Assembly (NCBI GenBank): GCA_002869005.1 | Contig: PKTU01000026.1 | Location: 1-62,336, forward strand | DNA: 62,336 bases | Source of the DNA: Deltaproteobacteria bacterium | Lineage (GTDB): Bacteria > Desulfobacterota > Deferrisomatia > Deferrisomatales > BM512 | Reading direction: 5' to 3' | Shown here: one piece after another, positions 1 through 62,336 of the stretch | How the letters are laid out: every line of letters begins with the position of its first letter | Numbering within the stretch: the stretch's first letter is position 1 | Program-made: the position numbers and the translations under genes | The notes under the pieces: model-generated | Databases searched by the model: none | What the model was told of the DNA's origin: nothing | The model's input: the letters and a program-made list of their open reading frames with translations, nothing else

Positions 1-2
1 AA

Positions 3-830
3 AGCGCAGCCAGTGGCATTGTAGTAGACGCCAATGCGGAGATTAACGCGGCGGCCAACTACTATGGCACCCTCTCCGGATATGCGCGCGGCGGCCACGG
101 CGACAGCAGAATTTCCGACCCGGCTTACGAACCGGCGCTTGCTACAATCGACCCCTCTACGGGCAACGACGCACCCATCGATTGTACTGCCTGCCATGAT
201 GCGGCCTCGCAACATTACGGTGCGGACCACGATGTAACATTGACGGGCAACCCCAACAGGTTGCAGGGTATAACGCGAGATTCGAGTTCGGCAGATGTTA
301 ACGCCCTCTGCGCCAACGTTACATGTCACCCGACGGCCTTCTACTCCGGGCCATCAGGCGCTGGCGATACGGAATACCACCACCCGATGCTGGTTAGCCC
401 GGCGTTGCTGGCCTCTCCGAAGGTTATGACGGCGATTGACGGCGGCACAACGTGGACTGAGATTGCTCCGGTCGATCTCCCTTACCACTATGAGCAGAAT
501 GCATACGGCGCAGCCAATTACGATACACATGTTGACAGCCTTAAGGATTGGTGGGCCGGTAACCCTGTCGCAAGCCGAGATGACGATGCGCCTCCGAGGC
601 CGGTGCTCTACGGAGAGGCACAATCCGCCGACCCGAAGGCGATTCTGCCGTTGGCGCGTTACGTAATAGGCGGCGGATCCTCGGATGACATAGTCTGTAC
701 GACTTGTCATAATCCGCATGGCTCGGACCTCTTCGTCTACGATCCGGGCGGAATTGGTCAGGATATACCGGACAACAATATGCTCAGGCTCAGGGACACT
801 GATTCGACTCTCTGTAACGCCTGCCACTAG
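3..830 (+). CDS. Multiheme c-type cytochrome, 5' end missing
   Basis: The reading frame is open from the left edge, so the N-terminus lies outside the window; about 275 residues are visible. Four haem-binding motifs are seen: CTACH near base 183, an expanded CANVTCH (CX4CH) near base 321, CTTCH followed by NPHG near base 697, and CNACH as the last residues before the TAG stop. The 'CHNPHG' signature and a haem motif at the extreme C-terminus are typical of doubled-CXXCH cytochromes of metal- and sulfur-reducing Desulfobacterota. It is expected to be periplasmic or surface-exposed and to conduct electrons; partner and exact family are not determinable. The next gene also ends in a terminal CXXCH, suggesting relatedness. 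Confidence 0.85.
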   Translation, partial: SAASGIVVDANAEINAAANYYGTLSGYARGGHGDSRISDPAYEPALATIDPSTGNDAPIDCTACHDAASQHYGADHDVTLTGNPNRLQGITRDSSSADVNALCANVTCHPTAFYSGPSGAGDTEYHHPMLVSPALLASPKVMTAIDGGTTWTEIAPVDLPYHYEQNAYGAANYDTHVDSLKDWWAGNPVASRDDDAPPRPVLYGEAQSADPKAILPLARYVIGGGSSDDIVCTTCHNPHGSDLFVYDPGGIGQDIPDNNMLRLRDTDSTLCNACH

Positions 831-853
831 ACGAGCAACGCTAAATTAAAAAG

Positions 854-897
854 AAGGGCGGCTTCTCAAAGATGAGAGGCCGTCCTTTGATTTTTTT
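854..897 (+). terminator. Rho-independent terminator
   Basis: A 15-bp stem (854-868 with 873-887, two G-U pairs) has a four-base loop and is followed by a run of seven T (891-897). It sits 23 bp after the first cytochrome gene. Confidence 0.85.
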
Positions 898-1010
898 GGT
901 ATACTCTTTTGGTTAATACCAAGTGAACGCAGAGGCGTCACTTAACCAGCGGCTTATTTAGTTTTGCCCAGCGTGCATTCGCAGTTTTAAGATCTATGAC
1001 GGAGGGTTCA

Positions 1011-1781
1011 ATGTTTCGTTTGAAGGTTCTTGCCCTTTTGGGTGTGGCGCTAATCTTTACCGTTCAGAATTCTGCGGCGGCCGACGGCCATCCGGGAAGC
1101 TCTGCAAATTGTTCCACTTGCCATAATGTTTCATCAGCCGGCAATGCGCCTAAAGTCATCCCCCAGGATATAACCTACCTTGATAAGGTGACCAACACGC
1201 AACAGAGCATCTGGAAACACAACGAATTGTCTTGCGTTGGGGGAGTAAGGGCCGATGGCTCCATTACCGGCGGTTGCCACAACCCAGACAGCGGTTTTGA
1301 ATCATACCTTGTGGTTGATATAAAAGATAAGCCTGTTGATTTATTGTGCCAGAAGTGCCACCTTAGCCAGACCCGGGCCGGTATGCACCACCCCTCATAC
1401 ACGGTAGATGAGGATGATAACGGCAGACCTGAAAAAGCTGTTTCCGTACCCGCCGATAAGTTGGCTGTAAGCGAACTTTCAGTGGCTAACGCGCCTGAGC
1501 CTGTTAAGACTTTTCCTGATGCCTATCTTCTCGCCGAAGATAGCGCAGGTAATGAAGAGCTACGGGTGGCTATCCCGTTGATCTCGACGGCGCTTGAGAT
1601 CAATGGCGAGGTTAAAACCTTTGACCGGGTCGTTACATGCACAAGTTGTCATAACCCACACTACGGCTTTCTCGCGCCAACAGGCGAAGCGAGAGTGTTT
1701 GAGAAGACTGCGCGAAAAGTTGGCGACGCGATGCTGCGATTGGCGGATGAGGACAATCGGCTCTGCCTGGCCTGCCATTAA
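1011..1781 (+). CDS. Exported multiheme c-type cytochrome with one atypical haem motif
   Basis: 256 residues from the ATG at 1011. An in-frame ATG at 996 is less likely because a GGAGGG Shine-Dalgarno (1001-1006) lies between the two. The N-terminus is a Sec signal peptide (FRLKVLALLGVALIF, then an AAA-type cleavage region). Canonical motifs are CSTCH, CQKCH, CTSCH (followed by NPHYG) and a C-terminal CLACH. Between the first two is a Cys followed 13 residues later by Cys-His in a 'GGCHNP' context, which may be a CX13CH haem site. The protein is therefore at least tetrahaem, possibly pentahaem, periplasmic or outer surface. It follows another cytochrome and precedes a giant surface protein, which suggests a role in extracytoplasmic electron transfer (inference). 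Confidence 0.85.
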   Translation: MFRLKVLALLGVALIFTVQNSAAADGHPGSSANCSTCHNVSSAGNAPKVIPQDITYLDKVTNTQQSIWKHNELSCVGGVRADGSITGGCHNPDSGFESYLVVDIKDKPVDLLCQKCHLSQTRAGMHHPSYTVDEDDNGRPEKAVSVPADKLAVSELSVANAPEPVKTFPDAYLLAEDSAGNEELRVAIPLISTALEINGEVKTFDRVVTCTSCHNPHYGFLAPTGEARVFEKTARKVGDAMLRLADEDNRLCLACH

Positions 1782-1897
1782 GTTTTTTGTTTTTTAGTTT
1801 TTTTTGGGGAAAAAGTTGATTATCAATCCGCCGTGGGGTAAAGACTGACGGCTGGTATAGCTATGTATTTGTTGGGGGGTATTCACGAGGTCTATTC

Positions 1898-4800
1898 GTG
1901 AGGCTCAATTTATTTATGGCGTTATGCGGTAAATTCTCTCGCCTGAACTTGTACCTTATGGTTGGGTGCTTTTTGTGGGCAATCCTGTTGCCGGGCTTTG
2001 CCCGTGCAATAGACGATTCCTGGTACCCATATCCCACTCAGACCCAAGACCACCCGGGTGGTGGCCCCTGGGGCGGTTCCGTTACAAAAATCATAACTAC
2101 CTACGACATTAACGGCGACCCGGAAGTAATGTGGGCCTCGACGCGTGGCGGAATCTATAAGTCATTCGATGGTGGGGGTACATGGCTCTTTTCCTCAACC
2201 GGGCTTGGTTCGCTTAACGTAATGGACATAGCGGTTTCAGCTTCAAACCCGGATATACTTATCGCCGCGGTTTCAGCTCCCGTATCCGGTATCCCGGTGA
2301 ATGACCAGGGCGGAGGTGTATATCTTTCCACAGACGGCGGCGTTACCTGGAGCCGATTCAGCCCCGACCTCTTCATGCGCACCTCTTTTTATGCGAAGTA
2401 CTTCACCCGGGTAGCTATCGACCCAGAAGACAGCTTTCATTTTTTTGCCGCTTGCAACAATATGGAGACGACGACCGCTGACGAGGATGTGCTCTTCGAG
2501 TCCCTTGACGGAGGGCAGACATGGTTAGGGACAAGTGGTCAGCCACGCCTAACCTTCACGGAGTTTTTTGATTTCAGGGTTCTCAAGTTTGGCACCGGCG
2601 GAACAGTATATTTCTCAGGGGCCGGGCCGCTGATCTATCAGCTTAACAAGGGGGCTCAAAACGCTTCTGTAATCGCCGCCCCCAACGTAGACCCGCAGCC
2701 AATCGACCTATATCCGGAATGTGATTCCTCGGAGTATGTAATTCGGGACTTTGTACGCATCGACGGTTCCAACGAGGAGATCTTTACCGCCGCGGGTTAC
2801 TGCGGTTTGTGGCATGGCGAAAAAAGTGCCCAGAACAACTGGAGCTGGGAGCAGCTTGTGGTGGTTCCCTATTCGGTGAATGGATTTCCAGCAGTTACGT
2901 CTGTAGCTGTGGATGAAGAGCTTGGTTCAAAAATTTTATACAGCCTCTTCGATTTCCAAGGGCTTATTGGATCAGGCATTTTCGAATCAAATGACAGCGG
3001 CATAACCTTCACAGCTTTTCCTATGCCTGAAAAACATATGAACTTCGGGCAGCTCTATTATTCGTCGGGTTATCTCTTCGCGGCGGAAGCGGCTTCCGGC
3101 ATCTATAGGAAGATAGATGGAGGTACCCTTACGCAGTATTCAAAGGGGATGAATGCCTTTGATGCCGATAGCTTCGACTTTAACCCCGGGGGGAACGACG
3201 CAGCTTTTGGCGATTGTGAGCTCGCAGTGGCCGGCGGTAACGGAGTTGTATGTGGCGGGGTTACCCTATGGACTCCAGGAGTAGGGTGGGGGAGAAAGAA
3301 AGTAGACGTTTTTGCCGCCGGGCGCTCGACAAGCTCCATTACTTACCAGAATCCGGACAAAATATGGGTAGCGCTCGATGGCTTCCAGCCCTACTCGGGG
3401 CAGCGGTTGGTAAATACGTTTAATTGGAAGGAGGAGAGCGGGGGAGATGGCAGCGAGGCGCTGATATTCAACAATGTAACGGCTTTCGCTTTCAACGCAA
3501 ACCCATATCTGCCGGAGGGGACGGCTCATGGAAACCATGGAGCGTTGAGCTCCTCGGAGGGGTTGAGAGGGCTTGTCTATATGCCCAAGGAAGACTCCCA
3601 AAATAACCCGTATTACTTGGCAAATGTCTGGACCAAGCCGGGAAACTATCCCGCCGAAGGCTACAACAACTGGCTGGTTGAGGCTGACCCCTTCATGCTC
3701 GGCGCTTTCTACGTTGCGGGTTCACGCTCCGGTAACGGCGCATACGTCGGTTATCTCGATTACCAACGGGATATCATTAAGATATCTTTTGAGGATATGC
3801 CCTATTACAAGCCGATGCTCTCCCCTGTGAGCAGACCGGCAGACACTTTCATCTGCGATCTAACCGTTTCCGCTGCCGAGAGCGGGGTCTTATTGGCGGG
3901 CACCAGAAATTTTGGCGCGCTCTTCTCGGAGGATGGCGGGGCGAGTTGGAGCCAAACCTTTTTGCCGGATATCGGATTTGACTACGACGCAAGCAAGGTT
4001 GCGCTAGGCCCTCGTTCGGGCAGCGTTCTTCAGGCAATCGTCGTGGACAATGATGAGATATTCGTTAGTGGAGACAGGGGCGCAAACTGGCATCAAATGA
4101 CCGCGGGCGTATCCTTCGCGGCTTCTCCCTTTACCATCAACGACATAAAGTTCTCACCCGATGGCCGGGCCCTCATCGCGGCAGTGGCGAATAGGGGGCT
4201 TTGGCAGCTTTATGTTGGCGATCCCCCCGAAGTAACCCTCTCTTTACCGGTAACACTCGCGCTGGACGTTGAGGCGCAGATTGATATAGTCCCGACAGAT
4301 GCGGACCCGGGTGATTCAGTCTCGGTGGAGTACGCCTTTTTGCCCGACACCAGCTACATCTCGGGCACACAAGCTTGGTGGACCCCGGCCAACACCCCCC
4401 CTCTGATTGGTCCTATTGGGGATATGCTAGTAACGGTTGGCGAGACCCTCTCCCTCGCCCTTGATGTAAGCGACCCGCTGCCCTTTACGCAACTTAGCGT
4501 TCATGCCTCAGATGGTTTTTACACGACGAGCGATACATTTACCATTAACGCCGATGACCCCCTGAACGGGACGCCCCAGGTTTCCGCATCCGGAACCATA
4601 TTGGATAGCGCTTACCCGAATCCAGCTCACTTTGATTCAACGCTCCTCACCTTTGACTGGACACCCCAATACGATGAGGGCGGCTCAAACTATCAGGTAA
4701 CTTTTACCGCGGAGGATGGGCATCTGGCCCAAAGCTCTGAGGCGTTGACGATAACCGTAAACCGCGCTCCGGAAATATCATTTGACCAAGAGTATGTGGC

Positions 4801-7800
4801 TTTGGCCGATGCGCCCTATATTCTGGACCTGCCTATTATAGACCCCGACGGTGATGCGCTCACCCTCTTGGCCGATGAGCTCCCCAGTTGGCTAACGCTG
4901 GACGCCCCCGGCAGGCAGGTTTGGGGTACGCCTCCCGCATCCGATGGAACAAAGACACTTCCGCTTGCTATTTCTGCGACGGATATTCATGGGGTGACGA
5001 GGAGCGGCTCCACTGGAATTTACGTGAACAGGGCGCCGGTGTTAGACCCCATAGGCGCCAAGGTAATCTCAAGCGGAGAGCTGGAAGTCTTTACTGTAAA
5101 CGCCACGGATCCGGACGGGGATGTAGTGGCTATAACCCTCGACAACCTGCCCGAAGGCGCATCTTTCGACGGTACGACGTTCACCTGGATGCCTGCTATA
5201 AGTCAACCGACGACGATGAACTTAATTTTTACCGCGACGGACTCCTATGGCGCTACCGCTCAGGAGGTCGTCGAGCTAAGCCTCATTCCCTCCGCAAACA
5301 TAACGCCGGTGCTGGCAATAGTTGGCGATAAAGTTGTTAACTCCGGCGGAACTATTTCATTTAACCTAAGCGCCTATGACCCCGACTCCCAGAACCTTTC
5401 ATATAGGTACGTTGCATCACCCGAGCTTGACGGAGCCTCCCTTTCAGGAGATCTCTTTACCTGGACGGCCGGGGCCGGCGCCACCGGTAGCTATCAAGTC
5501 ACCTTTACCGTTTCAGATGAATACCTGGCTGAGGACTCCGAGACTGTAACGATTCGGGTCAATGAGGGTCCGGTGCTGTCGCTGCCGGGGCCTCTTTTAA
5601 AAGTCCCCGGAGATAATGTCTCCTTTACAGTTACAGCCACGGATATAGACGGCGCTGTCATCAGCGCTACAAAGATGCCCTCGGGAGCAACCTTTGACGG
5701 TAGTGATTTTTCCTGGATTATACCGGTGAATGGGCCGGATGGTGAGAGAACGGTTGAGTTCAGGGCGTTAGATCGTAAAGGTGCTGAATCAACGGGCACA
5801 GTCACTATCTCGGTGTCAACCAATCAACCTCCTGTGCTGGCGCCAATAGGGGACAAGCTGTACAACCTTGCCGGAGCGACAAGCGTGTTGCTCTTCGAGA
5901 TAAATGCTTCGGACAAAGAGGGTGATACTCTGGATTATAGCCTGGAGTGGGCCGACCCGGACAACTTCGACCAGGCTATACTAGACGCAAATACCGCCAT
6001 CGTCCTGAATACCTCTCAATTGCCGCCTACGGTCAAGGTCACCTTCTACATAGCAATGCCCCCGGAGTTGGTTTACTTTAACACCCCGGACCCTGATATT
6101 CTGCCTTTGCGTGTCGTTGTTACGGAGAGGGATTCCGGGCGGCGCGTATATGAAGATGTAAACATAATCGTCTACCATGAAGATCCAACACAGCCGAACT
6201 CCGCGCCTCAGCTTGTCGACCCCGGGCCAAAAGCCGGCGTCGTCGGCCGGATGCTCACATTCATGGTTTACGCCACTGACGCCGATGGAGACCCCGTGAC
6301 CATCACGGCGTCGGGCCTGCCACCTTGGGCAACCTTCGTCGATGGTTTATTCTCCGGTACTCCGGCCCAAACTACGCCTTACACCGTGACGTTTACCGCC
6401 GATGACGATGACCCGGCATCAGGGTCCGGCTCAATCGATGTCCCCATTACCGTAAGTCATGCGCCACATTTCATAGGGCTAACCGACCAGGTCGCTACGG
6501 TTGGCGAACCGTTTACCTTTGACGTAATCGCAGCGGATGACGATGGGGATGGCGTAACCATTTCAGCTGTAGATGCTCCCCCCCCGGATGGTAATTTCCT
6601 TGACCCGACCTTCACCTGGAATCCAGTGGCTTCGGGGAGCTACACAACCACATTCACAGCCAGCGACGGAGTCAACGAGAAGTCACGAGAGGTTCTCTTC
6701 ACGGCGAATAGCGCGCCTTACATAACAGGTGCCGTGGACAGCTTAGTTCAGGTTGGCGAGAACGTCTTCTTCAGCGTCGAAGCCCTCGACCCCGACAACG
6801 ATCAGGGCGCTATAACCCTGATGGGAGCTCCGGCCACTGCTACTTTCGACGGCAACAACTTCTCCTGGATTCCGGCCTTTTCCGAAAAGGACGCAGTCTA
6901 CAATCTTACCTTTTCCGTAAGTGACGAGCATGGTCTAACCGCTACAGCCGCTGCTCTAATAACGGTAAATATCGGCCCTGATATAACTTCGGCAACGGAG
7001 CACCTTGCTACAATAGGCACTCACTCCGAGCTTCAACTAACCGCCGAGGATGCCAACGGCGACGACATAGTCTTCTCCTTACTCTCAGCGATACCGCAAG
7101 GGGTGACATTTGACGCAGCTTCGTCGGTAATCAATTTCGATATGGAGCAGGGTTCGGCGGAAGGCGCACCCTATACTATAACCGTCCAGGCAGACGACGG
7201 GCGGGGCGGTATTGCGACGGCGGATCTTATCGTCACCGTTAACAGCCCGCCAACCTTTACAGGTGTGGATAGTGCCGTAGCTACTGTCGGCAGACCCTTC
7301 TCGGTGACCGTGCCCGTATACGACATCGATGATGACGAGGTCACCATTACCCTGGATACCACCATCCCAGCGGGGATGACTTACAATGACCAAGTCGATC
7401 CCGTGGAGCTTGCCTGGACCCCGACTACAGAGGACCACACGGCGGGCGGCTTCGCCATAGGCTTTACCGCAATTGACGGACGTAGCGGAGTTTCTACCCA
7501 TAACCTTCAGATTATTATGAACGTTGAGCCCCGCTTTAGCTTCGATACCAGCCTTACTGCAAATCTCGGCGACGAAATTTCACACCCCATAGTAGCGCTC
7601 GATGATGACGGAGGAGTTGTGAACGTCACTGCAATCTCCGGAATCGTAGATACGATGTCCTTTGCAGGCGGCGTTTTCAGTTGGACTCCCGACGAGGATG
7701 ATATCGCGGGTTCTCCCTACAGGATAACCTTCAGGGCCACTGACGAGCATGGTATCAGCGTGACCAGCGTACTCACCATAACCCTACTTGAACCTCCGGC

Positions 7801-7873
7801 GCCCTCCGGCGGAGGCGGTGGTGGTGGCGGTGGCTGCTTCATAGACAGCCTGGGAGCCAAGAGCGCGCTATGA
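1898..7873 (+). CDS. Giant secreted beta-propeller / Ig-like (cadherin-type) repeat protein
   Basis: 1991 residues; GTG start preceded by GAGG seven bases upstream. An N-terminal hydrophobic signal segment (about residues 15-38) is followed by a region to about residue 770 rich in Asp-box/BNR motifs of SxDxGxTW type (SFDGGGTW, STDGGVTW, SLDGGQTW, SEDGGASW), the mark of sialidase-like beta-propellers. The rest is about 12 tandem Ig-like modules of roughly 90 residues, each with a 'DPDGD' or similar acidic turn, 'FDGxxFxWxP' and a final 'VN', as in He_PIG/dystroglycan-type cadherin-like domains; the acidic turns suggest calcium binding. The C-terminus is PSG, nine Gly, then CFIDSLGAKSAL, resembling Gly-rich Cys-containing C-terminal sorting tails. 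Probably a surface adhesin or scaffold. It overlaps the next propeller gene by 4 bp (ATGA). Confidence 0.8.
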   Translation: MRLNLFMALCGKFSRLNLYLMVGCFLWAILLPGFARAIDDSWYPYPTQTQDHPGGGPWGGSVTKIITTYDINGDPEVMWASTRGGIYKSFDGGGTWLFSSTGLGSLNVMDIAVSASNPDILIAAVSAPVSGIPVNDQGGGVYLSTDGGVTWSRFSPDLFMRTSFYAKYFTRVAIDPEDSFHFFAACNNMETTTADEDVLFESLDGGQTWLGTSGQPRLTFTEFFDFRVLKFGTGGTVYFSGAGPLIYQLNKGAQNASVIAAPNVDPQPIDLYPECDSSEYVIRDFVRIDGSNEEIFTAAGYCGLWHGEKSAQNNWSWEQLVVVPYSVNGFPAVTSVAVDEELGSKILYSLFDFQGLIGSGIFESNDSGITFTAFPMPEKHMNFGQLYYSSGYLFAAEAASGIYRKIDGGTLTQYSKGMNAFDADSFDFNPGGNDAAFGDCELAVAGGNGVVCGGVTLWTPGVGWGRKKVDVFAAGRSTSSITYQNPDKIWVALDGFQPYSGQRLVNTFNWKEESGGDGSEALIFNNVTAFAFNANPYLPEGTAHGNHGALSSSEGLRGLVYMPKEDSQNNPYYLANVWTKPGNYPAEGYNNWLVEADPFMLGAFYVAGSRSGNGAYVGYLDYQRDIIKISFEDMPYYKPMLSPVSRPADTFICDLTVSAAESGVLLAGTRNFGALFSEDGGASWSQTFLPDIGFDYDASKVALGPRSGSVLQAIVVDNDEIFVSGDRGANWHQMTAGVSFAASPFTINDIKFSPDGRALIAAVANRGLWQLYVGDPPEVTLSLPVTLALDVEAQIDIVPTDADPGDSVSVEYAFLPDTSYISGTQAWWTPANTPPLIGPIGDMLVTVGETLSLALDVSDPLPFTQLSVHASDGFYTTSDTFTINADDPLNGTPQVSASGTILDSAYPNPAHFDSTLLTFDWTPQYDEGGSNYQVTFTAEDGHLAQSSEALTITVNRAPEISFDQEYVALADAPYILDLPIIDPDGDALTLLADELPSWLTLDAPGRQVWGTPPASDGTKTLPLAISATDIHGVTRSGSTGIYVNRAPVLDPIGAKVISSGELEVFTVNATDPDGDVVAITLDNLPEGASFDGTTFTWMPAISQPTTMNLIFTATDSYGATAQEVVELSLIPSANITPVLAIVGDKVVNSGGTISFNLSAYDPDSQNLSYRYVASPELDGASLSGDLFTWTAGAGATGSYQVTFTVSDEYLAEDSETVTIRVNEGPVLSLPGPLLKVPGDNVSFTVTATDIDGAVISATKMPSGATFDGSDFSWIIPVNGPDGERTVEFRALDRKGAESTGTVTISVSTNQPPVLAPIGDKLYNLAGATSVLLFEINASDKEGDTLDYSLEWADPDNFDQAILDANTAIVLNTSQLPPTVKVTFYIAMPPELVYFNTPDPDILPLRVVVTERDSGRRVYEDVNIIVYHEDPTQPNSAPQLVDPGPKAGVVGRMLTFMVYATDADGDPVTITASGLPPWATFVDGLFSGTPAQTTPYTVTFTADDDDPASGSGSIDVPITVSHAPHFIGLTDQVATVGEPFTFDVIAADDDGDGVTISAVDAPPPDGNFLDPTFTWNPVASGSYTTTFTASDGVNEKSREVLFTANSAPYITGAVDSLVQVGENVFFSVEALDPDNDQGAITLMGAPATATFDGNNFSWIPAFSEKDAVYNLTFSVSDEHGLTATAAALITVNIGPDITSATEHLATIGTHSELQLTAEDANGDDIVFSLLSAIPQGVTFDAASSVINFDMEQGSAEGAPYTITVQADDGRGGIATADLIVTVNSPPTFTGVDSAVATVGRPFSVTVPVYDIDDDEVTITLDTTIPAGMTYNDQVDPVELAWTPTTEDHTAGGFAIGFTAIDGRSGVSTHNLQIIMNVEPRFSFDTSLTANLGDEISHPIVALDDDGGVVNVTAISGIVDTMSFAGGVFSWTPDEDDIAGSPYRITFRATDEHGISVTSVLTITLLEPPAPSGGGGGGGGGCFIDSLGAKSAL

Positions 7874-9648
7874 AGATTCTGAGGGCAATTCTGGCGACGC
7901 TTCTAATCGCCGGGGGAGCCCTCGCTGCGGGCCCATATGGCGGCACGGTAAACAACTTGGTCCTGAGCTCAAATGGCATACAACCTCTTTACGCCGCTAC
8001 CGAGCGGGGCCTTTACATTGTCGCTAACGGGAAGTGGACGCGGGTCGATTACTTCGGCCTGGGTGCTGTTAGGGAAATTGCCCGCTCAGGCGACAAACTC
8101 CTAGCTCTAAAATCCCTTAGCGATATCTACGTGAAAACCAGCGGAGACAAATGGCGCTTATCGAAGGTGGGCCTTAAGGGGCCCCTCGGACACTCCATCG
8201 ATGAGATACTCTCCCTCGCGGTAGACCCGGTACTTTCCAGGCGTCTTTACCTTGGAAGCGCAGGCAAGGGAGCTTTTGTAACTGTAAACGGCGGGCGGGA
8301 TTGGGACCTTCTGTGGGAGGGGCTGGAGGAAAACGGCCCCGCTGCCGGACATGTTTCGGCGATCCTGGTGCCTCGCTTTGAGAGGGATTTAATAATTGGC
8401 ACAAAAGGAGAGGGCCTTTTTGTCTGGCGCAATAAGAGCTGGAGGAAGCTAGGGGAGGGGCTACCCCCCAAGTTCAAGGTGCTTGCCCTTGCAGAGGAGC
8501 CCGGAGAACCTGCACACCTTGCAATGGGCACCCAGGATGCCGGCCTCTGGGAATCGGACGACTCAGGAGAGAGTTGGCGGCGTCTACGAACAGGGGCGTA
8601 CAACATGGTCTCAGCGGTGTCAATCGGCGTTGACGGCTCCATAGCGTCCTTCTTTCCCGGCGAGGGGTTCGTAATTGCGCGAGATGGCCGCGCTGGACGG
8701 GTCCAGCGTTTACCATACACCTTTGTAAACAGCCTCTCCCCCGCTAAGGGAGGGGGCTGGTATGCGTCCATGACCCATGACGGTATAGCCAAGATAGCTG
8801 GAGATGGAAAGATAGAGGGTTTCCTCAATAACGGGCTTGAGGCCACAACCATAAAGTCGATAGTCCCCGGCTTGGATGAGAACTCTCTTTGGTGCGGCGA
8901 CATGAACGGCGTCTTTTATTCAGATGACGGGGGCGAAAACTGGCAAACCCGCGATGAGGGGTTGATAACCGGTGCTGCTATGCAGCTTATGTGGCTAAAT
9001 GGCGACTTATACATTGGCGACCTCGGCCAGGGCGTTTTCATCTGGCTACCTGAGGATGGTAAGTGGAAGCAACTTTCAGAGGGGCTTGGCACCTCAAATA
9101 CCATCTACAAGATGGATTATGACGCTGGCGGAAAGATATACGTAGGCACAGAAGGTGGCGTAATGCGCCTCGACTCCAAGGATAAGGAGTGGGTAAGGGC
9201 TTCAACGGGCCTCCCCGAGGGGGTTAATAAATGGAGCCTCACGATAAACAAGCCGGAGCGTGATACGGTCTACGCCGGCGGTTCAAAAGGGCTCTTTGTC
9301 ACCAAAGATGTAGGGGAAAGCTGGCGGGAGATACTCCATGTGCCGGTTGATTATCTGGAATGGCTTGAGAACTATCTTTGGGTAGGCATAGACAACACGC
9401 TTGGCTTCTACAATGGCGAGGAGTTAGTAGAGACCTTCGCGGCTGCTGATGAGAATGAAAACGTGAATGTCGTCGCAGCGGTAGGAGACAGCCTCTTCAT
9501 CGGCACGGATAAGGGCCTTTACCTGGGCGGCGCTGAAATTAGAATGCTTTGGAAGGGCGCGGGGGTCGTCTCTCTATTGCCTGTGGGTGGAGACAGGCTC
9601 TATGCCGGTACCGATGGAGTGGGGGTTAAGCTCTTTAAGCTGCGCTGA
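7870..9648 (+). CDS. Exported BNR/YVTN-type beta-propeller protein
   Basis: 592 residues with a signal peptide (MKILRAILATLLIAGGALA). Repeating 'YAATERGLY', 'LYLGSAGKGAFVTVNGGRDW', 'DDSGESWRRL', 'YSDDGGENWQ' and 'TKDVGESW' units show at least one, probably two, beta-propellers built from Asp-box/BNR-like blades. It resembles the N-terminal half of the preceding giant protein and is translationally coupled to it (ATGA overlap at 7870), so the two are probably made together and may assemble on the cell surface. No catalytic residues of a sialidase are evident; binding or scaffold roles are more likely. Exact ligand unknown. Confidence 0.75.
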   Translation: MKILRAILATLLIAGGALAAGPYGGTVNNLVLSSNGIQPLYAATERGLYIVANGKWTRVDYFGLGAVREIARSGDKLLALKSLSDIYVKTSGDKWRLSKVGLKGPLGHSIDEILSLAVDPVLSRRLYLGSAGKGAFVTVNGGRDWDLLWEGLEENGPAAGHVSAILVPRFERDLIIGTKGEGLFVWRNKSWRKLGEGLPPKFKVLALAEEPGEPAHLAMGTQDAGLWESDDSGESWRRLRTGAYNMVSAVSIGVDGSIASFFPGEGFVIARDGRAGRVQRLPYTFVNSLSPAKGGGWYASMTHDGIAKIAGDGKIEGFLNNGLEATTIKSIVPGLDENSLWCGDMNGVFYSDDGGENWQTRDEGLITGAAMQLMWLNGDLYIGDLGQGVFIWLPEDGKWKQLSEGLGTSNTIYKMDYDAGGKIYVGTEGGVMRLDSKDKEWVRASTGLPEGVNKWSLTINKPERDTVYAGGSKGLFVTKDVGESWREILHVPVDYLEWLENYLWVGIDNTLGFYNGEELVETFAAADENENVNVVAAVGDSLFIGTDKGLYLGGAEIRMLWKGAGVVSLLPVGGDRLYAGTDGVGVKLFKLR

Positions 9649-9673
9649 ACGCCCCTTTGCTCTTTGTTTTATG

Positions 9674-9703
9674 AAAAAACCGGGCCATGACGCCCGGTTT
9701 TTT
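9674..9703. terminator. Bidirectional rho-independent terminator
   Basis: A 12-bp stem (9674-9685 with 9692-9703; CCGGGC core flanked by A6 and T6) gives a T-run on either strand. It separates the convergent propeller and decahaem cytochrome genes and can serve both. Confidence 0.9.
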
Positions 9704-9722
9704 GTTTCAAACAGTTTGCCTA

Positions 9723-10844
9723 CTACTCTGCGTGGCAGCGGTTGCAGAAGTTGTTGGTGCTCTCCACGCCATCGAAGATGTATTTGTAGACAATGTCTTT
9801 TTCACCATGCGCAGTATGGCAGCTGATGCAGGTAAGAGGTCTCGCGGGGTTCTCGGGGTTTACCGGGGCGCTTATTGTATGTTCGCCCATCGCAGCGTGC
9901 TCGCCGAAAGATATCGTGTCGTGGCAGCCGAGACATAACGCGTTTACGTCATTATTTAAAAATCGGGCTGAATCCGACGCGTGCGGGGTGTGGCAACTGT
10001 CGCACGGCTCCTCCGTATGAAGGCTGTCATCATCGCCGTCGCCGCCAAAAGGCCGGTGGCATTCAAAGCACAGCTGACGCAGGTCATCGGTAACTATGAG
10101 TTTGCGCTCGCCATAGTGAACCGAGTGACAGTCGAGGCACCTGCCCACTGCAACCGGCCCGTGCAGGAAACGCTGATTTTCAATATTGGTTACCATGTAC
10201 TCTTCATGGCACCTTCGGCAGAGCTCCGCCTGTTGAGCTTTTACCTCAAAACGGTTTGGCGCGAATGTATTGTCATGGCAGACAAGGCATATCCCGTCAT
10301 CGACTGGCTTATGCGTTACCGGCCCATCCTTAAGAGCCTTGTGGCATTCCATGCAGCCGCCGCCTACTGGTTCGGAGCTCGTTGCGCAGGAAGACTTCTC
10401 AAGATACTCATGGCAGCGAGAACACTTGAACTCAAAGTCGGAAACGTGGAATAAAAATTCCTTGGCTTCGGGGTCTCTCACCATCTTTGAGGAATGACTT
10501 GGCACATGGTAGAGGGTTGCGGCGAGCAGGCGCTTCTCCGTTTCGGGGTCAGTCCAGACTATATTGTTGGAACCCTCATTCAGCAATAACTTAAGGTGCC
10601 GGTAAGAGAATCCGGCCTCGTCTTTGTCACAGGGGGCCTCCAAAACCGACGAAGTTATATCCTCATCGTTTAGCGTGATCTTTGGAGTGCAGCCGAAGGT
10701 GTTTTTGAAGAGAATGTTGATGCCGGGAGAGGAGATTATCGCCTTGTCGAAGGGTAAGATCAACTCGACTACGGGCGCTTGGCAGAGCGCCGAGGATGCC
10801 AGAGCCAAAAGGATGGCTGCTGTAGCAGTAATAATCCGAAACAT
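9723..10844 (-). CDS. Decahaem c-type cytochrome, exported
   Basis: 373 residues with a signal peptide ending near ALCQA. Residues about 25-135 form a haem-free, beta-rich N-terminal domain. The remainder holds ten CXXCH motifs in order: CSRCH, CMECH, CLVCH, CRRCH, CLDCH, CFECH, CDSCH, CLGCH, CISCH, CNRCH, several followed by 'xxHG/xxHY' (doubled-CXXCH pattern). A GGGGG Shine-Dalgarno lies 8-9 bases upstream of the ATG. It is a periplasmic or surface electron conduit, convergent with the propeller pair. It does not look like MtrA/DmsE; the family is closer to the cytochrome c3/c7-like doubled-motif group. The redox partner is not determinable. Confidence 0.88.
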   Translation of the reverse strand: MFRIITATAAILLALASSALCQAPVVELILPFDKAIISSPGINILFKNTFGCTPKITLNDEDITSSVLEAPCDKDEAGFSYRHLKLLLNEGSNNIVWTDPETEKRLLAATLYHVPSHSSKMVRDPEAKEFLFHVSDFEFKCSRCHEYLEKSSCATSSEPVGGGCMECHKALKDGPVTHKPVDDGICLVCHDNTFAPNRFEVKAQQAELCRRCHEEYMVTNIENQRFLHGPVAVGRCLDCHSVHYGERKLIVTDDLRQLCFECHRPFGGDGDDDSLHTEEPCDSCHTPHASDSARFLNNDVNALCLGCHDTISFGEHAAMGEHTISAPVNPENPARPLTCISCHTAHGEKDIVYKYIFDGVESTNNFCNRCHAE

Positions 10845-11004
10845 TTATTGAGCCCCCTGTCGGATCGCAGAGCATTTATCCAGCACGACCAAGATACACC
10901 TTACCCCCGATTTTCCCAACTGTAATTTCCTTTTTGGCCGAAAGGCTGCTATAAGTTTCGTTTCACGGTTGATGATAAACATGAACGTTAAAGGGAGCAT
11001 TTAA

Positions 11005-13695
11005 ATGTTCAATGCCTTCGACGCCAAGAAAAAAATGGGCGACGCTACATATTACAGCCTCACCTCTCTGGAGGAGCGAGGGTTGGGCAGCGTTTCCACC
11101 ATGCCCTATACATTAAAGGTGATACTGGAGTCGCTGCTGCGTGGTTTCGACGGCGGCAGGAGCGTATCGGAAGATGATATCGCAGCGCTCGCGGGATGGA
11201 CTCCTGAAAACCATGGCACAGGCGAGATAGCTTACCGGCCCGCCCGCGTGCTCCTGCAAGACTTCACCGGAGTGCCCGCAGTGGTCGACCTCGCGGCGAT
11301 GCGTGAGGCGGTGGCGCGCCTCGGCGGCGACCCGAAGAGGATAAACCCCTTAATACCAGCCGACCTCGTTATCGACCACTCCCTACAGGTTGACCACTTC
11401 GGCGACAGGGGGAGCCTCGATTTCAACGTGGGGCGCGAATATGAGCGAAACCTTGAACGCTACGAGTTCTTAAAGTGGGGTCAATCCGCCTTCGACAACT
11501 TCCGCGTTGTGCCGCCCTCGACGGGGATCATTCACCAGGTCAACCTTGAATTTCTGGCGGACGTAGTTGCTGCGCGGAAGGTCGGCGAGGATCTGGTGCT
11601 GCTGCCTGACACCCTCGTAGGCACAGATTCACACACCACTATGATAAACGGCCTTGGCGTACTTGGCTGGGGTGTTGGAGGCATTGAGGCCGAGGCTGCA
11701 ATGCTGGGCCAGCCCCTCTACATGTTGGTGCCCAAGGTGGTTGGCGTAAAGCTGAGGGGTGAGCTGGCCCCCGGCGTCACCGCTACCGATCTGGTCCTTG
11801 CCCTTACGGAGCTTTTGCGAAAGCATGGGGTGGTTGGCAAGCTGGTTGAATATTACGGCCCCGGCCTGGATAACCTCACCCTGCCGGATCGCGCGGTGAT
11901 AGCCAACATGGCCCCGGAGTACGGCGCAACCGCCGGGTTTTTCCCCGTCGATGATGTAACTATAGACTTTCTGCGCTTCACCGGCAGAGACAAGGCCAAG
12001 GTGGATACCGCCGAACGTTACTTGAAAGAGCAGACCCTATTTCGCAGGGGGGGTGACGATAATATCCGTTTCAACGAAACACTTGAACTGGATATCTCAA
12101 CTGTAGTCCCGGCAGTCGCGGGCCCCAAACGACCCCAGGACAGGATTGCGCTCCCGGCCCTCAAAGGGGCATTCGCCAAAGATCTTTCGGAAGTCTACGG
12201 AAAAGAGAGGGTAGAGGCCGTCGTGGGCAAGGGGCGAAGGGCCTCAAGCTACGATGAAGCGTCGGCAACCCTTATACTGGGAGATGTCGCTACTAAAATC
12301 ACCCACGGCGACGTCGCTATAGCGGCGATAACCTCCTGCACAAATACATCCTCCCCGGCGCTGATGATAGGGGCGGGGCTTCTCGCCAAGCGCGCGGTCG
12401 AGCGTGGAATAACTGTGCGCCCCTGGGTGAAGACGAGCCTTACCCCCGGTTCCCGCGTTGTAACCGCCTACCTCGAAGAGGCGGAGCTCATGCCTTATCT
12501 TGAGGCGTTAAGGTTCCACGTCGCAGGCTATGGCTGTGCTACCTGCATTGGCAACTCCGGCGAGCTTCCGGCGTCTGTGGCGGGAGCCATAAAGGAAAAA
12601 GACCTTGTGGTAGCGGGGGTCGTATCTGGTAACCGCAACTTCGAGGGCCGCATAAACCCCCTTGTGAAGGCAAACTACCTCGCTTCACCGCCGCTCGTAG
12701 TAGCCTACGCGCTCGCGGGTACCGTTGACATAGACTTTGAAAGTGAGCCCCTAGCCTTCGACGCCAACGGCGAGCCGGTCTACCTGGCGGAGCTTTGGCC
12801 CTCAAACGAAGAGATCAAAGCGGCTATAGGCGGAAGCCTTACTGCGGAGATGTTCGATTCAAAATACTCAGACGTTTTCACCGGCGACGAGAGGTGGCGC
12901 GCGGTAAAGACGGTGGGCGGCGAGCTTTACGAGTGGGATGAAGCATCAACTTACATAAGAAACCCGCCCTTCTTCACAGAGCTCACTCGCGAGGCGACAG
13001 CCCCGGCCCCAATCGAGAATGCGAGGGTTTTGGCGCTCCTCGGTGATTCGGTCACCACGGACCACATCTCTCCCGCTGGTGCAATCGCCAAGGACGGCCC
13101 CGCAGCAAAATACCTCACAGAGAACGCTGTAGAGGCGGCGGAGTTCAACTCCTTCGGGTCGAGGCGCGGCAACCATGAAGTCATGATGCGCGGCACCTTC
13201 GCAAACGTAAGGCTGAGGAACCTCCTCGCCCCCGGAACAGAGGGCGGAGTGACTATTCACCTGCCCTCCGGCGAGACTACCTCGATATACGAGGCGGCGA
13301 TGCGCTACGCTAAAGAAGCTACACCCCTCATAGTTCTCGCGGGCAAGGATTACGGGATGGGCTCAAGCAGGGACTGGGCCGCGAAGGGGACTACTCTGCT
13401 CGGAGTTCGCGCGGTAATAGCGGAGTCGTATGAGCGTATACACCGCTCAAACCTTGTTGGCATGGGAGTGCTGCCTCTTGAATTCCCTGAAGGCGAAAAC
13501 GCCTCCTCGCTAGGGCTTACGGGCGAGGAGACGATAACCATAGAGGGCCTTGAAGGGATTACCGCGGGATGCACCGTGAAGGTGGCTGCGGGAGATAAGA
13601 GCTTTGAGGCCAAAGTCCGGATCGATACACCTGTCGAGGTAGATTACTTTAATAACGGCGGTATCCTTCAAACCGTTATAAGGAGCCTCATCTAG
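11005..13695 (+). CDS. acnA: Aconitate hydratase A
   Basis: 896 residues, the usual length for the AcnA/IRP1 family. Catalyses citrate-isocitrate isomerisation in the TCA cycle using a [4Fe-4S] cluster. Cluster ligands are visible as the Cys of SCTNTS (about residue 444) and the CATC pair in YGCATCIGNSG (about 510). The substrate-binding 'GSSRDWAAKG' loop is near residue 786, in the C-terminal swivel domain. A GGGAG Shine-Dalgarno precedes the ATG. It stands alone, with its own terminator downstream. Confidence 0.96.
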   Translation: MFNAFDAKKKMGDATYYSLTSLEERGLGSVSTMPYTLKVILESLLRGFDGGRSVSEDDIAALAGWTPENHGTGEIAYRPARVLLQDFTGVPAVVDLAAMREAVARLGGDPKRINPLIPADLVIDHSLQVDHFGDRGSLDFNVGREYERNLERYEFLKWGQSAFDNFRVVPPSTGIIHQVNLEFLADVVAARKVGEDLVLLPDTLVGTDSHTTMINGLGVLGWGVGGIEAEAAMLGQPLYMLVPKVVGVKLRGELAPGVTATDLVLALTELLRKHGVVGKLVEYYGPGLDNLTLPDRAVIANMAPEYGATAGFFPVDDVTIDFLRFTGRDKAKVDTAERYLKEQTLFRRGGDDNIRFNETLELDISTVVPAVAGPKRPQDRIALPALKGAFAKDLSEVYGKERVEAVVGKGRRASSYDEASATLILGDVATKITHGDVAIAAITSCTNTSSPALMIGAGLLAKRAVERGITVRPWVKTSLTPGSRVVTAYLEEAELMPYLEALRFHVAGYGCATCIGNSGELPASVAGAIKEKDLVVAGVVSGNRNFEGRINPLVKANYLASPPLVVAYALAGTVDIDFESEPLAFDANGEPVYLAELWPSNEEIKAAIGGSLTAEMFDSKYSDVFTGDERWRAVKTVGGELYEWDEASTYIRNPPFFTELTREATAPAPIENARVLALLGDSVTTDHISPAGAIAKDGPAAKYLTENAVEAAEFNSFGSRRGNHEVMMRGTFANVRLRNLLAPGTEGGVTIHLPSGETTSIYEAAMRYAKEATPLIVLAGKDYGMGSSRDWAAKGTTLLGVRAVIAESYERIHRSNLVGMGVLPLEFPEGENASSLGLTGEETITIEGLEGITAGCTVKVAAGDKSFEAKVRIDTPVEVDYFNNGGILQTVIRSLI

Positions 13696-13714
13696 GCTGG
13701 ATAATGCACCGTTT

Positions 13715-13747
13715 AAAAAAGCCCCGGAGATGCGCCGGGGCTTTTTT
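13715..13747 (+). terminator. Rho-independent terminator after acnA
   Basis: GCCCCGG (13721-13727) pairs with CCGGGGC (13735-13741), flanked by A6 and T6, so it could work on both strands. Confidence 0.9.
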
Positions 13748-13848
13748 GATACCGTCGGTTTGCTTTGGCGCGGGGTGGAAATGATTGCCCTTGGATGAGA
13801 TAATATAAGGCGGTCACTTTTTTAAGCGTCTTTTAAGTGGAGGTGTTG

Positions 13849-15198
13849 ATGCACGTCATTATCGTTGGCGCGGGTGAGGTCGGCTGCAATACCGCCGAGA
13901 TACTGAGCCGCGAGGGGCACGACGTAGTGGTGATCGAAGCCGACAACCACAAACTCGCCCACGTTGAGTCACTTGGCGACATTATGACCATTGAGGGCAG
14001 CGGCGCGCACCCTGAGGCCCTTGAAGCCGCAGGGGTGAAGATATGCGATCTCTTTATCGCCGTTACCAATATCGATGAGGTAAACATCGTCGCTTGCCTT
14101 ATCGCCAAAGAGTATGGCGTACCCACCAAGATCGCCCGCGTAAAATCATTCACCTCAAAGAAGAACACCCCGGCGCTCAGTGGAACGAAGCTCGGCATAG
14201 AGATGCTGATCAACCCCATGGACACTGTCGCTTATGAGCTGGGAAATTTGGTCGTCCACTCAAAGGCGCTTGAGGTAGCTGAATTCGCGGATGGGCGCAT
14301 CCTCTTCGTCGGTTACCCCCTTGAACGGGATAATCCCGTATGCGGCTTGTCGCTCACCGAGCTGGGTGACTTGGGAATGGTCTACCCATTTGTCGTTACA
14401 GCGATAACCAGAAAAGAGGATACGATTATCCCTCGCGGCAACACGGTCCTTATGGAGGGCGATCGGATATTTCTAATGGTTCGCCGCGAAGACCATCCGA
14501 GCCTTCGCTATCTTTTCGGTTTCGACAAGGAGAAAAACAGGCGGATACTCATACTGGGCGGCGGAGACGTGGGGTTCAAACTCGCGAGCCAGTTTGAGCG
14601 CGAGGGCGCGCGCGTCACCATCGCAGACCCTGACCAGGATGTATGCGAGCACCTGGCAGACCATCTCGACACCTCTTTGGTGCTTAATATCGGGATAACC
14701 GACGTCGGCACGCTGCTCTCGGAGGGGCTCGCCGCAACCGACGTGGTGGTATCCGTCTCCGACAACGAAGAGACCAATATTCTCGCCGCGCTGCTGGCAA
14801 AGAAGAACGGAGTGCCCCGCGCAATCTCCGTCGTGAACAGCCCCGCTTACGTTCAGCTTGCCACTACCCTCGGCATAGATGCCTGCATTAGCCCACGACT
14901 CGCTATGGCTACCGCCATCCTTAAATATGTAAGGCGAGGGGGAATACTGTCTATAGCGACGGTTGAGGAGAACCACGCGGAGGTGCTGGAGATATTGATA
15001 CCTGATTCTCCAGGCGTCTCCGGCAAAACCCTTAGAGAGGTTGATTTCCCCAAGGGGGCGGTTGTCGGGGCCATAGTGAGGGCCGACTCCGTCGAACTTC
15101 CTTCGGGTGACACCGTCCTTGCCGCGGGTGACCGCGCCGTCGTCTTCACTGTCGCCGACGCGCTGGCCGACGTGGAAAAATTCTTCGAGGCGAAATGA
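13849..15198 (+). CDS. trkA: Trk potassium uptake regulatory subunit TrkA
   Basis: 449 residues from the ATG at 13849; GGAGG at 13839-13843 marks this start rather than the upstream in-frame GTG at 13837. Two tandem RCK units are visible: each has a Rossmann-type NAD(H)-binding start (VIIVGAGEVG near residue 3 and ILILGGGDVG near residue 230) followed by a TrkA-C domain. It is a cytoplasmic ring that gates the TrkH channel by nucleotide binding. trkH follows with a 4-bp overlap. Confidence 0.95.
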   Translation: MHVIIVGAGEVGCNTAEILSREGHDVVVIEADNHKLAHVESLGDIMTIEGSGAHPEALEAAGVKICDLFIAVTNIDEVNIVACLIAKEYGVPTKIARVKSFTSKKNTPALSGTKLGIEMLINPMDTVAYELGNLVVHSKALEVAEFADGRILFVGYPLERDNPVCGLSLTELGDLGMVYPFVVTAITRKEDTIIPRGNTVLMEGDRIFLMVRREDHPSLRYLFGFDKEKNRRILILGGGDVGFKLASQFEREGARVTIADPDQDVCEHLADHLDTSLVLNIGITDVGTLLSEGLAATDVVVSVSDNEETNILAALLAKKNGVPRAISVVNSPAYVQLATTLGIDACISPRLAMATAILKYVRRGGILSIATVEENHAEVLEILIPDSPGVSGKTLREVDFPKGAVVGAIVRADSVELPSGDTVLAAGDRAVVFTVADALADVEKFFEAK

Positions 15199-16640
15199 AT
15201 ATCCGCGCCGTATTAAAGCTCCTGGGGGCGCTCATCCTCTTCCTCTCGGTGACACTTCTCATCCCCGTGCCACTCGGGATTTTCGATGGGGACTCGTCTC
15301 AGTGGCCCTTTATAACGGCTGCGCTTACCGGAACTTTCGGTGGGCTTGCCCTCTTCGGTTGGACGAGAAAATCCCAATTTGAGCTGGGTCATAGGGAAGG
15401 GTTCGCGATAGTCACCCTGGGCTGGGTATTTTTCGGGCTTGTCGGCGCTCTGCCATATTACTTCGCGGGCGCCGTGCCCACCTTTATTGACGCGATCTTC
15501 GAGTCCATTTCTGGGTTTACCACGACGGGCGCGACGATCCTCACCGATATCGAGGTGCTGCCGCGCTCTCTTCTGCTCTGGCGAGCCCTGACCCATTGGA
15601 TGGGAGGTATGGGGATTATCGTGCTTTCGCTGGCTATTTTGCCCTTCCTTGGGGTCGGCGGCATGCAGCTTTTCAGGGCGGAGGTGCCCGGGCCTACGGC
15701 GGACAGGCTCTCTCCTAGAATTCAGGATACGGCAAAGCTGCTCTGGGGAGTCTATGTGGGGCTTACGGTAGCCGAGATCGTGCTTTTGATGTTTGGTGGA
15801 ATGGATTGGTTCGAGGCGGTATGCCATGCCTTCGCCACACTCGCCACCGGCGGCTTTTCAACAAAGAACGCCTCTGTCGGAGGCTTTAACTCAGCGTACA
15901 TCGATTATGTGATAACAATCTTCATGTTCCTCGCCGGGGTGAACTTCACCCTCCACTTCGCGTGGCTCACCGGGAGACCATTAAAGGCTTTCAGAAATGA
16001 GGAGTTTCGCTGGTACGCGCTTATATCGCTTGGAGCGGTGATCTTCCTGGTTATATTTAACGCCTTCGGGGTATACGGCTCTTTGGCGGACAATATCCGC
16101 TACAGCTCATTTCAAGCGGTGTCCATTATGACCACGACGGGCTTCGGCACCGCTGATTACGAGTTATGGTCCTTTGGCTGTCAGGTCATCCTCCTGCTTC
16201 TAATGTTCATTGGAGGGTCGGCGGGTTCGACGGGCGGCGGCGCGAAGGTGAGCCGCGTGTTATTGATAGTGAAGCACGCTGGGGTTCAGATTTGGCGGCT
16301 TGTCCACCCCCACGGAGTCAAACGTGTCAAACTGGACGGCCGGCCGGTGCCGGAGACGGTGCTCCAATCGATCCTCGGATTCTTCGCACTCTACCTCCTC
16401 CTTACCGGGGGAGCATCGGTGCTCATAGCCGCTATGGGGGTGGAGCCGGTAACAGCCGCGGCATCGGTAATAGCCTCCATAGGCAACATAGGCCCCGGGC
16501 TTGGCGAGGTCGGACCCACGGACAACTACGCGCACCTCCCGCAGATGGGCAAGGCGCTCCTCTCCTTTTGCATGCTTGCGGGGCGGCTGGAGATATTTAC
16601 CGTATTGGCCCTTTTCTATCCTGGCTTCTGGCGCAAGTAG
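15195..16640 (+). CDS. trkH: Trk potassium uptake channel TrkH
   Basis: 481 residues, strongly hydrophobic, with four pore-loop repeats. Selectivity-filter-like segments TTTGATI, ATGGFST, TTTGFGT and a last repeat near IGNIGPGLGEVG are visible. The inner-membrane K+-translocating subunit gated by TrkA. The start codon overlaps the trkA stop (ATGA), so the two are translationally coupled. Confidence 0.95.
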   Translation: MNIRAVLKLLGALILFLSVTLLIPVPLGIFDGDSSQWPFITAALTGTFGGLALFGWTRKSQFELGHREGFAIVTLGWVFFGLVGALPYYFAGAVPTFIDAIFESISGFTTTGATILTDIEVLPRSLLLWRALTHWMGGMGIIVLSLAILPFLGVGGMQLFRAEVPGPTADRLSPRIQDTAKLLWGVYVGLTVAEIVLLMFGGMDWFEAVCHAFATLATGGFSTKNASVGGFNSAYIDYVITIFMFLAGVNFTLHFAWLTGRPLKAFRNEEFRWYALISLGAVIFLVIFNAFGVYGSLADNIRYSSFQAVSIMTTTGFGTADYELWSFGCQVILLLLMFIGGSAGSTGGGAKVSRVLLIVKHAGVQIWRLVHPHGVKRVKLDGRPVPETVLQSILGFFALYLLLTGGASVLIAAMGVEPVTAAASVIASIGNIGPGLGEVGPTDNYAHLPQMGKALLSFCMLAGRLEIFTVLALFYPGFWRK

Positions 16641-16669
16641 GGTAAGGTCAATTTCTTTCGGGAGCGGGG

Positions 16670-19600
16670 ATGAACTCTCTACGACTCTTCACCTCCAACA
16701 GGATGGAGAAGCTCACCGAGGCTTTGGCGGGGGTACTCTCTGCGCCCCTGAAAGACCCTCTCTCCGAGGAGGTCGTCATAGTCCCGAATCGAGGGGTGGA
16801 GCGATACCTCTCATTAAACCTATCCCGTATCCTGGGAGTTTGGGGTAATTTTCGCTTCACTTATCCTGATGATTTTATCGAGAACGCCATAACCGCCCTA
16901 ATCCCCGAACTGCCTGAGACCACCCCATTTAACCGGGAGGTTTTACTCTGGCGTATATTCGGCATTTTGCGTGAGCGTCTGGGAGAGGAAAGATATAAAG
17001 AGGTTCAACGCTATGTTGCAGCAGCGCATGACGGGGAGGGAAGCCTTTACTCGTTATCCGAGCGCCTAACCAATATCTTCGAGCTATATCAGGTTTTTAG
17101 GCCGGAGATGTTGTCGGAGTGGGAGGCCGGGGCCGACCCCGGCGATTGGCAAAGCTCTATTTGGAGGGAGCTTGTTTCCACCGCCCCCGGTTCCAACCGG
17201 GCCTTCAGAATGCGCGCGCTAAATGAAATTCCTGAAGACTTCATTGCCCCTGTTGGATCTTTGCCGGAGAGAGTTTCACTCTTTGGCGTTGGGCTACTTG
17301 CCCCCTCCCGCCTCGCGACCCTTGAAAGCCTCTCAAAGTGGTGTGAGGTGAATCTTTTCGTGGTGAACCCCTCCCGCCACTTTTGGGGAGAGCTCCTATC
17401 TCCAAAGGAGGCTGCCGCTATCGCAGCCCGTAGCGATTTAGATGAGAGCATGCTGCATTTGGAGAACGCTAACCCGCTGCTTGCCTCCAACGGACGGCTG
17501 GGCCGGGAGTTCTTCAGCGAGCTCGCCGAGCGCGTCCCCGACGGCGTTGAGCTCTTTGAAACTCCGCAGGGCGATAGCCTATTGGCGTCTATTCAGCGGG
17601 AGATACTGGAGCTTGAGGTGGGGGTGGAGTCTTGCCGGGAGGCCGACGAATCTCTTTCGCTACACTCCTGTCATGGAAAGATGAGGGAGGTTGAGGTTCT
17701 CTATGACTATCTCCTCCAGTGCTTTGAGGAGTTGGACGAGCTTGCCCCATCGGATATTTTGGTGGCAGCTCCGGATATCGAGGCATACGCTCCCTATATC
17801 GAAGCGGTTTTCGGGGGTGTCACCCGTGAATCCAACCGCTATATCCCCTTCTCGATAGCGGACCGCAGAGCGAAGAGCGAGTCCGGCCTCCTCGAAGGGT
17901 TCCTTGCCCTAATGGAGCTTCCAGGCTCCCGCATGAGGCTCACGAGCGTCATCGACCTCCTTGAGTGCGGCGCGCTAAGGAGGTCCTTTGGAGTTGGGGA
18001 AGAGGACATTCCGCTTATCAAACGCTGGCTGGATGAAACCCGCGTCCGTTGGGGTGTCGATGGAGAACATCGCGCAAGCCTTGGTTTTGAACCATTTGAG
18101 GAGAACAGCTGGCGCGCTGGACTAAAGCGGCTTCTGCTGGGCTACGCAATAGATGGCGCAAGGGGAGAGGGGAGTTATTTTTTCAAAGGGATACTACCCC
18201 ATGAGGGCGTATTCGGAAGCGGCGCGGCGGTGCTTGGCAGCTTTGCGGAGTTTGCCGAAGCGCTCTTCTCACTGGTTGAGGATTGTAAAAAACCACGCTC
18301 TACGGGTGGCTGGGCAGAACTTCTCCGGGAAGCACTTAAAACATTCTTTGATATAGCCGAAGCGGAGGAGCAGGAGGCGCAGCCTCTAAGAGACGCTTTT
18401 GACGGGATTTCACAGATAGCAAAAGCCGCCGGGGCAATAGGTGTTTTAAACTTCTCAACGGTTCGCGAGCACCTGAAAGGCCTAGTCGGGGGAGTTGAAT
18501 TCGGCGGCGGTTATGCTGTCGGCAGGGTGACCTTTTCAGCCATGAGACCCCTTAGGCAGCTACCTTTTCGTGTTGTTGCCCTCCTCGGCATGGAAGACGC
18601 ATCATTCCCACGGAAGGAGGTGGCGCTTGGCTTTGACAGGATGCACCAACGCCCCCGACGTGGAGACCCCTCTCGCAGAGAGGAGGACCGTTATCTATTT
18701 CTCGAACTCCTCCTTTCAGCGCGGGAGCGGTTCTATATGAGCTTCACGGGCCAATCCGTGAAGGACTTGACTGAAAGCCAGCCCTCTCTTTGCGTTAGCG
18801 AGCTTATGGATTTTCTCGATGACCGCTGTGCAAGCGGCGGGTTTCCACTCTCCAAGTTAATTACCACCCATGAGCGGTTGCAGGGTTTCAGCCCCGAGTA
18901 TTTCAAGCCGGATTCACCGCTTTTCTCCTACTCAGAGGAGAACCTGGCGGGTGCCAGAGCTATGTCGGGCGGCAGAGGCGAGGCGCCTATCTTTTCATCA
19001 GGGGCGATTGAGGATGTCCAACAAGATTCAATAAATAGGATACACGCCGGGGACCTTTCGGATTTTTTTATAAACCCGGCCAAGTATTTCATCAAGCGCC
19101 GCCTCAGGGTAGACCTCGAAATATATGCCGGAGAGGCTGAGGAGAGCGAGCTCTTTTTGCTTGACCCTCTTGACCGCTTTAAGGTTGCCGATGAGCTCAT
19201 TGCCTTGAGCGAGAGGGGCTTTAGTCAGGGCGCGGAGGAGCTTTTAGCAGGTGAGGGGCTTTTGCCTGTTGGCGAGATGGGCCGGGTAGCTTATGAGGTG
19301 GTTAGGGAGGAGGTGCGGGCGTTAATCTCACGTTCCATACCATTTTACGAATGCGATGATCTTGGCCCATTAAGCTATGAATTCTCATCTGGCGGGGTAA
19401 CCCTGACGGGGGCGCTTACCAGGGTGACCGCAAGGGGCCTCTACACGCTACGCCCAGGCTCAATAAGGGGCAAAGATATGGTCAGGTGGTGGATAAATCA
19501 CCTCATCCTCAATGTAGTCGCCCCTGAAAAGATATCCCTTGAAACAACCCTCCTCGGTCGCAAAGAGACCTTAGCCTTCAACTCTCTGGAGCCTGACGAG

Positions 19601-19912
19601 GCGAGGGGGCATCTTGAAGAGCTTATCTCAATTTTCAAGAGGGGTATGGGAGAAGCATTGCCGATATTCCCCGAAGCATCATTAGCTTATGTGGAGCGTG
19701 TAGGCAAGGGCGGAGAAACCGCTGCAATGAACGCCGCTATGGGTAAATGGAATGACTCAAAGAGGGGGGCGGGTGAGCTATATCCCGGCGAGGGGCGCGA
19801 CCCCTACTTTGCCAGGGCATTTGTGCATGGGCCTGAAGCCGCTCCCGAATTCGCGCCTCTTTCGCTGGCTTGTTTCGGCAAGCTGATTGAGCGGCGGGAA
19901 AAACGCTCATGA
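16670..19912 (+). CDS. recC: Exodeoxyribonuclease V subunit gamma (RecC)
   Basis: 1080 residues, slightly shorter than E. coli RecC. The start carries the family's typical 'LRLFTSNRMEKL' opening and PNRGVERYL. RecC is the inactivated helicase/nuclease-like scaffold that splits DNA strands and recognises Chi in RecBCD during double-strand-break repair. Order recC-recB-recD, with 4-bp ATGA overlaps at both junctions, supports equimolar coupled translation. A GGGAGCGGGG purine tract precedes the ATG. Confidence 0.93.
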   Translation: MNSLRLFTSNRMEKLTEALAGVLSAPLKDPLSEEVVIVPNRGVERYLSLNLSRILGVWGNFRFTYPDDFIENAITALIPELPETTPFNREVLLWRIFGILRERLGEERYKEVQRYVAAAHDGEGSLYSLSERLTNIFELYQVFRPEMLSEWEAGADPGDWQSSIWRELVSTAPGSNRAFRMRALNEIPEDFIAPVGSLPERVSLFGVGLLAPSRLATLESLSKWCEVNLFVVNPSRHFWGELLSPKEAAAIAARSDLDESMLHLENANPLLASNGRLGREFFSELAERVPDGVELFETPQGDSLLASIQREILELEVGVESCREADESLSLHSCHGKMREVEVLYDYLLQCFEELDELAPSDILVAAPDIEAYAPYIEAVFGGVTRESNRYIPFSIADRRAKSESGLLEGFLALMELPGSRMRLTSVIDLLECGALRRSFGVGEEDIPLIKRWLDETRVRWGVDGEHRASLGFEPFEENSWRAGLKRLLLGYAIDGARGEGSYFFKGILPHEGVFGSGAAVLGSFAEFAEALFSLVEDCKKPRSTGGWAELLREALKTFFDIAEAEEQEAQPLRDAFDGISQIAKAAGAIGVLNFSTVREHLKGLVGGVEFGGGYAVGRVTFSAMRPLRQLPFRVVALLGMEDASFPRKEVALGFDRMHQRPRRGDPSRREEDRYLFLELLLSARERFYMSFTGQSVKDLTESQPSLCVSELMDFLDDRCASGGFPLSKLITTHERLQGFSPEYFKPDSPLFSYSEENLAGARAMSGGRGEAPIFSSGAIEDVQQDSINRIHAGDLSDFFINPAKYFIKRRLRVDLEIYAGEAEESELFLLDPLDRFKVADELIALSERGFSQGAEELLAGEGLLPVGEMGRVAYEVVREEVRALISRSIPFYECDDLGPLSYEFSSGGVTLTGALTRVTARGLYTLRPGSIRGKDMVRWWINHLILNVVAPEKISLETTLLGRKETLAFNSLEPDEARGHLEELISIFKRGMGEALPIFPEASLAYVERVGKGGETAAMNAAMGKWNDSKRGAGELYPGEGRDPYFARAFVHGPEAAPEFAPLSLACFGKLIERREKRS

Positions 19913-22900
19913 GAAAACCACTCGACCTTTTACGCGCCCGGTTAAAGGGATCGACCCTAATAGAAGCCTCCGCAGGCACCGGCAAGACCTACTCTCTGGC
20001 GGCGCTATTTCTCAGGTATATAGTTGAGGAAGGGTTTAAGGTAGAGGAGATACTTGTCGTCACCTTCACCGAGGCCGCTACGGAAGAGTTAAGAGGAAGG
20101 ATAAGGGCGAGGTTGAAAGAGGCTTTAGCCCTCTTCGCGGTCGGTGAGAGCGATGACGAATTCCTTAAAGGGCTCCTCGCCAAATGTGTAGACCACGAGC
20201 TTGCCAGAAGACGCATTGTAAGAGCGCTGGCGTCCTTTGATGAAGCGCCCATTTTCACCATCCACTCATTTTGCGGAAGGGTTTTGGCGCAATCAGCCTT
20301 CGAGTGCGGCGCGCCATTTGAGCGGGAGGTCTCCGGCGACTCCTCATCCGCCCTTGAGGAGGTAGTCGGAGATTACTGGCGCGTCACTGTCGGTAATCTG
20401 CCGGTGCTCGTAAAGCGGCGCTTGCAGGAGAAGAGGATAGGGGTCGGGGAGTTGTCAAAGTTCGCGGGCAAATGGCGAGCAAGGCAAAACATGACCCTTA
20501 TCCCCGATGGCGGCGACCCTTGGCCGGAGTCGTTGGAGGGGAGTGTAAAGAGCCTTTTTGAAAGTTTTTCCTCCCTCTGGTTGGAGTCGAGAGGAGAGGT
20601 TGCGCGGTTGATACAGGAGAGCCCTGCGGTCAATAAGCGCAGCTACTCAAGGAAGAACCTCCCCCGCTGGGTCGACTTGGTTACCTCCTACGCCGCAGGT
20701 AGCGACCCCTTCTCTGCGCCGGAGGAGTTACTCCGGTTCTCAAACTCTGGGCTTGAAGATAAGCGGACGGGTGAAGGTGCTTTACCGGTCCACAAAATCT
20801 TCGACCTGGCAGAGGAGCTCGTTTTAGCCATAGCTTCGCTGGAGCGAGCGGTAAATCAGACGCTCCTCTCCTTTAAAATGGGGGCGATTAAGTACCTGCG
20901 CGAGCACCTGCCAAAGTGGAAGAGCGAGCACAGGCTACGTCACTTCGACGACCTTATTTTAGAGCTTAGAGACGCACTTGCCTCTGACGGAGGCGAGGCT
21001 TTGGCAGTCCAGCTTCGCAGTCGATACCGGGCGGCGCTGATTGATGAGTTTCAGGACACGGACCCGGTTCAGTACGAGATATTCTCACGCATCTTCGGCG
21101 CAGGGCACCCATTATTCATAATCGGCGACCCGAAACAGGCGATCTACTCCTTCAGGGGAGCGGACGTTTACACTTACATGCACGCAGCCAAAGAGACGGA
21201 GCAGGCCAATACGCTGGATAAGAACTACCGCTCCTCTCCCGCCCTTGTAAGAGGTGTCAACACCCTGTTTGGCGCCTACGAGAACCCCTTTTTAGTGGAG
21301 GAGATAAAGTTTGAACCTGCCATTCCAGGGTTGGATGGCGACCCATCGTTCACCGTTGATGGGGTTGAGGATGCGCCGCTCAAAGTTTGCCACATTTTAC
21401 GAGGGGACGGGAAACTCTCTACCGCCGATGCGGCGCGGCGGGCGATGGAGTATGTGACGGCGGAGATACTTACTCTCCTTGGCGGGGTTGATGGTGAGGC
21501 GGCGCTAGCCGACGGGAAACCTCTCCGTGCCGAGGATATCGCCGTCCTCTCAAATACCCACGACAATGCCAGAGCTCTACAAGGGATGCTTTTGTCGAGG
21601 GGGGTTCCAGCGGTCATCTATGACAGCGAGTCGGTCTTCTCCTCCTCCGAGGCCAGGGAGCTATACCTGCTCCTCAGGGCTATCGAGGAGCCCGGCTACA
21701 TGAACGGCGTGAGGGGGGCGCTTGCCACCTCCCTAATTGGGCTTGACGCCCGCCAGATAAAGGCGGTCGAGGAGGGAGAGGGCTGGGAGGAGTGGCTGCT
21801 GAGGGTGCTCTTTTATCACCGGCTTTGGCATGAGCGTGGTTTTATACAGATGTCACGCGCCCTCATCGACGGAGAGGGTATAAGGGCGCGCCTCCTGGCA
21901 AGTGATGGCGGTGAGCGGAGGCTCACCAATCTTCTGCACATCGTAGAGCTTCTCGGGCACGCCGCCGTTGAAGGTAAGCTTGGCGCGGCGGGGGTTACCA
22001 AGCATCTCGCAGCCAAGCTCGCGCATGGCGGTAAATCGGAAGAACACGAGATGCGTATAGAGTCCGACGCAAACGCCGTGAGAATACTTACCGTCCACAA
22101 GTCTAAAGGTCTTGAGTATCCGGTGGTTTTCGTGCCCTTTTCCTACGAAGTCATGGGCAGGAGAGCGGTAGAGGCTTTCTGCCACGACCCCTCCGACAGC
22201 ATGAAGGGGATACTTAACATTGACCCCGATTCGCCCGAATACCCGGAGCACAGGGAAGCGGCCCTCGCGGAGCAGCGGGCGGAGCGCGTAAGAGCCCTAT
22301 ACGTGGCACTCACAAGGGGCTCAAGAAGGACTTATTTTTTCTGCGGCCCGATTGATGGAAGCGAAGGGAGCGGCGTAGCGACCCTTTTGACGCCGGAGAG
22401 TGATCCGGCGCAGCTCGGTGACGACGGATATTCCACCATTGTAGAAGGGCTTGCAGAAGGATCTAGCGGGAGCATTGAGGTGAGACCGGTTGGACCATTG
22501 GGTGGGTTGCCGCCCAGCTGCATCTACCAACCGGCTGGGGAGAAAGCCGAGGCGCTTAGAGTGCGGATTCCGAGGGCAAACCACTCAGCGCGTTGGAGCG
22601 TGGAATCATTCTCCTCGATATCCAAAGGGGCGCACAGCGGCCTCAAGGAGAGGCCGGATCGCGATGAATTCACCTCTCAAGGGGGGGATAGCGAGGAGGC
22701 TGAAGGTATCTTCGCTTTCCCCAAAGGGGCGAGAGCGGGAAACCTCTTTCACGCTATCCTTGAGGAGGTTTCCTTCACCGGTGGGGCAAAAGACCGGTTG
22801 CATGAGGTCAGACGTAACCTCGGCCGCTTCGGCTTCGGCGCCGAGTGGGAGAGCGTTGTGGCTGACTCAATCGAGCGTACCCTTGCCGCCCCTCTGGGCT

Positions 22901-23448
22901 GGGGATTCTCCCTCTCCGATCTTGACGACCGCGACAGGGTTAGCGAACTTGAGTTCTTTTTGCCCATGAAGTATCTATCCTCTTCCGCGCTATCCGACCT
23001 GTTTGCAAGATATGGCACCGACTTTGGAGGCGAGCCATCCCTTGACTTTTTGGAGACCATCGCCAAACTCGGCTTCGGCGTAGTGCGCGGATACCTGAGA
23101 GGTTTTATCGACCTCACATTCAGACATGGTGGGCGCTACTACATCGTGGACTGGAAATCAAACCACTTGGGCAACACGGCGGCTGATTACGGGTATGAGG
23201 GCATGGCGCTTGCCATGAACCGTAGCGGGTACCACCTGCAATATCACCTTTACCTGGCCGCCTTGCACCGCTATCTCGCTGCGCGGTTGCCCGGCTACTC
23301 ATACGCAGAGTGTTTCGGTGGAGTGGCCTACCTCTTCCTCAGGGGTATCGGTCGGGGAGAGGCCGGGTGCGGTATCTATAGAGCGCGTCCGGCGAAAGAA
23401 TTGATAGTGGCGCTTGCGGACCTCCTAATGGATGGGGAGGTGAAATGA
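19909..23448 (+). CDS. recB: Exodeoxyribonuclease V subunit beta (RecB)
   Basis: 1179 residues, nearly identical in length to E. coli RecB. N-terminal UvrD/SF1 helicase: Walker A EASAGTGKT (residues 19-27), motif II DEFQDTDP (about 379), motif III GDPKQAIYSFRGAD, motif V TVHKSKGLEYPVV, motif VI YVALTRG. The C-terminal nuclease domain carries VDWKSNHLG with Asp and Lys near residues 1081-1083, matching the catalytic D1080/K1082 of E. coli. A complete helicase-nuclease; 3'-5' motor of RecBCD. Confidence 0.96.
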   Translation: MRKPLDLLRARLKGSTLIEASAGTGKTYSLAALFLRYIVEEGFKVEEILVVTFTEAATEELRGRIRARLKEALALFAVGESDDEFLKGLLAKCVDHELARRRIVRALASFDEAPIFTIHSFCGRVLAQSAFECGAPFEREVSGDSSSALEEVVGDYWRVTVGNLPVLVKRRLQEKRIGVGELSKFAGKWRARQNMTLIPDGGDPWPESLEGSVKSLFESFSSLWLESRGEVARLIQESPAVNKRSYSRKNLPRWVDLVTSYAAGSDPFSAPEELLRFSNSGLEDKRTGEGALPVHKIFDLAEELVLAIASLERAVNQTLLSFKMGAIKYLREHLPKWKSEHRLRHFDDLILELRDALASDGGEALAVQLRSRYRAALIDEFQDTDPVQYEIFSRIFGAGHPLFIIGDPKQAIYSFRGADVYTYMHAAKETEQANTLDKNYRSSPALVRGVNTLFGAYENPFLVEEIKFEPAIPGLDGDPSFTVDGVEDAPLKVCHILRGDGKLSTADAARRAMEYVTAEILTLLGGVDGEAALADGKPLRAEDIAVLSNTHDNARALQGMLLSRGVPAVIYDSESVFSSSEARELYLLLRAIEEPGYMNGVRGALATSLIGLDARQIKAVEEGEGWEEWLLRVLFYHRLWHERGFIQMSRALIDGEGIRARLLASDGGERRLTNLLHIVELLGHAAVEGKLGAAGVTKHLAAKLAHGGKSEEHEMRIESDANAVRILTVHKSKGLEYPVVFVPFSYEVMGRRAVEAFCHDPSDSMKGILNIDPDSPEYPEHREAALAEQRAERVRALYVALTRGSRRTYFFCGPIDGSEGSGVATLLTPESDPAQLGDDGYSTIVEGLAEGSSGSIEVRPVGPLGGLPPSCIYQPAGEKAEALRVRIPRANHSARWSVESFSSISKGAHSGLKERPDRDEFTSQGGDSEEAEGIFAFPKGARAGNLFHAILEEVSFTGGAKDRLHEVRRNLGRFGFGAEWESVVADSIERTLAAPLGWGFSLSDLDDRDRVSELEFFLPMKYLSSSALSDLFARYGTDFGGEPSLDFLETIAKLGFGVVRGYLRGFIDLTFRHGGRYYIVDWKSNHLGNTAADYGYEGMALAMNRSGYHLQYHLYLAALHRYLAARLPGYSYAECFGGVAYLFLRGIGRGEAGCGIYRARPAKELIVALADLLMDGEVK

Positions 23449-25253
23449 GCATTCCCGATGGACGGATAGCGTTATCTCCGATGGCGGCGCACTTCGCCCG
23501 CTTTATCGAATCACTTGAACCCGGAGCAGGCAAGGAGGTGGGGCTGGCCGCTGCGCTAGTGTCCGCTGAGGTCGAGAGGTCCAATGTATGCGCTTTTATC
23601 CCCGCCTTTGCAGGCACACCTGTTGCTGAGGTGTTGCCCTTTGGAGGCGAAGATCGCTTTCCCCAACTCGAAGAGTGGCTTGCCGCCCTCAATGCGGCAA
23701 ATGTAGTCGGCGGCCCCGGTGAGTTCGCGCCGCTGATTTTGGATGACTCCGGTCGACTATATCTGCACCGGTATTATTGTTATGAGCGTGCCGTTGCCGA
23801 TATGCTAATCGACCGCGCCAAGAGGGCTCTTCCAACAGAGGGCAAAGTATCAAGACTTTTAAGCCGTTACTTTCCACCCGTTGAAGAGGAGCCTGATTTT
23901 CAGCGCGTAGCCGCCCTCTCGGCGGCTACCAGGTCTCTTGCCGTCATATCCGGCGGCCCGGGTACGGGGAAGACCACAACGGTGGTGAAGATAATAGCCC
24001 TCTTGCAGGAGCTTTCCGGTGACAAACCACTTGCCGTGGCGCTATGCGCCCCGACGGGTAAAGCCGCCGCGCGCCTCAAAGAGGCTGTAGAGTCGGCAAG
24101 GGGCGCGCTGCCTGTCAGCGACGAAGTTATCTCCCGAGTACCGTCCGAGGTGCATACAATTCATCGATTGCTTGGAGCGGGCTCGCGTGGCTTTAGGTAT
24201 AAAGAGGGCAATCCGCTACCATATGACCTCATCGTCGTAGATGAATCATCAATGGTTGACCTTCCGCTGATGGCGGCGCTCTCGGCCGCCCTCTCCGAAG
24301 AGACGCGGCTCATCCTCTTGGGCGACCGCGACCAACTATCCTCGGTGGAGGCAGGCGCCGTATTGGGAGAGATCTCTGGTGGGGGGCTAGCAGAGAAGTT
24401 CTCTGGGGCGTTTAGTGAGCTGGCGGGGGAAGCGGGTATGGATATTCAGGGTGAGAAGATATTCTCCCCACTGGCGGATTCAGTCGTTATTCTCAAAAAA
24501 AGCTACCGTTTCAACGCGGGCGGCGGAATCGGGCTACTGGCAGATGCTGTCAGGCGCGGCGACGCGGGGAAAGCGCTCCAAACCCTTAAAAGCGGCGACC
24601 CCGAACTCTCCTTCGGAGCATCGGAGGGATTGGAGTTCCAATGGGAGCTTGCGAGGATTGCCGTGGCTCAGGGCGGTGAGTACCTGCGGCTGGCGGCTGA
24701 AGGGGCGCCTCCTGAGGTGGTGCTGGAGAGCTTTGGCAGGTTGGGGATACTATCAAGCGTGAGGCGCGGTCCCCTTGGCGTGGAGGGGCTGAACGCCGCT
24801 GTGGAGGAAGCGCTTGGCGCGCATGGGTTAATTAATCATGAAGAAGAGTGGTACCATGGCAGGCCGGTCATGGTTACCGCTAACGATTACGACCTCTCTT
24901 TATTCAACGGTGATATAGGCGTAACTCTGAAAGACCCCTCTACCGGCAGACTCAGGGTATGGTTCCCCGCTACGGGCGGCGCAGCCCGGGCATTTTCACC
25001 CTTTACCCTGCCGGCCCATGAAACGGTCTTTGCCATGACGGTCCACAAGAGCCAGGGCTCAGAGTTTGAAACAGTACTCCTTGCCCTGCCAGCCGCCTCC
25101 GAGGGGCGGGGCATCACGCGCGAGCTCCTTTACACCGCTCTGACCCGCGCAAGAAATAGGCTGATTGTACGAGCCTCAGAGGAGAGCGTAAGGCGTGGAG
25201 TCCTATCCCCCACGGAGCGTAATTCAGGTCTTGGAGATATGCTCTGGAGCTGA
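23445..25253 (+). CDS. recD: Exodeoxyribonuclease V subunit alpha (RecD)
   Basis: 602 residues. SF1B 5'-3' helicase: Walker A GGPGTGKTTT (about residue 170), APTGKAAARL, Walker B VVDESSMVD (about 263), 'LGDRDQLSSVEAGAVLG', motif V TVHKSQGSEF (about 532) and motif VI YTALTRARNRL. The N-terminal RecB-binding domain covers about residues 1-130. Completes RecBCD; the start overlaps the recB stop (ATGA). Confidence 0.96.
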   Translation: MSIPDGRIALSPMAAHFARFIESLEPGAGKEVGLAAALVSAEVERSNVCAFIPAFAGTPVAEVLPFGGEDRFPQLEEWLAALNAANVVGGPGEFAPLILDDSGRLYLHRYYCYERAVADMLIDRAKRALPTEGKVSRLLSRYFPPVEEEPDFQRVAALSAATRSLAVISGGPGTGKTTTVVKIIALLQELSGDKPLAVALCAPTGKAAARLKEAVESARGALPVSDEVISRVPSEVHTIHRLLGAGSRGFRYKEGNPLPYDLIVVDESSMVDLPLMAALSAALSEETRLILLGDRDQLSSVEAGAVLGEISGGGLAEKFSGAFSELAGEAGMDIQGEKIFSPLADSVVILKKSYRFNAGGGIGLLADAVRRGDAGKALQTLKSGDPELSFGASEGLEFQWELARIAVAQGGEYLRLAAEGAPPEVVLESFGRLGILSSVRRGPLGVEGLNAAVEEALGAHGLINHEEEWYHGRPVMVTANDYDLSLFNGDIGVTLKDPSTGRLRVWFPATGGAARAFSPFTLPAHETVFAMTVHKSQGSEFETVLLALPAASEGRGITRELLYTALTRARNRLIVRASEESVRRGVLSPTERNSGLGDMLWS

Positions 25254-25310
25254 AAAAAGGTGCGGGCTTAAATATCTTCTTTTTCCTTTGGACAATTTTT
25301 GACATAATCA

Positions 25311-25435
25311 CCCGGTCTCCGAGCGGATTATCCCTAAGGGCCTAAGCCTATGAGTGGTTCGCCGATGGGTCGCGCTGCGAAAGTGCGCGGCCTCCCGCGT
25401 TTGGAAAGGAGCTGTCGTGGCGCACCTGTGTGTCC
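25311..25435 (+). promoter_or_regulatory. Molybdenum/tungsten cofactor (Moco/Tuco) riboswitch upstream of tupABC
   Basis: The leader holds the conserved blocks I recall for the Moco RNA motif: CTCCGAG (25317-25323), GCCGATGGG (25361-25369) and a 23-base block 25389-25411 containing GGCCTCCCG and GGAAAGGAG. The last two blocks and the first are identical in a second element at 36240-36381 in this window, which gives independent comparative support. A CATAAT -10 box lies at 25303-25308. It sits directly before a terminator hairpin and the tungstate transporter, so an OFF switch that senses the cofactor is likely. Moco versus Tuco specificity cannot be told by eye. Confidence 0.85.
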
Positions 25436-25468
25436 ATGCCCTCCCTTCCATCGGGAGGGCATTTTTAT
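25436..25468 (+). terminator. Riboswitch-linked intrinsic terminator
   Basis: A 10-bp stem (25436-25445 with 25453-25462, GCCCTCCC core) is followed by a T-rich tract. It lies between the riboswitch and the tupA start, so it is the probable expression platform for premature termination. Confidence 0.85.
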
Positions 25469-25498
25469 TTGGACCTCTTTTGGAAAGGTGACCACACA

Positions 25499-26308
25499 AT
25501 GAAAACGAAGCTTTTATCACTCCTTATGGCGGCGCTCATCGTCGTCCCCTCCATCTCTTTAGCGGCCGAGACGCGCCTGAGGATGTCTACGACGACCTCC
25601 ACAGAGAACTCGGGTCTCCTTGCCGAGCTGATTCCCCCCTTTGAAAAGGCTGAAGGCGTTAAGGTCGACGTCATCGCGGTCGGCACAGGCAAAGCGTTGC
25701 AGCTGGGCCGAAATGGCGATGTCGACGTGGTATTCGTACATGCGCGTTCCGCCGAGGACAAGTTTGTCGATGAGGGTTACGGTACTTACCGTAAGGACGT
25801 TATGCACAATGACTTCGTCATAGTAGGCCCTCCCCAAGACCCCGCTGGGCTGGCCTCGGCAAAGGACCTCTCCTCCGCCATGGCCGCTTTGGCAAAGGGC
25901 GAAGCCACCTTTGTCTCGCGCGGCGATGACTCCGGCACTCACAAAAAGGAGAAGCTGCTCTGGAAGACTGCCGGGATAGCACCCTCCGGTGGCTGGTACG
26001 CGGAAGCCGGGCAGGGGATGGGGGCCGTCCTGACCATAGCGGATGAAAAGCGAGGCTATGCGCTATCGGATAGGGGAACTTTCATAGCATATGGCGGCAA
26101 GGTGGACTTAAAGGTTCTCTTCGAGGGGGACCAGAGCCTTGCCAACCCTTATGGTATAATCGCTGTAAACCCGGAAAAACACCCCCAAGCCCGGTTCGGA
26201 TTGGCAAAAGCGTTCATCGATTATGTTGTAGGTGAGCAGGGCCAGAAGATAATTCGTGGTTTCAGGAAAAACGGGCAGCAGCTTTTCTACCCTGATGCGA
26301 TAAAGTAG
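25499..26308 (+). CDS. tupA: Tungstate ABC transporter, periplasmic binding protein
   Basis: 269 residues from the ATG at 25499, with GAAAGGTG upstream; an upstream in-frame start would put translation inside the terminator hairpin. Signal peptide MKTKLLSLLMAALIVVPSISLA. The mature protein opens with the TupA oxyanion motif STTTSTENSGLL, and 'VGTGKALQLGRNGDVDVV' and 'SRGDDSGTHKKE' follow, all diagnostic of TupA rather than ModA. Binds WO4(2-) for delivery to TupBC. Expression is probably controlled by the leader riboswitch. Confidence 0.94.
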   Translation: MKTKLLSLLMAALIVVPSISLAAETRLRMSTTTSTENSGLLAELIPPFEKAEGVKVDVIAVGTGKALQLGRNGDVDVVFVHARSAEDKFVDEGYGTYRKDVMHNDFVIVGPPQDPAGLASAKDLSSAMAALAKGEATFVSRGDDSGTHKKEKLLWKTAGIAPSGGWYAEAGQGMGAVLTIADEKRGYALSDRGTFIAYGGKVDLKVLFEGDQSLANPYGIIAVNPEKHPQARFGLAKAFIDYVVGEQGQKIIRGFRKNGQQLFYPDAIK

Positions 26309-26323
26309 AGAATTCATAAGAGC

Positions 26324-27013
26324 ATGGACTATCTCTCCGCCTCGGCAGCCGTCGCCGCAGACTTGATCCTTGATTTTGATCCGGAGGTTTATGGAATTGT
26401 ACTGACCTCATTGAAGGTCTCGGTGTCGGCGACCGTGGCGGCGTCTTTGATCGGCGTGCCGCTGGCGCTTTCTATCGCCTTGAACAATTTTTGGGGCAAG
26501 GCTTTTATCAGGCTGCTTTTAAACACCCTCATGGCGTTACCCACGGTAGTCGTGGGCCTCTTTGTTTACGCGCTAATCGGGCGCGCAGGGGTGCTGGGAG
26601 AGCTCGGATTGCTCTTTACCCCCGCCGGAATAATACTTGGCGAAACGCTCCTTGCGCTGCCTATTATCACCAACCTCACCCTCGTAGCGGTGGAGACTCT
26701 GGACCCACGCTTTTTTAAGACTTGCAGGTTGCTTGGCGGGTCCACGGCACGAACGGCGAGGGCAGCGCTATTCGAGGCGCGCCTGGGCATCCTGGCGGCT
26801 CTGGTTGCAGGGTTCGGCAGGGTTGTTGCCGAGGTCGGCGTAGCCATGATACTCGGAGGCAACATTAAAGGCTTCACGCGCACCATGACCACAGCGATAG
26901 CCCTTGAGACCTCAAAGGGAGAGTTCGCCCTCGGGCTAGCTTTGGGCGCCCTGCTCTTGCTTGTGGCGCTGGGAGTTAACGGGGCGCTCTTCGCCATAAG
27001 GAGACGCGCATGA
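26324..27013 (+). CDS. tupB: Tungstate ABC transporter permease
   Basis: 229 residues with five to six hydrophobic segments and the ABC permease EAA-type loop 'EARLGILAALVAGFGRVVAEVG'. Inner-membrane partner of TupA and TupC. Lies 15 bp after tupA and overlaps tupC by 4 bp. Confidence 0.93.
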   Translation: MDYLSASAAVAADLILDFDPEVYGIVLTSLKVSVSATVAASLIGVPLALSIALNNFWGKAFIRLLLNTLMALPTVVVGLFVYALIGRAGVLGELGLLFTPAGIILGETLLALPIITNLTLVAVETLDPRFFKTCRLLGGSTARTARAALFEARLGILAALVAGFGRVVAEVGVAMILGGNIKGFTRTMTTAIALETSKGEFALGLALGALLLLVALGVNGALFAIRRRA

Positions 27014-28008
27014 TCGCCTCCGTCTACCAGCTGAGAGGGGTCTCGTATACTTATGAGGGCAGTGATAAACCCGCGCTCGATATCGGGGAGCTGTCGATCA
27101 GAGGAGGTGAAGTCACTGTATTCACAGGCCCCAACGGGTCGGGCAAGTCCACTCTCCTCTCCCTTCTGGCACTAGACATCGCTCCCGCAACGGGGGATCT
27201 TCTCTTTTTCGGCGAACGCCCCATTTCAGCCCGTCACAGGAGCCGCATCGGCATCCTGGACCAACACCCATACCTCTTTGATATTAGCGTTAGGGCTAAT
27301 GTTGAGTGGGGGTTAAAGGCCCGAAAGTTGATGGATGATATGGATGAAAGGGTCGGAAAGGCTCTTTCCGACCTCGGCCTCTCCTCCTATTCGGAGCGCA
27401 GGGCCCGTAAACTCTCCGGAGGCGAGATGCAGCGGGTAGCCCTCGCAAGGACGTTGGTTTTAAACCCCGATATACTCCTGCTTGATGAGCCAACGGCGCA
27501 TGTGGATGCTTCAAGCCGCGAGAGGATCGAGCGCATAGTCAAGGAGTGGGTGGCTCGCGAGGGTGGAACGGCTATCGTGACTACGCATGACGTTGCGTTG
27601 GCCCAACGCCTTGGCGGAAGCGCCTACAGGCTTCAGGAGGGCAAAGTTTCGGCTTCCGGTGTCGACAATGTCTTTATGGGGCACTTTGTAATGGGTGAGG
27701 GAGGTGTTTTCGATACCGGGCACATCAAGATTAACGTTGCTGGCAAGAGGCAGGGTAAGGCTGTGACGCTCCGGGCTGAGGAGGTTATCCTCTCCACGCA
27801 CCACCTGGAGTCGTCGGTGAGGAACAACCTTGAAGGAACTATTACCGACGTTTCATTGGGCGACGGCGGATTGTTGCTGGTGACGGTGGACTGCGGTGAG
27901 CGTATCGTAGCCTCCATCACAACCTCCGGCTGGGCGGATCTTGGTGTGTCAGTGGGTGAACGCGTCCACGTATCCTTCAAGGCGTCGGCGCTCAGGGTTG
28001 TCGAGTAG
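27010..28008 (+). CDS. tupC: Tungstate ABC transporter ATP-binding protein
   Basis: 332 residues. ABC ATPase: Walker A GPNGSGKST (about residue 39), signature LSGGEMQRVALA (about 136), Walker B ILLLDEPTAH (about 157), H-loop VTTHD. The last 70 residues look like a TOBE oxyanion-binding domain (SVRNNLEGTITDVSLGDG), which could give feedback inhibition by intracellular tungstate or molybdate. Energises TupB; translationally coupled to it. Confidence 0.93.
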   Translation: MIASVYQLRGVSYTYEGSDKPALDIGELSIRGGEVTVFTGPNGSGKSTLLSLLALDIAPATGDLLFFGERPISARHRSRIGILDQHPYLFDISVRANVEWGLKARKLMDDMDERVGKALSDLGLSSYSERRARKLSGGEMQRVALARTLVLNPDILLLDEPTAHVDASSRERIERIVKEWVAREGGTAIVTTHDVALAQRLGGSAYRLQEGKVSASGVDNVFMGHFVMGEGGVFDTGHIKINVAGKRQGKAVTLRAEEVILSTHHLESSVRNNLEGTITDVSLGDGGLLLVTVDCGERIVASITTSGWADLGVSVGERVHVSFKASALRVVE

Positions 28009-28023
28009 CTAGCGAGACCAAAG

Positions 28024-28063
28024 ATGAGCCCCTTATGAAGTGTGAGTTCACAAGGGGCCTCAT
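28024..28063 (+). other. Hairpin after tupC, possible terminator
   Basis: Nearly perfect inverted repeat (28024-28039 with 28047-28063, CCCCTT/AAGGGG core). No T-run follows, so it may be a weak terminator or an mRNA 3'-end stabiliser between the converging tup and selenoprotein operons. Confidence 0.5.
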
Positions 28064-28099
28064 TGCCGATTTAGATGTGTGAATTGCGCAGCCACGCGC

Positions 28100-28357
28100 T
28101 TACATTTTAAGGTCTACATCCTCCAATGATTCCGTCGTGAAGTTGCGCACTACGCCTGCTCCGACCCGCATCGCCAGCGCCAGCGCGTGGCGTATCTCTG
28201 CTTCAGTCGCCCCTGCCTTCTTCGCCGCCGCGAAGTGGTTATTCAGTCATGTGGGGCAGCGCGCGAAGGCGGTGGCTGTTATCAGACAGAGCTCTTTTGT
28301 CTTATCGTCAAGCGCTTCGGTGAATTCAAATTCAAGAAACTTCTGTTTGAGGCCCAT
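28100..28357 (-). CDS. AhpD-like (carboxymuconolactone decarboxylase-fold) selenoprotein, in-frame TGA as Sec
   Basis: Reading through one TGA (28247-28249) gives an 85-residue protein. It starts at ATG 28357 with GGAGCT six bases upstream and ends at TAA 28100. Around the TGA the peptide reads ARCPT-U-LNNHFAAAKKAGATEAEI. This is the AhpD/CMD core, in which a CxxC is followed three residues later by His and then by GAT-EEI. The TGA sits exactly at the second Cys, giving CxxU. A stem-loop starts 11 bases after the TGA, with a loop that begins GG, as in bacterial SECIS elements. AhpD-fold proteins use CxxC for thiol-dependent peroxide or disulfide chemistry. The start is 9 bp after the zinc-ribbon gene, so it is co-transcribed. 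Without readthrough only a 36-residue peptide results. A Cys-to-TGA mutation is the alternative, but the intact downstream codons argue against it. Confidence 0.82.
28220..28235 (-). promoter_or_regulatory. Putative bacterial SECIS hairpin
   Basis: On the minus strand CTTCGC, loop GGCG, GCGAAG forms a 6-bp stem, extendable by two C-G pairs across a small internal loop. The apical loop starts 18 bases after the TGA and begins with G. This fits the bacterial SECIS pattern I recall: loop 16-37 bases after UGA, with a G in the first two loop positions. Confidence 0.65.
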
Positions 28358-28366
28358 TTTGAGCTC

Positions 28367-28738
28367 CTATTTGTCGAAGGGGAGGATATCCACGCCGTTG
28401 TCGGCGCGTTTTTCACCTCGCAATAGCTCCATGTGACGGAGCACTGAGAAGGCGCGCTCGAGTTTGGAGTTTTCGATTCCCAGCTTCTCGGCGATCTCTT
28501 CGCGGGGAACACGCCCCTTCGATATGACGAGATTATAGAGCGAGCGCTCGGGCTCCTGGAGAGTCTTTATCGCATCCTCCTTGGACCCTATTGATGATGA
28601 GGCCATCTTGACCGCCCAGGGGTCGCAAGCTTTCGCGGGCGACATGAGCGTCATCGCGCAATCCTCGCAGACCTGCTGTGCGCCGTGGTCCACTATCTCC
28701 TCTTCGGGGACGTCTGCCTTGCACCTTTGACAAATCAT
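28367..28738 (-). CDS. Zinc-ribbon protein with winged-helix-like C-terminus
   Basis: 123 residues from ATG 28738; an upstream in-frame ATG would lie inside the preceding gene with no ribosome site, whereas GGGAG lies about 10 bases before 28738. The N-terminus has CQRC and CEDC pairs (zinc ribbon). The C-terminal half reads like a helix-turn-helix: 'SKGRVPREEIAEKLGIENSKLERAFSVLRHMELL'. Possibly a DNA-binding redox or metal regulator. It sits between an Isf-like flavoprotein and the AhpD-like selenoprotein, with overlapping signals, so the three form one operon. Function not recognised more precisely. Confidence 0.7.
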   Translation of the reverse strand: MICQRCKADVPEEEIVDHGAQQVCEDCAMTLMSPAKACDPWAVKMASSSIGSKEDAIKTLQEPERSLYNLVISKGRVPREEIAEKLGIENSKLERAFSVLRHMELLRGEKRADNGVDILPFDK

Positions 28739-28752
28739 GATCCGGTTTCTCC

Positions 28753-29325
28753 CTATGCGTAAAGTTTCTTCATAAGCCATGCCATGTTAATGCCGAGGGT
28801 ACGCATGGTGTCAATGCCCTCCTCGTCGTTTTCCACGTCACCCTTGTCCAGCCCTATTCCCATGTTCCAGTAAGAGGATCCTGGGACCACCATCTCATTG
28901 ATGCCGAAAAAATGGTTGAGCGTGTCGTAGGTGTGTAGGCTGCCCGCGCGCCTGACAGCCACAACCGCGGCACCAACTTTCCTTCTCATGAGGGTTCCAT
29001 TGGCGCGTGAGACATATCCGGCGCGGTCGATGAGCGCCTTCATCTCGGCGGTTACATCCGTGAAGTAGACGGGGGAGGCGAGTATTACACCATCCGCCTC
29101 GAACATCAGCTTCATCACATCGTTGGCGTCATCGTTTACCGCGCACTTTTGATTCTGCTTTTCTATGCACTTTCTGCATGCGATGCAGCCCCGTAGCTTT
29201 TTGCCTGCCAGCTCAACGAGCTTAGTTTCAATGCCCTCCGCTTCAAGCTCTTTAAGGACATGATTTATCAGGTGCGTAGTGTTGCCGCCTTTTCTTGCGC
29301 TGCCATTTATTGCTACTACCTTCAT
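28753..29325 (-). CDS. Iron-sulfur flavoprotein (Isf-like NADPH-dependent FMN reductase family)
   Basis: 190 residues. Flavodoxin-like fold: N-terminal VVAINGSARKGGNTTHL FMN-phosphate loop and 'ILASPVYFTDVTAEMKALIDR'. Between strand 2 and 3 is CX2CX2CX7C (Cys 47, 50, 53, 61), the compact motif that binds a [4Fe-4S] cluster in Isf proteins of anaerobes. Isf proteins accept ferredoxin electrons and reduce O2/peroxide in methanogens. First gene of the trio leading to the selenoprotein, which fits an oxidant-defence role (inference). AAGGAG lies just upstream of the ATG. Confidence 0.85.
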   Translation of the reverse strand: MKVVAINGSARKGGNTTHLINHVLKELEAEGIETKLVELAGKKLRGCIACRKCIEKQNQKCAVNDDANDVMKLMFEADGVILASPVYFTDVTAEMKALIDRAGYVSRANGTLMRRKVGAAVVAVRRAGSLHTYDTLNHFFGINEMVVPGSSYWNMGIGLDKGDVENDEEGIDTMRTLGINMAWLMKKLYA

Positions 29326-29452
29326 CTTTTTCTCCTTACTTTAAGAGAGACAGTATACAACAATGCACTTAATATTTGTGCCAATGCTTTAGGAAATCCA
29401 TTTGGTGTTGTATCGTCACCACTAGATGAACCCTGCCTCCGGAGGTTTAAGC

Positions 29453-30064
29453 GTGAGCCTGGAGTTTTTTCTTACTTCTTTGGTCGTTGTCCTGATGCCC
29501 GGCACAGGTGTTATATACACCGCTTCAATGGGGCTGCTCTCAGGTGCGGGAGCGAGCGTAGCCGCGGCTTTCGGATGCACCCTTGGGATTATACCTCATA
29601 TTACAGCGAGCATTCTCGGCCTCGCGGCGCTGCTTCACGTAAGCGCCGTCGCCTATAATACCGTTAAGATCGCCGGCGCGGTATACCTCCTCTATCTTGC
29701 CTGGTCGATGTGGCGTGACACGGGCTCGGTTGAGTTTATGCGCGGTGAGCGGCGTAGAGGGCTTGGTATGGTTATCTTGCGCGGCTTTCTAATAAATATA
29801 CTAAACCCCAAGCTATCAATATTTTTTCTCGCATTCCTGCCCCAGTTTGTCTCTCCAAAGGCATCATGGCCTCTCGGGGAGATGCTGCTTCTAAGCGCCA
29901 TCTTCATGGGTATGACGCTCTTCTTTTTTATCCTATATGGGCTGGCGGCAAATTCGCTACGCGGGTATGTAGCAAAGTCGCCTCGCTCCTTTGGGATGCT
30001 CAAGCGCTCCTTCGCCGCTATCTTTGCCCTGCTCGGACTCAGGCTTGCGCTAGCTCAAAGGTGA
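29453..30064 (+). CDS. LysE/RhtB-family amino-acid exporter
   Basis: 203 residues from the GTG at 29453, chosen because GGAGG (29441-29445) lies seven bases upstream; an earlier ATG at 29426 has no such site. About six hydrophobic segments and the family's N-terminal 'VLMPGTGVIYTAS' and 'GCTLGIIPH' motifs. Exports an unknown small amino acid or derivative. Converges with the following minus-strand gene, 2 bp between stops. Confidence 0.88.
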   Translation: MSLEFFLTSLVVVLMPGTGVIYTASMGLLSGAGASVAAAFGCTLGIIPHITASILGLAALLHVSAVAYNTVKIAGAVYLLYLAWSMWRDTGSVEFMRGERRRGLGMVILRGFLINILNPKLSIFFLAFLPQFVSPKASWPLGEMLLLSAIFMGMTLFFFILYGLAANSLRGYVAKSPRSFGMLKRSFAAIFALLGLRLALAQR

Positions 30065-30066
30065 CT

Positions 30067-30975
30067 TCAGGTTAACTTTGCCGCGAGGGCCCTTATGTGC
30101 TCGGGGCCTGTGCCGCAGCAACCCCCCAGCACTTTGCCCAGGCCGCTCATATGAAGGTTAGCCATCGCTTCAACCCATTCGCTTACGGGCTCCATCTTGA
30201 GCTCGGCAGAGCTCTCAAGCTCGCGCGGGTCTATCGCCGAGCCATTGGCCTGGATCCCCAAAAATCTCCCGCGGGCGTTATCATCAAGGGCCGTCCGCTC
30301 AAGGTAGGTCGGGTAGCAGCAGTTGACCATGTAGCCCACAGGCGCCCTTGTAGTACCTTGGTCGATTATCTCTATAGCTTCTCCAAGAGTGCTTCCGTCC
30401 ATTACCCTTCCTTCGGAGGAGAGGACGAAGCTTATGACGTAAGGCAGCTTAGTGGTAGCCATCGCGCGCGCCAGACCGAGGGCTTCGCCGACCGCTGGCA
30501 GTGTCTCGGCGATTAGAAAATCTACTCCGCTTCCGGCTAACTTTTGCGCCTGCCAGAGGTGAAACTCCTCAGCCTCATCGGCAGCAGGCGCTTCACCGGG
30601 TTTGTAGCAATCATTCTTGCTCCCGATGAGACCATTAATCAAGACCTCCGAATCCTTGTGCTTCTCACGCATTCTAAGGAGAAACTCCGCGCACTCTCCA
30701 TTTATGCTCTCATTGCCGTCGATGCCCTGGAGTCTCCCGGGGTTTGCGCGCCAAGTTGGCGTGGAGAGGATGATAGGTAGCCCCGCGCCTCTCGCCACCT
30801 CAATGTATGAAGTGAAGAGGGCGTCCAGAACTCTTCGTCCATCGGCGCTCCTTACGAGGAGGGTGTGCACAAGGGTTGGGTGGAGGAGGTGAGGATGGCC
30901 TCTCCTGACCTGTTCAGCCACCGCGCCTTCGGTAAGTACAAGAGGCCGCTCGGCCAAGAGTTTTTCGAGGGTCAT
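30067..30975 (-). CDS. Homocysteine S-methyltransferase family protein
   Basis: 302 residues. TIM-barrel family with zinc ligands visible: Cys in 'GYMVNCCYP' and the paired Cys of C-terminal GGCCGT. 'VLTEGAVAEQVRRG' at the start and 'ETLPAVGEALGLARA' are family motifs. Expected to move a methyl group from a donor (S-methylmethionine, betaine or similar) to a thiol. The donor cannot be inferred. Start overlaps the upstream gene by 4 bp. Confidence 0.85.
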   Translation of the reverse strand: MTLEKLLAERPLVLTEGAVAEQVRRGHPHLLHPTLVHTLLVRSADGRRVLDALFTSYIEVARGAGLPIILSTPTWRANPGRLQGIDGNESINGECAEFLLRMREKHKDSEVLINGLIGSKNDCYKPGEAPAADEAEEFHLWQAQKLAGSGVDFLIAETLPAVGEALGLARAMATTKLPYVISFVLSSEGRVMDGSTLGEAIEIIDQGTTRAPVGYMVNCCYPTYLERTALDDNARGRFLGIQANGSAIDPRELESSAELKMEPVSEWVEAMANLHMSGLGKVLGGCCGTGPEHIRALAAKLT

Positions 30976-31649
30976 TTAAGAAGCTCCCCGGCTTCATCCA
31001 ATGCGCCCGCCAAGCCGGCGAAGAGGGCGTTGAACTCCGTCCCTCCTCCATTGGGCGCGCGGTAACGACGTGTTATCTCAAGGCGCAAAGCCGTGATACC
31101 AAGGTTGGTTGAAGCAAAGCCGATGATGGAGCCCGGCATCTCGGTCAAATTTTCATGGTCACGGACTGCACGGGCTATTCCATGCTCTTTAAGGTGTCTT
31201 TTAAATATGGAGGGAAGCTCATTCATATCCAAAAGGGTACGGCTACCAAAAGTGACCATATTTACGTCGAAGGGCTTTTCATCGGAAGCTCCTTGGAGGT
31301 CGAGGAGGAGCTTTATCCCGTTTTGGCCGACTAGCTCACGCACTCGGTTTTTGAATATGTCATCTTCGTCGGAATCGGGGTCTCCGCCGTAGAGCTTTTT
31401 AACCGCAAGGGTGTGACAACCTGTGTAACTGTTTAGAAGGTATGCGATTGCGCCGGTGAAGATATCTGAACGTTTAAGCTCTTTGCCGCTGATGTAGCGG
31501 ACGGAGTGAGGCGCGGCTACCAGAATTGGAAGGTCCCCTTCAAGTTGCAAAAAGGGGTCAGCCTTTTTGGGGTTCGTCCGCTTTTTGGTTTTCTTGAAGT
31601 GGACGCCCTCTACGCTGAACGCCTCTTCGTGTATGCGGCTAAAATCCAT
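30972..31649 (-). CDS. N-formylglutamate amidohydrolase-like protein
   Basis: 225 residues. 'LPILVAAPHSVRYI', 'SDIFTGAIAYLL' and a late 'ALRLEITRRYRAP' segment resemble the FGase (N-formylglutamate deformylase) family, which hydrolyses small amides with a metal centre. A canonical DLHG motif is replaced by DLQGASDEK, so the activity is uncertain. Translationally coupled to the homocysteine methyltransferase-like gene. Confidence 0.55.
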   Translation of the reverse strand: MDFSRIHEEAFSVEGVHFKKTKKRTNPKKADPFLQLEGDLPILVAAPHSVRYISGKELKRSDIFTGAIAYLLNSYTGCHTLAVKKLYGGDPDSDEDDIFKNRVRELVGQNGIKLLLDLQGASDEKPFDVNMVTFGSRTLLDMNELPSIFKRHLKEHGIARAVRDHENLTEMPGSIIGFASTNLGITALRLEITRRYRAPNGGGTEFNALFAGLAGALDEAGELLK

Positions 31650-31680
31650 CTTTATAGTTTATCTTTTAGTTGAGAAATAA

Positions 31681-31710
31681 AAGAGGGGCGGAATAACTCC
31701 GCCCCTCTTT
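31681..31710 (-). terminator. Terminator after rubrerythrin
   Basis: A 12-bp stem (31681-31692 with 31698-31709; GAGGGGCGGA core) followed on the minus strand by a T-rich TTTATTT. It lies 18 bp after the rubrerythrin stop. Confidence 0.75.
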
Positions 31711-31727
31711 GGCAAGCGTTGTTAAGC

Positions 31728-32303
31728 TTAATAGTTGGCGCAGTGAAGCTCGAAGTAGTCGCGTGGATGTGCGCACGCAGGACACTTTTCGGGCGCGCCC
31801 TTTGCTTCGTGGAGGTACCCGCAATTTCTGCAACGCCAGACGATCGTCTCGCCGCGCTTGAAGACCTTGCCCTCTTTGAGGTTCTTCTCAAGGGTGCGGT
31901 AACGGGAGCCGTGATGACGCTCCGCCACGGAGACCGCCTCGAAGCACTTGGCAATCTCCTCAAACCCCTCCTCACGGGCGACGCGGGCGTACTCGGGGTA
32001 GAGGTCGTTATATTCGTGTTCTTCACCCATCGCCGCGGCTTCTAGATTCTCCATCGTGGTTCCGATGCACCCGGCGGGGAATTCGGCTGTGATCTCAAGG
32101 TCTCCGCCCTCCAGGAATTTGAAGAAGCGCTTGGCGTGCTCCTTCTCCTGGTTGGCGGTCTCCTCGAAGATCGCCGATATCTGCATAAGCCCCTCTTTAC
32201 GCGCCACTGAGGAGAAATATGTATAACGGTTACGTGCCTGCGACTCTCCAGCAAACGCTTTTAATAGATTCTTTTCAGTTTCCGTGCCTTTAACTGATTT
32301 CAT
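31728..32303 (-). CDS. rbr: Rubrerythrin
   Basis: 191 residues from ATG 32303 (GGAGAG five bases upstream). Ferritin-like diiron domain with 'LLKAFAGESQARNRY', 'EKEHAKRF', 'EEHEYNDLYP' and 'AERHHGSRY' helices, then a C-terminal rubredoxin-like FeS4 domain (CRNCGY, CPAC). Cytoplasmic NADH-peroxidase activity of anaerobes. Encoded 30 bp after flavodoxin in the same direction, so likely co-transcribed with a possible electron donor. Confidence 0.96.
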   Translation of the reverse strand: MKSVKGTETEKNLLKAFAGESQARNRYTYFSSVARKEGLMQISAIFEETANQEKEHAKRFFKFLEGGDLEITAEFPAGCIGTTMENLEAAAMGEEHEYNDLYPEYARVAREEGFEEIAKCFEAVSVAERHHGSRYRTLEKNLKEGKVFKRGETIVWRCRNCGYLHEAKGAPEKCPACAHPRDYFELHCANY

Positions 32304-32333
32304 AGCTCTCTCCCTCAAATATAAAAAGCTGAG

Positions 32334-32765
32334 TTATTCACCAAAAACCATCTTCATACCGAAAGCCCTGCAAACGTCAAGGTCAGTATCCCTTATACCC
32401 TGCTGCGCTTTCAAGGGTTCGCCGATCATTTTCATTCCGCACTCACGCTCCGCCTTCAAGGCTAGATGGTAGGGCGCTTCTCCGGACCACCCGTAGGAGC
32501 CGAAGGCATTACAGTATTTTCCTGTTACCCCGGAGGCGGCCAGCCTCTCCATGAACTCTGCCGCCGCGGGGATTTCCTTCGCCTCCTGGGTTGGTGAGCC
32601 CAGGGCGATTGCGTCAAAGTCGTTGAGGATGGCGGGGTCCTTTACATCCTCCATCTTCATGAGGGTTGCTTCGCCACCCGCAGCCCTCACGCCGTCGGCA
32701 ATCGACTCCGCCATTTTTTCCGTTTCACCGGTTTGTGTTGTATATACTATCGCTACTTTTCTCAT
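32334..32765 (-). CDS. Flavodoxin
   Basis: 143 residues from ATG 32765 with GGAGG upstream. FMN phosphate loop TTQTGETEKMA, 'ALGSPTQEAKEIP' and 'AFGSYGWSGEAPYHL' are flavodoxin signatures. Small cytoplasmic electron carrier; probable redox partner of the downstream rubrerythrin. Confidence 0.9.
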   Translation of the reverse strand: MRKVAIVYTTQTGETEKMAESIADGVRAAGGEATLMKMEDVKDPAILNDFDAIALGSPTQEAKEIPAAAEFMERLAASGVTGKYCNAFGSYGWSGEAPYHLALKAERECGMKMIGEPLKAQQGIRDTDLDVCRAFGMKMVFGE

Positions 32766-32870
32766 CTTTATCCTCCACCGTTTGAAGTGTATCAAGCGCC
32801 CTCAAAAGGGCAAGGTTTATGTTGTTTTAAAATATTACCAAAATAATCATAATTAAAAAAGGCAAAAGAA

Positions 32871-32900
32871 ACAGCGAATCCTCACCTTCGGATTCGCTGT
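32871..32900 (-). terminator. Terminator after the 141-residue hypothetical gene
   Basis: An 11-bp perfect stem (32871-32881 with 32890-32900, ACAGCGAATCC). On the minus strand it is followed by TTTCTTTTGCC and T6. Confidence 0.75.
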
Positions 32901-33006
32901 AGATGTTATTGGCCCGGCTTCTTAAAAATCGAGGTTTCTCACGCGATGCTTTCAGTGAACTGCTTATGCCCGCCCTCGATCCCTTTAGGGCCATGTAAAT
33001 AGTTGC

Positions 33007-33432
33007 TCAATGGGAGACGCTGTCGATAATCCTCTCCATCTCATGCTCAAACTGGCCCGACGGATGTACGATCACTTCGCGGTCCTCAAGGGTGGTGCTG
33101 AAGCGCTCCTCGTCGATATGCCTGGTGTAGGCGGCCTTCATGCGCTCAATTAATTGATTGAGCTCTTTTGAGCTGAGTTCTTTCTTCTCTGCATACTCTT
33201 TGAAGTTGACCAGCTTTCCATCTTCCAGCCACATCAAGCCAAACTGTTTGGGTGGTTTGCCCACGAAAACGAACGTGCCGCTATCTCCCATCACGACTTC
33301 GAGTTTGTCGCGGACATCATGTGCAAGGGTTTTGATTGGCTCCCCCAGCTTGTCGAGCCGTTGGGCCGTATCGCTGGATGGGTCCAGTTCAGGGTACTGA
33401 GGTTCGCCGAATAAACGGTCCAAAAAGCCCAT
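33007..33432 (-). CDS. Hypothetical protein, 141 residues
   Basis: Start ATG 33432 chosen because AGGAGG lies five bases upstream. No signal peptide or membrane segment. The protein is acidic and mixed alpha/beta, with 'GTFVFVGKPPKQFGLMWLEDG' as a likely beta core and a helical, charged C-terminal half. Family not recognised. It is divergent from the proteasome-like operon. Confidence 0.7.
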   Translation of the reverse strand: MGFLDRLFGEPQYPELDPSSDTAQRLDKLGEPIKTLAHDVRDKLEVVMGDSGTFVFVGKPPKQFGLMWLEDGKLVNFKEYAEKKELSSKELNQLIERMKAAYTRHIDEERFSTTLEDREVIVHPSGQFEHEMERIIDSVSH

Positions 33433-33593
33433 GTCATCCTCCTTTCCAAAAGCCCGCGTGTGTATTTTCATGGTAGCTCAATTATTCGGTTTGTCTAGAA
33501 AAACCCTTGTGCTACATGGGGTTTTTAACTGTCCCCTTCAGCCTGTTGTGGCATCGCCCCGGAGGAGGTACATTTGTATTAAGGAGAGTTCTC

Positions 33594-34217
33594 ATGTCAC
33601 AGCTTTTGGCGTTAAATACTGAGTACGGGGTAATACTCGCTGCGGATAGGCGTGTGGAGGTGCGTGAGGGGCACCAAATCCATGAGGAGGAGCGGGTCAA
33701 ACTATTCCCAATGGGTACCGTTGCAGCCATGGCAACAAGCGGTGCGGCGGTATGTATCCCCATGACCGAGCAACTTTCAAACTTTATAGGCGAGCAAGAG
33801 CTTAACTTCGAGGTCGTAGCGCCATACGTCTTGGAGCAGATGCAGAGAGAATATGACAAGTTCATTGATATGGCGGGCGATTGGTTTTTAAGGAACCCTG
33901 AAGCATACAGGCTCTCATATCTCCTTATCGGTGGCGTAAACGCCGGCGGCGAGCCGATTTTCGAGTTCTACGCTTCCGAGGCTCATGGGGAATCGTACTA
34001 CGCGTTGCCGACCCATGAAGTGCTGACCGCCCCGCGTCGCCTGGGGCTTGAGACCCGCCTTAGGGCCGCAAATGCCAGGAGCGCTAGCCTTGAGGAGATA
34101 CTCGAAATAATAGAGGCGGGGCTCTCGCTGGTGGCCTCAAAAGAAAACGCTGTCGGCAACACCTTCGACCTTGTTATCATCAACAAGGAAGGGATCACGC
34201 GCCTTAAGATAGGTTGA
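33594..34217 (+). CDS. Proteasome-like Ntn-hydrolase family protein
   Basis: 207 residues from ATG 33594 (AAGGAG upstream). 'YGVILAADRRVEVREG', 'VKLFPMGTVAAMATSGAA' and a C-terminal 'NTFDLVIINKEGI' match the 20S proteasome/Ntn fold: Asp-Arg after strand 2 and the Lys33-equivalent turn. After Met removal the N-terminal residue would be Ser2, a possible nucleophile; no Thr1 is present. It differs from HslV and from the actinobacterial PrcAB pair, and no ATPase partner is nearby. Could be a self-compartmentalising peptidase related to Anbu-type proteins, or an inactive relative. Confidence 0.7.
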   Translation: MSQLLALNTEYGVILAADRRVEVREGHQIHEEERVKLFPMGTVAAMATSGAAVCIPMTEQLSNFIGEQELNFEVVAPYVLEQMQREYDKFIDMAGDWFLRNPEAYRLSYLLIGGVNAGGEPIFEFYASEAHGESYYALPTHEVLTAPRRLGLETRLRAANARSASLEEILEIIEAGLSLVASKENAVGNTFDLVIINKEGITRLKIG

Positions 34218-34240
34218 ACCGATTTAAGCGGAGCAAGGAC

Positions 34241-35080
34241 ATGGGGCTCGCAGAAGATATACGACACGTGGTGGAGGAGTTCGTAGCCACCTCAGCCTCA
34301 AACGTCTCGGAAGAGGGGGGTAAATATTTCGTTGAGCCTCTGGTTGGCTTCGCGGATATCCGCGACCCTATATTCAAGGACTTAAAGGACATTATCGGCG
34401 GCTTTCACTGGACCCCCGCGGAAGCCCTTAAGCGCGCGGGCTTTGATAACGTGACGAAGGGTAGCGTTATCAGCTGCGTCTTCCCAATTAATCCAGACAC
34501 TATTCTCTCAAATAGAAATGAAGGCCGCTTCCCCTCACGTCGCTGGGCGCACACCAGAAATTTTGGTGAAATGTTCATAACCGCCCTTAAGGAGAGGCTG
34601 GTGGAATTTCTTGCCGGTGAGGGGTTTTTAGCTGTTGCGCCGCCCTCCTTAGACGGTTGGAAGATGCTCCGCGACGAGCGGGTTGGATATGCCTCCCCAT
34701 GGTCGGAGCGTCACGTCGCTTACGCTGCCGGCCTTGGTACATTCTCCCTCAACGACGGGCTTATAACAGAGCGGGGAATGTCGCACCGCCTGGGCTCCGT
34801 AGTGACTAACGCGGAACTTCCCTACAACCAGCGGGCCTTCGATAACTACAGGGCAAATTGCCTGACCTTTGCCGATGAAAAATGTGGCGCGTGTATTAAA
34901 CGCTGCCCCACCGGAGCGCTCTCGCCGGATGGGCATGACAAGGATCTTTGTAAAAATTACTGCTATGGCGATCTCATGGGGGAGAAAGCCAAAGAGTATG
35001 GTGTAAAGGTAACCGGATGCGGTCTCTGCCAGACTAGGGTCCCCTGCGAGCGGCAAAACCCTGTCGCCGGGAAAAAGTGA
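34241..35080 (+). CDS. QueG-like 4Fe-4S double-cluster protein
   Basis: 279 residues from ATG 34241 (GGAG upstream); an in-frame TTG at 34214 overlapping the previous stop is an alternative. A central region like epoxyqueuosine reductase: 'WSERHVAYAAGLGTFSLNDGLIT', then CGACIKRCPTGAL (4Fe-4S) and 'CGLCQTRVPC' for a second cluster. Lacks the HEAT domain of QueG. Probably a corrinoid- or Fe-S-dependent reductase; substrate unknown. In an operon with the Ntn hydrolase and a phosphoesterase. Confidence 0.75.
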   Translation: MGLAEDIRHVVEEFVATSASNVSEEGGKYFVEPLVGFADIRDPIFKDLKDIIGGFHWTPAEALKRAGFDNVTKGSVISCVFPINPDTILSNRNEGRFPSRRWAHTRNFGEMFITALKERLVEFLAGEGFLAVAPPSLDGWKMLRDERVGYASPWSERHVAYAAGLGTFSLNDGLITERGMSHRLGSVVTNAELPYNQRAFDNYRANCLTFADEKCGACIKRCPTGALSPDGHDKDLCKNYCYGDLMGEKAKEYGVKVTGCGLCQTRVPCERQNPVAGKK

Positions 35081-35889
35081 TGAAACATCTTCCGAAGGTC
35101 TTATTTTTACTTGTAGTTGTCTTTGCCGGGTTTACCTTCGCGACGCAAAACACGACCGACGACCTGGAGATTGTAACCCACGAGCTAAAAGGCGTCGTTA
35201 GCGCGCCTGTGAGGGTAGTGCAAATTAGCGACGTCCACTTGAAGCGCGATGAGCTGGACCCCCTTACGGTGCGCGTAGCCAAGGAGGTGAAGGACCTCAC
35301 CCCGGATATTATAGTAGCTACCGGCGATATGGTAAATTACCCCACCAGCCTTAGGGCTTTGAACCGCTTTTTAGACCTCCTCCCCAAAAACGTCCCGCTC
35401 ATCGCCGTAACGGGCAATTGGGAACAAAGCAATCTCGACAGCAAGAACATGGAGAAGCTGGAGAAGCTCTATGCCATCTACGGTGACACTCTCCTTGAGA
35501 ATGGCTGGAAGACGGTGGAAGCATGGGGAGTGAAAGTGGCCCTTTGCGGCGTCCGTTACAAGATTGAAGTAGACGAGCTTTCAGCGCTAATCTCAAATGC
35601 ACCCAAAGCCGAGCTGACGATACTTCTCTCCCACCGGCCCGACACGGTCGACCTGCTAAAAGAAGCGGACCGCGCCAAGGTTGATTTGGTGCTGTCAGGC
35701 CACACCCACGGTGGACAGTTCAGGCCCTACGGAATAACAGTAGTACCGCAATATATTGGATATAAGCGGCTTTCCGGCTTCTTTACCGGGGCGCCTCCGC
35801 TTTACGTTAATAAGGGCGTAGGTACAACCACTATGCCGGTGAGGCTTGGCGTGCCGCCTGAGATTGCAGTCTTTGATTTTCTGCCCTGA
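35080..35889 (+). CDS. Calcineurin-like metallophosphoesterase, membrane-anchored or exported
   Basis: 269 residues; the ATG overlaps the previous stop (TGATG). An N-terminal hydrophobic segment (residues 4-21) is a signal peptide or anchor. All metallophosphoesterase motifs are seen: QISDVHL, ATGDMVN, VTGNWE (for GNHD/E), LSHRPD, and SGHTHGGQ. YkuE/LpxH-like phosphodiesterase acting outside or at the membrane; substrate unknown. Confidence 0.88.
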   Translation: MKHLPKVLFLLVVVFAGFTFATQNTTDDLEIVTHELKGVVSAPVRVVQISDVHLKRDELDPLTVRVAKEVKDLTPDIIVATGDMVNYPTSLRALNRFLDLLPKNVPLIAVTGNWEQSNLDSKNMEKLEKLYAIYGDTLLENGWKTVEAWGVKVALCGVRYKIEVDELSALISNAPKAELTILLSHRPDTVDLLKEADRAKVDLVLSGHTHGGQFRPYGITVVPQYIGYKRLSGFFTGAPPLYVNKGVGTTTMPVRLGVPPEIAVFDFLP

Positions 35890-35915
35890 TTTACAATAAG
35901 GATATTGACTGTATT

Positions 35916-36140
35916 TCACCCTGCCGCTTCAACGTTGGAAAGCCAAGCTGGAGAGGACGGGAACCGGTGTTTGCTCCAGTATGAAATAAGTATAGCGGTT
36001 AGCTCGGGGCGGCGTTTAATGGTGTCGGCGGCGCGGCACCCCTGACAAACCCCGCGCTCAACCAGCCTTAGGTGAGCGGCTGGATTTGCCGCCTCATTGG
36101 GTGTATCGCATCTGGGGCAGATGAAAAGGACGTTCTTCAC
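35916..36140 (-). CDS. Small two-CxxC zinc-finger protein under a Moco/Tuco riboswitch
   Basis: 74 residues; GTG start at 36140 with GAGG seven bases upstream. CPRC (residues 9-12) and CQGC (35-38) are spaced like a zinc ribbon or rubredoxin-type metal site. The C-terminal half is helical with aromatic residues. No family recognised. Its distance from the riboswitch terminator and the absence of any other minus-strand gene in between make it the probable regulated gene. A role in Mo/W cofactor biology is an inference from that arrangement alone. Confidence 0.65.
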   Translation of the reverse strand: MKNVLFICPRCDTPNEAANPAAHLRLVERGVCQGCRAADTIKRRPELTAILISYWSKHRFPSSPAWLSNVEAAG

Positions 36141-36184
36141 GGCAATACCTCATAAACTTGCAATGTTTTGAGCTTAGCCGTGCG

Positions 36185-36235
36185 TGTCGGATAGAGCTGC
36201 GCGCAAGGGGCAGGCAAAAAAATAGCCCACCCCGC
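36185..36235 (-). terminator. Putative riboswitch-linked terminator
   Basis: On the minus strand, GCCC and CCC segments followed by GGGG and GGGC lead into TATTTTTTT (T-run near 36215-36222). The stem is imperfect by eye; its place between the second riboswitch and the small zinc-finger gene matches the tupA arrangement. Confidence 0.5.
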
Positions 36236-36239
36236 GCGT

Positions 36240-36381
36240 AGGGAGGACCTCGGGCGCAACGCGACCGTCCTTCTCTCCTTTCCAAACGCGGGAGGCCCTG
36301 CCGTTTCCGGAAAAGCCCATCGGCTGACAACCCTGGGGCGCTGCCCGTTAGGTCGTTTCGCTCGGAGATGTAAGGATTGTA
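36240..36381 (-). promoter_or_regulatory. Second Moco/Tuco riboswitch with its promoter
   Basis: On the minus strand, TTGCGG (36405-36400), an 18-bp spacer and TACAAT (36381-36376) form a promoter. CTCCGAG follows at once (36367-36361), then GCCGATGGG (36324-36316), a CCG-GAAA-CGG tetraloop hairpin, and a 23-base block (36297-36275) identical to that of the tupA leader. The variable regions differ, as expected of two real copies of a structured RNA. Confidence 0.8.
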
Positions 36382-36459
36382 TCCCTTTAGAGGAGCGCCC
36401 CGCAAGAGTATTTAGCTATTTTATAGCTATGAAATGTTTTGAATTACCAGGGGATTTTA

Positions 36460-37668
36460 TTGCGCACTATTATCCACGTCGATATGGATGCTTTTTTCGC
36501 CTCCGTCGAGCAGCTTGACCACCCGGAGTACCGTGGGAAGCCGGTTATTGTAGGCGCTCGTCCCGAGTCGGGGAGGGGGGTGGTCGCGGCGTGTTCCTAT
36601 GAGGCGCGAAAGTTCGGTATCCATTCCGCGATGCCAATCACCATAGCATTCAGGCGCTGCCCGGAGGGCATTTACGTGACCCCGCGCGGGGCACGCTATA
36701 AAGAGATCTCCCGCGAAATATTCAGGGTCTTCGGAGATTTTACCGACCTTGTGGAGCCGTTATCCATCGATGAGGGTTTCCTCGATGTAACAGGCAGCCT
36801 TTGCCTCTTCGGTACGGGTGAAAAGATAGGGCAGCTTATAAAGGAGAGGGTTTTTGAGGAGACGGGGCTTGTAGCCTCTGTGGGGGTTGCGCCCAACAAG
36901 TTCCTGGCAAAGATAGCCTCCGACATCAATAAGCCGGACGGCCTTTGTGTAGTAGACCCGGATAGAGTATTTGAATTTCTCCACCCGCTGCCGATAAAGC
37001 GCCTCTGGGGGGTCGGGGCTAAGACGGCGGATAAGCTCTCCAGCCGCGGAGTGAGAACAATCGGCGACCTTGCCCACCTCGGCGCCGATGGCGTGCGTGC
37101 GATTCTAGGGCCGCATGGCCTTGACCTTTATCGTTTGGCGATGGGGGAGGACGACCGCGAGGTTGAAACCGGCCGGGAGGCTAAGTCTATCGGCAATGAG
37201 GTAACCTTCAGCGAGGATACAGCAGATACCGAGCGGGTCAAGCGCGCCCTTCTCGCCCTCTCCGACAAGGTGGCGGGGCGGCTTCGTAAAGCCGGTGTGG
37301 AGACGCTGGGTGTTTCCATAAAGTTACGCGACGAAAAATTTAGCACAATCACACGCTCCGTGACGCTGGAAAAGCCCACCGCATTAACCGGCGTCATCTA
37401 CCATTATGCGCTTGCCCTGCTCTCGGAGACGGGATGGCATGGGGAGCGGCGCTTCAGGCTGGTCGGCGTCACCGCGAACAAACTTGCGGAGCCGGGCGGG
37501 CATCTCAGTCAGCCGGAGCTCTTCGACACCGGCGAGGCGGATGAGCGTTTGGTCAGGGAGCGTGAAGGGAGGGCGGCCGAGGCCGTTGACCTTATCCGAA
37601 GCAAGTTCGGTGTGGAGGCGCTAAAACGCGGCTCCCTTGTGCCGGGCGACCCCAAAAAGGTCAAATAG
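36460..37668 (+). CDS. dinB: DNA polymerase IV
   Basis: 402 residues from a TTG at 36460, preceded by AGGGG six bases upstream; this gives the canonical start (M)RTIIHVDMDAFFASVE. Y-family palm acidic residues in DMDAFFA and SIDEGFLD, 'SVGVAPNKFLAKIASD' and a C-terminal little-finger domain. Error-prone translesion polymerase. No clear LexA box was identified upstream. Confidence 0.95.
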   Translation: MRTIIHVDMDAFFASVEQLDHPEYRGKPVIVGARPESGRGVVAACSYEARKFGIHSAMPITIAFRRCPEGIYVTPRGARYKEISREIFRVFGDFTDLVEPLSIDEGFLDVTGSLCLFGTGEKIGQLIKERVFEETGLVASVGVAPNKFLAKIASDINKPDGLCVVDPDRVFEFLHPLPIKRLWGVGAKTADKLSSRGVRTIGDLAHLGADGVRAILGPHGLDLYRLAMGEDDREVETGREAKSIGNEVTFSEDTADTERVKRALLALSDKVAGRLRKAGVETLGVSIKLRDEKFSTITRSVTLEKPTALTGVIYHYALALLSETGWHGERRFRLVGVTANKLAEPGGHLSQPELFDTGEADERLVREREGRAAEAVDLIRSKFGVEALKRGSLVPGDPKKVK

Positions 37669-37677
37669 AGTAGGAAA

Positions 37678-38565
37678 TTATCCCTTTGAGGGATGGCGCT
37701 GGGGGAGCGCTTCGGCTACCACCATGCCGCATACGATGAGCGCGCCGCCAATCCAGCCAATCGTGGTGAGCTTCTCCGAGAGGAGCCAAATGGAGAAGAC
37801 CGCCGCGAATACCGGCTCTAGAGTGTAGATTAGCGCGGCACGCGTCGGCGTCGTCCACTTCTGGAAGGTCGTTTGCACCCAGAAGGCGTAAGTGGTCGCG
37901 AAGACTGCGGTAATTATAAGCGCCCAAACGAGCGAAGAACTCCACTCCCTCGGCCAGCTAATCGGTTCAAAGAAGTAGCTTCCAATAGCGCCCAGCACCG
38001 CCATCGTCATTATCTGTACGAAGGCCAACGCCCGCCCGTCGTAACCCTTCGTCAACGCATCGAGGCCCAGGATATGGAGCGCCACGAAGAAGGCGCATAG
38101 CGAGACCAGCGCGTCTCCGGGGTTTATTGAAAAGGAGCCCTGCCAGGTGAGCATGAAGAGACCCGCCACCGCGCAGACAACGCCTACCTTCGCTCCCGGC
38201 GCGGGGGGTTTTTTCAATATGGGGCCGGCAAGGAGCGAGACCCACACAACGTTCAGCCCGGTGAGAAAGCCTGTGTTGGCGGAGGTCGTCATCGAAAGGC
38301 CGTAGGTCTGGGTGATGTATGAGGCGAAGAGGAGCACGCCGAGGAAAATACCCTTTAGGTACCCTTCCTTGTTTAGTGTGGCGAAACCTTTTGGACCCGC
38401 GAAGAGCGCCAGCAGTATCGCGGCGAAGAGGAACCTCACCCAGAGAAAGCAGAGCACCGGCACCTCTTCTATGGCTTCTTTGACTATAGGGAAGGTGGCG
38501 CCCCAAAATATGGTGACGGTGGCGAGGAGCAATTCGGCTAAGTGCCGCCTGTTACGGGTTTTCAT
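37678..38565 (-). CDS. EamA/DMT-family transporter
   Basis: 295 residues with about ten hydrophobic segments in two five-helix EamA repeats ('FWGATFPIVKEAIEEVP...', 'ALIYTLEPVFAAVFSIWLLSEKLT'). Inner-membrane metabolite exporter; substrate unknown. Converges with dinB (9 bp between stops). Confidence 0.9.
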   Translation of the reverse strand: MKTRNRRHLAELLLATVTIFWGATFPIVKEAIEEVPVLCFLWVRFLFAAILLALFAGPKGFATLNKEGYLKGIFLGVLLFASYITQTYGLSMTTSANTGFLTGLNVVWVSLLAGPILKKPPAPGAKVGVVCAVAGLFMLTWQGSFSINPGDALVSLCAFFVALHILGLDALTKGYDGRALAFVQIMTMAVLGAIGSYFFEPISWPREWSSSLVWALIITAVFATTYAFWVQTTFQKWTTPTRAALIYTLEPVFAAVFSIWLLSEKLTTIGWIGGALIVCGMVVAEALPQRHPSKG

Positions 38566-38660
38566 TTATGCTCTTGTGTTGTGGGACCGGTTTTGTTGTG
38601 TTATAAATCGCAAGTTAGCGCTAATTTAACGGGGTCCGTAAATGGGCGAAGGATTATGTC

Positions 38661-38816
38661 ATGGAACGTGGCAAAATGGAACCGATAGAAGCAAAATGCC
38701 CCAAATGCGGTTACACCGAGATAGTCTACATCCCGGTGGAGGAATTTCCCAAGTGCCCCAAGTGCGGGAAACAGATGGTAATAAACGAACTCCTCGACGA
38801 GGGGAAATCTTACTGA
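38661..38816 (+). CDS. 51-residue zinc-ribbon protein
   Basis: Short gene with ATG 38661, AAGGA seven bases upstream and TGA at 38814. Two CPKCG knuckles 18-19 residues apart (KCPKCGYTEIVYI and KCPKCGKQM) form a classic zinc ribbon. Probably a small nucleic-acid- or protein-binding module. It precedes the amino-acid ABC transporter by 62 bp. Confidence 0.75.
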   Translation: MERGKMEPIEAKCPKCGYTEIVYIPVEEFPKCPKCGKQMVINELLDEGKSY

Positions 38817-38877
38817 ACCCGACACGGTTTAGCACTGCAAAACTTTTTACCTGTAGAATTTTTAAAGGAGAGCAAAG

Positions 38878-39669
38878 ATGAAACGAATCGCAATCTTCAC
38901 CGCACTGGTCGTAGCGCTTGTCGCGGGCTTCGCGCAGGCGGGCACAATTGATGAAATACTCGACAGGGGCACCTTAAAGGTCGGCATGGAGCCCGGCTAC
39001 ATGCCCTTTGAGCTTCGCAACAAGAAGGGTGAAGTAATCGGCTTCGACGTTGATATGGCAAACCGCATGGCAAAGGCCATGGGCGTTAAGCTTGAAATCG
39101 TACCCACCGCGTGGGATGGCATCATCGCCGCTCTCGTCACCAACAAGTTCGATATCCTCATGTCCGGCATGACCCTTACCCAGGAGCGCAACCTCCGCAT
39201 CAACTTCGCAGACCCCTACATCGTCATCGGTCAGGCGATCCTGCTCAGGAAAGAGCTCGCGGGCGAGGTTAAATCCTACAAAGACCTCAATGACTCCAAA
39301 TACAAAGTGACCTCCAAGCTTGGCACAACCGGCGAGCAGGCCACCAAGAAGCATATCCCCAAGTGCACCTACATCTCCTTTGAGACCGAGCAGGAAGCGA
39401 TGATGGAAGTTGTAAACGGCAAGGCCGACGCCTTTGTCTACGACCTTCCCTACCTCGGCCCCGCGATGGCGCAGAAGGGCGAGGGCAAGCTGGTCCTACT
39501 CGACAAGCCCTTCACCTATGAGCCTCTTGCCTGGGCGGTAAAGAAAGGCGATGCGGACTTCTTGAACTGGCTCAACAACTTCCTTCGCCAGATCAAGAAC
39601 GACGGCGTCTACGACAAGATCTACGAAAAGTGGATCCTCTCCTCCGATTGGCAGAAGGAAATCCAGTAG
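38878..39669 (+). CDS. Polar amino-acid ABC transporter, substrate-binding protein
   Basis: 263 residues. Signal peptide to about AQAG, then a type-II periplasmic binding fold: 'LDRGTLKVGMEPGYMPFE', 'GFDVDMANRMAKAMG', 'LVTNKFDILMSGMTLTQERN'. Family 3 solute binding (GlnH/FliY-like). Delivers a polar amino acid to the following permease. AAGGAGAGC lies upstream. Confidence 0.92.
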   Translation: MKRIAIFTALVVALVAGFAQAGTIDEILDRGTLKVGMEPGYMPFELRNKKGEVIGFDVDMANRMAKAMGVKLEIVPTAWDGIIAALVTNKFDILMSGMTLTQERNLRINFADPYIVIGQAILLRKELAGEVKSYKDLNDSKYKVTSKLGTTGEQATKKHIPKCTYISFETEQEAMMEVVNGKADAFVYDLPYLGPAMAQKGEGKLVLLDKPFTYEPLAWAVKKGDADFLNWLNNFLRQIKNDGVYDKIYEKWILSSDWQKEIQ

Positions 39670-39693
39670 AACCTAAGCAGGGGCGTATGACGC

Positions 39694-40653
39694 GTGAATA
39701 GCAAATCCTACAATTTATTTTGGAAGGCGGTGCTCGTAGTCACGGTCGTCGCTCTTATGGGAGCCTTCTATTTCGCCGCAAAGCGCGTGGACTACACGTG
39801 GCGGTGGAAGAGGGTTCCCCAGTATTTCTTCTACAAAGCCGAGCTGCCGGTGAAGGCGGACGATGATGGTATTGTTACCTCCATAGCGGATGGCAAGGCC
39901 AAGTCAACCGTCAACTTTGAGGCGGAGACCGGCGAAAAGTACACCTATAAGGTCGACTCCGAAACGCTGAATGTCTCCGAGGGGGAGGACCTCTTCCTCG
40001 GAGACAGGATCGGCTACGTGTACTCATGGGAGATGGGGCCCTTGACGCTGGGCATCTGGACGACGCTCTGGATATCAGCCGTCTCCGGCGTGCTCGGGCT
40101 CTTCCTCGGGATAGTCTTCGGGCTTTGCCGTATATCGAAGAATCCGTGCCTCTCCGGCTTCGCAGCGCTATATGTCGAGCTCATACGAGGCACCCCGCTG
40201 CTCGTGCAGATATTCATCTTCTACTTCTTCATAGGCACGGTGCTTGATCTGGATAAGTACGTAGCGGGTGTAGGCGCGCTTTCGCTCTTTGCCGGTGCCT
40301 ATGTCGCGGAGATCATCCGCGCGGGGATTCAATCAATCGCCCGTGGTCAGACCGAGGCGGCGCGTTCGCTGGGCATGACCGCCACGCAGTGCATGGTATA
40401 CATCATCATGCCGCAGGCGCTAAAACGCACACTGCCGCCGCTGGCGGGTCAGTTCATCAGCCTCATCAAAGACTCTTCGCTCCTCTCCGTCATAGCGATA
40501 ATAGACCTCACCCGCGCAGGGCGCGAGATAATCTCCAACACCTTCGCGACCTTTGAGATATGGATCACGGTAGCGCTCCTCTACCTGGTCATCACGGGCA
40601 CGCTCTCCCAGCTCGTGCAGTGGATGGAGAGAAGGATGGCCGTCAGTGATTAA
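39694..40653 (+). CDS. Polar amino-acid ABC transporter permease with N-terminal extracytoplasmic insert
   Basis: 319 residues, GTG start. A first membrane segment (residues 10-28) is followed by about 80 hydrophilic, beta-rich residues. Then comes a standard HisM/GlnP permease (five segments; '[17 protein letters not shown]', EAA loop '[23 protein letters not shown]'). Usual family members are about 220 residues, so the insert is an addition. Inner-membrane channel of the amino-acid importer. Confidence 0.88.
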
Positions 40654-41380
40654 GGTAAGAGACCTCATAAAACTTTTTCATGCCGACGGCTCCATCGTTA
40701 GGGCTGTCGACGGCGTTTCCACAGATGTGGCTAAGGCGGAGGTCGTAGTTGTTATCGGTCCATCTGGCTCCGGCAAGTCGACTTTCCTGCGCTGTCTAAA
40801 TGGCCTTGAGCCCCTTAACGGCGGGCATATCGTAATCGACGGTAAGGACCTCGCCGATAAAAAGACCGACATCAACGTCGTCCGCCGCGAAGTGGGGATG
40901 GTCTTTCAGCAGTTCAACCTCTTTCCCCATAAAACAGTCCTCGAAAACCTCACCCTGGCGCAGATGAAGGTGCGTAACCGCTCCAAAAAGGAGGCGGAGG
41001 AAAAGGCGAGGACGCTGCTTACCAAGGTGGGCATCTCCGAAAAGGAGAGCGTATACCCCTCACGCCTCTCAGGCGGACAGCAGCAGAGGGTCGCCATAGC
41101 GAGAGCGCTGGCGATGGACCCAAAGATAATGCTCTTCGACGAGCCGACCTCTGCCCTTGACCCCGAGATGGTCGGCGAGGTTCTGGACGTTATGAAGACG
41201 CTCGCACGCGAGGGTATGACGATGGTCGTCGTAACTCACGAGATGGGCTTCGCCCGCGAGGTGGCCGACAGAGTCCTCTTCATGGATGAGGGCAAGTTGG
41301 TGGAGGAGGGGACTCCTGAACACTTCTTCACCGCGCCCAGCCACGAACGCACCAAGCTCTTTCTAAATCAGGTGCTTTAG
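40646..41380 (+). CDS. Polar amino-acid ABC transporter ATP-binding protein
   Basis: 244 residues; GTG start overlaps the permease end. Walker [11 protein letters not shown]-loop '[17 protein letters not shown]', signature [12 protein letters not shown], Walker [14 protein letters not shown]-loop VTHEMGFA: the PAAT (GlnQ/HisP) family. Followed by a terminator. Confidence 0.95.
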
Positions 41381-41410
41381 CGGTTCTTTTCAGACGCAAC
41401 GGATTAGAGG

Positions 41411-41442
41411 GCCCGACGCATCCGAGTGTCGGGCTTTTTCTT
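41411..41442 (+). terminator. Terminator after the amino-acid ABC operon
   Basis: A 9-bp stem (41411-41419 with 41426-41434, GCCCGAC core, one G-U) followed by T5. Confidence 0.88.
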
Positions 41443-41479
41443 TTTAATAAGCGGCGTATGGGGTACAATGCATAATATG

Positions 41480-41493
41480 AATGAATATTCATT
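41480..41493. promoter_or_regulatory. Perfect 14-bp palindrome (AATGAATATTCATT), likely operator
   Basis: Self-complementary TGAAT half-sites lie 18 bp upstream of the Fe-S protein start in an AT-rich promoter region. The form is typical of TetR-family operators. The TetR encoded 1.2 kb downstream has a different palindrome at its own promoter, so the cognate regulator is unknown. Confidence 0.55.
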
Positions 41494-41511
41494 ATTATCG
41501 TGAGGGAAAAT

Positions 41512-42639
41512 ATGTCCGACACCATCTACAAAAAACTCGCCGCTCACCTCGACGACCTGCCCGGAGGCTTTCCGGCAACGGAGAGCGGCGTAGAGCTTAA
41601 GATACTAAGAAAGCTTTTTACCCCGGAGGAGGCTCAGCTGGCGGTGAAGCTTACCCTCATACCCGAGGAGGCTCACGTTATCGCACACCGCTTCGGAGGC
41701 GATAAGGATGAGGTCGCCGAAAAGCTGCGCGAGATGTCGAGAAAGGGCCTTATCTACTCTATAGAGAAGCCCGGCAAGCCACCCCTTTACATGGCGGTAC
41801 AGTATGTAGTCGGTATATGGGAGTTCCACGTCAACGACCTCGACGAGGAGCTGGTCCGGCTAATGAACGAGTATATACCATACCTCGTCGATGCCGACGC
41901 CTGGAAGGCCTCCCCCCAGCTCCGTACCATTCCCGTATCACGCTCCCTCGATCCCGGGCACCAGTCGCTTCCCTATGAGGATGCAGCGAACCTCGTTAAA
42001 GGGCACCGCCGCTATGCAGTGGCTGAGTGCATCTGTCGCAAAGAGCACAAGTTGGTCGGTGAGGGTTGTGACCGGCCTATGGAGTCCTGCCTCGTCTTCG
42101 ATACCGCCGCCGATTACTATCTGAGAAATGGCCTCGCCCGTGAGATAGACGAAGCTGAGACGTTGAAAATTCTGGAAGAAGGGGAGCGGGCCGGCCTCGT
42201 CGTCCAACCCTCCAACTCTCAGAAAGCAATAAACATCTGCCTCTGTTGTGGCTGCTGCTGTCAGGTCCTTCTAGCTATGAAGAAGCACCCCGACCCGGCG
42301 GAGTTCTTCTCCAGCGCCTACATAGTGGAGGTCGATGAAGATGAGTGCGTCGGCTGCGAGGTATGTATTGGCCGCTGCCAGATGGAAGCGCTCACCCTTG
42401 AAAATGGGGTTGTCTCGCTTGAGGCAAAGCGCTGCATAGGCTGCGGCCTTTGCGTGACCACTTGCCCGACCAAGGCGCTTAAGTTGAAGCGCAAAGAGCT
42501 AGCTCCTGAGGTGCCACGCTCAAACACCGAGGCGGCGATCAAGCTGGCGAAGGCCAGGGGCAAGCTCTCAAATGCCAAGATGGCGAAGATGGCGCTGCGC
42601 TCCAAGTTCGACCGGCTCATGGCAACCAAGGGTAAATAA
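41512..42639 (+). CDS. Winged-helix-like, multi [4Fe-4S] protein
   Basis: 375 residues from ATG 41512 (GAGGG upstream). Residues about 1-110 look like a winged-helix module ('LKILRKLFTPEEAQLAVKL', 'EKLREMSRKGLIYSIEK'). A middle region has 'AECICRKEHKLVGEGCDRPMESC' and a striking CLCCGCCC cluster. The C-terminus holds two ferredoxin motifs, CVGCEVCIGRCQ and CIGCGLCVTTCP. Similar proteins occur in sulfate reducers and methanogens as uncharacterised 4Fe-4S proteins. Could act as a redox-responsive regulator or electron carrier. Confidence 0.75.
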   Translation: MSDTIYKKLAAHLDDLPGGFPATESGVELKILRKLFTPEEAQLAVKLTLIPEEAHVIAHRFGGDKDEVAEKLREMSRKGLIYSIEKPGKPPLYMAVQYVVGIWEFHVNDLDEELVRLMNEYIPYLVDADAWKASPQLRTIPVSRSLDPGHQSLPYEDAANLVKGHRRYAVAECICRKEHKLVGEGCDRPMESCLVFDTAADYYLRNGLAREIDEAETLKILEEGERAGLVVQPSNSQKAINICLCCGCCCQVLLAMKKHPDPAEFFSSAYIVEVDEDECVGCEVCIGRCQMEALTLENGVVSLEAKRCIGCGLCVTTCPTKALKLKRKELAPEVPRSNTEAAIKLAKARGKLSNAKMAKMALRSKFDRLMATKGK

Positions 42640-42667
42640 AATACAAAAATTAAAGTGAGCAAAAGAT

Positions 42668-42700
42668 AGTGGGAGGCCAATTGGCCTCCCACTTTTTTAT
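42668..42700 (+). terminator. Strong rho-independent terminator
   Basis: A perfect 13-bp inverted repeat (42668-42680 with 42681-42693, AGTGGGAGGCCAA) with practically no spacer; the loop would form from the centre. T6 follows. Confidence 0.88.
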
Positions 42701-42726
42701 TGACGACGCCCCTCCAGAGGATGTAC

Positions 42727-42744
42727 TTACTTACCGGTAAGTAA
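42727..42744. promoter_or_regulatory. TetR operator palindrome TTACTTACCGGTAAGTAA
   Basis: A perfect 18-bp palindrome lies 18 bp before the TetR start codon. The TTACCGGTAA-type core is common in operators of TetR regulators that control acyl-CoA metabolism. Its place at the head of the TetR-acyl-CoA dehydrogenase-Etf operon indicates autoregulation, probably relieved by an acyl-CoA (inference). Confidence 0.75.
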
Positions 42745-42762
42745 ATTAAGCCGGGAGTGACT

Positions 42763-43347
42763 ATGTCGGAAAAGAGAGGGGCACTTAAGGGGCGAATTTT
42801 CAAGGAGGGAGCGCGCCTCTTCGCGGAGCAGGGCTATGAGCGGACAAGCCTCCAGGAGCTTGCCGGAGCGCTTGGGGTAACCAAACCCGCTCTCTACTAC
42901 TATTTTTCCTCCAAGGATGAACTTCTCTTCGGGATTATGACCTTCGTCATGGATCAGGTGTTGGCTGACGTGATAGAGGTCGGTGAAAGCTCCCTCTCCC
43001 CCAGCGACAAGCTCCATGACCTCATCCGCCGCTACATCTCCTTTTTCGCAGTAAAACCCCACGAGCTAACGATAATGTCCACCGAGGTAGACAGCCTCGG
43101 CCCGGAATTTCGAGAGACAATAGTCGCTCGCCAGCGCGAATACGTCCAGCTTGTGCGTGGGATAATCTCAGGGGTAATGGCAGGGCGCCGGGGCGGCAAG
43201 GCGCGTAGCGTGAACGAAACCGCGGCGGTCTATGCGCTTCTGGGCGGCATGAACTGGATATTCAAGTGGTATGACCCGGCGGGGCCGCTCTCCCCCGATG
43301 AGCTCGCCCGCGACTTTATGAGTATCTTCAAATCCGGCTTGGGCTAG
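42763..43347 (+). CDS. TetR-family transcriptional regulator of acyl-CoA/Etf operon
   Basis: 194 residues from ATG 42763 with GGGAG five bases upstream. N-terminal HTH 'TSLQELAGALGVTKPALYYYFSSKDELL' is canonical TetR; the C-terminal part (TetR_C) is a helical ligand-binding domain. First gene of the operon. Probably represses its own transcription through the 18-bp palindrome. Confidence 0.92.
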   Translation: MSEKRGALKGRIFKEGARLFAEQGYERTSLQELAGALGVTKPALYYYFSSKDELLFGIMTFVMDQVLADVIEVGESSLSPSDKLHDLIRRYISFFAVKPHELTIMSTEVDSLGPEFRETIVARQREYVQLVRGIISGVMAGRRGGKARSVNETAAVYALLGGMNWIFKWYDPAGPLSPDELARDFMSIFKSGLG

Positions 43348-43384
43348 GCCCCGGCAAATATCTTTAAAGGACACCGGAGGATCC

Positions 43385-44533
43385 ATGAGCTTCAACCTTA
43401 CCAGCGAACAGATAGACATTCAGAAGGCGGCGCGTGAGTTTGCCCGTGGTGAATTTACCAAGTGGGCGAGGGAGGCCGACGAAAAGGAATATTGCCCGGA
43501 GGTGCTTTACAAGCAGGCCGCAGAGCTTGGCTTTCAAGGGATATTCTTCCCGGAAGAGTACGGCGGCGCGGGCCTTGGATACATGGAGTTCTGCCTGGTT
43601 ATTGAAGAGTTTTGGCGTGTGGACCCTGGCCTCGGCCAGTCTCTCGGTTCGGTGGTGTTCGGCTCAGACCTGCTCCTTACCTTCGGCAGCGAGGAACAGA
43701 AAAAAAAGTATCTGCCTCCAATTACCGAGGGTGAAGCCATCATGGCTGCGGCCATAACCGAGGCGGACGCCGGGAGCGACGTCACCGCTGTTGCGACCAG
43801 GGCGGTCCTCGACGGCGACGAGTGGGTTATAAACGGCACCAAGATGTTCATAACAAACGGAAACCTCGCCGACTACATAATACTCTACTGCCTCACCGAC
43901 CCCGATAACCCTTCACGCCATCAGCGCCACTCCTGCATCATCGTCGAGACCGATCGACCAGGCTTCGCGGCGACTAAAATTCACGGGAAGATGGGCATCC
44001 GCGCCTCCGATACCGCCGAGCTCTCCCTGACGGACCTCAGGGTTCCCAAAGAGAACCTCATAGGCGAGCGTGGAGAGGGGTTCGCGCAATTCATGGCCTT
44101 CTTCAACCGCACGCGTCTTCACATCGCGGCGCAGGGGATTGGCGTGGCGCAGGGCGCGCTGGATATGGCGACGCGTCACGTGAAAAACCGAGTTCAGTTC
44201 GGGCGGCCTCTCGCCGCGCTGCAAGCGGTGCAGTTTAAAATCGCCGAGATGGCGACGAGAGTAGAGGCGTCCAGAAGCCTCCTCTACCGGGCAGCATCGC
44301 TGGCGGACCAAGGTATCTTCGACCATAAGTTGATAGCGATGGCTAAGTGGACCGCAGGGGAGACCGGCGTTCGGGTCACAGATGAGGCTTTACAGCTTCA
44401 CGGCGGTTACGGCTATCTGGCGGAATACGATATCGAACGCTTTTACCGCGACGCAAAAATCGTAGAGCTTTATGAGGGCACCAAAGAGGTGGAAAAGCAG
44501 GTTATCGCGCGGGTTATCCTAGGGAAGGCATAG
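43385..44533 (+). CDS. Acyl-CoA dehydrogenase
   Basis: 382 residues. FAD-dependent acyl-CoA dehydrogenase: 'AAAITEADAGSDVTAVATRA', 'MFITNGNLADYIILYC', 'MGIRASDTAELSLTDLRVP', and the C-terminal 'LHGGYGYLAEYDIERFYRDAKIVELYEGTKEV' with Glu in EGT as candidate base. Oxidises a short/medium acyl-CoA, passing electrons to the EtfAB encoded downstream. CGGAGG precedes the ATG. Confidence 0.95.
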   Translation: MSFNLTSEQIDIQKAAREFARGEFTKWAREADEKEYCPEVLYKQAAELGFQGIFFPEEYGGAGLGYMEFCLVIEEFWRVDPGLGQSLGSVVFGSDLLLTFGSEEQKKKYLPPITEGEAIMAAAITEADAGSDVTAVATRAVLDGDEWVINGTKMFITNGNLADYIILYCLTDPDNPSRHQRHSCIIVETDRPGFAATKIHGKMGIRASDTAELSLTDLRVPKENLIGERGEGFAQFMAFFNRTRLHIAAQGIGVAQGALDMATRHVKNRVQFGRPLAALQAVQFKIAEMATRVEASRSLLYRAASLADQGIFDHKLIAMAKWTAGETGVRVTDEALQLHGGYGYLAEYDIERFYRDAKIVELYEGTKEVEKQVIARVILGKA

Positions 44534-44536
44534 AGG

Positions 44537-45703
44537 GTGCCGAAAATAAGTGATATCGAGGGGGTCACCCTCGCCGAGCGCTTCGAGCTTTCGGCCTGCC
44601 TACAGTGCGGCCGCTGCACAGGCGGTTGCCCGATGTCCATACGCTCGCCGCTTAACAGCCGCAAGTTCATCTATGAATCTCTCATCCGCGAGGATGGCGA
44701 AGCGCTGCTTGAGCGCGAGGAGGTGTGGGATTGCACCTCTTGCCGTACCTGCTCCTCACGCTGTCCGAGGGAGCTGGACCCGGCGATGGTGATGCGTGCC
44801 GTACGCACAGTTAAGATTGAGGGCGGCCGCATTCCCAAAACGCTGATGGACGCCATGGAGTCTAGCCTCAAGCACGGTAACCCCTGGGGCCGCTCACGCA
44901 TGAAGCGCACCGCCTGGACGGAGGGTCTCTCCGTCAACTCCATCGAGGAAGACAAGGAGTCCCGGAGGCTATGGTTCGTCGGCTGTACACCGGCTTACGA
45001 CCCACGCGCCATGGAGATGGCTAAGGCCCTCGCAAGAATATTTGAGGTTGCGGAGGTCGATTATACGACCCTGGGCAGCGAGGAGGTATGCTGCGGAAGC
45101 GAGATGCTTCGCGCGGGCGAGGAGGGGCTTTTCGAGGAGCTTTCCGAGGTCAACAAGGAGAACTTCGCGGAGCTTGAGTTTGACGAGGTCGTAGCAACCT
45201 CGCCCCACTGCATGAACACCTTCATCGCCGACTACGGACTGAAAATCCCGGTTACTCACTACACCCAGCTTTTAGCTGCCCTTGCCGTAGATGGTGCTTT
45301 GCCCTTCGGGGAGGAGGGGGAAGCTTTAAAGGTAGCATTCCACGATCCTTGCTACCTGGGTAAGCAGAACTCCATCTACGAGGCTCCCAGGGAGGTCCTA
45401 AAAGCGGTCCCCGGCGTCGAGCTGGTTGAGTTTTCCCGCTCGCGTGAGCGGAGCCTCTGCTGTGAGGGCGGCGGCGGCAGAATGTGGATTGAGGGAATGG
45501 GCGAGGGCGAGCGAAACGCGCAGATTAGGGTTCGCGATGCCATCGACATGGGGGTTGATATTATCGCCACTGCTTGTCCCTTCTGTCTCCTTACCCTTGA
45601 GGATGCCGTTAAGACAACCGGCTCCGAAGGAAAATTAAAAATTCTCGATATAGCTGAAATAGTAGTCAACGCCTTGGATGGTAATGAAAGGAGCGAGGGA
45701 TGA
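44537..45703 (+). CDS. HdrCB/HdrD-like Fe-S oxidoreductase (CCG-domain)
   Basis: 388 residues; GTG start three bases after the dehydrogenase stop, with AGAGG upstream. N-terminal HdrC-type ferredoxin pair, CLQCGRCTGGCP and CTSCRTCSSRCP. Then two cysteine-rich CCG domains (FVGCTP...VCCGSE...SPHC; DPCYLG...LCCEGGGG...ACPFC), which bind noncubane [4Fe-4S] clusters in heterodisulfide reductase. No membrane helices, unlike the Etf-quinone membrane oxidoreductase. Probably transfers electrons between EtfAB and HdrA-like partners or a disulfide. Confidence 0.88.
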   Translation: MPKISDIEGVTLAERFELSACLQCGRCTGGCPMSIRSPLNSRKFIYESLIREDGEALLEREEVWDCTSCRTCSSRCPRELDPAMVMRAVRTVKIEGGRIPKTLMDAMESSLKHGNPWGRSRMKRTAWTEGLSVNSIEEDKESRRLWFVGCTPAYDPRAMEMAKALARIFEVAEVDYTTLGSEEVCCGSEMLRAGEEGLFEELSEVNKENFAELEFDEVVATSPHCMNTFIADYGLKIPVTHYTQLLAALAVDGALPFGEEGEALKVAFHDPCYLGKQNSIYEAPREVLKAVPGVELVEFSRSRERSLCCEGGGGRMWIEGMGEGERNAQIRVRDAIDMGVDIIATACPFCLLTLEDAVKTTGSEGKLKILDIAEIVVNALDGNERSEG

Positions 45704-46491
45704 AGATAGCCGTCTTCGTCAAGCACGTACCGGATGTAGCCGAGGCCGACCTTGAGGTCGCCGCCGATGGGCGCACGGTGAAGGGAGGGGAGCTGCCCTT
45801 CGAGATGAATGAGTGGGATCGCTTTGCCCTTGAGGAGGCGGTCCTCGTTAAGGATTCTCTGGGAGGAGAGCTCACCTCGTTTCTTATTGGCGATGAGGCG
45901 GCTGAAGAGTCGCTGCGCCGCTGCCTCGCTGTAGGCGCGGACCGCGCCGTGCGTGTCTGGGATGATGGCCTTGCCGGGGCCAACCCCTTCGCGCTGACAG
46001 CCGCAATGCGAGGAGCGATTGGCGAAGATGAGTATGACCTCATCCTCTGCGGCGCTCAGTCATCGGATGACGGTTACGGCCTCGGAGGACCGCTCCTTGC
46101 GGAAGCGCTTGGGGTTCCCTCCGTAGCGCTGGTCAATAAGATGAAGGTCGAAGGTGGCAAAGTACTTGTCACCCGCGAACTTGAGGGGGGATGGGGCGAG
46201 GAGGTCGAGGTGGACCTCCCGGCGCTTGTAACAATACAGACCGGCATAAATGAGCCGCGCTACGTATCAATCCTCGGCATTAAGAAGGCGCGGAAAAAGC
46301 CCATAGATCTCATGGACGCAGTAAGCGTTGGTATTACCGCCGAGAGACTGGCTACGGAGAAGGAGAAGCTCTCCCTCGTAGGCATCGAGACCCCCGCGGT
46401 AGGTGAGGGAGCGGAGATTCTTGAAGGTAGCCCCGAGGAGGTAGCGGCTAAATGCCTTGCCCTCCTCAAAGAGGCGGGAGGTGTTCTATGA
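45700..46491 (+). CDS. etfB: Electron transfer flavoprotein subunit beta
   Basis: 263 residues; start overlaps the preceding gene by 4 bp. 'VKHVPDVAEADLEV', 'NEWDRFALEEAV' and the nucleotide-binding 'CGAQSSDDGYGLGGPLLAEALG' are EtfB signatures. AMP (or, in bifurcating forms, a second FAD) binds here. Forms a heterodimer with EtfA encoded directly after (ATGA overlap). Confidence 0.95.
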   Translation: MKIAVFVKHVPDVAEADLEVAADGRTVKGGELPFEMNEWDRFALEEAVLVKDSLGGELTSFLIGDEAAEESLRRCLAVGADRAVRVWDDGLAGANPFALTAAMRGAIGEDEYDLILCGAQSSDDGYGLGGPLLAEALGVPSVALVNKMKVEGGKVLVTRELEGGWGEEVEVDLPALVTIQTGINEPRYVSILGIKKARKKPIDLMDAVSVGITAERLATEKEKLSLVGIETPAVGEGAEILEGSPEEVAAKCLALLKEAGGVL

Positions 46492-47243
46492 GCGTATGGG
46501 TGGTTGCGGAGCATCGAAATGGAGCCATGCGCGAGGTGACTTATGAGCTTTTGTCCCACGGAGCTGCGTTGGGGCTCGGGCCCGTCACAGCGCTAGTCTT
46601 TTCAGGACCCGGGGATGGTAGCGCTCTGGCTGCCTCTCTCGACGGGAAAGCTCCGAGGACGCTCATAGTTGAAGATTCTTCGCTGCTGGGTTTCAACGGT
46701 ACGGCCCAGGCAGCGGCTTTGGCAACCTTAATTTCTCAGTCAACGGAGCCTCCCAAAGTAATCCTGGGCGCTCACTCAGCGGCGGGTATGGATTGGGCGC
46801 CTACGCTGGCGGGCAAGCTAGCTTGCCCGGCTGTAACGGATGTGGTGGCGCTCGCCGCTGAGGGAGCTTCCTTAGCCGCAACGCGTGTGGTGTACGGTGG
46901 CAAGCTTAACTCCAAGGTAAAGCTGGGCGAGGGCCCGAGTGTAATTGCTACGATCCGCCCCGGCTCCCTTGAAGAGGAGCCCTCTCTTACCCCTATGACA
47001 ACTACCATCGAAACGGCGAACGCCGATATCCCCGCTGAGCTTGGCAAGCGCTTTGTCGCATGGGTGGAGGAGTTGGCCGGTGCAGTTGACATCTCCCAGG
47101 CGGATATCCTCGTCTCTGTTGGGCGGGGTATTCAGGATAAGGAAAATATAGACGTCGCAGAGGCTCTTGCGGAGGCGCTTGGGGCGACGCTCTCCTGCTC
47201 CCGCCCGGTGGTCGATATTAATTGGCTGCCCAAGGAGCGCTAG
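46488..47243 (+). CDS. etfA: Electron transfer flavoprotein subunit alpha, N-terminal part ending at an unusual TAG
   Basis: 251 residues up to a TAG at 47241-47243. It has the N-terminal EtfA domain ('VWVVAEHRNG', 'VILGAHSAAGMDWAPTLAGKL', 'VYGGKLNSKVKL') and the start of the FAD domain ('ADILVSVGRGIQDKENIDVAEALAEALGA', 'SRPVVDINWLPKER'). In EtfA proteins the sequence continues 'RQVGQTGKTV'. Here CGC-TAG-GTG-GGC encodes R-stop-V-G, so TAG stands where a conserved Gln (CAG) is expected. The remaining FAD-binding residues are in the next entry, in the same frame. Candidate explanations: nonsense mutation, sequencing error, stop readthrough, or a truly split subunit. Confidence 0.85.
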   Translation: MSVWVVAEHRNGAMREVTYELLSHGAALGLGPVTALVFSGPGDGSALAASLDGKAPRTLIVEDSSLLGFNGTAQAAALATLISQSTEPPKVILGAHSAAGMDWAPTLAGKLACPAVTDVVALAAEGASLAATRVVYGGKLNSKVKLGEGPSVIATIRPGSLEEEPSLTPMTTTIETANADIPAELGKRFVAWVEELAGAVDISQADILVSVGRGIQDKENIDVAEALAEALGATLSCSRPVVDINWLPKER

Positions 47244-47465
47244 GTGGGCATCTCCGGCAAGACGGTTAAGCCGAAGGTTTATATCGCCCTCGGCATCTCA
47301 GGAGCCTTCCAGCACGCCACCGCGATGAAGGACTCAGCGATGATAATCGCAGTCAACAAGGACCCCAAAGCGCCGATATTCCAGATAGCGCATTACGGCA
47401 TAGTAGGGGACCTTTTCAAGGTCGCGCCAGCCCTTACCGCAGCGGTGCGGGCAGAGAAGGGTTAG
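47244..47465 (+). CDS. etfA: EtfA C-terminal FAD-domain fragment, possible separate polypeptide
   Basis: 73 residues in the same frame as the preceding fragment: '[24 protein letters not shown]' and '[23 protein letters not shown]', the complete C-terminus of EtfA. A GTG follows the TAG directly, and AAGGAG (47232-47237, within the KE codons) lies six bases before it, so independent or coupled translation is possible. Conservation of every downstream motif argues that the break is recent or tolerated. Confidence 0.7.
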
Positions 47466-47474
47466 GAGGGGGTT

Positions 47475-48797
47475 TTGAGCGTATCCGCTCCATGGGCGCT
47501 GGTGGTCGGCGCGGGAGTCGCCGGTATCCAGGCGGCTCTGGACCTTGCCGATGCCGGCACCATGGTCTATCTGTTGGAGCGCGGCGATTCTATCGGCGGG
47601 CGGATGGCGCAAACCGACAAAACCTTTCCCACCCTCGACTGCTCCTCCTGCACACTGACTCCGAGGACGGTGGAGGTTGAGGCACACCCCAACGTCCACC
47701 TCATCACCCGCGCCGAGCTTACCGGGCTAACGCGTAGGGGCTCAACCTTTGAAGCCGAAATCTCCGTTCGGCCACGTTTTGTGGATATGGAGCGCTGCGT
47801 CTCCTGCGGGAGGTGCAGCGAAGCTTGCAGGCTCGCAGGCAAAGTGGTCTCCGAATTCGACCTCGGCCTTGGGCGCGTGAGCGCAATCGGGGTGCCATTT
47901 CCGCAGGCGGTCCCATCTACCTATGCCGTGGATCCGGCGCATTGTCTGATGCTCCGTTTTGGCAAGTGCGGCAAGGGGCCAAAATGCGTCGAGGCATGCG
48001 ATGTCGATGCCATAAGCTTCGAGGAGGAGGAGCGCGTCCTGAGGGTCGAGGTGGGCGCGGTAATCCTCGCCACAGGCTATGATCTTTACGACCCGGCGGA
48101 TACCGCCGTGGGGCGCCCCGAGTTGGGTTACCGAGAGCTGCCACGCGTTATAACCAACCTTGAGTTCGAGCGGTTATCCTCCGCCTCCGGCCCCACGCAG
48201 GGGAAGATCCTTGTCGAGGGGAGAGAGCCTAAAAGGATAATCTTTATACAGTGTATCGGAAGCCGTGACCGCACCACCGGAGCGGCTTATTGCTCACGCG
48301 TGTGCTGCATGGTGAGCCTCAAGCAGGCGGTCCTCTCGCTTGAGAAGATTGAAAGCGTCGAGGCTACTATCCTATACATGGACATTCGCGCCTTCGGAAA
48401 GGGCTACGAGGAGTTCATGGAGCGAGCCCAGCGCCTTGGGGCTACCCTTAGGCGCGGCGCTCCCTCTGAGATTTTCGAGAGGGAAGAGGAGGTGATTGTT
48501 CGTGTAGAGGATACCCTCCTCGGCGCTACCGAGGAGCTTATGGCGGATCTCGTGGTCCTCGCGGCTGGATTGCGGCCTGGGAAAGGGAGCGAGGAGCTTG
48601 CCTTAACGGTTGGCATTTCAACCGAGGAGGATGGTTTCTTTAAAACTCCTAAACGTGACCCCGCCGGAGGGCTGGGCGATGGTATCTTCATCGCGGGGGC
48701 GTGTGGCGGGCCGGTGGATATTCCCGACGCGGTGGCCTCAGGCTCCGCAGCCGCAGGCGCTGCCTTGGAGTTTATCCTGGGAGGTGATGCCGAATGA
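47475..48797 (+). CDS. HdrA-like FAD/Fe-S oxidoreductase (1)
   Basis: 440 residues; TTG start preceded by AGGAGGG. Rossmann FAD motif VVGAGVAGIQAALDLAD (residues 8-25), 'PTLDCSSCTLTPRTVEVEAHPNV' as in HdrA, a ferredoxin motif CVSCGRCSEACR (about 111) and a second Cys group CGKGPKCVEACD (about 165). 'QCIGSRD' and 'SRVCCMVSLKQ' are HdrA signatures. HdrA is the flavin subunit that bifurcates electrons in heterodisulfide reductase complexes. This copy is shorter than archaeal HdrA and has no C-terminal ferredoxin domain. Confidence 0.9.
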   Translation: MSVSAPWALVVGAGVAGIQAALDLADAGTMVYLLERGDSIGGRMAQTDKTFPTLDCSSCTLTPRTVEVEAHPNVHLITRAELTGLTRRGSTFEAEISVRPRFVDMERCVSCGRCSEACRLAGKVVSEFDLGLGRVSAIGVPFPQAVPSTYAVDPAHCLMLRFGKCGKGPKCVEACDVDAISFEEEERVLRVEVGAVILATGYDLYDPADTAVGRPELGYRELPRVITNLEFERLSSASGPTQGKILVEGREPKRIIFIQCIGSRDRTTGAAYCSRVCCMVSLKQAVLSLEKIESVEATILYMDIRAFGKGYEEFMERAQRLGATLRRGAPSEIFEREEEVIVRVEDTLLGATEELMADLVVLAAGLRPGKGSEELALTVGISTEEDGFFKTPKRDPAGGLGDGIFIAGACGGPVDIPDAVASGSAAAGAALEFILGGDAE

Positions 48798-50491
48798 AGG
48801 GCGCGGCGCTCTATATCTGCCACTGCGGGCACAATATCGCCGCTACCGTGGACGTCGCCGATGTCGCCAAATCGTTTGAAGGAGCTCCGGGCGTAAGTGT
48901 CGTGCGGCATTACCCATATCTCTGTTCAAGGCCGGGACAGGAGCTCATTAAAAATGACCTCAAAGCGGGAGGCATCTCCCGCGTGGTGATAGCCGCCTGC
49001 TCCCCCAGGATGCACGAGAAGACCTTTAGAAAGGCGGTGGAGTCCGAGGGGTTAAATCCATACCTCTTTAACCATGTGAACATCCGCGAGCAGTGCTCCT
49101 GGGTTCACCCCGAAAGGGATGAGGCAACCGCCAAGGCCAAGGAGCTTTTGCGCGGCGGCCTTGAGCGGGTCAGGCTACAGGAGCCGCTATATGGCTCCAC
49201 CGCAGAGGTTACGCCTAGGGCGCTCGTAGTCGGGGGAGGGCCGGCGGGTCTATCCGCGACAGCACAGCTGGCGGGGCAGGGGCTTGAGGTTGTGCTCTGC
49301 GAAAGGGAGGCTTCCTTGGGAGGCCGCGCCGCTAGGGTCGGGCGCTCCTTTACAGAGGGCGGGGAGGTCGGCCCGTGGCTTGATAAGCTTATTGAAAAAG
49401 TTTATGAGAGCGACCTTGTGGAGGTGATGACCGGCGCGGAGGTCGTAGGACTTGAGGGCGCTCCCGGCTCATTTTCCGTTACGATGAAGACTGACTCGGG
49501 ACAGGAGACCAGGGAAACAGGGGCGGTAATCATCGCCACCGGGAGCTCCCTCTATCGCCCCGATGATCCGGAGGAGGGCCGCCCGGAGCTTGGCTTTGGT
49601 GAGGATAAGCGAATTATTACGCAGGAGGACTTTGAGGGGCTTCTCCGAGGCGGTGAACTGATCGCAGTGGATGGGGCGCCAGTGGACGCGGTCGCCTTCC
49701 TCCAATGTATTGGTTCACGCGATAAGAGCGCCAAGGGTTCACACTGCTCGCGAATATGCTGCATGACCAGCGTGAGGCAAGCAGAGGATTTCAAGACACG
49801 GTACCCAAAAGCTCGCGTTGATGTTATCTACATGGACCTGAGGGCCTACGCTCGCGGCGCGGAGGAGGCTTATGAGGCAGCCGGACGCAGGGGAGTGGTA
49901 TTCAGGCGCGGAAGCGCTTCCGAGATATTTAAGGATGGCGAAGAACGGGTCGTGGCATTTGAAGATACCCTGAACGGGGAGGCGGCGCGCCTTAAGACGG
50001 ATCTGGTCGTTCTAGCATGCGGCGCGAGGCCCCGTGAGGATGTCAGGGAGGTCTCGCGGCTATTCGGCGCGGCGCAGGGCCCCGACGGATTCTTTCAGGA
50101 GGCGCATCCAAAGCTTCGCCCCTCGGAGACCGCCTCCGACGGCGTCTATCTCGCAGGTGCTTGCCAGGCTCCCAAGACAATAGATGAAGCGGTTACGAGC
50201 GGCCGGGCAGCGGCGGCAAAAGCGGCCTTGCCTCTCCTCAGGGGATGGACGCCAATCGACCCCGTGGTTGCAGAGATAGATGACCTTGCCTGCGTTGGGT
50301 GCGGGCTTTGCGCCGCCGCTTGCCCCTTCGGCGCAATATCGCCGATGACGCACCGCGCGGTCATGCGTGTGAACCCCGCGCTATGCAAAGGGTGCGGTGC
50401 CTGCTCCGCTGCGTGCCCCTCCAAGGCGGCGACCCTCAAACACTTTCGCCCGGACCAACTCCTCGCAGAGGTCGCTGCATTCTCATCATAA
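48794..50491 (+). CDS. HdrA-like FAD/Fe-S oxidoreductase (2)
   Basis: 565 residues; overlaps HdrA-like (1) by 4 bp. N-terminal HdrA extension ('YICHCGHNIAATVDV', 'VIAACSPRMHEKTF', 'HVNIREQCSWVH'), FAD motif VVGGGPAGLSATAQLAG (about 142), 'QCIGSRDKS', 'SRICCMTSVRQA', and two C-terminal [4Fe-4S] motifs, CVGCGLCAAACP and CKGCGACSAACP. Closer to full-length HdrA. The two HdrA-like proteins with EtfAB and the HdrCB-like protein suggest one soluble complex. No MvhD or hydrogenase subunit is present here. Confidence 0.92.
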   Translation: MKGAALYICHCGHNIAATVDVADVAKSFEGAPGVSVVRHYPYLCSRPGQELIKNDLKAGGISRVVIAACSPRMHEKTFRKAVESEGLNPYLFNHVNIREQCSWVHPERDEATAKAKELLRGGLERVRLQEPLYGSTAEVTPRALVVGGGPAGLSATAQLAGQGLEVVLCEREASLGGRAARVGRSFTEGGEVGPWLDKLIEKVYESDLVEVMTGAEVVGLEGAPGSFSVTMKTDSGQETRETGAVIIATGSSLYRPDDPEEGRPELGFGEDKRIITQEDFEGLLRGGELIAVDGAPVDAVAFLQCIGSRDKSAKGSHCSRICCMTSVRQAEDFKTRYPKARVDVIYMDLRAYARGAEEAYEAAGRRGVVFRRGSASEIFKDGEERVVAFEDTLNGEAARLKTDLVVLACGARPREDVREVSRLFGAAQGPDGFFQEAHPKLRPSETASDGVYLAGACQAPKTIDEAVTSGRAAAAKAALPLLRGWTPIDPVVAEIDDLACVGCGLCAAACPFGAISPMTHRAVMRVNPALCKGCGACSAACPSKAATLKHFRPDQLLAEVAAFSS

Positions 50492-50686
50492 TTAAAGCGC
50501 TGAATATCCCCCGCTACTGCCCCGCATAACCCTTCAGCAACCTCTTGTTTTGAAGGTCACCCAAAAGTCCGGCGAGTGAAGGTATTTCATTCTTTTGACG
50601 AATATTTGTTAGAAAATCGGTGGCGATTCATTATTTATAAAAAAGGTTGTTCCAACTAGCTTCAAGCCAACTATTTAAAAATGATG

Positions 50687-50710
50687 AAGGCCCAGTTATC
50701 GCTGGGCCTT
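50687..50710 (-). terminator. Terminator after the dihaem peroxidase gene
   Basis: A 9-bp stem AAGGCCCAG (50687-50695) with CTGGGCCTT (50702-50710). On the minus strand it leads into CATCATTTTT. The 190 bp from here to the HdrA-like stop contain nothing else recognised. Confidence 0.75.
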
Positions 50711-50723
50711 CCTCCTGGTGCCT

Positions 50724-51950
50724 TTAGGGGCTAGGGGGCATCGGCGGACGAGGCAGTGGCGGCATCCCGTTAGCCGGTCCCCACCCATCGGTAAGAGTTT
50801 TGAGGAAGGCGACGAGGTCCGCCTCCTGCTGTGCATCCAACATTAAGTTCCCCAGCTCCACTATATTTACATTAAGCGGAACTTCGGGTACGGGCCAGCA
50901 TGTTATCCCGAACCCGGGGTCGTTATTGTCAGCGCAAACCTCCAGCAAAACATCTCGGGTATTGTAGAAATGCACAATCTCATCGAGGGTCTTGAAGACC
51001 CCGTTATGCCCGTAAGGAGGCGTAAGCTCTATATTGCGAAGAGTCATAACCTTGTGTTTGCCTAGCTGTAGCCCAGCGGGGTCAAGCGCCGCTATGTCCA
51101 GTCGTCCTCCAAGACCGGGGTCCACCGGAGAACCAGGAATATTTACGTTTTGGGGTAGTCCGAGATTGTCATATGTGAAGTCGGTAAAAAGCGGCGGTAT
51201 TTGGCTGACGCCATCCGGCGCAAGCGTGGGGTCAGGCAAGTGGCAAAGCGCACATTTCCCACCTTTTGTGAATACTTTCAAGCCCTTTGCTTCGGCCTTC
51301 GAAAGGTCTGTCATTCCGGCTAGGAAATAGTCGAATTTTGAGTCGAAGGGCGAGAAAAGCTGAGTTTTTTCAAACTCACCTATGGCTTCGGCCATTCGAT
51401 CATAAATTTCCAGAACTCCTGGGGGTATAGGGGCAAGCGCCGAGTAAGGATAAATCAGACTTAGGTCGAGTCCATAGACGTCCATAAACATCGTCTGATA
51501 GTCAGGCGATACGCTTACCCGCAAGCGTTCTACCACAGACCACTTGTCGGGCATAGCCATCTCAACGGGATTCAAGAATGGGCCGGCAGCCTGTTCGGCG
51601 AGTGAATTAGCGCGGCCGTTCCAGAACTGCCCGCCAACAAATAGACCATCAACGCCATTCCAGTGAAAGAAAGGGCTGAAGGAAGCATATGCGGCGCTGG
51701 GGGCGTTAAGCCCACCCGTGAGAGCGGGAAAAGAGCCATCGGAGACGGGGGTTAAGTTTGTGGCGTTGTCCGGGTCGACGAAACCAAAGTCGGGGTCATG
51801 ACATGTCGCGCAGGACTGGTTGCCGTTGAACGAAAGATTCTCATCAAAGTAAAGCGCTTCTCCAAGTTCCGCCGTTGTGGTAGCAGCAAGTGTAAATGCT
51901 GGCAACAAAATCAGGGATGAGAGAACAAGTAAGGTGAGTCTTTTTTTCAT
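50724..51950 (-). CDS. Dihaem cytochrome c peroxidase / MauG-family protein
   Basis: 408 residues from ATG 51950 (AGGGAAA upstream); longer in-frame starts upstream would bury the signal peptide (MKKRLTLLVLSSLILLPAFTLA). Two haem motifs, CATCH ('NQSCATCHDPDFGFVD') and CALCH ('GGKCALCHLPDP'), and MauG-family 'FWNGRANSLAEQAAGPFLNPVEM' and 'LRNIELTPPYGHNGVFKTL'. Periplasmic; reduces H2O2 or oxidises a protein substrate. A Pro-rich tail (MPPLPRPPMPPSP) is unusual. Confidence 0.9.
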   Translation of the reverse strand: MKKRLTLLVLSSLILLPAFTLAATTTAELGEALYFDENLSFNGNQSCATCHDPDFGFVDPDNATNLTPVSDGSFPALTGGLNAPSAAYASFSPFFHWNGVDGLFVGGQFWNGRANSLAEQAAGPFLNPVEMAMPDKWSVVERLRVSVSPDYQTMFMDVYGLDLSLIYPYSALAPIPPGVLEIYDRMAEAIGEFEKTQLFSPFDSKFDYFLAGMTDLSKAEAKGLKVFTKGGKCALCHLPDPTLAPDGVSQIPPLFTDFTYDNLGLPQNVNIPGSPVDPGLGGRLDIAALDPAGLQLGKHKVMTLRNIELTPPYGHNGVFKTLDEIVHFYNTRDVLLEVCADNNDPGFGITCWPVPEVPLNVNIVELGNLMLDAQQEADLVAFLKTLTDGWGPANGMPPLPRPPMPPSP

Positions 51951-52362
51951 CAGTTTCCCTTTCTGTGATTGATTTGAGATGAATGAAAATATTGTCCTCA
52001 AGCTCCTTTCCGTCGCCATATGTAACTAAAAAATAATTGTTGAATAAGATAGACAAAAGTTAAGCCAAAAAGAGGTATTAATATAAGTTACCAGACAAAA
52101 GAATAAGTGCATCTAAATATCAATACAGCGTTCAAAAAAACGGATACATAAATATGATAAAACTCAAGAATATTTAGCTATATAGGACAATTTGAATTAG
52201 TTAATTTTATTACGCTGAGAGTTCTGGAGGATAAAATGAGATAATATTGGTTTGCTTATATTGTTGGTCGATGATGAGAGATAAGCTTGGCAGCAGTTTT
52301 ATGTTTATGCCTATTTCATAAAAGTTCAAAAATTCAACTGTTATAGAGCGCTTTGGCTGGTC
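51951..52362. other. AT-rich intergenic stretch without recognised gene
   Basis: About 410 bp of AT-rich sequence upstream of the peroxidase gene. It probably contains that gene's promoter. No convincing gene, RNA or long repeat was seen. Confidence 0.5.
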
Positions 52363-52578
52363 TTGCATTCCTACTGTTTGATGACAAATAACTACCACCT
52401 ACTCATCGAAACACCAGAAACTAATTTCGGTAAGGGGATGCAGTTCCTTGGTGGCACCTACACCCACCGCTTTAGCCGCCGCAAAAAGCGAGTCGGCCAC
52501 CTTTTTCAAGGGTGGTACAAGGCTGTCATTGTAGAGCAGGGGTCTCACCGAATTCCTCCGAGGTCGAGATTGCACTGA
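52363..52578 (+). pseudogene. Remnant of IS200/RAYT-type (Y1) transposase
   Basis: About 60 residues match the Y1 transposase core: 'CLMTNNYHLLIETPE', 'GGTYTHRFSRRKKRVGHLFQGWYKAVIVEQ'. The HUH-type motif and N-terminus are missing, and the frame is lost just after 'VEQ', where intact proteins continue with the catalytic-Tyr region. Marks a decayed insertion at the border of the methyltransferase island. Confidence 0.75.
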
Positions 52579-53065
52579 AAGTCGTAATGGCCTTCTTCTT
52601 TGGTTGTGGGGACGCAAGTCTGGTCGTAACGCTTGCGGAGGAGGCTTGAGGATAACGAGAAAGCGGGAAGCCTGTCTGTGTCAAAAAGGACCGATTTCGG
52701 CGTTGAGGTTGCCGTTCTCATGGAGCTAACGCTCTCCCGCCAGCTTGGCGCCAGTGGAGGTAGAAAGGACTACGTCCTAAGCCGACTGAATAATAGGGAC
52801 TCCTTTAAAATCGCTGCTCCGAGAAACCAAGTATAGGTGAGGGCCAGCCGCGAAAAATTGTGTGCGAATATCAAAGCAAATATTAGAAGGTTTTGACTTG
52901 ACGTTGATATGAGGCGCTGACAGATTCGTTTCCAATGCTCGGCAAATCTTATATACTCCCCTAGGGGATTTGCCGGAAATAGGGTAGACTTTCCCCTTAA
53001 GTTTACAAGCTTACGGCCTTAGCCACCGGCCCTGCTCATGCAGGGGCAGGAAGACTGGGATAGTT
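52579..53065 (+). other. Intergenic stretch before the GntR gene
   Basis: After the transposase remnant there is about 280 bp with only short open frames and no recognised protein. The right part holds the gntR promoter, an 8-bp inverted repeat GGCAAATC...GATTTGCC (52941-52974) and a GC-rich hairpin CCCTGC-TCAT-GCAGGG (53030-53045) just before the start codon, which could limit translation. Confidence 0.5.
52929..52967 (+). promoter_or_regulatory. gntR promoter with palindromic operator
   Basis: TTTCCA (52929-52934), a 17-bp spacer and TATACT (52952-52957) form a promoter. The 10-bp palindrome CCCCTAGGGG (52958-52967) directly follows the -10 box, where a bound repressor would block initiation. 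The same CCCTAGGG core is inside the TRAP promoter. Confidence 0.65.
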
Positions 53066-53818
53066 TTGCCACCAAACGAGACCATAGACAGAGCTTCCTA
53101 CCTACCAGCGTACGCCCAACTGGTAAATATACTAAAGGACAAGATAGCCTCTGGTGAGCTGAGACCAGGGAGCCAGTTGCCCTCTGAGGCGCAGCTTTGC
53201 GAGCGTTACCAAATCAGTCCAATGACAGTGAGGCGTTCTATCGGCGACCTCGTAGCGAAGGGGCTGGTCACCACCACTCAGGGCAGGGGCACTTTCGTAA
53301 AGTCTGTACACATAGGAGAGGTGAGCTTCGGGCTTGGCGACTTCAAGGGCCTCTTCGGAGAAAAAGGCGACACAAAGGTAAGACTCCTTGGGGCCAGGAT
53401 CGTGCGTGCCAATAAACGCTTGGCGCGCAAGCTGTCAGTAAGGGAAGAGAGCCGGGTCATCAACATCCGTCGACTCCTGATAAACAAGGATGTGCCCGTG
53501 CTCTTCCATGAGGAGTACATGGTCTACGACCCCTCTCTGCCAATAGTTGAGGCTGAGATGGAGGCCACATCGCTAGCAGGACTCTTCAGCGGTCACGCCA
53601 CCAGCGACCTTAAAGGCGGGCACCTTACTATCGAGGCCACCACTCTGGACAAAGAGGAAGCAGAACTGTTAGGCGGAGAGGTGGGAGAGCCTGCGTTCAG
53701 GCTCGCCCACACATTCTACGACTTCAATGACAACCCTTTTAGCTGGGGGTGGTTTATAGCTCAAGGCAAGCGCCTGAGCTTCAGAACCTCGCTCGGCATT
53801 TTCGAGCACACAGCGTAG
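53066..53818 (+). CDS. GntR/HutC-family (UTRA) transcriptional regulator
   Basis: 250 residues from a TTG at 53066 (GGGA five bases upstream; no earlier start in frame). N-terminal GntR winged helix: 'YAQLVNILKDKIASGELRPGSQLPSEAQLCERYQISPMTVRRSI'. C-terminal UTRA effector domain ('VINIRRLLINKDVPVLFHEEYMVYD', 'LAHTFYDFNDNPFSWGWFIAQG'). Probably represses its own unit and the TRAP/methyltransferase unit, binding the transported substrate or a product as effector. Confidence 0.92.
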   Translation: MPPNETIDRASYLPAYAQLVNILKDKIASGELRPGSQLPSEAQLCERYQISPMTVRRSIGDLVAKGLVTTTQGRGTFVKSVHIGEVSFGLGDFKGLFGEKGDTKVRLLGARIVRANKRLARKLSVREESRVINIRRLLINKDVPVLFHEEYMVYDPSLPIVEAEMEATSLAGLFSGHATSDLKGGHLTIEATTLDKEEAELLGGEVGEPAFRLAHTFYDFNDNPFSWGWFIAQGKRLSFRTSLGIFEHTA

Positions 53819-53841
53819 AGCGGCGAAAAGGAAAGCTTCAA

Positions 53842-54498
53842 ATGGGGAAAAAAACTAAAGGCCTGTTCGACCTGCTTGGCGACCTCGACGAAGAAGCAGT
53901 GCTCGAACTTGTTAGCGCCAAGCTCTCCGCTGGAGAAGACCCCAACCTTATTATAAACGAATGCCAAAAAGGGATGCTGCGCGTGGGCGAGCTCTACGAG
54001 CAGAATAAGTACTACGTCTCCGGTTTGATTATGGCTGGCGAGATAATGCGCCAGGTAGTCGATCTGCTGGAACCTGCCTTGAAAAAGAATCCCATTACCA
54101 CCGATAGGGCGACGATCCTTCTTGCCACCGTACAGGGAGACATCCACGACACTGGAAAGAACTTGGTGGGGATGCTCCTTAAGTGCAACGGTTTTAACGT
54201 TGTTGACGCTGGGGTCGACGTCGCTCCCGAGGTGCTTGCAAATATGGCCGAGGAAATCTCGCCCGACGTCATAGGGCTCTCTGTGCTCTTGACCACGGCT
54301 TTCGAGGCCATGCGCGACACAATCACTTTTTTGCGCGAGAGGCTTACGGTATCATCGATGGCCCCCGGCATTATAATAGGGGGCGGTGCCGTGGACGAAA
54401 GCGTCTGTCGTTTCTCCGGAGCCGACCAATGGGCTACGGACGCAAGCACAGGACTAATTCTCTGCAAACAGATTCTAAAAGAGCGCGCCTCCAAGTAG
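53842..54498 (+). CDS. Corrinoid (B12-binding) methyltransferase protein 1
   Basis: 218 residues from ATG 53842 (AAGGAAAG upstream). N-terminal helical B12-binding cap ('DEEAVLELVSAKLSAGEDPNLIINECQKGMLRVGELYE') and a C-terminal Rossmann domain with the cobalt-ligand motif D-x-H-x-x-G in VQGDIHDTGKNLVG, followed by 'NVVDAGVDVAPEVL' and 'IGLSVLLTTAFEAM'. MtaC/MtbC/MttC-type methyl carrier. Encoded 23 bp after gntR, in its transcript. Confidence 0.94.
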   Translation: MGKKTKGLFDLLGDLDEEAVLELVSAKLSAGEDPNLIINECQKGMLRVGELYEQNKYYVSGLIMAGEIMRQVVDLLEPALKKNPITTDRATILLATVQGDIHDTGKNLVGMLLKCNGFNVVDAGVDVAPEVLANMAEEISPDVIGLSVLLTTAFEAMRDTITFLRERLTVSSMAPGIIIGGGAVDESVCRFSGADQWATDASTGLILCKQILKERASK

Positions 54499-54831
54499 GT
54501 GGCGGGTCAAGGCACGCCACCACTCAAAGCCCATGGCGATGCTCTTCCAAATGAGCGCATGCTTATAGCGTCGTCTTTTTGTTAGCGCTTGCGGGTCAAA
54601 CCAAGTGTCGCTATCTGTAACTTGTAGCCTTTTTTGGTATATTAATATGCACTTAGTTCACCTTCCAGCTCTACCGTAGTGCCCCTTGTAACCATTGCCC
54701 AAGCGGCAGCCTATGGGTTCAGCGTATTCGCAATCGACTTATAACTACCCCTAATTACTCATTTATTCGTTCTGCATCGTCTCCCGAATCCGGCGCTCTT
54801 TCACTGGTTTTAAAGAAAGATGCATTTAGGC
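54499..54831. other. Intergenic stretch after corrinoid gene 1
   Basis: A GGTGGCG...CGCCACC hairpin (54498-54521) lies right at the corrinoid stop, without a T-run. The following 300 bp show no recognised gene or RNA. Confidence 0.5.
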
Positions 54832-54862
54832 TTGACTACTTCCCTAGGGAACATAATAATAT
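54832..54862 (+). promoter_or_regulatory. TRAP-operon promoter with CCCTAGGG operator
   Basis: TTGACT (54832-54837) is a good -35, and ATAATA/TAATAT (54856-54862) is a plausible -10 at 18-19 bp. The 12-bp perfect palindrome TTCCCTAGGGAA (54840-54851) fills the spacer, a classic repressor site. It shares its core with the gntR promoter operator. Confidence 0.7.
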
Positions 54863-54975
54863 GCAGACTATGAAATCGAGACACTGTTTGGTATTTTGAT
54901 ATAAGAAGCTCCCACCACTTAACAAGAGGCTTTCGACAAAGTCGACAGCCCGCCAGCCCTTGAAGGAGACGTCCC

Positions 54976-56070
54976 ATGAAACATGGCAAGACCCTGCTTC
55001 ACTCCTTTACCGCGGCCTTCTTGGCCCTCGCGTTTTTCTGCATGCTGGCGCCCGCCGCCATCGCAGACGATGCAGAAGTGACGTTCAAATTCGCCAATTA
55101 CCTTCCCCCCCAGTCTATCTACTCTAAGACATGCGAGGACTTCATCACCGACCTTGAGACCCGCTCCAACGGCAGAATCAAGGTCAGATACTTCCCCGGC
55201 GGAACTCTCCTTAAAGCCCCCGCAATGTTCAAAGGCATCGAGAGCGGCATCGCCGACATCGGGCTTTCCCACATCCTCTACACTCCCGGCCGCATGCCGG
55301 TGATGGAGGCTGGTGAGATGCCAGTCGGCTCTCCTACCGGGTGGGTAGCATCCCAGCTGATGAACGACTTTTATTACAAATTTCGCCCCAAGGAGTTTGA
55401 CGGCGTGCATCCGCTCTGGTTCCACGCCAACTCTCCTGCCGTGCTCGTAACCACCAAAGAGATCAAATCTGTCGACGACCTTAAGGGCCTCTCTTTAAGA
55501 GCCCCAGGCAGGATGGGCGATCTGGTCGCGGAGCTGGGCGCAGCTCCCACGCCGACACCAATCATGGAGACCTACAGCGCCATATCTAAGGGCGTTATCC
55601 AAGGTGTTCTAGTAGGCATTGACGGGCTCAAGTCTTTCCGCTTCGCCGAAGTTGCGAAACACACCAACACGTTAAACACCGTCGGCCTCTCCTACCCCTT
55701 CTATGTAGTTATGAACAAGAACGCTTACGCGAAGATACCCGCAGACCTGAAGGGTATGTTTGATGCGCTTTGCGGCGAGTACAGGGAGCGTTTTGCGCTG
55801 ATGTGGAACTCCACCTCTTTCGTGGGTGAGAAGTTCGGTACTGAAAATGGCGTTGCATTCAGCGATAGCCTTGAAAACGACCCCAGGGTACGCGCAGCCG
55901 CTGAAAAGGTAATTAATGATTACATCAAGACCATGGTCGAGAGGGGTTACGACGAGGCCGAGGTCAAAGGGTGGATCGATTATCTCAGGGAGCGCAGCGC
56001 CTACCTGGTGGAGAAACAAAAAACCCTGCAAATCAAGACCGCGCTTGGCCCCAAGGATTTGCAGCCTTAA
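54976..56070 (+). CDS. TRAP transporter substrate-binding protein (DctP family)
   Basis: 364 residues; AAGGAGA upstream. Signal peptide ends near AAIADDAEV. DctP fold: 'FKFANYLPPQSIYSKTCEDF', 'VRYFPGGTLLKAPAMFKGIESGIADIG', 'LSLRAPGRMGD' with the family Arg that clamps a carboxylate. Periplasmic; delivers a carboxylate-bearing substrate to DctQM. Neighbouring methyltransferases suggest that the substrate carries a transferable methyl group. Confidence 0.93.
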   Translation: MKHGKTLLHSFTAAFLALAFFCMLAPAAIADDAEVTFKFANYLPPQSIYSKTCEDFITDLETRSNGRIKVRYFPGGTLLKAPAMFKGIESGIADIGLSHILYTPGRMPVMEAGEMPVGSPTGWVASQLMNDFYYKFRPKEFDGVHPLWFHANSPAVLVTTKEIKSVDDLKGLSLRAPGRMGDLVAELGAAPTPTPIMETYSAISKGVIQGVLVGIDGLKSFRFAEVAKHTNTLNTVGLSYPFYVVMNKNAYAKIPADLKGMFDALCGEYRERFALMWNSTSFVGEKFGTENGVAFSDSLENDPRVRAAAEKVINDYIKTMVERGYDEAEVKGWIDYLRERSAYLVEKQKTLQIKTALGPKDLQP

Positions 56071-56115
56071 TTCTTGACTGCACGTGGCCGGTATCCGGCT
56101 TCTGATTGACAATCC

Positions 56116-56155
56116 ATTGGCCCGCCGCCCCGGAGTCTAGTGGTGGCGGGCCAAT
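56116..56155 (+). other. Strong hairpin between dctP and dctQ
   Basis: A 14-bp GC-rich stem (56116-56129 with 56142-56155) with a 12-base loop and no T-run. Probably stabilises the dctP mRNA or limits read-on, giving more binding protein than permease. Confidence 0.65.
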
Positions 56156-56198
56156 TGTCGAACAGCGGGTACAGCAACAAGGTTAAAAAGGATAGACG

Positions 56199-56693
56199 AT
56201 GGATCGAATCGACATGTTCGGCAAGTCCGTAAATCGATTCTGCACCCTCATCGAAAACATCGGCGTACTGGCCTTTGTGTTGATGATGGCGGTTACCGCA
56301 GTTAACGTCGTTGGCGCCAAGCTCTTTTCAAACCCCTTGAACGGGACCATCGACATAGTGATGTTGCTGCAGGTGTTGGCAATTACGTTTGCCTCGGGGA
56401 GTACGTTACTGATCGGCAGGCATGTTGCCGTTGAGTTCTTTACGAGCCTTCTCGGCCCCAGGCTTCATCGGGTTATTTCAATTATCGCAGACCTTTTTGG
56501 CCTCTCCTTTTTTGTTGTCCTGGTGTGGCGCCTCTTTCTTCTGGCACACTCCTTCCAAACTGCTGGAGAGGTGAGCGGCACTGTACGTATACCATTATAT
56601 CCTTTCACTTATCTCGGTGCATTCGCGTGCGTTTCGATATGCCTCGTATACGTCCATAGAATCATTGTCGCTATATTTCGAGGAACGAAATGA
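56199..56693 (+). CDS. TRAP transporter small permease (DctQ family)
   Basis: 164 residues with four hydrophobic segments; 'FSNPLNGTIDIVMLLQVLAITFASGSTLLIGRHVAVEFF' is the DctQ-type core. Membrane partner of the large permease, whose start overlaps it (ATGA). Confidence 0.9.
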   Translation: MDRIDMFGKSVNRFCTLIENIGVLAFVLMMAVTAVNVVGAKLFSNPLNGTIDIVMLLQVLAITFASGSTLLIGRHVAVEFFTSLLGPRLHRVISIIADLFGLSFFVVLVWRLFLLAHSFQTAGEVSGTVRIPLYPFTYLGAFACVSICLVYVHRIIVAIFRGTK

Positions 56694-57988
56694 GCCCCGA
56701 AATTATTGGATTGATCGGAATATTTGCGCTGCTCCTACTCTTTTTGCTTGGTGTGCCTGTGGGGTTTTCCATGGGTATCGTCGGCGTGGTTGGATTTACG
56801 GTGCTCAGCGACTCGCACTCGGCTCTCGTGCTGATGGCGCAGGACACCTTCGACACCCTCTCTTCCTACCCGCTCTCGGTTATACCGATGTTCATTTTGA
56901 TGGGCTCCTTCGCTTACGCCTCGGGCATTAGCCAAAGACTCTACAAAACCAGCTACAATTGGTTCGGGCACCTTCGCGGCGGACTAACCATAGCGACAGT
57001 GATAGCTTGCTCGGGGTTTGCCGCCATCTGCGGCTCCACGGCAGCAACTGCTGCCACAATGGGTAAAATTGCCCTGCCGGAGATGAAAAAATACGGATAC
57101 AACGACCGGCTTTCCACCGGCACCGTTGCCTCTGCCGGCACCCTTGGCATCCTGATACCTCCGAGCACAGTTCTGATCATCTACGGCATCCTCACCGAGG
57201 AGTCGATAGGCGACCTATTCCTGGCCGCTATATTGCCAGGCGCCTTATTAAGTCTTTTGTTCGTATTGACTGTCATAGTCATCTGCCGGCTTCACCCTGA
57301 ATGGGGACCGCCTGGGCCTGCCACGAGCATAAAGGAAAAACTGGTGTCGCTCACCGACATCCTGGAAGCATTCCTGCTCTTCGGGCTGGTGCTGGGCGGG
57401 CTCTTCCTCGGCTGGTTCAGTCCCACGCAGGCGGGCTCGATTGGGGCAACTGGAGCGTTGGCGATCGGATTCTTTCGTCGGCAGCTCACTTGGGATAAGT
57501 TCCTCAGCTGCGCCCGCGATGGCCTTAGAACATCATGTATGGTGCTTTTCATCTTTGTCGGCGGGACGATATTCAGCCACTTTCTTGCAATAACCAACAT
57601 CCCCTTTGCACTGGCCGACTGGGTGTCAACGCTTCCCCTCTCGCCAATGTCTATCATGGTGGTAATTATCGGCATCTACTTTGTCGGCGGCTTCTTCATG
57701 GATGGAATGGCGCTCATCGTTGTGACCATCCCAATCTTCTACCCAATCGTTACGCAGATGGGCTTTGACTCCCTCTGGTTCGGGGTAATCATAGTCATTG
57801 TTGCCGAGATGGGGGTCATAACGCCGCCGGTTGGAGCCAATGTCTTCATCATCAAAGGAATAGCGCCGCATATTCCCATGAACACTATCTTCAGGGGCAT
57901 CTTTCCTTTCCTCTATGCGCTTATGGCGCTGACTGCGCTAATGCTTTTCTTCCCCGAGCTGGCTACCTACATTCCGAGGAGTCTCTAA
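56690..57988 (+). CDS. TRAP transporter large permease (DctM family)
   Basis: 432 residues, about twelve hydrophobic segments. 'FAAICGSTAATAATMGKIALPEMKKYGY', 'ASAGTLGILIPPSTVLIIYGILTEESIGDLF' and 'VIVAEMGVITPPVGANVFIIKG' are DctM signatures. Sodium-driven translocation channel of the TRAP system. Confidence 0.94.
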   Translation: MSPEIIGLIGIFALLLLFLLGVPVGFSMGIVGVVGFTVLSDSHSALVLMAQDTFDTLSSYPLSVIPMFILMGSFAYASGISQRLYKTSYNWFGHLRGGLTIATVIACSGFAAICGSTAATAATMGKIALPEMKKYGYNDRLSTGTVASAGTLGILIPPSTVLIIYGILTEESIGDLFLAAILPGALLSLLFVLTVIVICRLHPEWGPPGPATSIKEKLVSLTDILEAFLLFGLVLGGLFLGWFSPTQAGSIGATGALAIGFFRRQLTWDKFLSCARDGLRTSCMVLFIFVGGTIFSHFLAITNIPFALADWVSTLPLSPMSIMVVIIGIYFVGGFFMDGMALIVVTIPIFYPIVTQMGFDSLWFGVIIVIVAEMGVITPPVGANVFIIKGIAPHIPMNTIFRGIFPFLYALMALTALMLFFPELATYIPRSL

Positions 57989-58052
57989 TGAGCCACATTC
58001 AGATTCAACGTGGTGCCGCTCGTCTTGTTGGGGTAGTTAGCGGGACTTGACC

Positions 58053-58751
58053 ATGAGGATCAAGCTGATCGCATGCCCTCTTGTACTTGAGAAGCTTTCC
58101 GGGAGACTGGATGGAGTTGACGTCGTGGTTGAAGAACTCGACATCGGCCTACACAAGACACCGCAAAAGCTCAAAGACGCCCTTCAGTGTGCGGTTGACG
58201 AAACTCCAGGTGATTTCGATGCGATAGTCCTCGGTTACGGGGCCTGCGCTAACGCCGTAGTGGGTCTCAAAGCCTTTGCGTGTCCCATTATCGTCCCCCG
58301 GGTTGACGACTGCATAGGGATATTCCTAGGCTCCAGACGCGCCTACCGCGCGGAGATGAAGAACAACCCCGGCACCTACTACCTAACGAAAGGGTGGATA
58401 GACGCTAAGCAGAGCCCCTTTGACGAATTTGACGATATGTGCGAGCAGTTCGGCAGGGAGCGCGCCGGGAAGCTTATGAAGACTATGCTAGCGCATTACT
58501 CTCGCCTGGCTCTAATAAGGGGCGAAGATGAGGAAGAGTTCGATACTTATCGCCTATGGGCTAAAGAGACTGCGGAGAAATTCGACCTTACCTACTGCGA
58601 ACTTGAAGGTTCAGGAGCGCTCTTGGACAAGATCGCCAATGGCCCTTGGGACGATGAATTCGTGGTGGCGTTGCCTGGCGAGACCATAGTCCTTGAGTCT
58701 TTTATGGACGACGCCGTGGCGCAAAATGATGTTTGTGCTGCGGGAGCCTGA
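58053..58751 (+). CDS. DUF1638 family protein
   Basis: 232 residues from ATG 58053 (a TTG at 58047 is also in frame). 'KLIACPLVLEK', 'IVLGYGACANAVVGLKA', 'VPRVDDCIGIFLGSR', 'TYYLTKGWID' match DUF1638, a cytoplasmic protein often next to corrinoid methyltransferase genes in methylamine, betaine or methoxyl users. Biochemical role unknown; conserved Cys residues suggest metal or corrinoid handling. Confidence 0.82.
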   Translation: MRIKLIACPLVLEKLSGRLDGVDVVVEELDIGLHKTPQKLKDALQCAVDETPGDFDAIVLGYGACANAVVGLKAFACPIIVPRVDDCIGIFLGSRRAYRAEMKNNPGTYYLTKGWIDAKQSPFDEFDDMCEQFGRERAGKLMKTMLAHYSRLALIRGEDEEEFDTYRLWAKETAEKFDLTYCELEGSGALLDKIANGPWDDEFVVALPGETIVLESFMDDAVAQNDVCAAGA

Positions 58752-58804
58752 GGGCACATGAGCATAATGCTAAGACATCAGACGAGAGCGTTTGGGAGAC
58801 CAAA

Positions 58805-60166
58805 ATGAACCCAGAGGAAATCAAAAATTTATTTGACCGGAGGCTCGGACGCTACCAAGCGGCGATAGCCTTGGAGCCGGTGGACCGCATGCCGATCGCC
58901 TGCGGCTCAAACTATTTCGCTGAGGTCTATTCGGGCAACGACCACCAGACCACAGTCTACAACCAGGAAAAGTGGCTTGAAGCGGAGAAGATATTCATAA
59001 GGGATTTCCCCGAGGTCGATGTATTGCGCGACAACCGAATATACGCGCCCTTGTTCGATGTGGTGAATTGCAGGACCTACCGTATGCCGGGTCGCGATTT
59101 GGAGGCAAACACCTGGTTCCAGTTCGTCGAAAAAGAGAACATGAAGGCGGATGAGTACGACCTCCTTATCGAAAACCCCACCGCCTTCATGTTGGAACGC
59201 TACCTCCCCCGAGTGCTTGGCGATTTCGCCGAACCAGGCTCACACCGAGCTCAGGTTGCTCTATTAAAGGGTGGCATGGCGTTCGCGCAGATGGGACAGG
59301 TTATGCGAAACCGGGGGCTCACCCTTGAAAAAGAGTGCGGGATGCCCCAACCCACAGCAGGGTTCTTTCTTGCTCCCTTCGACGTCATAGCCGACGCCTT
59401 CAGAGGTCTTAACGGCGTCGTCATGGATATGTTCCGGAAGCCGGATAAGCTACGCGCCGCATGCGATGCGCTCGTGGACGAGATGGTGAATATGGCGTTG
59501 GTCACCGCCGACCCGCTCAAACGCTACCCGATATTCGTTCCTACGCACAAGCCAATGTTCCTCTCTCCGTCACAGTTTGAGGAGTTCTACTGGCCCTCCT
59601 TCAAAAAGACGATCCTGACCCTCCTCGACGCGGGGCACAATGTCCGCGCTTACTTGGAGGGGGACTGGTCTAAGCACTGGCATCACATAAAAGAGCTTCC
59701 CAAAGGCAGGGTTGTCTGCGACATCGACGACCAGGCGGATATCCTTAAGGCCCTCGACGACATCGGCGGACACCAGTGCCTCGCAGGCGGTGTGCTCTCG
59801 TCGATGTTGATCCTTGAAAAACCAAAGGCCGTTAAAGAGAGGGTCAAGCTTCTCTGCGAAGCTGCCGGAAAAGATAAGCACCTGCTAATCAACGGCGGCT
59901 GCAATATCCCACACGATACCAAGGCTGAAAACTACAGGGCGATGCTCGACGCCATCTGCGAGTTTGGCATTTATGACCCGTCACTTAAACCAATGCCCAA
60001 AACTCCCCCCAAACCTGTAAACGACGTTGGGCCGAGGATGTTGACCAGCTGGGAGGAGAGAGTCGATGAGTGGGGCGGTATAAGGGGCGAAGAGAGCCTC
60101 ATACGGCAACCATGGGAATTATTTGAAAAACTTGCTTACGTTTGGATATGGAGTTGGGTCAGCTAG
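58805..60166 (+). CDS. URO-D family corrinoid methyltransferase (MtaA/CmuA-like superfamily)
   Basis: 453 residues from ATG 58805 (GGAG six bases upstream). Uroporphyrinogen-decarboxylase TIM barrel: 'RYQAAIALEPVDRMPIACGSNYFAEV', 'SPSQFEEFYWPSFKKTI', 'HLLINGGCNIPHDTKAENYRAML'. Members MtaA/MtbA/CmuA use zinc to move methyl between thiol or substrate and a corrinoid. The usual HxCG zinc motif is not obvious here; the region reads LEGDWSKHWHH instead, so it may be a substrate-specific methyltransferase with a changed metal site. Much longer than MtaA (about 340 residues). Confidence 0.8.
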   Translation: MNPEEIKNLFDRRLGRYQAAIALEPVDRMPIACGSNYFAEVYSGNDHQTTVYNQEKWLEAEKIFIRDFPEVDVLRDNRIYAPLFDVVNCRTYRMPGRDLEANTWFQFVEKENMKADEYDLLIENPTAFMLERYLPRVLGDFAEPGSHRAQVALLKGGMAFAQMGQVMRNRGLTLEKECGMPQPTAGFFLAPFDVIADAFRGLNGVVMDMFRKPDKLRAACDALVDEMVNMALVTADPLKRYPIFVPTHKPMFLSPSQFEEFYWPSFKKTILTLLDAGHNVRAYLEGDWSKHWHHIKELPKGRVVCDIDDQADILKALDDIGGHQCLAGGVLSSMLILEKPKAVKERVKLLCEAAGKDKHLLINGGCNIPHDTKAENYRAMLDAICEFGIYDPSLKPMPKTPPKPVNDVGPRMLTSWEERVDEWGGIRGEESLIRQPWELFEKLAYVWIWSWVS

Positions 60167-60202
60167 GCCGGCCGCCCCAGTCCTGTTAGGAAAGGAAAAG
60201 AT

Positions 60203-60829
60203 ATGGGCAGCGAAATTGCACAGTTGTTGTCTGAACTCAGAGAAGATGAAGTTATAGCTAAAGTAAAATCCGAACTTGAAGCCGGAACTGACCCCAACAC
60301 CATCCTTGAGATGTGCCAGGAGGGCATGGTGCTCGTTGGGGACCGTTTTGAGGAGGGTGAGTATTTCATCTCTGAACTGATGATGTCGGGCGAGATATTC
60401 AACCAGATCAGCGAAATCCTCGCACCTGGACTAACCGGCACGGGTGGCACGAAGTCGGGGAAAATTGTTTTCGGTACCGTGCAAGGTGACATACACGACA
60501 TCGGAAAAAACCTAGTCGTGGGTCTCCTGCGCGCGTCGAATTTCGATGTAATCGATCTCGGCGTTGACGTGCCCCCTGAAAAATTTGTCGAAGCTTTAAA
60601 GGAAACCGGCGCGCCAGTGCTAGCGCTCTCCGGTCTCCTTACCATTGCCTTTGACGCAATGAAAGCCACCGTTAAGGCGGTTGAGGACGCTGGTTTGAGA
60701 GACGGGGTCAAAATCGTGCTAGGCGGTGCACCCGTGGATGATACCGTGGTCGCCTATGCGGGGGCAGACGCCGCTGGCGGCGATGCGCAGCACGGCGTCA
60801 AGCTCTGTAAAAAATGGTTTAACGTTTAA
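60203..60829 (+). CDS. Corrinoid methyltransferase protein 2
   Basis: 208 residues. B12-binding cap ('ELREDEVIAKVKSELEAGTDPNTILEMCQEGMVLVGDRFEEGEYFISELMMSGEIF') and Rossmann domain with DxHxxG in VQGDIHDIGKNLVVG. Similar to but distinct from corrinoid protein 1. Lies between the URO-D methyltransferase and the methyl-THF methyltransferase, so it is the likely methyl shuttle of this unit. Confidence 0.94.
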   Translation: MGSEIAQLLSELREDEVIAKVKSELEAGTDPNTILEMCQEGMVLVGDRFEEGEYFISELMMSGEIFNQISEILAPGLTGTGGTKSGKIVFGTVQGDIHDIGKNLVVGLLRASNFDVIDLGVDVPPEKFVEALKETGAPVLALSGLLTIAFDAMKATVKAVEDAGLRDGVKIVLGGAPVDDTVVAYAGADAAGGDAQHGVKLCKKWFNV

Positions 60830-60896
60830 AGAGCGAGAAAAAGGCTCTCGCGATGCCGGGATTACTAGGCGGCCTTCGGCCCAGGAGAAACCATCC

Positions 60897-61700
60897 ATGC
60901 TCATCATTGGAGAGAAAATTAACGGCACCCGCTCTGAAGTGCGAGAAGCAGTCATCTCCCGTGACGAAAAATTTATAGGAGATCTCGCCAAGCGACAGGT
61001 GGAAGCTGGAGCCGACGTTTTAGATGTAAACGCCGGGACCAGCCCAGAACGAGAGCCAGAAGACCTGGTTTGGCTGACGAAGACAGTGCAGGACGCGGTA
61101 GAGACACAGCTTTGTCTCGACAGCGCCAACCCCAAGGCGCTGGCGGCCGCGCTGGCGGTAGTGGAGAAAACACCCTTTATAAACTCCATCAGCGGCGAAC
61201 CCGACCGCATTGAACACATTTTGCCACTTGCCGCCGATAATGGTTGTCAGGTGATTGCGCTGGCGCTTGACGACAAAGGCATACCGAAGGGCGTGTCTGA
61301 GAGGATATCGGTTGTAGCCAAGCTTATCTCAGAGACCCGGCGCTCAGGTGTAGCCGATAGTCAAGTCTATGTCGACCCGCTCATCCTGGCTATTTCCACC
61401 GACAATCAGGGAGGCGTCGTGGCCTTGGAGACAATGCGAGGAATTAAGGAGAGCTACCCCGAGGTTCACCTAACGGCGGGGCTTTCAAACGCCTCATTTG
61501 GAATGCCTGCAAGGAGCCTTGTCAATCAGGCATTCCTTACATTGGGAATAGCGAGTGGACTGGACTCGGCAATAATGGATCCTACGGATAAGAGCCTCGT
61601 CTCTGCTATGCTAGCCACAGAGCTCGTCCTAGGGAGAGACAGGCACTGCATGAGCTTCAATCGCGCTTACAGGGCAGGGAAGTTGACAATAACAACCTAG
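60897..61700 (+). CDS. Methyltetrahydrofolate:corrinoid methyltransferase
   Basis: 267 residues from ATG 60897 (AGGAGA upstream). Pterin-binding TIM barrel: 'IIGEKINGTRSEVREAV', 'EAGADVLDVNAGTSP', 'LCLDSANPKAL', 'FINSISGEPDRI', 'HLTAGLSNASFGMP' and 'GLDSAIMDPTD' match MeTr/AcsE/MtgA. Moves methyl from the corrinoid protein to tetrahydrofolate for the Wood-Ljungdahl or C1-oxidation pathway, or the reverse. Last gene of the unit. Confidence 0.93.
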   Translation: MLIIGEKINGTRSEVREAVISRDEKFIGDLAKRQVEAGADVLDVNAGTSPEREPEDLVWLTKTVQDAVETQLCLDSANPKALAAALAVVEKTPFINSISGEPDRIEHILPLAADNGCQVIALALDDKGIPKGVSERISVVAKLISETRRSGVADSQVYVDPLILAISTDNQGGVVALETMRGIKESYPEVHLTAGLSNASFGMPARSLVNQAFLTLGIASGLDSAIMDPTDKSLVSAMLATELVLGRDRHCMSFNRAYRAGKLTITT

Positions 61701-62282
61701 TTTTGGTAGCGCGTGGAATAATCAGCACACTTATTGACAAACGTTTGCACATTTTCAATTGGTGTAACCGAGGAGGGTCTTCTTGAAACACATTCCTTGA
61801 GGCAGTGAGATTTCCCACCTAAAAGAAAAAGGATCCCTAAGGCGCGTTAACACGCTACGGCAGCCTGGGTCCCCGTCATTTGAACACCCCCTGTCATGTA
61901 ACAATATTCTACAAAACCAGAGAAGACGTCAATTGTCATCACTTATGACATGAAGAGCCACCTCATAGGGTGCCCTTTTCATATGCGACCGATTATGGTG
62001 ATCTTTTACCCCGTCCCGTCCACATTCACATGTCAAACCTAAAATGTTTCAAAAATATACCGTGATATTTTTTATTTGCACATGTTATGCAGTAATATAA
62101 TTTGGCTTTCCCAATTTTTTATCTTAAAGTTTCGTAAATTAATAACGATATATAACGTTATTAATTGTTTTTAAAAGCGTCTTTGAATGCTTTTTGCCGG
62201 TAGATTATCGGTTTCTTTCTATCCCGGTTTTACGACATTTCTCCTAAAGCAATTTGTATTCAAAAAAGAAAGGGGCAGGCTC
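61701..62282. other. Long intergenic regulatory region
   Basis: About 580 bp without a recognised gene. It holds a nested stem structure (61832-61873: GGATCC/GGGTCC outer stem, AGGC/GCCT and GCG/CGC inner stems), a TGTCAT-N5-ATGACA repeat (61934-61950) and a perfect 11-bp inverted repeat (62137-62166). The right half is AT-rich and likely promoter for the following exported protein. Confidence 0.55.
62137..62166. promoter_or_regulatory. Perfect inverted repeat AATTAATAACG / CGTTATTAATT, 8-bp spacer
   Basis: The two 11-bp arms (62137-62147, 62156-62166) are exact reverse complements. It lies about 120 bp before the last gene in AT-rich DNA, as expected for a dimeric regulator's operator. Cognate regulator unknown. 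Confidence 0.6.
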
Positions 62283-62336
62283 ATGAGAAAATTTAGCGTG
62301 ACTTTTTTAGCTGCGGCTTTGGTAGTTGCAGCTGCA
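62283..62336 (+). CDS. N-terminus of an exported protein, cut by the window edge
   Basis: Eighteen codons from ATG 62283, with AAAGGGG upstream, encode MRKFSVTFLAAALVVAAA, a typical signal peptide. The mature protein is outside the window, so no function can be given. Confidence 0.6.
   Translation, partial: MRKFSVTFLAAALVVAAA

Follow-up and report, generated by a model that had tools for sequence, protein, structure and literature searches.

A conserved in-frame TGA very probably specifies selenocysteine in a small stand-alone AhpD-like protein

AhpD-like selenoproteins carrying a CxxU motif have been described since 2005-2008 (PMC1088965, PMC1794560, PMC2398784), and a 2026 review lists CxxU forms under NF041047, TIGR01926, PF02627 and NF041238 (PMC13188914). 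The 'distant AhpD homolog' with CxxU (NF041047/GSU3128) is itself a described family (PMC1794560, PMC9312934, PMC13188914), and the novelty of the locus reported here is therefore low; GSU3128 by that name was not found mentioned in the literature searched. The proton relay of M. tuberculosis AhpD involves the residues E118, C130, C133 and H137, and the conservation of a fifth relay position is reported to be less than absolute (PMC3141380). Contact of this enzyme with AhpC is made by Cys133, not by Cys130 (as reported in PMC6626918). For the signal that recodes the UGA, the bSECIS model describes a loop of 3-9 nt, a stem of 4-16 bp, a G in the first two loop positions, a distance of 16-37 nt from the UGA and a minimum free energy of -7.5 or lower (PMC13188914).

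The gene studied here lies on the minus strand of the window, that is the whole stretch of 62,336 nucleotides that was analysed, and belongs to a host assembly of 2.6 Mb in 192 contigs. A sequence-only reading had proposed that an in-frame TGA interrupts a small carboxymuconolactone-decarboxylase (CMD)/AhpD protein exactly at the second Cys of its redox CxxC, with a His four residues further on and the remainder of the domain intact in the same frame. The TGA is present at the predicted place (Table 1), and translation with TGA read as selenocysteine (Sec, U) gave the product MGLKQKFLEFEFTEALDDKTKELCLITATAFARCPTULNNHFAAAKKAGATEAEIRHALALAMRVGAGVVRNFTTESLEDVDLKM. This protein contains the redox motif C34-P-T-U37 together with H41 and E22, so that each of these points was borne out, and no damage to the frame other than the TGA was seen. 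The ATG of the selenoprotein gene follows the upstream gene's stop codon after 9 nt. Between positions 28009 and 28366 the standard list of open reading frames is empty or holds antisense frames only; an ordinary gene caller would consequently miss the gene, as had been anticipated, and the locus represents a clean case of a gene deleted by ordinary annotation.

Table 1. Coordinates of the selenoprotein gene, its signals and its upstream neighbours in the window.
Feature	Position	Strand	Remarks
CDS, AhpD-like selenoprotein	28100..28357	(-)	ATG 28357-28355; stop TAA 28102-28100; 85 residues, Sec = residue 37; translated with TGA = U
Sec codon, in-frame TGA	28247..28249	(-)	residue 37, second position of CxxU
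SECIS stem-loop	28220..28235	(-)	CUUCGC 28235-28230, loop GGCG 28229-28226, GCGAAG 28225-28220
Likely ribosome-binding site GGAG	28364..28367	(-)	overlaps the upstream gene's stop codon; from sequence
Two-CxxC zinc-ribbon and winged-helix protein	28367..28738	(-)	upstream, probable same operon; weak HTH_metalloreg match, 19 bits
NADPH-dependent FMN reductase family protein	28753..29325	(-)	upstream, probable same operon; Pfam FMN_red, 122 bits

The read-through protein was searched against CMD/AhpD families, as the sequence-only reading had advised, and matched Pfam CMD (PF02627) with 47.3 bits (2e-12; gathering cut-off, 23 bits), well outside what chance would give. Its nearest model is NF041047 (GSU3128 family), with 75.2 bits and an E-value of 3e-21, below the curated cut-off of 110 bits; the copy of an order-mate (G008) also scores below this cut-off (76.2 bits). 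Because of this shortfall the window protein stands as a divergent relative uncertified as a member and, going by these matches, it is best called a divergent relative of the GSU3128 family, a kind of family that is already known. The window gene extends the known Sec-AhpD family past Geobacter-type bacteria, at a score below that at which the NCBI model rescues such genes.

Distant homologs have Cys at the position of the window Sec, and a single base change converts TGC into TGA. A Cys codon (TGC/TGT) that was mutated in a pseudogene, or misread during sequencing, would thus give the same picture in one genome. The close homologs, however, all have TGA, and close relatives with neither Cys nor Sec at this position, named in the sequence-only reading as evidence against the gene, were not encountered. 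In a search of 59 relatives, the same TGA was found in the sister species (G001; 94-95% identity), in three order-mates of the window genome (G005, G006 and G008) and in G035. A scan of named genomes, using protein patterns that left out the Sec codon itself, revealed TGA at this codon in 57/57 homologous loci. In a 395-genome sample of the phylum, one TGA was present in all 20 hits above 100 bits, while the best stop-free hit reached 69 bits. The search with NF041047 in the order of G035 (Geobacter-type genomes) gave the same result: 91 of 91 hits over the cut-off are full-length and contain one TGA, and the sole other hit is confined to residues 1-32, ending before the Sec position. No Cys version at the Sec position was found in the clade, whether among the close homologs, the 57 loci or the 91 full-length NF041047 hits, and in the order of G035 the NF041047 family appears to be strictly Sec-dependent. 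The in-frame TGA aligns with the functional redox Cys of the Cys-type homologs, as expected of a selenoprotein. Comparison of the window gene with the sister copy shows 38 of 83 codons with synonymous differences and 4 with an amino-acid change (20 and 1 before the TGA, 18 and 3 after it), and judging from these codons purifying selection acts on the gene upstream as well as downstream of the TGA. The identical TGA is shared by the sister species, whose genome was assembled independently, and by over 100 further genomes; this, the excess of synonymous differences on either side of the TGA and the otherwise undamaged frame all argue against error or decay. We rejected this explanation on the conservation of the TGA and give it practically no credence.

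The sequence-only reading had also pointed to a SECIS-like stem-loop with a GG-starting loop at the right distance from the TGA, and both the fit to the bSECIS model of PMC13188914 and the conservation of the pairing sustain this. The stem of 6 bp carries a tetraloop starting with GG, the start of the loop lies 17 nt past the TGA, and the predicted fold has an energy of -9.1 kcal/mol, values that all fall within the model. To count the stem pairs, we aligned 65 sequences, among them six MduS-like genes, without gaps and with the TGA as the fixed point. Positions 15-20 after the TGA pair with positions 25-30 in 65/65 sequences. The sole covarying pair is a compensatory one, U16-A29 being replaced by C16-G29 in the six MduS-like genes; only one is seen because coding constraint holds the stem nearly invariant. 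The tetraloop starts with GG in 60/65 sequences and has G as its second base in the other five, every sequence having a G at loop position 1 or 2. Concomitantly, the wobble positions are frozen in the codons +4 to +9 that form the stem-loop: in 59 sequences they read CAC (59), TTC (59), GCG (55), GTC (38 of 39 Val), GCG (59) and AAG (59), and the entropy per codon over CAC TTC GCG GNC GCG AAG is 0-0.4 versus an expected 1.0-1.9. Many codons adjoining the stem-loop use their full synonymous range in the same 59 sequences. Other codons of the gene are also below the expected diversity, partly through shared ancestry, but none matches the unbroken run of the stem-loop, and only 28% of the synonymous ways of encoding the peptide would preserve the stem. 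When sequences were folded singly, their energies were unexceptional in comparison with shuffled ones (z from -0.2 to -2.1), so that the support for the SECIS element rests on conservation.

We also looked in the host genome for the genes of Sec insertion, as the sequence-only reading had recommended, and all four were found: selA (575 bits), selB (373 bits), SelD (359 bits) and, in the host assembly, a tRNA-Sec with a TCA anticodon (selC). The lack of machinery that would have counted against the proposal is therefore contradicted. The host SelD gene itself contains an internal in-frame TGA. In G005, about 90 bases lie between the end of selA and the start of the Sec-AhpD gene, an arrangement which suggests a link between the Sec-AhpD gene and the Sec machinery. 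Decoding of the TGA as another residue (by Trp recoding, for instance) or near-cognate read-through, in either case with no Sec inserted, would have to be reconciled with the presence of this machinery, with the use of TGA as an ordinary stop elsewhere (the sister's copy, for instance, ends with it), with a conserved SECIS element at a fixed distance and with the redox Cys aligned to the TGA in Cys-type homologs. Nothing specific spoke for such alternative decoding, which was rejected on conservation and on the Sec machinery and is extremely improbable. Taken with this machinery, the conservation strongly suggests an intact selenoprotein gene whose TGA is almost certainly read as Sec. No convincing case of a second TGA-interrupted gene was found in the remaining intergenic gaps of the window.

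The structure model of the window protein is all-helical and of high confidence (pLDDT 91), and its best Foldseek matches in the PDB are CMD/AhpD proteins such as TM1620 (TM 0.76-0.77) and RclX, with modest E-values (best, 1.8e-3). In the alignment, E22, C34, U37 and H41 are the counterparts of E118, C130, C133 and H137 of M. tuberculosis AhpD, with exactly the same spacing and with identity shared apart from Sec in place of C133; the four residues are invariant or nearly so across the alignments. The fifth relay residue of AhpD (His132 or Tyr) is a Thr in the window protein. Given the reported contact of C133 with AhpC, the Sec sits at the attacking position; none of the genes immediately around the window gene was recognised as AhpC-like. 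These comparisons indicate that the protein is probably a selenium-based peroxide/disulfide reductase of the AhpD type.

We propose that the stem-loop just past the UGA would direct SelB with Sec-tRNA(Sec) so that Sec is inserted and termination avoided, yielding an 85-residue all-helical AhpD/CMD fold in which Sec would stand in for the second Cys of the CxxC, the one that solvent can reach. The target of attack by the Sec selenolate would most likely be either a peroxide or a disulfide in a partner protein. C34 would resolve the product as a selenenylsulfide, which a cellular reductant would then reduce; the flavin reductase of the probable operon is a speculative candidate for this role. 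A quite different activity, the handling of a metal, a metalloid or an organo-metal, is brought to mind by the fusion of AhpD domains with Sec at this position to methyltransferases (MduS) and to an arsenite methyltransferase (NF041537), by the occurrence of MduS-like genes in the same order and by the weak resemblance of the immediate upstream neighbour to metalloregulators. The stand-alone protein, however, retains the E-C-U-H set of peroxidase-type AhpD, and no metal-resistance genes were recognised in the immediate operon. We consider the metal role unlikely, and reduction of peroxide or disulfide remains the preferred function.

The succession of the FMN reductase, the zinc-ribbon/winged-helix protein and the selenoprotein gene is kept in the sister species. 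Clustering of neighbours revealed no operon conserved with the Geobacter copies. The zinc-ribbon/winged-helix protein has a conserved CDPWAV motif, is found in 9/12 genomes of the order and has no confident family name; in G008, a relative of it stands directly before a Cys-type CMD gene. Elsewhere in the window we observed two molybdenum/tungsten cofactor riboswitches, at 25305-25427 (+) and at 36259-36377 (-). The first is located just upstream of a three-gene set (25430-28008) that resembles a tungstate-type ABC transporter.

On balance we lean towards placing the window gene and its same-order relatives in a separate, uncurated sister subfamily of GSU3128, the two together perhaps forming an AhpD-type lineage in which Sec is invariably required and the SECIS element is frozen into the active-site helix. 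In many thiol-redox selenoprotein families, Cys versions outnumber Sec versions, unlike in the lineage proposed here. The apparent absence of Cys versions (0/91 full-length hits) makes this a good family for asking why some AhpD enzymes need selenium.

Several known systems can be set beside the window protein. In MduS (NF045649), the AhpD domain carries Sec at the equivalent place and the SECIS element lies in the same register, but the domain is fused to a methyltransferase domain. Moreover, the sequence after Sec is SLAxAR in MduS instead of HFAxAK, Ser taking the place of the active-site His, which is thus absent from MduS. Further genomes of the order encode methyltransferase-AhpD proteins with an in-frame TGA (L017, L018, L020, L021, L025 and L027), which have the SECIS element in this register too and likewise Ser in place of the active-site His; L017 matches MduS with 499 bits. 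M. tuberculosis AhpD (1GU9) shares the Glu-Cys-x-x-Cys-His relay with identical spacing and, by a weak match (Foldseek E-value 2.6), the all-helical fold; it differs in having Cys for Sec and a longer chain, of about 170 residues in the solved structures, and its similarity to the window protein is low. The Cys-type CMD/AhpD proteins TM1620 (1VKE/1P8C) and RclX (7Y4R) are the best PDB matches in fold and sequence, whereas their CxxC is devoid of Sec and their chains are longer, at 112-145 residues. The Geobacter members of NF041047/GSU3128, with about 38-47% identity, differ from the window gene in their gene neighbourhood but resemble it in length, in the positions of the CxxU, His and Glu and in being encoded by a stand-alone gene; in these copies too, the CxxU is followed by the His, and the SECIS element lies within HFAxAK in the same register.
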